Origin: a virus
IMG/VR virus record: IMGVR_UViG_3300037847_003575
Coordinates: 1 to 22,958 of that record
Length of the DNA stretch: 22,958 nt
Direction: 5' to 3' (one strand)
In this document: positions 1 to 22,958 of the stretch, piece by piece
Layout of the letters: every line of letters starts with the position of its first letter
How positions within the stretch are numbered: the first letter of the stretch is position 1
Notes under the pieces: model-generated
Seen by the model: only the letters and a program-made list of their open reading frames with translations
Databases searched by the model: none
What the model was told of the DNA's origin: nothing
Made by a program: the position numbers and the translations under genes

Positions 1-4
1 GCAT
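1..4 (-). CDS. Possible start of the next gene (expected neck protein gp14), cut by the window edge
   Basis: One base after the TAA stop of gp13 (8-6) the minus strand reads ATG at 4-2, and then the window ends. In T4-like phages gene 14 (second neck protein) directly follows gene 13, so this ATG could be its start. The only sequence evidence is the ATG and the tight spacing; a single codon cannot identify a protein, so the call rests on conserved gene order. Confidence 0.35.
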
Positions 5-5
5 G

Positions 6-806
6 TTATCCGATCATATCCATTGGTGGGATTGCGTACTTGCTGAGAACTTCAGATTCAATCTTCTCAATCTCTGCAAGTGCGTCTGTGTAGATTTCTC
101 TACCGTTAAGTGTTACACCGCCAGGTAGTTGAACGTTGTTATACTTGATCAAGTTCATACCCCACTGTCTCTTCATTAGAGCAGTGGCATACTTTTTGAC
201 AAACATATCGTTGTTCATCTCTGTAGCATCTGTAGGATCATTTAGACGATGACACTCAATAAGAACATTGGTTCCTTCTTTGAGGAAGTCTTTATCAATA
301 TCTAAGTACAGACGATCACGGCGTGCTGTAAATCTAAACTGCTGGAAAGATCCATTGTTTAGAACCATATCTAGAGTTTCTAGATATTGCTTATTCATAT
401 AATAGTTGAGGATATCAAGTGATCCAAATGCATAGAGATCATTCAAGAACAACTGATACTCAACACCAAAAAGATTTGAACGGATTGAGTTACTAACAAG
501 ACCAAAAACTCTAGTAATACCAACTACATGATCTGGAATTGGAATATAGTTTGTAGCTTCCAACCAGTTGGTAGAACCTTCTGTAGTAGTTACACTGGCA
601 GCAAACCTTGTCTTATCGTCAGCAGTAATTTCGTGGTATAAGTAAGCACGCTCCATACCGTTGTAGCAGTTCTCTTGGAAGAACTGAAACGTGTCGTCAA
701 TTACGTTGTTGACCTGTTCGTCATCAATGTTAACTTGCAACACGGGTTCGCCAAGTTGCCTCTTGCAATATGTGATGAGTTCAGCTCTAGAACTTGGAGA
801 TGCCAT
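6..806 (-). CDS. 13: T4-like neck protein gp13
   Basis: This 266-residue protein closely resembles gp13 of marine T4-like phages. In T4, gp13 and gp14 form the neck connecting the DNA-filled head to the contractile tail. The N-terminus MASPSSRAELITYCKRQLGE, followed by an acidic IDDEQV/VIDDT stretch and FFQENCYNGMERAYL (about residues 25-57), is the characteristic conserved block of the cyanophage gp13 family. At 266 residues it is somewhat shorter than T4 gp13, about 309. I start it at the ATG at 806 (MASPSS), because the longer frame begins at a TTG at 815 inside the U-tract of an upstream hairpin. A purine-rich AAGAAGGGA lies about 14 bases upstream, within that hairpin. The stop TAA is at 8-6. 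A CTAAATA motif at 838-832 probably drives late transcription. The family assignment is strong; the neck role is inferred from T4. Confidence 0.88.
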   Translation of the reverse strand: MASPSSRAELITYCKRQLGEPVLQVNIDDEQVNNVIDDTFQFFQENCYNGMERAYLYHEITADDKTRFAASVTTTEGSTNWLEATNYIPIPDHVVGITRVFGLVSNSIRSNLFGVEYQLFLNDLYAFGSLDILNYYMNKQYLETLDMVLNNGSFQQFRFTARRDRLYLDIDKDFLKEGTNVLIECHRLNDPTDATEMNNDMFVKKYATALMKRQWGMNLIKYNNVQLPGGVTLNGREIYTDALAEIEKIESEVLSKYAIPPMDMIG

Positions 807-813
807 TACACAC

Positions 814-851
814 AAAAAATCCCTTCTTACCTATTTAGGAAGAAGGGATTT
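814..851 (-). terminator. Rho-independent-type hairpin between the small coiled-coil gene and gp13
   Basis: Positions 817-828 (aaatcccttctt) and 840-851 (aagaagggattt) are a perfect 12-base inverted repeat. After a one-base bulge (829), 830-832 pairs with 837-839, leaving a four-base loop. Read on the minus strand, the stem runs into six T residues (819-814), the classic layout of an intrinsic terminator. It starts six bases after the stop codon of the 857-1054 gene and ends only eight bases before the gp13 ATG. The distal arm, AAGAAGGGA, is the best ribosome-binding candidate for gp13, so read-through RNA might also hide that site. Confidence 0.75.
832..838 (-). promoter_or_regulatory. CTAAATA late-promoter-like motif inside the hairpin, before gp13
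   Basis: The minus strand reads CTAAATA at 838-832, within the inner stem and loop of the hairpin. T4 late promoters use TATAAATA, and related motifs have been reported in T4-like cyanophages. With T4-like spacing the transcript would start near 826 and keep only the distal hairpin arm, leaving about 20 bases before the gp13 ATG. The same motif lies upstream of two other genes here at similar distances. Confidence 0.5.
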
Positions 852-853
852 AG

Positions 854-861
854 TATTTATT
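854..861 (-). promoter_or_regulatory. AATAAATA late-promoter-like motif over the stop codon of the small coiled-coil gene
   Basis: The minus strand reads AATAAATA at 861-854 and contains the TAA stop (859-857) of the preceding gene. It matches the T4 late consensus TATAAATA at all but the first base. A transcript starting about six bases downstream would begin near 848, inside the terminator stem, so it would still form a shortened hairpin. The motif at 838-832 may therefore be the more productive one. Confidence 0.45.
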
Positions 862-1054
862 CTGCTGCTGGTGCTTCAGGTTCACCCTCTGGTGCTGCTC
901 CTTCGCCTTCCAGTAGTCCTAGAGTTTCAAGACCACCTTGTAGTTTAATCTTATACTCATTTGCTTTCTTGAGATTTTCTTCTAGTTCTGCAATTTGCTT
1001 TTCCGTAGTAGCAATTTGCTCCTCAAAATTTTTCTTTAGTGCTGCTGGATCCAT
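857..1054 (-). CDS. Small coiled-coil protein of unknown function
   Basis: This is a 65-residue protein beginning MDPAALKKNFEEQ. Residues about 5-40 are rich in K, E, Q and regularly spaced A, I and L, which suggests a coiled coil or helical hairpin. A GGLETLGLL segment follows, then an acidic, proline- and alanine-rich tail (EGEGAAPEGEPEAPAAE). Similar small proteins beginning with the same MDPAALKKNFEEQ-like sequence occur near gp13 in marine T4-like phages, but I know of no assigned function. A GTG at 1063 would add three residues; I prefer the ATG at 1054 because the phage-typical sequence starts there. No clear Shine-Dalgarno sequence precedes it. A late-promoter-like AATAAATA lies at 1089-1082 and an intrinsic terminator follows at 851-814, so the gene could be its own short transcription unit. 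Confidence 0.75.
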   Translation of the reverse strand: MDPAALKKNFEEQIATTEKQIAELEENLKKANEYKIKLQGGLETLGLLEGEGAAPEGEPEAPAAE

Positions 1055-1081
1055 AGTAATCACATGAAATGGTGTGTGTAT

Positions 1082-1089
1082 TATTTATT
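1082..1089 (-). promoter_or_regulatory. AATAAATA late-promoter-like motif before the small coiled-coil gene
   Basis: The minus strand reads AATAAATA at 1089-1082. The motif contains the TAA stop (1087-1085) of the preceding gene. With T4-like spacing the transcript would begin near 1076, giving an approximately 21-base leader to the ATG at 1054. Confidence 0.5.
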
Positions 1090-1420
1090 TTGAAACTAAA
1101 TTGGGAGTTTCAACTTCAATTTGAAATGGAACTAAATCTTTTGGAATTTCGGCATCATCTTTAATGACGACATTTAAATGAAATCCAGGTTCCCAAATAA
1201 AGTTTTCAGGATCTGGTTCCATCTCGCCTTCTGGACTGAGTGCTTGTGGTTGCTTTTCTGGATCATAAAACTGACCAGCAACATCAATATGTCCATCTCC
1301 AGGGACATCCATAACCGTGTCGCCAGTTACTGGATCTGTAAAGCAATATCCAACAGATCTACAAACTTCGTAGCATTCTTCTCTGCTTTCAAATTTGAAA
1401 AAATAAGTTTTTGATGCCAT
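1085..1420 (-). CDS. Small conserved phage protein encoded near tail-fibre genes, function unknown
   Basis: The protein has 111 residues and starts MASKTYFFKFESREECYEVC. An N-terminal strand-like KTYFFKFES segment is followed by three cysteines (ECYEVCRSVGYC, about residues 16-26). A middle GDGHIDVAGQFYD segment comes next, then EPGFHLNVVIKDD near residue 80 and a C-terminal PFQIEVETPNLV. This layout (short N-terminal aromatic strand, an HIDV-like middle, G-W/F-H-x-N, then a P-x-x-P-like end) resembles small proteins that many tailed phages carry just downstream of tail-fibre genes, here and there speculated to help fibre or virion assembly. I recognise the pattern from memory and cannot confirm it. 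A CTAAATA motif at 1449-1443 lies 23 bases upstream of the ATG. Confidence 0.78.
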   Translation of the reverse strand: MASKTYFFKFESREECYEVCRSVGYCFTDPVTGDTVMDVPGDGHIDVAGQFYDPEKQPQALSPEGEMEPDPENFIWEPGFHLNVVIKDDAEIPKDLVPFQIEVETPNLVSK

Positions 1421-1441
1421 AATTGCTTGCTCTCATGTTAA

Positions 1442-2005
1442 TTATTTAGTATTCCAAAACTGATATGCCATACTGTATCTGTTTCTATTTGTAGTAGTAC
1501 CACTACCAGAGTGTAGCATATTCCCAGGAAAAATTAAAAGCCTTCCTGGTTTTGTATAAATTTTTAGAGGTATTCTTTCTCGTGGATCTGCTGAAACTGT
1601 TTCTGGTATGAAAAACAAACTAGTTTCTCCTCCCCACGACTCCTCCCATTCCAAATTTGGATAAAGTATATATGTATATGCTCCCATTTTTAAAGAGTCT
1701 ACATGAGGAATTGGATTGTCTCCAGTTCCAAATGAATTATATAAGACTCTATCAAATCTATTTGGAGTTGGAAAATCTAAAGATTGTATTTTTGAAAAAT
1801 AATAATTTTCTACATCACCAAAATCTTCTTCCATTACATGATATCCTTTAGTCTTTTCTAATTCAACATTAGATAGACCAACATCAGCAAACTCTTTCCA
1901 GTCTAATGAGTTTAGATAAGGTTGTAAATTTTTTATTTCTTCTATTGTTAAAAAGTCATCAATAATATATGTGTCTGGTTTTTCCAGAACTTCAGTAATA
2001 ATCAT
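1442..2005 (-). CDS. 2-oxoglutarate/Fe(II)-dependent dioxygenase (prolyl-4-hydroxylase-like)
   Basis: A 187-residue enzyme of the 2OG-Fe(II) oxygenase superfamily. Such enzymes bind Fe(II) through a His-X-Asp...His triad and couple 2-oxoglutarate decarboxylation to substrate hydroxylation. The motif is complete: H101-V-D103 (PHVDS) in the middle, H165 in FPGNMLHSG, and R176 in RNRYSMAYQF, placed to hold 2-oxoglutarate. WGGET at 124-128 and GRLLIFPG at 154-161 are the usual strands of the double-stranded beta-helix core. The N-terminus (TYIIDDFLTIEEI) resembles the usual opening of these enzymes. There is no signal peptide, and the length is typical of single-domain viral and bacterial members. 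It lies three bases downstream of the third C1q-like gene, so one plausible substrate is a virion protein, but host proteins or a small molecule are equally possible. Enzyme class is well supported; substrate is unknown. Confidence 0.9.
   Translation of the reverse strand: MIITEVLEKPDTYIIDDFLTIEEIKNLQPYLNSLDWKEFADVGLSNVELEKTKGYHVMEEDFGDVENYYFSKIQSLDFPTPNRFDRVLYNSFGTGDNPIPHVDSLKMGAYTYILYPNLEWEESWGGETSLFFIPETVSADPRERIPLKIYTKPGRLLIFPGNMLHSGSGTTTNRNRYSMAYQFWNTK
1443..1449 (-). promoter_or_regulatory. CTAAATA late-promoter-like motif before the 111-residue protein
   Basis: The minus strand reads CTAAATAA at 1449-1442, and its last three bases are the TAA stop of the oxygenase gene. It stands 23 bases upstream of the ATG at 1420, like the other motifs in this window. 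Confidence 0.45.
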
Positions 2006-2008
2006 ACT

Positions 2009-2542
2009 TTAATTTGGAGCAATAAGCATAATAGTTAAAGAACCCTTAACTGTGGTGATAGTACCACCACCGCCTTGTTGTGATCCTCTAATTCTAATAG
2101 AATTTCCTACATTAAAAATTTGACAACCACCATCACTAGAGGTGTTGTGTGTGCCACCATCTCTAGCACCACCCTGTCTATTATAGTTAGACAAGTACAT
2201 TTCTGGTTGTACTGATCCATCAATTACCCATTGGAATCCAGCGTTACAGCGGGCACTACCACCATTAACAGCAACCTGAAAACAACACTGGTAAATTCCT
2301 GCATAATTTGTATCAATATTAATTTGAGTATTGGTAACTGTTAATCCAGGGAAGTCACTATACTCTAATGACATAGCATCAACATAGTTGGTACTATTGA
2401 CGTTAGCAGTACCATTACCTAAATTAATCTTAGCAGAAAGTCCGAAGACTGAACCCGATGGTTTAATATCATCTCCATTATAATTTTCTACTACAGTAGA
2501 TGCTGGAATTTGATCTACATATAATTTTCCTGTTCCTGGCAT
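2009..2542 (-). CDS. C1q-like jelly-roll protein, probable fibre-tip or adhesin subunit (third of three)
   Basis: This 177-residue protein is predicted to be mostly beta strand and glycine/asparagine rich. It shares with the two upstream genes a core of an aromatic strand containing G-x-Y (YAGIYQCCFQVAV, about residues 80-92), a W-x-x-D/N-G segment (FQWVIDGSVQPE), an S-x-Y-N-R motif (LSNYNRQGG), and a final strand pair around VGNSIRIR, spacings typical of C1q/TNF-like domains. Its N-terminal third (MPGTGKLYVDQIPASTVV) differs from its neighbours, and it has several cysteines they lack, so it is the most diverged copy. It begins three bases after the previous gene's stop and has a strong Shine-Dalgarno sequence (AGGAG at 2555-2551). 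Such domains often form trimeric receptor-binding heads in phages; the role here is inferred from fold and position. Confidence 0.8.
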   Translation of the reverse strand: MPGTGKLYVDQIPASTVVENYNGDDIKPSGSVFGLSAKINLGNGTANVNSTNYVDAMSLEYSDFPGLTVTNTQINIDTNYAGIYQCCFQVAVNGGSARCNAGFQWVIDGSVQPEMYLSNYNRQGGARDGGTHNTSSDGGCQIFNVGNSIRIRGSQQGGGGTITTVKGSLTIMLIAPN

Positions 2543-2545
2543 TGT

Positions 2546-3067
2546 TTAAGCTCCTAATCTCCAAACACTAATATAACTATATGATGGGATGATTGTAGTA
2601 GAAGTACCACTATTTCCAAATCTTCTAAATTCCATTCTAATACTGTTGCCACCCCCCAATTGATAAGCAGTTACCATTTCCGTACTTGCTTCATTATGTC
2701 CGCTACCAACTCTGATATATGAAGATAGAGAATTTTCTATCTGTCCAGCTCCGTTAATGCCAAATCTAAATCCAGGAACGTCTCTGGCAGAAGCATTATT
2801 ATACGCTACGTTTGCCTGAACAATATACATGCCAGCTGTCGGAATGTAAATATAATTTCCATCATGAGTAAATCCACCAGTATTAATAACTGCTGTGGTA
2901 TTAAATACTGTTCTGTGTGTAAAACTGCTAGCATCGTTTGGATTTGAGTTGGCAGTCAATCTCGTCATAAAATATGCCGTTGAGCTATAACCTGAGCTAC
3001 CGCCCTCTCCACTTGCTGCTATTTTTGCTACACTATTACCTCTAATAGTTCCTACTGTAATTGCCAT
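2546..3067 (-). CDS. C1q-like jelly-roll protein, probable fibre-tip or adhesin subunit (second of three)
   Basis: The protein has 173 residues and starts MAITVGTIRGNSVAKIA. After a serine/glycine-rich linker comes the C1q-like sequence: FNTTAVINTGGFTHDG (about 54-69), YIPTAGMYIVQANVAY (about 73-89), FRFGINGAGQIENSLSSYIR (about 100-120), an EASTEMVTAYQLGGGNSIRM strand pair, and a final YISVWRLGA strand. The F-N-T...I-N-x-G-G-F, I-P-x-x-G-x-Y and final aromatic strand are hallmarks of C1q/TNF-like folds. The same landmarks occur in the same order in the genes on either side, so the three look like duplicates. Spacing to the previous gene is four bases. No good Shine-Dalgarno site precedes the ATG, which suggests translational coupling. 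Confidence 0.83.
   Translation of the reverse strand: MAITVGTIRGNSVAKIAASGEGGSSGYSSTAYFMTRLTANSNPNDASSFTHRTVFNTTAVINTGGFTHDGNYIYIPTAGMYIVQANVAYNNASARDVPGFRFGINGAGQIENSLSSYIRVGSGHNEASTEMVTAYQLGGGNSIRMEFRRFGNSGTSTTIIPSYSYISVWRLGA
2550..2555 (-). promoter_or_regulatory. Strong Shine-Dalgarno site for the third C1q-like gene
   Basis: The minus strand reads AGGAGC at 2555-2550, seven bases before the ATG at 2542. It is the best ribosome binding site in the window; most other genes here have only weak purine-rich sequences. It lies inside the C-terminal coding end of the preceding gene and confirms this start. Confidence 0.75.
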
Positions 3068-3071
3068 TTTA

Positions 3072-3602
3072 TCAATCTGAGAATTTATACATCATAATGT
3101 GACTGTTATTAATCAATCCATGATTATTAGGATCGTTATAACCAGTATAGTTTCTGAACTGTAATCTGAGTTGGTCACCCTGGTTTAAGTTGTACATCGT
3201 GCTAATACTGGTAGATGCTCTATCATGGTTAGCATAATCTCGGTTGTATGAAGATCTTGCTTCTTCTACTTGAGCAACACCGTTGATTTCCCAACGATGC
3301 CAAATAGTATTACGATAGTTATCTTGAGTAGTAGATGCTTGGGTTTGATCCTTGTGGATAATATTTGAATGAACAAAATATTTTCCATCTTCAGGAATTG
3401 TAATGGTGCCAGATGACACACCAAACCCACCAACATTAATAAGAGTATTGGTATCAAAGATATTTCTTTGTGCCCAACTATTGCCCATATCGCCAATATC
3501 AGTATAAGTAATAGTTCGTATTTTCAAACAAGGCAACGAAGATGTCGCTGCCGTACCTTCAATTGAACCATAAAAAATTTCATCTACTTCAATTACGCTC
3601 AT
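3072..3602 (-). CDS. C1q-like jelly-roll protein, probable fibre-tip or adhesin subunit (first of three)
   Basis: This 176-residue protein begins MSVIEVDEIFYGSIEGTAAT. The C1q-like core includes RNIFDTNTLINVGGFGV (about 46-62), ITIPEDGKYFVHSNI (about 66-80), HRWEINGVAQVEEARSSYNR (about 101-120), a SISTMYNLNQGDQLRLQFRN strand pair and a final SHIMMYKFSD strand. It follows the giant fibre gene by 29 bases and is preceded by a late-promoter-like AATAAATA, so it may head a short unit of three adhesin genes plus the oxygenase. It is closer in layout to the second copy than to the third. A receptor-binding or fibre-capping role is inferred from fold class and from its place behind a fibre gene. Confidence 0.83.
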   Translation of the reverse strand: MSVIEVDEIFYGSIEGTAATSSLPCLKIRTITYTDIGDMGNSWAQRNIFDTNTLINVGGFGVSSGTITIPEDGKYFVHSNIIHKDQTQASTTQDNYRNTIWHRWEINGVAQVEEARSSYNRDYANHDRASTSISTMYNLNQGDQLRLQFRNYTGYNDPNNHGLINNSHIMMYKFSD

Positions 3603-3625
3603 GATTGGAACCTAACTTACAATTA

Positions 3626-3633
3626 TATTTATT
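3626..3633 (-). promoter_or_regulatory. AATAAATA late-promoter-like motif before the C1q-like gene cluster
   Basis: The minus strand reads TAATAAATA at 3634-3626, where the first TAA (3634-3632) is the stop codon of the giant fibre gene. The motif matches the T4 late consensus at seven of eight bases and stands 24 bases upstream of the ATG at 3602. Confidence 0.55.
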
Positions 3634-6600
3634 ATAGAAGTTTCCAGATACCATTAACAATGATTGTTCTGCCACTAGCAACAACAATATCACCTACCGA
3701 GAAAGCGTTTGTTCCTGCTGGAATTGTAACATTCTCGTCAATGGTTGTGGAATGTGTCTTAATAATACCTCTACTATCTAACCACTGCTCATAACCATTA
3801 GCTTGTAATCCAGACTTAGCATTAATAGAACCAGTAACATCAGCACCACCAGTGGTAATAGTTAGAGCACCTTCAAGTCTAGATGTACCTTGGACACGAA
3901 GGCGTCCAGATTCGTTATTGTCAGTGAAGTCTTCGCCAACATCAAGAGTATATGCTGGTGCAGTTTCACCAATACCAACTCTAGAATTTCTATAGATATT
4001 GGTTCCAACTTCATTCCATCTAGAGGTAACAAATAATGCATTATTTTGATATAAATCACCATCAATATTCAGATCTCCATTGACATTTAAAATGTAGTCT
4101 CTAGAGACATTAGGTGTAACAGTTGTGTCTGTGCCACTGAAAGAGTTAGTATTAATACCAACTCTGTTGTTAGTGCCTTGAATTGCTAATGCTGGTTCGC
4201 CAGATGCAAGACTCTTCCAATCATCATCACCATTAGTTTGAGATGAATAAATTTCAAATACATCAGCACCACCACCAATGTTAGATCCTAAACGGAATCC
4301 TCTACCACCACCGTTTCCAGTTCCACCACCTCTGAGTTGAAGATCTGCCTCAGCATTAGAAACTCCATCTCCAACTCTTACACTATCCTTGACAGTAGTA
4401 ATATGAGTATGAATATTAGACCACTTGAGAGCACTAGAACCGAGTTCTTGATCATTAGTTGCACCAGGAGTAATGTCTCCTTCATTGCTAATTTTTAATC
4501 TCTCAGCAGAAGTAGCATTAGCTGTTCTAGTTCTGATAATTAATTCACCAACATTAGCACCTGTTCTGTGTGCTGTAATACCCCACTGAGAAGCAGCAGA
4601 AGAACCATGTTGTAGAATGATACCAGATTCACCACCATTTACTTGGTTGTATACACTTGATTGATAAATTGTCGTCTGTGATGATAGTGCTAGGTTAGAC
4701 TGGAAGTTGAGAGAACCAGAAGCACTGTAAACATTAAACTTGACTGGGTTAGCATCTGCAGTTTGACCAATGTTAACTCTATTATCGGTAGAGTTAACGT
4801 AGAAAGTTCCACTATCAACGGTTAGATCGGCACCAAGAGTTGTGTTTCCACCAATATCCAAACTACCAGTTCCTTGAACACTGATATTGTTATTTCCAGT
4901 GATTGTTAAACCACCAGTCATTGTATCACCAGTTTTCAGAACGTTAAGTGATGCAGCACCTGTTAAAGAGGCAGTAATAGTTCCAGCAGAGAAATTACCA
5001 CTGGTGTCTCTCATTACAGCAGACTTGAGTGCTGCTGAAGAAGCAATATTAGTATCGTTAAAAGCAACATTACCTGCATTCCAAATAATATTGTTGTTGA
5101 CTTTTAGTTCGTTTTCGTTGACAACTTTAAATTCAAGACTACCAGATCCTTCAGATGCATCACCACCATCTGCAATAATAGCAGAGTTGTAACTTGGATC
5201 ATTATTGTTGTCTACTGCTTGTGCTTGTGAGGAGTTAAAGTAAATGTATGGTTGCGTTGCAGCAACGCCATCATTTCTTCCAAGTCTCAGGAAACCAGTT
5301 CCAGAGCTATTACCCATCTCTGCATATTGAACAGTATTATCATCATAAATTTCCCAATGTTCAAATTCTCTTTCATCACCTGCATATCCAAGATAAACAG
5401 CAGCATTAATATTACCACCAGAAGAAAGTCTTCCGATTAACATCGTATAGGTATTGGAAGAATCATTCTGATCAACATCTTGATCAGTTGCAGTAATTAC
5501 AAAGTCACCAACACTAATCTTATTGACATCAAACATGTCAATTGTTTTGTTAGCTTCAAAATCTCCACCAGGAGAAACATCTAGATTTTGTCTTACCAGA
5601 ATTCTATAGAATGTTTCTGCTCCAGCATAAGATTTAACTTCAACCTTATCTCTAAACGCAGTAGAACTTCTCCATGTTGGTAGTCTAGTATCAAAGATTT
5701 CATTGGTCTTAATATTCCAACCGTCTTGATACCATATACCTTCCTTATTATCAAGTCTATCAGCATCTAGACCTGAGTCAATACCCATATTTCCAGAGTT
5801 CCAAACTTCATACCAAGAACCGTAAGAAGTTACAGCATCACCAGAACCACGGAAGTAAATTCTATCATCATTAGCAAATGCAAGTTGTCTTACACCACCA
5901 AATGTAGCATCACCACCAGACTCACCATTACGGAGAGTCATGACTAAATGCTTGGCAGAGTTAGACGATCCAGTATCTACGCTTGGGAAAGCTGATAGTA
6001 GACCATTAGAACTATTAAACAGAGTCTGCAGTGTTACACCTTGTACCGCATCACTTGGACTTGGATTAGCATTAGCGTTACTAGTACCAGTGTCTAGACG
6101 AAGTGTATTGGTAGATCTACCACTAATATCAATACTATATGTTCCACTAGCAAGTTTGTCTGGATTGATACTGCTATCAACGAAGAAAGCACCATTGAGG
6201 TAGTAGCTACCTTGCTGACCATCTAGTAAATCAGCGTCAAGACCACTATCAGGACCCATCTTAATAGATATAGATCCATTTCCTTCATCGCCAATATTAA
6301 ATTGGGACTTCTTAAATCTAGCAACACCAATGGTTCCAAAGAGATCCTGAGAAATTGTTAGATCAGAAACTCTCTGAACATCAAGTGCGATATTGGCAAA
6401 CTGTTTCTGAGTAGTTGCTACTTTTGCAAGTAAAACTAAGTTAGAACCAGCTCCAATAATAGTTGGGTTAGGAGCAACTTGGAAATCTGCAGTGTATCCA
6501 GAACCAGAATTTGTAACGGTACATGTGGTGACTTGACCAGATTGACCATTTTCACCAACAATAATATTAACTCTTAGATCATTGCCACTTGTTCCTGCTG

Positions 6601-9600
6601 GTGCATCCAGAGGAATATCAAAATACTGACCATCGGTATATCCAGTTCCAGGATTTGCAATAACAACAGAGTCAATAAATTCACCACCAGTATTTGTAGA
6701 ATCAAAGATTAGTGGCGAAGCACCACGATTGAATTCAATGACTGTTCCAACAGCAATAGTTGATGTAATTGGATTGTTGAAAGAAACTGTTGTTAAATTG
6801 CCAACAACAGTTACACCGTTTACAGTAGTATCATTAGCAATACCACCAACATTAGCTACAATTTCATGTCCTTTAAGAACGTCAGATAATCCTTCAAAAA
6901 TAAAGGAACTTGCACCTGTAGATGCTTGTGCATATAGTCTTGCAAAGTATCTTGTTTCAGCACCTTTCAAAGACTGAACTGCTTTTGCATATCTTTGGTC
7001 TCCTCTCAAGAAGGTGAAAGAGTTTGCTGCTTCTGAACCTAGTAGTGTTGTAGAAATAACACCAGGACCAGTAAGAGATCCAACACCAACAGAATCACTA
7101 CTTAGTGATACCCAGTTACTTGCAGTAGACGCTGAGGTATTGACAACTCTAGTAATATTAACAGTATTTGCAGATGGGGAATCACTATCATCAAATGTAT
7201 CAGTGTCAAGCATTTTGATATTGTTGACAATGTTGCCATACAATCTATTTTCAATAAATGCGTCTGCAGTAGCTGCTGATCCTGCTCCTGCAGGAGCACT
7301 GATATTAACTGATGGTTGTGTAGTATATCCATAACCACCAACATATCCAGAGTTCTCTGTAATTGTAATAGTAACAACCTCACCATTAGCAATTGTAGCA
7401 ACAGCTGTTGCTGCTACAGCACCAGATGATGGATTGCCTCCAGTAATTTGAATCGTTGGAGCAACTGTATATCCAGAACCACCATCGGTAATATTGATAG
7501 TGTGAACTACACCCTCTCTGTATTCGGTTGCCTGAATTCTACCTGTAGATGGTGTTCCTGTATATACATCACCAACATTAAATACAAGACTAGAATCAAC
7601 AGCAAATCCTAGATATAGACTTGTTAAGTCATTGTTCAGAATGAATGATGTAGAAGTATCCTGTTGGATAGCGATATCACCAGCAAGTGCCCCCTCTAAT
7701 GCTAGTCTTTCTGCTTGATCGGCAACAGTAAAGACGCTGAATGGTCTTAGTGCTGGAATCTGATCAAGAGAGATCTTACCAGAGTCAGTAAGTTCAACTA
7801 GTGCTCTAGGAACTGCGTTCGTAGAGTATGGTTTGTTGATGTAAGGTCCAAGAGAGTTTGTGATATAATCTTTAACTGCCTTTTGAGTAGGTAGTTTGGA
7901 GTCACTGGAGTTAGCACCACCAAGTGTATTACTGTTGTCAAATCCAGTAACAACAACATCGCCACCTTTCAGTTTCAAGAATTCAACTTCAGAGATGGTA
8001 ACCGTACCCGTAAAGGTGATGTTACCAGTTCTGTTTTCAATTCTTGCGAATGTACCAACTTTGAAGTCACCTAGTTCGTCAGTACCAGAGACATATACAC
8101 GACCATAGTTTTCAGAAACTTGCTCGTTTGCCTCAACTTTAGTACCACCGTTTTCAGGTAGTGCAAGGTAGTTAGTACCAGAACCTGCAAATTCCCAAGT
8201 GTGGGAAGAAGAGTTAACAATAGAAGGTCTGTGTAGTTTTAAGGTTGCGTTTGCTGCGTTAGAAGGAGTAAGAGCATTTTGTAGTGCAGTTAGACCAGAA
8301 ATAGTAGCTCCATCAGATTCTCTAATTAGAGTAAGACCATTTCCTACACCATCATCAATAGTAATTGTTGCCGAGAAAGGAGGTCCAACAGTGACTGCAC
8401 TTACAGCATCAATAAAGAATTCTTTATCTGGATCTGCATTTCTGTAACCATCAAACTTACAGATGTAGTGCTCAAGTGGTTCTCTGCCGATATTACCAAT
8501 AGTAAGAGTAGTTCTACCAGTTGGAGTTTGTGAAACAACATTAACAGTTGCTACGTCAAACTCGTAACACTCTCTTCTGTATCCAGTTCCCCTTAAAGCA
8601 AACGTACCGAAGTTAGTAGCAGAGTTGGTAATAGATGCATAACCACCAGACTCACAAAGGACACCATCTTGACAGAAGATAACAAAGACAGAAACTAACT
8701 GTGTATAACCATCTTCAATAACTTTGTATCCAGTACCACCAAACGACACAATCGTGAACGCTGCAGCAACCATTGATTTACCCTGATTAGGGAAGGATGC
8801 TGATCCATCTGGTTCTAGACCAGGGAAAGGACAGTTAGGTTGTTTAACTTTTGTACCATCAATTAGAGCACCGTTACCACCTCTGAACGAGATAACAGAA
8901 GCATTCTGTGTGTATGGCGAAGCTTCAATAATTGGGAAGTCATCATATCTACCACGAACCGCCATGCGGTTGTTATTGAAATCATTAATATAACTATCTG
9001 GATATGTGATAATATCATTGGTGTCATATAATGTTCCAAACGTTTGCGTTGTAGACCCAGCAACAGTTGTACCATCTAAAATGTCTTCAAACAACTCTAA
9101 TGCTGTATTAATAGTAGATTCTACACCTGCACAAATTGATCCAGAAGTAGAAGAATAAGCACTTACAGAATCAGCATTTGTTCTTACAAAGGTGTGTGCA
9201 GATTGTGGAGAATGAGATACCGCATTGGTAGAAGCACTTACAAATGTGTGTGCAGATTGTGGTTCATGCTTAACAGCATTTGGTTGAGCACTTACAAATG
9301 TATGAACAGAACCAGAAGCAGATCCAGCACCACCTACATTAACTGTAAACGTACCAGTTTGGCGCTCAAGACCATTAGCAGATGCACTTACAAATGTATG
9401 AGCACCTTGATAAGAAGATCCACCAACGTTAATGTCAAACGTATTTGTAGTGACATTAGAGATTTCTAACCAGCGACCACTTGGATAATCGTAACCAGCA
9501 CGAGGATATGTCTTCTGTACTGTATTGCCATCTAAATCACATGTATATGTTAGAGATCCATCAGCAACCTTGACATAATCTCCATTTGCAAATCCATGAC

Positions 9601-12600
9601 CAGCAATAGTCAGTGTTACAATACCAGTCGTTGCATCATATGGAGCATCGGTAACAGTATGAGATGTAGTGCCAACAGCGGTAATTGCTAGAGAAGCACC
9701 AGATGCAGGGTCAGTAGAACGTGGATATGTTTCATTTGAAACATTACCATCAATATCGCAAGTAAATGTAAGTGAATTATCTGCAATTACAACACCACGT
9801 CCAACACCAAGACCATGTTGCCCAACAGTGAGAACTAGATCTCCTGTGGAAGGATTGTAGTCAGCTCCAGTTGGTTGGAAATACTTATTAGGACCAGAAA
9901 TACCAGCATTGACTGTGATTGAGGTTGCTGTCTTTCCTGTGATAGGCATAGACCTACCAGCAAATGGATCAATACCAGGGCGAGGATAAGTCTTAGTAGA
10001 CTGGTTTCCATCCATCGCACAAGTGAAACTCAAGGAGTTGTCAGCAATAACAACACCCTCACCAACATCTAAAGTATGACTGCCGATTTCTAATACTAAT
10101 GCTCCAGTAGAAGGATTGTATGTTGCAGCACTTGGTGTAAACTGTACGTTAGGACCAGAAGCACCAACGTTAACAGTAACCGTATTCGCAGTTGTTGCGG
10201 TAATTACAAGGTTGTTACCATATGCAGGTTGACCATCCTCTGGTAAAGCATGTTCAGTTTTATTGCCATCCATTGTGCATGTAAACACAAAGGATTCTGG
10301 TTGTAAACGAATAGTATTGGATGTTGTTAATCCATGACTATTCATGGTCAATACAAAGTCACCAGTCGCAGTATCGTAAGTAGCATCAGATGGAGTAAAG
10401 ATACCAATAGGGGGAGATGCATTGACATCAGTTAAAATACTCCAGTCTTCAAACTTGGGAATTGGAGAAGTTAGTGTAATTGGACCGTAGATGACCTTAG
10501 TTCCATTAGCAATAGCACTTACAAACGTATGTGCATCAGTATTGCTTCCTGCTGCACCAACATTCAAACTAATAGTGGTACTACCACCACTGGATACAAC
10601 GTTTGTAATTAAGAAACTTTGTCCAAAGTTAGTATCAGTTCTATATGGACTTGCATCATTTCCACCACCAGCATGGGCGCAACTGTATGTAATTGCTCCT
10701 TCAGCAAAAGCAATTCTATCCGAGTTAGCTACAGGTGCTACTGCTGGATCTGGAATGGTTACCGTCATTGCTCCTGTAGTAGGAACATATGTAGATCCAG
10801 TTGGAGTAGTTTGTAATACGTTTCCATCAGACCAGTTACGCATTGCGTAAATGGCATATAGTTTTACTCTATCAAATGCATAAATTGTTTGTGGTCTTTG
10901 TGCTTCTGAAATGCCAGAAAGAGATGTTCCACTGAAGTATGACTCTGCTGTAGAAACAATACCATGGTTTCCACCAAGAACTAAGTCTCTTACTAGACCT
11001 TCTAATACAATCTTAATATCTCTACGACACTTTCTTTGATGTAGATCACTAAGATTTAAGGTTGGATAAGCAATTTCAGTATCAATAAGTGCTTGATCAG
11101 CAATTAGATCAGCATTTCTAGCAATCAAATAAGCAGCATCAAGATATGTCCCATTTTGATTGTTAGTAATGATATCTACCCAAAGGAATGATAGAGTATC
11201 AATAGCAGACCTTACATCATCACAAGCAGGTGTACCTGCAGTGGTATTGATGATGGTAGGATCAGTATACCTTGGAGTAGTAGCGTGCTTTGTTACATAT
11301 AAAGGATCAGAAATAGTTCTGTTCTTAATCCTCCAATTACACATTGCATAAATTGCTAGTTCTCTAGCATATTCAATAGCGCGTACATTTTGGATAATTT
11401 CATCTTCAATGAAAGCAATCTTACCACCGACAATATATTTTTTAGCAGCTTCAATAACATTGTGGTTAGATCCAAATTCAAGGTCTCTTACTAGAGCATT
11501 CAAGAAGTGGATAATATCTTGCTTGCACTGTGTATCACCATCTGTGCCAGTGTTGTTTCCAGAAGTTGGAGAACTATATGCTGGATAAATTTTCTGACCA
11601 GCACTACAGGAAATAAGAATGTCTGCTAATTGAACAGTATCATCTTCAGACAATGCAGCAACGGCAGCTGCGGTGGTTGTAATTGTAGCGACACCTGTTA
11701 CTGAAGTGTCGTAAACAAAACCACTAATAGCATAAGAAGTTCCACCAAACGTTACTGTACCACCACTAACATAAGTATTTTCGTGGTCTAGAGGACCCAA
11801 GTAAATATCAAATGTGTTGTTAACAGTATCAATGTTGTATACTGAATAGTAATCAGACTTAAATTGATCGTTGATAATACCAATTACTTCTTCAGCAATG
11901 TAATCTCTATTATTTCTAATTAACTGACAAGCATCTTGATATCTTCTCTCTACAGGAGTCGCAAGTGGGAACTTGTTTGGTGAGTTAAGTAGAGATAGAG
12001 TAACGGACTTTGAGTAAGACTTTACGACAGCAAATTCACTTGGTTGGAAATTTGCTGTTGATAGAGAAGGAACTTTCTTAGGAATAACAAAACGTCTTGC
12101 TCTTCCATCAGCATCTTCTAGAACTTTGTAAATTCTTTGTTTTCCGTTTAAGAAAGATAGATCAGGATTTGAAGTAGGAAGATTTTCAAGAATAATTTCT
12201 TGACCTTCTTTAAATTCGTGAGTATTAGTTCTACCTACAAGAGCACTGGTATATACAACAATACCACCAAGATCTTCTGCATTACCAAACTGTTGATCTT
12301 GGAAACCACCTGTTGCGATACTAGGGTCTCCCTGCAAGGAGAAGTCCAATCTAGTAATTGGTAGAGTGGATGTAATGTCTTCGTCATACGAAACAACTTC
12401 ACCTTCAGCTCTAATTGACTTTAAATTAACCGTGTCAATTGTATTAGTTGTTGGGGAAGCAGAGTTAATTGTAATAGTCTCTGTTACGGTTGAGTTCCAA
12501 CCTTGTGCTCCTAAGATAGGATTAAAGGTAACATCCCAGTAAGTTGGAGCATTACCATTGTTGATAACGGAAACTTGATAGTATCCTTGCGTAAATGACG

Positions 12601-14263
12601 AATTATCTGTATCGTCCAAGAAAACAACATTATTTACAGGAAGATCTGTAGTTGGATCTGTTGTAAATCTTAGAGTATTTTCCCCAGCAGTCCCAGTAAT
12701 GGTTTGTGTTAATGCACCACCTGTAGCAGCAGAAGAAATATAACTGTATTGGTCACCTTCAATAAAGGAACCAGAAGTCAACTGTACATCAATAGTACCA
12801 GCAACATATGCATTGGCACCAGTAGTTGAACTAAAGTTTACATCAAATACATTTGCTCTAGCACCAGTGTTCAATCCTAAAATTTGAACACCCGATGTGA
12901 GAAGTGCTAATCCTGTATTGTTCTGGAAACTAATTCTAAATCTGTCTGGTCCAAAAATTTGATGACCAATTGGAAACTCAACACCAAAGTCTCCATTTAC
13001 TTCGTTGTCAATAATAATTCTTTGCTTGTCATCAAAGACCATAGCAAAGTCCCAGGTTCCAACTGGATCTCCGTTGGAGTCAACCTTATCTCTATAGGTA
13101 ACTCCAGTAACGTAGTTTTTATCACCAAACTTAAAGATGTGTTTGCCAACGTTTCCTGGTCTGATAATTACCAAACGGAGGTTATCACCAACAACCGAGC
13201 AATCTGGTGGTAGTGAAATTGGGTTATCTTCTACATAATCACCACCAGAAATAATCAGTGTTTCTTTGACACCAGGAGTAGACCATGCGATCTGTGCCGC
13301 TTTCTTAATGGTACGGACTGGGTTAACTGCCGAACGACCATCGTTCAGGTCAGAACCAATTTGTTGTGAAACATAAACACGACCACCAACGTCGTTCGTT
13401 GCTAGGTTAAGGACGTATTCTGTGGTAGCAATCTTATCAGATCTATCACCTAAGATTGGAGTAATAGAACGTGGGAAGGTTCCTGCTTCTCCCGTATTTA
13501 AATAATTAAAATCTGTGGCGTTATTTACTCTGAAACCAATATGCTTAAATTGAACCTCGCCATTAGTTTCAACTCCATCCTTATGCTCTGGTGCCAAAAC
13601 TCCAGTGGTTCCTGTATTTAATGCTTGGTATACATTAGAAACAGAATATCTATACTGTCCTTTCTGAACAATAACATTGGCAGCCCATGGCGTGCCAGTG
13701 CCGTTCATGAACGTTTTTAAGTTTGGTGCTCTCAGATTCAAATCTGGAGTAACAAAGTTTTCAACATCAATGTTCAGAATTCTTGCAGTATCTGAAATGA
13801 TAGATGTTGAAGTTCTAATAGCACCATTAATATCTAATTCAAATTCAACAGTATCAAGAAAAGCAGTTGCAGAAGCACCAGAACCATTTCCTCCTGTGAG
13901 GACTACATTTGGTGCAGAAGTATATCCACTACCAGGATCATTAACAACGATAGATGTGACTCTACCATTGAAGATACTAGCTGATGCTTGCGCTTGAGTT
14001 CCTCCTGCAGGAGGTGGATCAATTTCTACAAGTGGAGCTTGATTATATCCAGATCCTTGGTTGTCAATGTCAATATTATTGACTTTTTGACCACTTCTAT
14101 TGATACCTACACGAGGGAGACCACTAACAGGGTCTTTCTGAAGTCGCATAATTTCAACTTCATTTACCCCAGTACCAACTCTGATAGTTGCTTCATTATC
14201 ACCGATAAGTTTAGGATTGACGCCCCTAATTTTCTCTTTATCGGAATTAATATGAAAACTCAT
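3632..14263 (-). CDS. Giant modular tail-fibre-type structural protein (3543 residues)
   Basis: An uninterrupted frame encodes a protein with many parts known from cyanomyovirus fibres. In order: an N-terminal segment with two GSGY repeats (about 65-130); an ATTEYVLNLA fibre motif; a right-handed beta-helix-like region from about 294 (GSDLNDGR, then TIKKAAQIA, SGGDYVEDNPI, VVGDNLR); two copies of a helical module (about 777-943 and 1040-1110); five roughly 85-residue repeats with SLTFTC-DGN cores (about 1154-1635); HTFVSA repeats (to about 1695); another beta-helix-like part (GGYASITNSATNFGTFALRG); PTQKAVKDYI; more GSGY modules (about 2255-2605); several fibre shaft motifs (SGLDADLLDG; LKTGDTMTGGL near 3107); and a short C-terminal cap (VTIPAGTNAFSVG). 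No catalytic residues or intramolecular chaperone are evident. ATG at 14263 is preceded by GGGAA about nine bases upstream and a CTAAATA at 14305-14299. The fibre role is inferred from these motifs and from gene position; the exact virion location is unknown. Confidence 0.88.
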   Translation of the reverse strand: MSFHINSDKEKIRGVNPKLIGDNEATIRVGTGVNEVEIMRLQKDPVSGLPRVGINRSGQKVNNIDIDNQGSGYNQAPLVEIDPPPAGGTQAQASASIFNGRVTSIVVNDPGSGYTSAPNVVLTGGNGSGASATAFLDTVEFELDINGAIRTSTSIISDTARILNIDVENFVTPDLNLRAPNLKTFMNGTGTPWAANVIVQKGQYRYSVSNVYQALNTGTTGVLAPEHKDGVETNGEVQFKHIGFRVNNATDFNYLNTGEAGTFPRSITPILGDRSDKIATTEYVLNLATNDVGGRVYVSQQIGSDLNDGRSAVNPVRTIKKAAQIAWSTPGVKETLIISGGDYVEDNPISLPPDCSVVGDNLRLVIIRPGNVGKHIFKFGDKNYVTGVTYRDKVDSNGDPVGTWDFAMVFDDKQRIIIDNEVNGDFGVEFPIGHQIFGPDRFRISFQNNTGLALLTSGVQILGLNTGARANVFDVNFSSTTGANAYVAGTIDVQLTSGSFIEGDQYSYISSAATGGALTQTITGTAGENTLRFTTDPTTDLPVNNVVFLDDTDNSSFTQGYYQVSVINNGNAPTYWDVTFNPILGAQGWNSTVTETITINSASPTTNTIDTVNLKSIRAEGEVVSYDEDITSTLPITRLDFSLQGDPSIATGGFQDQQFGNAEDLGGIVVYTSALVGRTNTHEFKEGQEIILENLPTSNPDLSFLNGKQRIYKVLEDADGRARRFVIPKKVPSLSTANFQPSEFAVVKSYSKSVTLSLLNSPNKFPLATPVERRYQDACQLIRNNRDYIAEEVIGIINDQFKSDYYSVYNIDTVNNTFDIYLGPLDHENTYVSGGTVTFGGTSYAISGFVYDTSVTGVATITTTAAAVAALSEDDTVQLADILISCSAGQKIYPAYSSPTSGNNTGTDGDTQCKQDIIHFLNALVRDLEFGSNHNVIEAAKKYIVGGKIAFIEDEIIQNVRAIEYARELAIYAMCNWRIKNRTISDPLYVTKHATTPRYTDPTIINTTAGTPACDDVRSAIDTLSFLWVDIITNNQNGTYLDAAYLIARNADLIADQALIDTEIAYPTLNLSDLHQRKCRRDIKIVLEGLVRDLVLGGNHGIVSTAESYFSGTSLSGISEAQRPQTIYAFDRVKLYAIYAMRNWSDGNVLQTTPTGSTYVPTTGAMTVTIPDPAVAPVANSDRIAFAEGAITYSCAHAGGGNDASPYRTDTNFGQSFLITNVVSSGGSTTISLNVGAAGSNTDAHTFVSAIANGTKVIYGPITLTSPIPKFEDWSILTDVNASPPIGIFTPSDATYDTATGDFVLTMNSHGLTTSNTIRLQPESFVFTCTMDGNKTEHALPEDGQPAYGNNLVITATTANTVTVNVGASGPNVQFTPSAATYNPSTGALVLEIGSHTLDVGEGVVIADNSLSFTCAMDGNQSTKTYPRPGIDPFAGRSMPITGKTATSITVNAGISGPNKYFQPTGADYNPSTGDLVLTVGQHGLGVGRGVVIADNSLTFTCDIDGNVSNETYPRSTDPASGASLAITAVGTTSHTVTDAPYDATTGIVTLTIAGHGFANGDYVKVADGSLTYTCDLDGNTVQKTYPRAGYDYPSGRWLEISNVTTNTFDINVGGSSYQGAHTFVSASANGLERQTGTFTVNVGGAGSASGSVHTFVSAQPNAVKHEPQSAHTFVSASTNAVSHSPQSAHTFVRTNADSVSAYSSTSGSICAGVESTINTALELFEDILDGTTVAGSTTQTFGTLYDTNDIITYPDSYINDFNNNRMAVRGRYDDFPIIEASPYTQNASVISFRGGNGALIDGTKVKQPNCPFPGLEPDGSASFPNQGKSMVAAAFTIVSFGGTGYKVIEDGYTQLVSVFVIFCQDGVLCESGGYASITNSATNFGTFALRGTGYRRECYEFDVATVNVVSQTPTGRTTLTIGNIGREPLEHYICKFDGYRNADPDKEFFIDAVSAVTVGPPFSATITIDDGVGNGLTLIRESDGATISGLTALQNALTPSNAANATLKLHRPSIVNSSSHTWEFAGSGTNYLALPENGGTKVEANEQVSENYGRVYVSGTDELGDFKVGTFARIENRTGNITFTGTVTISEVEFLKLKGGDVVVTGFDNSNTLGGANSSDSKLPTQKAVKDYITNSLGPYINKPYSTNAVPRALVELTDSGKISLDQIPALRPFSVFTVADQAERLALEGALAGDIAIQQDTSTSFILNNDLTSLYLGFAVDSSLVFNVGDVYTGTPSTGRIQATEYREGVVHTINITDGGSGYTVAPTIQITGGNPSSGAVAATAVATIANGEVVTITITENSGYVGGYGYTTQPSVNISAPAGAGSAATADAFIENRLYGNIVNNIKMLDTDTFDDSDSPSANTVNITRVVNTSASTASNWVSLSSDSVGVGSLTGPGVISTTLLGSEAANSFTFLRGDQRYAKAVQSLKGAETRYFARLYAQASTGASSFIFEGLSDVLKGHEIVANVGGIANDTTVNGVTVVGNLTTVSFNNPITSTIAVGTVIEFNRGASPLIFDSTNTGGEFIDSVVIANPGTGYTDGQYFDIPLDAPAGTSGNDLRVNIIVGENGQSGQVTTCTVTNSGSGYTADFQVAPNPTIIGAGSNLVLLAKVATTQKQFANIALDVQRVSDLTISQDLFGTIGVARFKKSQFNIGDEGNGSISIKMGPDSGLDADLLDGQQGSYYLNGAFFVDSSINPDKLASGTYSIDISGRSTNTLRLDTGTSNANANPSPSDAVQGVTLQTLFNSSNGLLSAFPSVDTGSSNSAKHLVMTLRNGESGGDATFGGVRQLAFANDDRIYFRGSGDAVTSYGSWYEVWNSGNMGIDSGLDADRLDNKEGIWYQDGWNIKTNEIFDTRLPTWRSSTAFRDKVEVKSYAGAETFYRILVRQNLDVSPGGDFEANKTIDMFDVNKISVGDFVITATDQDVDQNDSSNTYTMLIGRLSSGGNINAAVYLGYAGDEREFEHWEIYDDNTVQYAEMGNSSGTGFLRLGRNDGVAATQPYIYFNSSQAQAVDNNNDPSYNSAIIADGGDASEGSGSLEFKVVNENELKVNNNIIWNAGNVAFNDTNIASSAALKSAVMRDTSGNFSAGTITASLTGAASLNVLKTGDTMTGGLTITGNNNISVQGTGSLDIGGNTTLGADLTVDSGTFYVNSTDNRVNIGQTADANPVKFNVYSASGSLNFQSNLALSSQTTIYQSSVYNQVNGGESGIILQHGSSAASQWGITAHRTGANVGELIIRTRTANATSAERLKISNEGDITPGATNDQELGSSALKWSNIHTHITTVKDSVRVGDGVSNAEADLQLRGGGTGNGGGRGFRLGSNIGGGADVFEIYSSQTNGDDDWKSLASGEPALAIQGTNNRVGINTNSFSGTDTTVTPNVSRDYILNVNGDLNIDGDLYQNNALFVTSRWNEVGTNIYRNSRVGIGETAPAYTLDVGEDFTDNNESGRLRVQGTSRLEGALTITTGGADVTGSINAKSGLQANGYEQWLDSRGIIKTHSTTIDENVTIPAGTNAFSVGDIVVASGRTIIVNGIWKLL
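9183..9410 (-). repeat. HTFVSA repeats with a 54-base period, in the giant fibre gene
   Basis: On the plus strand, cttacaaatgt-like blocks begin at 9183, 9237 and 9291, exactly 54 bases apart, and again at 9387. The blocks at 9183-9208 and 9237-9262 are identical at 25 of 26 positions. They encode HTFVSA/HTFVRT followed by a short linker, a unit of 18 residues. A further isolated copy lies near 10518 (AHTFVSAIANG). Confidence 0.85.
9360..10805 (-). repeat. Five tandem beta-rich repeats in the giant fibre protein
   Basis: Five related units start near 10803, 10410, 10147, 9885 and 9655. Units two to five each contain a Y-(N/D)-x-(S/A)-T-G motif, a hydrophobic strand ending in SHG or GHG-like sequence, and a S-(L/F)-x-(F/Y)-T-C-x-(M/I/L)-DGN core; the second to fourth then end in a TVNVG/GPN-like segment. 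Spacing is about 260 bases for units two to four. The first unit is the most diverged. The conserved cysteine in each unit is notable for a phage fibre. Confidence 0.85.
10930..11940 (-). repeat. Duplicated helical module in the giant fibre protein
   Basis: Two copies of a helical segment lie within the mostly beta protein. Copy one runs DACQLIRNNRDYIAEE (about 777) to CKQDIIHFLNALVRDLEFGS (about 912). Copy two runs DAAYLIARNADLIADQ (about 1040) to CRRDIKIVLEGLVRDLVLGG (about 1079). Each copy ends in N-H followed by an A-rich helix and Y-(I/F). The order and spacing of the two halves match, with an extra segment between them in the first copy. Confidence 0.8.
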
Positions 14264-14298
14264 GGTGTTCCCGTGCCCTTGACTTTTTTCCTATCTTA

Positions 14299-14305
14299 TA
14301 TTTAG
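14299..14305 (-). promoter_or_regulatory. CTAAATA late-promoter-like motif before the giant fibre gene
   Basis: The minus strand reads CTAAATATAAG starting at 14305, three bases after the stop codon of the previous gene and 36 bases upstream of the giant gene's ATG at 14263. It matches the other late-promoter-like motifs of the window in sequence and placement. Confidence 0.5.
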
Positions 14306-14307
14306 CA

Positions 14308-14808
14308 TTAAGCCCAGGCAATACTTATAACTTCGGTAGATACTGCCCACTTAATTGTTTGTACAGTTCCAGTTCTCACAGTAGAATAACTGAAACGATT
14401 TGTTGCTGTGAAAGATTCAATAGTCCAAGACTCATTGCTTGGAACATCATGTTTAATAATTGTCAACATATTTGAAAGTTCGTTGACAGCTCCAACTGAA
14501 CTGCAGTATACCGCACTCTCAATTTTTCCTGTGTAAACAACACCTGCTGGATTCACTCCAATAAAATGACCAGTAATGAAATTCATTGTGTTATTATCAA
14601 TAGTAATTGATGTACCAACATCATCTAGTTGAAGTGTTGCAGTATTGATGCCTCTCAAGATATAATTTGTTGTTTTACTATCAGTGTAAAAAGAATTCAT
14701 CATCTCAATAGAATTGAATTCTTTTGCATTGTGGAGTTCATCTACATGAACTGTTTCTTGTACAGAAAACCCACCTGCGGATTCAAGTTTTCTTAAATTT
14801 GATGCCAT
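14308..14808 (-). CDS. Probable virion structural protein of unknown function
   Basis: A 166-residue protein starting MASNLRKLESAGGFSVQETV. After a short charged N-terminus it looks beta-rich, with landmarks TNYILRGINTATLQLDDVG, NFITGHFIGVNPAG, SWTIESFTATNRFSYSTVRTG and a C-terminal KWAVSTEVISIAWA. Proteins with the same start and the same SISIAWA-like end occur next to tail-fibre genes in marine T4-like phages, where they are listed as hypothetical or structural. It starts one base after the stop of the 1345-residue protein, with a weak AGGA site about 14 bases upstream, so it is probably translated from the same message. Its position between two large fibre-type genes suggests a fibre or baseplate accessory. 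No function can be assigned from the sequence alone. Confidence 0.8.
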   Translation of the reverse strand: MASNLRKLESAGGFSVQETVHVDELHNAKEFNSIEMMNSFYTDSKTTNYILRGINTATLQLDDVGTSITIDNNTMNFITGHFIGVNPAGVVYTGKIESAVYCSSVGAVNELSNMLTIIKHDVPSNESWTIESFTATNRFSYSTVRTGTVQTIKWAVSTEVISIAWA

Positions 14809-14809
14809 T

Positions 14810-17800
14810 TTACTTAATTTCCTGAACTAGTACGGTGAAGTTGACAATATCTGATATAGCGTGATCATTTGACAGAGTAAATGTGACTCTTGGTTCGGAA
14901 GAACCAGTGAAATCAAATGCTGCTGTAAATTGATCTAACGATGTATTCAAAGATCCATATTCGTTATGGAAAATATCAGTACCATTATCTATAACATTAT
15001 ACTCAGCCATAGATCTCTTTCCAGAACTAGACTTTGATATTGCAGTTACTTTACAACCTTTTGTTGTGCTGGAGTTATATAAGACAACCGCAGAAGTTTC
15101 AGAACCACCTTTAATCAGAGAGAATGTAAATGTTTTGATCGCATAATCAGCTAGTTCAAATTCTTTGAGATCTCCATCAAAAACCTTGACTCCGTTAAAA
15201 GATCCAGTTCCAAATGTTGTATTGAAATAAATATCACCTTGATTATCTAATCTTAAAACGGGATCTACATTTAAACCAGAAGATAATCCCAGATCCAAAT
15301 ACTGTTTCGTTGTACTGATAAAGGATGAAGATGAATCACTGTTATCAATAGTAGTATCTAAACTATTAAGAGTTAATATTTCTGTATTAATTCCAAGCGT
15401 GTTACCACCACTAGTGGTAATCGTGTCAATATTTGTAAAATCTAAAGCAGTTCCCGATAATTGTAATGTGTTAACATTATTATTATAAAAATATAAAATA
15501 TTTTCATTTGCTGCTGGAGCAGTTTCTGGGATAATATAAGTGTTTCCATCAACGTCTCTAACTCCACCTAGAGATGACCAGTTAGTACCACTATATCCTT
15601 CAAACTGTTGAATATCTGTATTGAAACGAATGGAACCAGCACCAGGTGTTGCGATTGTTTTTTCATTATCAGTACCAGCAGGAATTCTAAAGTGAGTTAC
15701 AGAATCAACAATAGTTTGTTTTCCTGCATTTGGTCTCAATACTAAATCTTTAACTTGTGTAGAAACTACATTATCATCAAGTGTTAGTTCTCCTCCAACA
15801 ACTAAAGGACAATCTTTATCGGGTCCAATTCTAAATTCTTCTACTTCAGAAATTGTTAGTGGAGATACAGCAGATGAAAACCATGTTAACTGAGCATCTC
15901 CATTTGCAGCAGTTCCTGATGTATGTGATGGTTCACCGCCAGTTCCAGCAAGTTGACCTAGATTTACAATTCCTGTTACTTCATACAAATTATTTTTATG
16001 TTTGATGTAATCGCCAACAGAAGTTCCTGCTCCAGCTGTCCATAAAGTATAAGTTGGAAGACCTAATCTAGCAGAAGAAATTTTCTTGACACTTCTAAAG
16101 TCTAAAAACTCGGTTCCTAATTGTAGTGTATTTACATTATCATTATAGAAGTATAGTGTATTGTCATTTGCACCTACCGTTGCTTCCGCAATGATGTAGG
16201 TGTTTCCATCAATGTCTCTTACACCACCAAGAGATGACCAAGAACTAGTTGCTTCACTGTAACCTTCATACTGAGTTGTATCAGTATTAAATCTGATGTA
16301 TCCATCATAATTTGTTGTTGGTTTTTCAAGTTCTGTACCAGATGGAATACCAAGTGCAGATGTTCCATTTACACGAACAACATTTTCTCCAGTAACTGTT
16401 AGGTTAATATTGTTTCCAGCGAATGCTGATAAAGTATCTCCCTGTAACTTAACTCTATTATCAGAATTAAATGAACCAGTAGATTTGATTTCTCCACTAG
16501 TTTCTAAGTTGCCATTTGAATTGGAAATAGTGAGGTTGGATCCAACACTGAAATTTCCAATCACAGACATACCGTTTGTGGCAGTTGCTACAATTGTATT
16601 TGTGGAACTTAAAGTAGCACATGTAATATCTGTTGTGCTAATTGTAGGTGTTGTGATAGAAGTAGTAGCCACAAAAGTTTCTACTGCTCCAGAAACTGCA
16701 GATAATGAATTTCCAGTAATAATACCTGCGTCTACATCAAGACCAACTGCAACTACCGAATCAATTGATACAGCATTTATTAAAAGTCCAGATCCAAATA
16801 CTTTAGGATTATTTGTATCTGTTGGTAACACATCAAAGTTTGGAGATGTGCCACCCATAGCAGAGTGGACCTGGCAATAATAATATAAGTTTGGTGTTGT
16901 ATCACTTATTTTTACACGAAGATTTCCATCTTCTTTTACAACACCCGTACTATATTCATAACCAGTAAACGATAGATCGGCAGTTCCGTTTGTTAATGGA
17001 AGAAGTGATAGTGTAATAGTAGTAGCGTTATCAACGCTCTTTACTACTGTAGCAGCATCTAGCGAACCTGTACCACCAGTAACTGCTACTGGCATTCCTG
17101 CAATAATATTTGTAGTGTCTGTAACAGTAATTGTTGCAGAAGAAGTATCTAATACTACAGAATTTTGTGCATATGATGTATGAACACCGTCTGGAGTTTC
17201 TGACAGTTCAAATGGATGAGTAGAAACAGAGGTATCTGTGAGATTAAATTCGTAGGTATTACCAGAGTAAAGTGTTAGGTTTGGATGATATTTGTCTGCA
17301 ACGGTATTAGCAACATTTCCATCGTCTAGTAGATATTGATTTTGGGTGCTGATAGTTGCAATAGTCTCCGCAGTTGCTATTCCACCTGTTGAAATATCAA
17401 TTAGATCACCATTACTTAAATTTGTATCCTCTTCAACTACAATATAATCAATATTGCCACCAGAAGAATAAACTGCTAGACAAGAAACTTCAACACGAAC
17501 AGAAACATTGTCAACATTTAATACAACACCTGCAATACCACCAACACTACCAGAAGGAACAGAAATTTGTTGTCCTTGAGTGTAGTTATATCCAGTTGCA
17601 ACAACATTACTAATACCTAATTCACCAGTTTCATCAGTTTCAAAATCTATAATCAGTCCAGTTCCAGAACCAGCATTTAATTGTACATTACTATAAGTTT
17701 GTGAAACAGTTCCTGTATAGATTCCATCTAATGATGTGCCAATTGCTGCACCTTCAATACCTTTTAAAGTATCTCCTTTTGAAAATTTTGTATCTGCAAC

Positions 17801-18847
17801 AGTTCCTGTAAAAGTTAGCTTTTGAGTTGGAATAACTGTTACAGCATATGTAATTGGTTGAGTCAGTGAAGTTGGGTCTACACTCAACACATCTCCTGCG
17901 TTATAACCAACACCAGGATTGCTAATGGTAATACTAGAAACTGTTTTAACAGCATTAATCGTATAAGCAAATGCAGGAGAACCTGTGCCAGGAATAGTTA
18001 ATACATCTCCTACTTGATATCCTGTTCCATATTGAGAAATTGTAAAATTCTCAACTGTTCCTGGATTATTTGAAATAGTAAAAGCAAAACCAGATCCACT
18101 TCCACCAAGATCAGCATTACTTGCAGAAAGAACATCACCTAGGTCATATCCATTATCGCCTTCAGCAGTAATAATAACATCAACAACTGCGCCATTGCTA
18201 TCTACTTCAATGTCTGCAGTTGCTCCAGTTCCATTACCTCCTGTTAATGCAACAGCAGTATAACTTGCTTCTACATATCCACTACCAGGATTTGTTATAG
18301 ATCCTAAAATACTGGTTACATCATAATCTGCAATTGCACTAGCACCATTTCCGCCAGATAATGATTGATCTGTATATGAACCACCAGCGTATCCATCTCC
18401 ACTATTTGTAACAGATCCAGTATATTCAACTACAGTAATATCTACGGTAGCATTACTACCAGAACCACCAACAATAGGAACTGCATTATAAGATCCTACA
18501 TCATAGTTTTGTCCACCAGATGTAATAAGAGTGTTAGTAGGTGATAAAGAATTTCTGACAACAGAGAAATCTTTAAAAGATTTTACTCCCTCTAATTCAA
18601 TATTTAATATTTTTTTAGAATTACTAGCGAACCCAAGAACATTAGTTGCTACTCTGTAGATACCTAATTTTACATCATTAACAAAAGCTAGTGATGGAGC
18701 AGCTAGTGTGCCATCTCCCAACTTAAGGTTGCCAGTAGCTAAGTCGCTACCACCTTGAGTAATGTTGAAAATCTGATCACCAATTTGATTAATCTTCTGC
18801 CTTTGAAGTTCAAAGGTATCAGTTCTTGCTACATTAATTGCTGGCAT
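14810..18847 (-). CDS. Modular virion structural protein with GSGY repeats and a cupredoxin-like domain
   Basis: A 1345-residue protein that opens MPAINVARTDTFELQRQKIN, a start typical of cyanomyovirus fibre or structural proteins, followed by NITQGGSDLATGN and LGIYRVATNVLGF. Residues about 110-320 hold many GSGY/GDGY modules with LTGGNGTGATA-type linkers. At about 504-680 lies a cupredoxin-like domain with H544, C658, H661 and M664 (see separate entry). Fibre-like strands follow (LTISNSNGNLETSGEIKSTG), then two copies of a SSLGGVRD-x-DGNTYI module (about 830-925 and 1055-1150), and a C-terminal beta domain ending FTVLVQEIK. The gene overlaps the upstream small gene by 14 bases and ends one base before the next start, so it looks translationally coupled. 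A tail-fibre or distal baseplate role is likely from family resemblance; the exact location is not shown. Confidence 0.85.
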   Translation of the reverse strand: MPAINVARTDTFELQRQKINQIGDQIFNITQGGSDLATGNLKLGDGTLAAPSLAFVNDVKLGIYRVATNVLGFASNSKKILNIELEGVKSFKDFSVVRNSLSPTNTLITSGGQNYDVGSYNAVPIVGGSGSNATVDITVVEYTGSVTNSGDGYAGGSYTDQSLSGGNGASAIADYDVTSILGSITNPGSGYVEASYTAVALTGGNGTGATADIEVDSNGAVVDVIITAEGDNGYDLGDVLSASNADLGGSGSGFAFTISNNPGTVENFTISQYGTGYQVGDVLTIPGTGSPAFAYTINAVKTVSSITISNPGVGYNAGDVLSVDPTSLTQPITYAVTVIPTQKLTFTGTVADTKFSKGDTLKGIEGAAIGTSLDGIYTGTVSQTYSNVQLNAGSGTGLIIDFETDETGELGISNVVATGYNYTQGQQISVPSGSVGGIAGVVLNVDNVSVRVEVSCLAVYSSGGNIDYIVVEEDTNLSNGDLIDISTGGIATAETIATISTQNQYLLDDGNVANTVADKYHPNLTLYSGNTYEFNLTDTSVSTHPFELSETPDGVHTSYAQNSVVLDTSSATITVTDTTNIIAGMPVAVTGGTGSLDAATVVKSVDNATTITLSLLPLTNGTADLSFTGYEYSTGVVKEDGNLRVKISDTTPNLYYYCQVHSAMGGTSPNFDVLPTDTNNPKVFGSGLLINAVSIDSVVAVGLDVDAGIITGNSLSAVSGAVETFVATTSITTPTISTTDITCATLSSTNTIVATATNGMSVIGNFSVGSNLTISNSNGNLETSGEIKSTGSFNSDNRVKLQGDTLSAFAGNNINLTVTGENVVRVNGTSALGIPSGTELEKPTTNYDGYIRFNTDTTQYEGYSEATSSWSSLGGVRDIDGNTYIIAEATVGANDNTLYFYNDNVNTLQLGTEFLDFRSVKKISSARLGLPTYTLWTAGAGTSVGDYIKHKNNLYEVTGIVNLGQLAGTGGEPSHTSGTAANGDAQLTWFSSAVSPLTISEVEEFRIGPDKDCPLVVGGELTLDDNVVSTQVKDLVLRPNAGKQTIVDSVTHFRIPAGTDNEKTIATPGAGSIRFNTDIQQFEGYSGTNWSSLGGVRDVDGNTYIIPETAPAANENILYFYNNNVNTLQLSGTALDFTNIDTITTSGGNTLGINTEILTLNSLDTTIDNSDSSSSFISTTKQYLDLGLSSGLNVDPVLRLDNQGDIYFNTTFGTGSFNGVKVFDGDLKEFELADYAIKTFTFSLIKGGSETSAVVLYNSSTTKGCKVTAISKSSSGKRSMAEYNVIDNGTDIFHNEYGSLNTSLDQFTAAFDFTGSSEPRVTFTLSNDHAISDIVNFTVLVQEIK
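15410..16375 (-). repeat. Duplicated SSLGGVRD module in the 1345-residue protein
   Basis: Two copies of a roughly 95-residue module lie near 16375-16060 and 15695-15410. Each reads (I)P-(S/A)-GT...IRFNTD...(Y/F)-EGYS, then SSLGGVRD-(I/V)-DGNTYII, a short A/E-rich stretch, and LYFY-N-(D/N)-NVNTLQL. The DNA is also alike: gtttccatcaa followed by cgtctct or tgtctct and gagatgacca occurs near 16201 and 15541. The pair is separated by a non-repeated segment of about 120 residues. Confidence 0.85.
16830..17340 (-). other. Cupredoxin-like domain with a 70-residue insertion, within the 1345-residue protein
   Basis: Residues about 504-672 contain YHPNLTLYSGNTYEFNLTD, then STHPFELS with H544, and near the end TPNLYYYCQVHSAMGG with C658, H661 and M664. 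This is the order His...Cys-x-x-His-x-x-Met of the type 1 copper site in cupredoxins, although the spacing between the last His and Met is shorter than in plastocyanin. Residues 562-631 (DNA 16955-17164) interrupt the expected domain with a SATITVTDTTNIIAGMPV module, so the His-to-Cys distance is 114 residues rather than the usual 50-60. Similar YYC-x-x-H-x-x-MG domains occur in other marine phage structural proteins. Copper binding is not shown. Confidence 0.65.
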
Positions 18848-19040
18848 TTTTAATTAACTCTCTAAGTAATGATTTGATCTCAGAAACTTCATTCTTCAAG
18901 ATATTTATGTCTTCCAACGCGGAACCAAGCTGTTTTGATTTGCGTCTTGCAACGATAGCAGAATCGTCCAGATTGATTATGGCACCAGTGTTTTGGTCTC
19001 TTACGAGACCATCATGACCTTCAACTTTAATATAGTCCAT
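18834..19040 (-). CDS. Small coiled-coil protein, probable virion or tail-fibre accessory
   Basis: The protein has 68 residues and begins MDYIKVEGHDGLVRDQNTGA. The first half contains the motif VEGH-x-x-LVRD and a short INLDDSAIVARR segment. The second half (about residues 38-65) has a heptad-like pattern (LEDINILKNEVSEIKSLLREL), consistent with a coiled coil. Proteins with this MDY-x-KVEGH start and a C-terminal coiled coil are common in marine T4-like phages next to large structural genes and carry no known function. Its ATG lies nine bases after the previous gene's stop and its coding end overlaps the start of the 1345-residue protein by 14 bases, so the two are probably translationally coupled. 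No clear Shine-Dalgarno sequence precedes it. An oligomerisation or fibre-attachment role is only a guess from the coiled coil. Confidence 0.82.
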   Translation of the reverse strand: MDYIKVEGHDGLVRDQNTGAIINLDDSAIVARRKSKQLGSALEDINILKNEVSEIKSLLRELIKNASN

Positions 19041-19049
19041 ACGCGGAAA

Positions 19050-22000
19050 TTAGAATGCCGCTACAGCGCGAATGTCTTGGATCTTAGGAGCAAATGCAGG
19101 ATCAACACCACGCATTACAATTTTGATAGCAAACGAAGAATATTCATCAATATCAGACACGCTGTACTTGAGATCTTGATACGAAGATTGTTTCTCAACA
19201 ACACTAGAAATAGTGTTCTCTGTAGTTGCTAACTCTAATGTATCTGGTTGTCCATCGCCATTGAACAATACCCAATCAATGTCCTCAAAGTTTTCTTGAC
19301 TAGATGCTTTCTTAAACTTATAAAGAACTTGGATATTTGAAATGTCTTTGACATTTGCCATCAGATGTACATCAATTGCAGTTGCTGGATTGCTGATGAC
19401 AACTTCTTTAGTTACATACTTAGCAACTGCCGAACCATTCTTAGAAGTATCTTCGGCAACAAAGTCAATACCATTTGTATATGTGACTTTACCTACCTCT
19501 AGATAGTTTGCTTCTTCATCTGGTTGGTTAGGATACTTGATAAAGTCTCCTACACGGAAGATGTCTGCAATCTGATCACCTACAACAGCGTTTCTGTTGT
19601 ATAGTGTATTATCAATAATTCTATCAGTGTAGTTATCATTGATTGGTTTAATATCAACTCTAGCAGTTAATTCTTGAGTTTGACCATTCCAGATAACAGT
19701 CTTACCAGTAATGATATTGTCATAAGTCTCAAGAATAACAGATGGATTACGTGCTACGATAGTAGAACCATCATCAATAGACGTAAATACTTGTGTTGGA
19801 TTAGAATCAACACTAACATTCGTTAATTGAGTTTGATTTCCTAAAGAAACAATTTCACCTTTTTGGAAGAATTGACTTGTCTTAACTCTGACATATACAA
19901 CTTGACCATTGACTCTAGCGATAGTTCCAGTTGTTTTTGATGTTTGACCTTCAATTGTTTGATTAGCTTGTAGTTCAGTTCCCGCATTACCAGCAAGTTC
20001 AAACTGATATACAGGATAGAACTCAATAACTTGATCTCTTCTACCAAATCTATTTTCTTGCCCATCAGCATTTTCTATTCTGTTGCTAACTGTTTTAATA
20101 GATGCACTAGAAAGATCAATGATTGGAGAAAGATTACTAGATGTGGAAGATAGTTCCATTTTATAAGTTAGAGATCTCTCAAGATTGTTAAGAGTCTCAT
20201 TAATTTCAGAAGCAATCATCTTCTGGTTTGTGAAGTAATGTGGTTCATTCAAGAAAGTTCTTTCATATTCTGATTGTGAATATGAAGTATAATTTGTAGT
20301 TGTTGAATCTACAGGAACTACATTGGTTGTCTTAACAGAAACATCTAATGTTGTGCCTGTAAATGTCAAGTAATGAACTTGTGGATATAGTGTCTCAAAT
20401 TTTCTGTTATGACTTGCATAAACAGAAGTTCCACCACCAAGAGAGTTACCTGCAGCTTGAGATGGGGAAAGAACATTATAAGAGTCAACTCCAGAATTAG
20501 TAACTTGGAACAAGTTGCTATTGATAGTAGAAGCAGTAATACCACCTGTCTCTAGAGCAGTTCTGTAGAAGACATAAGACTTACCACTATCTTCAAAACC
20601 ATGATCTCTATGGTTCACTTTAACAACTGCATTGTTGTTTTTGAATAAAGTAGATGTAGATGCGGAATTAGAACTTGCATTCGTTTCAATTGGATTTGCA
20701 TCCAAGAGTTCATAACCAAGATTAACATTCTTAAGAAGAAGTTCTGCGGATCTAGTAGTATCAAATTCTGCTCTATAAAGAGTGAACTTGAGATCCTCAA
20801 AAATATCTTCAGTCCAACTTTCTGTATTCTGAGAACGGTATACCGAACCTAGAGATGGTTGAGTTGTAATAACCGTACTTGTAGCAATGTCGGTTTCACC
20901 TAGTCTAGATACCCACAGCTCATAATCAGTAGAATCAGTTTCTACTACTAGAGCATACTCTGTATCATTCTGTAGATAAACAGGATAATCAAATGCAAAG
21001 TGTGTAGGTGTTGTGGAGTTTGTTACCTCTCCTGCATCAATTGCTACACCCATTCTAACCGCTGGTGTATCAATCTCAATAAACGTTTGGATCTCACACC
21101 CTCCAGCTCCGTTTCCTACGCCTTTAACGACCACAGAAGGCGCTTCTGTGTATCCAAAACCACTTAGTGATACCTCAGCATTGTAAATTCTACCACCAGA
21201 AACTTCAATGCTTGCTGTAGCAGTAGATCCACCAGGTAATTGTGGACTTTCAATAGTAAGAATTGCACTGTCATAATTTTGACCAGTGTTAGTGATTCTC
21301 ATTCTAGAGACCTTACCACTGTCTTTTGCAATTGCAAGAACTAGATCTGTAGCGTCTTTTGCATTTGCTTCAGTAACAGAAGGAATAATTAAATCCTCGT
21401 TCTGTACAAAAGATTTGCCATTATGATTACTTAGAACAACAGTATAGACTTGCTCATTAGTGAGACTATACTTACCAGATGCAGTTGCAACTAGTTCTAC
21501 ATTGTTCTTGTCAAAGATTTTAAGAATAGGACCAGATGCAGCAGAAGATGCACCTGTTACACTCTCACCCTTATAAACTGCTAAATTACCACTAGCAAAA
21601 CACTTAAGGAAAGTATTTGGAGAAAGTGTCTTTTCAGAACCAGGAACAATATTTTTAGCTGGTTTCTCTGCATCAACATTAGAGATATATGCTTTTACTG
21701 GAATGTTGGTGCTCTTCTTACTAAAGAACATATCAACACCAGTAACGAAACAACCACCTTGTAGGTTTTCAACCTTAAATGTTTGTGCAAGAGGATTAGG
21801 TCTGATAGGATTATCAGTATTGCTTTCAATCAACTGAACACCTTCATTAGACTTAAAGTAAGAAGGTTTAGTGGATACAATACTAGAAGGATTTTCTGGA
21901 AGAAGACCAGTAGCATAATACTTGACTTCGGTGTAACTATCTACTTCTTCTTTAGGAGCATTAGTTGCACTAGAAGTAAATCTAAAGGTTAGCACACCAG

Positions 22001-22958
22001 AAGTAATTGATACTTCTTCGGCGGAAGTGTCATATGGTAGAGTATCTACATCACCAGTCCAGGTTGCATTCTCAAGTGGAGGCAAACCAGCAGGAACAAC
22101 AATTAGTCCGCTAGCATTACCATACTCATCAGTCGTAATCTCACCATTAAATGCAGATAGCGAGTTACCAGCAATACCTGTGAATCTTAGGTCTGGGTTT
22201 ACCCAACGACCAATGTCTCTTCCCTCCAAGAAGACATACATCTTCGTGTTGGGTTTCATTCGTCTGATGACATATCTGACAGGAATGCTTCTAGCAAAGA
22301 ATGCTAGAGAAGTTGAAACTAAACTCTCACCAATACTCTTAGTTTGAACTCCTTTACCTACCTCATTGTTCTGAGGACTAATATTGGAAGAACTTGCAAC
22401 AGACGCACTAGCAACAGAAGTTACAGCTTGCTGTGTATTAATTTCACCCAAAGAGTTGATAGAAGTGAATGATGTGGATGTTCCAACCCAGTTAACTACA
22501 AAAGAATTGAACAGACTAGAGAAACTCTCTTTGACATTCTCTTTTGCAAGGAAGATGTTGAATAGATCCGTGTTGGTATCTACTACCAATGGTTCTTCAG
22601 TTTGATCATACCAATGATCAATAGAAGGTGAAATTTCTCCATCACCAACATATTGAAGAACAACAAATGGATTTGGATTTAAAGTCTTAGATGCAAAATC
22701 GTTTCCTAGTAAGTTTAGAGGAGAGAAAGGTAGAGTTACCATATCTCCAGACTTCTTATAACCAGAAACAGATCTTTGATCTTCTCTTACATTTACTTCT
22801 TCTAAGTTTACAGAATCTTCTTTTGCTTGAGGACGTAGGACACTTTGCTGACTGTCTACTGCACATCTGTAATCAAGAGAAGAGAGATTTCCAACTTTGT
22901 GTGCCTCAAAGTTATCAACAAAGAATCCAGACTTAAATCTATCAAGTCCAATTTCATC
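19050..22958 (-). CDS. Large virion structural protein, 5' end cut by the window edge
   Basis: The frame stays open from the TAA at 19052-19050 to the last base of the window, giving at least 1302 residues. An ATG at 22742 looks like a start, but 72 further codons upstream have no stop and read as normal protein: DEIGLDRFKSGFFVDNFEAH, then VGNLSSLDYRCAVDSQQSVLRP. The G-F-F-V-D-N-F followed by Y-x-x-x-V-D and LRP is the pattern seen inside long cyanophage structural proteins, so the true start lies beyond the window. Further landmarks are a KVENLQGGCFVTGVDMFFSK segment (near 21790-21700), a GSGY-like pair (near 21310-21090), a VYLQNDTEYALVVETDSTDY segment (near 20985-20930), and an end typical of the family (FAIKIVMRGVDPAFAPKIQD). 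It is probably a baseplate- or fibre-associated protein; similar cyanophage proteins are listed only as structural. Confidence 0.85.
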   Translation of the reverse strand, partial: DEIGLDRFKSGFFVDNFEAHKVGNLSSLDYRCAVDSQQSVLRPQAKEDSVNLEEVNVREDQRSVSGYKKSGDMVTLPFSPLNLLGNDFASKTLNPNPFVVLQYVGDGEISPSIDHWYDQTEEPLVVDTNTDLFNIFLAKENVKESFSSLFNSFVVNWVGTSTSFTSINSLGEINTQQAVTSVASASVASSSNISPQNNEVGKGVQTKSIGESLVSTSLAFFARSIPVRYVIRRMKPNTKMYVFLEGRDIGRWVNPDLRFTGIAGNSLSAFNGEITTDEYGNASGLIVVPAGLPPLENATWTGDVDTLPYDTSAEEVSITSGVLTFRFTSSATNAPKEEVDSYTEVKYYATGLLPENPSSIVSTKPSYFKSNEGVQLIESNTDNPIRPNPLAQTFKVENLQGGCFVTGVDMFFSKKSTNIPVKAYISNVDAEKPAKNIVPGSEKTLSPNTFLKCFASGNLAVYKGESVTGASSAASGPILKIFDKNNVELVATASGKYSLTNEQVYTVVLSNHNGKSFVQNEDLIIPSVTEANAKDATDLVLAIAKDSGKVSRMRITNTGQNYDSAILTIESPQLPGGSTATASIEVSGGRIYNAEVSLSGFGYTEAPSVVVKGVGNGAGGCEIQTFIEIDTPAVRMGVAIDAGEVTNSTTPTHFAFDYPVYLQNDTEYALVVETDSTDYELWVSRLGETDIATSTVITTQPSLGSVYRSQNTESWTEDIFEDLKFTLYRAEFDTTRSAELLLKNVNLGYELLDANPIETNASSNSASTSTLFKNNNAVVKVNHRDHGFEDSGKSYVFYRTALETGGITASTINSNLFQVTNSGVDSYNVLSPSQAAGNSLGGGTSVYASHNRKFETLYPQVHYLTFTGTTLDVSVKTTNVVPVDSTTTNYTSYSQSEYERTFLNEPHYFTNQKMIASEINETLNNLERSLTYKMELSSTSSNLSPIIDLSSASIKTVSNRIENADGQENRFGRRDQVIEFYPVYQFELAGNAGTELQANQTIEGQTSKTTGTIARVNGQVVYVRVKTSQFFQKGEIVSLGNQTQLTNVSVDSNPTQVFTSIDDGSTIVARNPSVILETYDNIITGKTVIWNGQTQELTARVDIKPINDNYTDRIIDNTLYNRNAVVGDQIADIFRVGDFIKYPNQPDEEANYLEVGKVTYTNGIDFVAEDTSKNGSAVAKYVTKEVVISNPATAIDVHLMANVKDISNIQVLYKFKKASSQENFEDIDWVLFNGDGQPDTLELATTENTISSVVEKQSSYQDLKYSVSDIDEYSSFAIKIVMRGVDPAFAPKIQDIRAVAAF

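Follow-up and report, generated by a model that had tools for sequence, protein, structure and literature searches.

Metal on the phage particle is already known: HxH motifs in the T4 fibre protein gp37 bind iron, a receptor role has been proposed, and a Trojan-horse idea has been put forward for marine phages (PMC11705849). Cyanophages also encode plastocyanin (PetE), a member of the Copper-bind family (PF00127) that carries electrons as a free protein and has a signal-like stretch at its N terminus and a C-x2-H-x4-M loop. Phage assembly is cytoplasmic and free copper is scarce in that compartment, where a type 1 site would be unusual. The titles, abstracts and passages surveyed, all from open-access literature, held no report of a cupredoxin or copper domain on a phage virion. 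Here we describe such a candidate domain in a structural protein encoded by the window, the whole stretch of DNA that was analysed, which is one entire IMG/VR fragment of 22,958 bases. On balance we favour the view that it represents a cupredoxin-type module with an accessory role at the exterior of marine phage particles, and that its intact form binds one copper ion.

The split domain and its gene

The domain is encoded within an open reading frame of 1345 aa with an ATG start (14810-18847, minus strand). The product matches PHROG 6005, a virion structural protein, and the adjoining genes likewise match phage structural families. We compared orthologues from 17 cyanophages, most of which sit between a large gp7-like or structural gene and a small structural protein, followed by a structural protein of ~165 aa and a giant fibre-type gene; the window has the same order. 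The fibre-type protein of the window (3632-14263, 3543 aa) carries repeated AHTFVSA-type modules at approximately residues 1245-1690. After the giant fibre gene come three proteins of ~175 aa in tandem (2009-3602), one matching TNF/C1q (E 1e-4 to 6e-3) and two matching a tail-fibre PHROG, which are probably trimeric fibre tips. A 2OG-Fe(II) oxygenase of 187 aa (1442-2005, Pfam E 1e-7) is also encoded within the tail gene cluster.

The cupredoxin domain covers approximately residues 497-671 and is interrupted by a self-contained module at about 562-632. Both halves are recognized by profile comparison and by an HMM of the uninterrupted, or plain, domain: the first half, which holds the first His (residues 497-561; 17165-17359, minus strand), at E 5e-10, and the second (residues 633-671; 16835-16951, minus strand) at E 5e-8. 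Four putative ligands, all encoded on the minus strand, are found in the translated frame exactly where the sequence-only reading had placed them. H544 (17216-17218) is assigned by its position in the sequence and is kept in every orthologue that has the C-terminal Cys-His, while C658 (16874-16876) and H661 (16865-16867) correspond to the family Cys and His that align with those of plastocyanin. The putative axial ligand is M664 (16856-16858), with Glu instead in many loop-expanded orthologues. The predicted order His, Cys, His, Met is the type 1 order, and the loop reads C-x2-H-x2-M, a spacing that we take to be that of amicyanin. The CxxH at C658-H661 is unique among the ten main ORFs of the window, and because the pattern HPFxLS...LYYYCxxHxxMGG marks a conserved family, the ligand motif goes beyond chance.

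The inserted beta module (residues 562-632; 16952-17164, minus strand) was delimited by its absence from uninterrupted copies, by a census of orthologues and by profile comparison. It had been read from the sequence as a separate, nested module of a type that recurs in phage structural proteins, and rightly so: uninterrupted domain copies lack it, and one to three further copies occur elsewhere in the same chain in 109/133 orthologues. The accompanying suggestion of recent domain shuffling we reject. All 133 orthologues, whose identity is only about 35-45%, have the insert (67-77 aa), and the insertion is therefore old; the module is reusable. Positions 60-127 of its profile match 8eci chain 1 (Decoration protein) weakly in a profile search (E 2). 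We picture an old insertion of ~70 aa into the loop after the first-His strand; it disrupts neither the sequence nor the predicted secondary structure of the ligand-bearing parts.

Predicted fold of the domain

For folding with and without the insert, natural uninterrupted copies served as the insert-free form. A model of this plain domain of ~105 aa, built from an alignment of 60 uninterrupted sequences, reached a pLDDT of 92 and a pTM of 0.85. Its eleven best Foldseek matches in the PDB are all cupredoxins, among them nitrite reductase and rusticyanin (E 0.018-0.066, and thus all above 0.001; probability 0.84-0.98; identity only 13-16%). The window copy itself, modelled by AlphaFold2 with alignment rows from IMG/VR only, gave a mean pLDDT of 92.3 over residues 495-685. 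H544 lies just before a strand in this model, C658 closes a strand, and H661 and M664 lie in the loop that follows, a predicted placement that is the ligand layout of cupredoxins. The best Foldseek match of the window model was 8eci chain 1 (81 columns aligned, E above 0.001), with the cupredoxin AcoP next; with its insert, the window copy gives only weak cupredoxin matches, as is expected because the domain is split.

Sequence profiles point the same way. Pfam Copper-bind is matched by 15 of the 60 plain-domain members (best 8.5e-7) and Cupredoxin_1 at best at 1e-7; a Pfam search with the window protein alone returned no match. Window-type and plain sequences nonetheless align with each other at 99.95% and E 7e-38 in hhalign, with both halves aligned around the insert, and on this profile evidence the window copy belongs to the same family as the members that match cupredoxin profiles. 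A search of PDB sequences with the family profile ranked nitrite reductase and plastocyanins first (E ~0.02), with His, Cys and His aligned, and hhalign aligned the same residues with cyanophage PetE (p 0.015, at a low profile probability). PF00127 is also matched, at ~2e-4, by further virion copies from P-SSM2 and ACG-2014e, and both of these genomes have a genuine petE as well. The domain thus almost certainly adopts a cupredoxin fold, and the original proposal of a cupredoxin domain with four ligands in type 1 order is supported by family fold, profiles and ligand layout alike.

Conservation and joint loss of the ligands

We gathered two samples with patterns that contain no ligand, which avoids selecting for the motif. 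The first, collected by a pattern around EYTTGVT, comprises 65 complete free copies, and His plus CxxHxxM is found in 64 of them; the lone exception has none of these residues. The second, collected by a pattern just downstream of the domain and one in the C-terminal part of the protein, comprises 133 unique orthologues, in which the site is canonical in 55, loop-expanded (C-x(3-12)-H) in 37, reduced to CxxH without Met in 2 and lost in 39. H544 is present in all 94 orthologues that have the C-terminal Cys-His, vs 12/39 that lack it. On trees computed from the downstream columns alone, independent pairs linked Cys-His to H544 by ~6.3 to 0 of 8 (p 0.016-0.031), by 5.2 to 0 of 6 in a second comparison (p 0.03-0.06) and by 9.2 to 0 of 12 over all branches (p 0.004). 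The direction was always the same, with p ranging from 0.004 to 0.125 by row set, tree and restriction to strongly supported branches. Homologues that varied freely at these positions would have spoken against a metal site; instead, the ligands vary in concert. As judged from these alignments, they are conserved or lost as a set, as would be predicted for a type 1 copper site.

Could the fold be purely structural, with the ligands kept for packing and no metal on the virion? Virion proteins commonly employ Ig-like sandwiches as spacers, and the domain is retained without Cys-His in 39/133 orthologues (~30%). Yet the four residues, although separate, stay together in 64/65 free copies and disappear together in orthologues, and packing would not obviously link His544 to a Cys-His-Met loop ~115 residues away. 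A metal site predicts such joint loss, which packing can hardly account for, so we regard a purely structural role as unlikely and the shared fate of the ligands as an indication of a working metal site. Ligand-free orthologues do occur in isolated, evidently viable phages, and some lineages can therefore do without metal at this position.

The loop-expanded variant (L226, L244, L260, L269 and others) mostly reads C-x(4-8)-H-x2-E, with Met often replaced by Glu and H544 always kept, and may be a different metal site. Many chains also carry a second, intact cupredoxin copy upstream, several hundred residues from the altered or lost local site. Such a copy was found in 48/62 orthologues with an altered or lost local site vs 4/44 with a canonical one, and any upstream copy is missing from 38/44 orthologues whose local site is canonical. 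When corrected for the tree, this trend keeps its direction and is not significant (4.8 vs 0.3 pairs, p ~0.125; 1.9 vs 0.1, p 0.5; 5.5 vs 0.65, p 0.125), and we treat it as a lead only. A rule of exactly one intact site per chain, for which the raw counts look strong, was rejected on the same tree pairs; in addition, several genomes have intact copies in other proteins, and S-PM2 has one detected copy only, with an altered site and none in canonical form.

Distribution, possible role and known systems

The sequence-only reading had called such a domain odd in a fibre-type protein. A tblastn search with residues 501-690 returned 46 phage records, cyanophages all by name and each below 60% identity, and a degenerate pattern of the Cys-His-Met loop matched at least 120 viral stretches; most of those listed hold the shorter version of ~105 aa without the insert. 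With a representative sequence, tblastn found the domain in 220/50,697 phage records, 207 of them Synechococcus, Prochlorococcus or Cyanophage entries and the others Pelagibacter, Methylophilales, marine or uncultured. Phages of the myo-, podo- and siphovirus types all have it, chiefly in proteins of the tail and baseplate, with PHROG annotations such as baseplate wedge-tail fibre connector, baseplate wedge subunit and tail fibre; a protein of the podovirus P-SCSP2 carries it too. With so many records and so many tail and baseplate carriers, such a domain is nothing unusual in marine phages. In cyanophage PSS2 it stands alone as a 112-aa protein with the ligands missing. Two BFVD beta-sandwich proteins labelled Pithovirus and Marseillevirus (A0A481Z6J5, A0A481YVH3) match the plain-domain model at E 2e-4 to 7e-4. 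A related-loci search seeded with the orthologue alignment yielded no conserved stretch. A plasmid search for the domain gave no match; among the bacterial and archaeal genomes scanned, marine lineages carry it too, in part in phage-like genes within assembled genomes and in part in lipoproteins with a poly-Gly start. One of these, a SAR86 lipoprotein of 161 aa beside ordinary metabolic genes (L387:3803-4288), consists mainly of the cupredoxin domain with all four ligands.

That the intact form binds copper is the simplest way to read these sequences, and we consider it likely. The ion would be held via H544, C658, H661 and M664. Because phage assembly is cytoplasmic, we infer that the polypeptide is made copper-free in the host and loaded later, either once the cell has lysed or at the surface of a host. 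The bound metal could then lock the beta sandwich, help the tail adhere to the host surface, or both, a role that we propose by analogy with the Ig-like accessory domains on phage particles and with the cellular copies that are anchored as lipoproteins. More tentatively, marine phage tails might carry blue-copper-type centres, loaded outside the cell and used in adsorption or particle stability, with lipoproteins of marine bacteria displaying the same domain.

Sequence cannot separate copper from another metal, and zinc or iron could occupy the site, much as iron does in the gp37 motifs of T4-type tail fibres for which the Trojan-horse idea was raised (PMC11705849); the fold and ligand set are those of copper proteins, however, which makes this rather improbable. 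A redox or electron-transfer copper centre working during infection would suit the type 1 ligand set, and PetE is also encoded in 4/9 phage genomes tested, but a domain fused within tail proteins is not a secreted mobile carrier, each genome has several copies spread over diverse proteins, and we know of no redox partner, so this reading is very doubtful. If the copper reading is correct, copper would be a second metal on the tails of ocean phages, linking virions to the copper chemistry of seawater. It predicts that the copper content of purified cyanophage virions scales with the number of intact copies they carry, with ligand-free orthologues as natural controls.

The window domain thus shares features with several described systems. 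With plastocyanin, including cyanophage PetE, it has in common the predicted cupredoxin fold and the ordered His, Cys, His and Met, the first three of which superpose in profile alignments. The window protein did not fit the description of a plastocyanin (a free secreted carrier with a signal peptide and C-x2-H-x4-M): it carries the domain as a module of a virion protein, with C-x2-H-x2-M and no signal-like start. The cupredoxin domain of three-domain copper nitrite reductase and rusticyanin are the nearest structural matches of the plain domain, although these are a cellular enzyme and an electron carrier at low identity. Accessory Ig-like virion domains are likewise beta-sandwich modules spread across many tail proteins, with a presumed accessory role on the exterior, but the window domain differs from them in its conserved metal-type ligand set. 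The iron motifs of T4-type fibres likewise place metal in phage tail proteins, whereas the fold, the ligands and the likely metal are different (PMC11705849).
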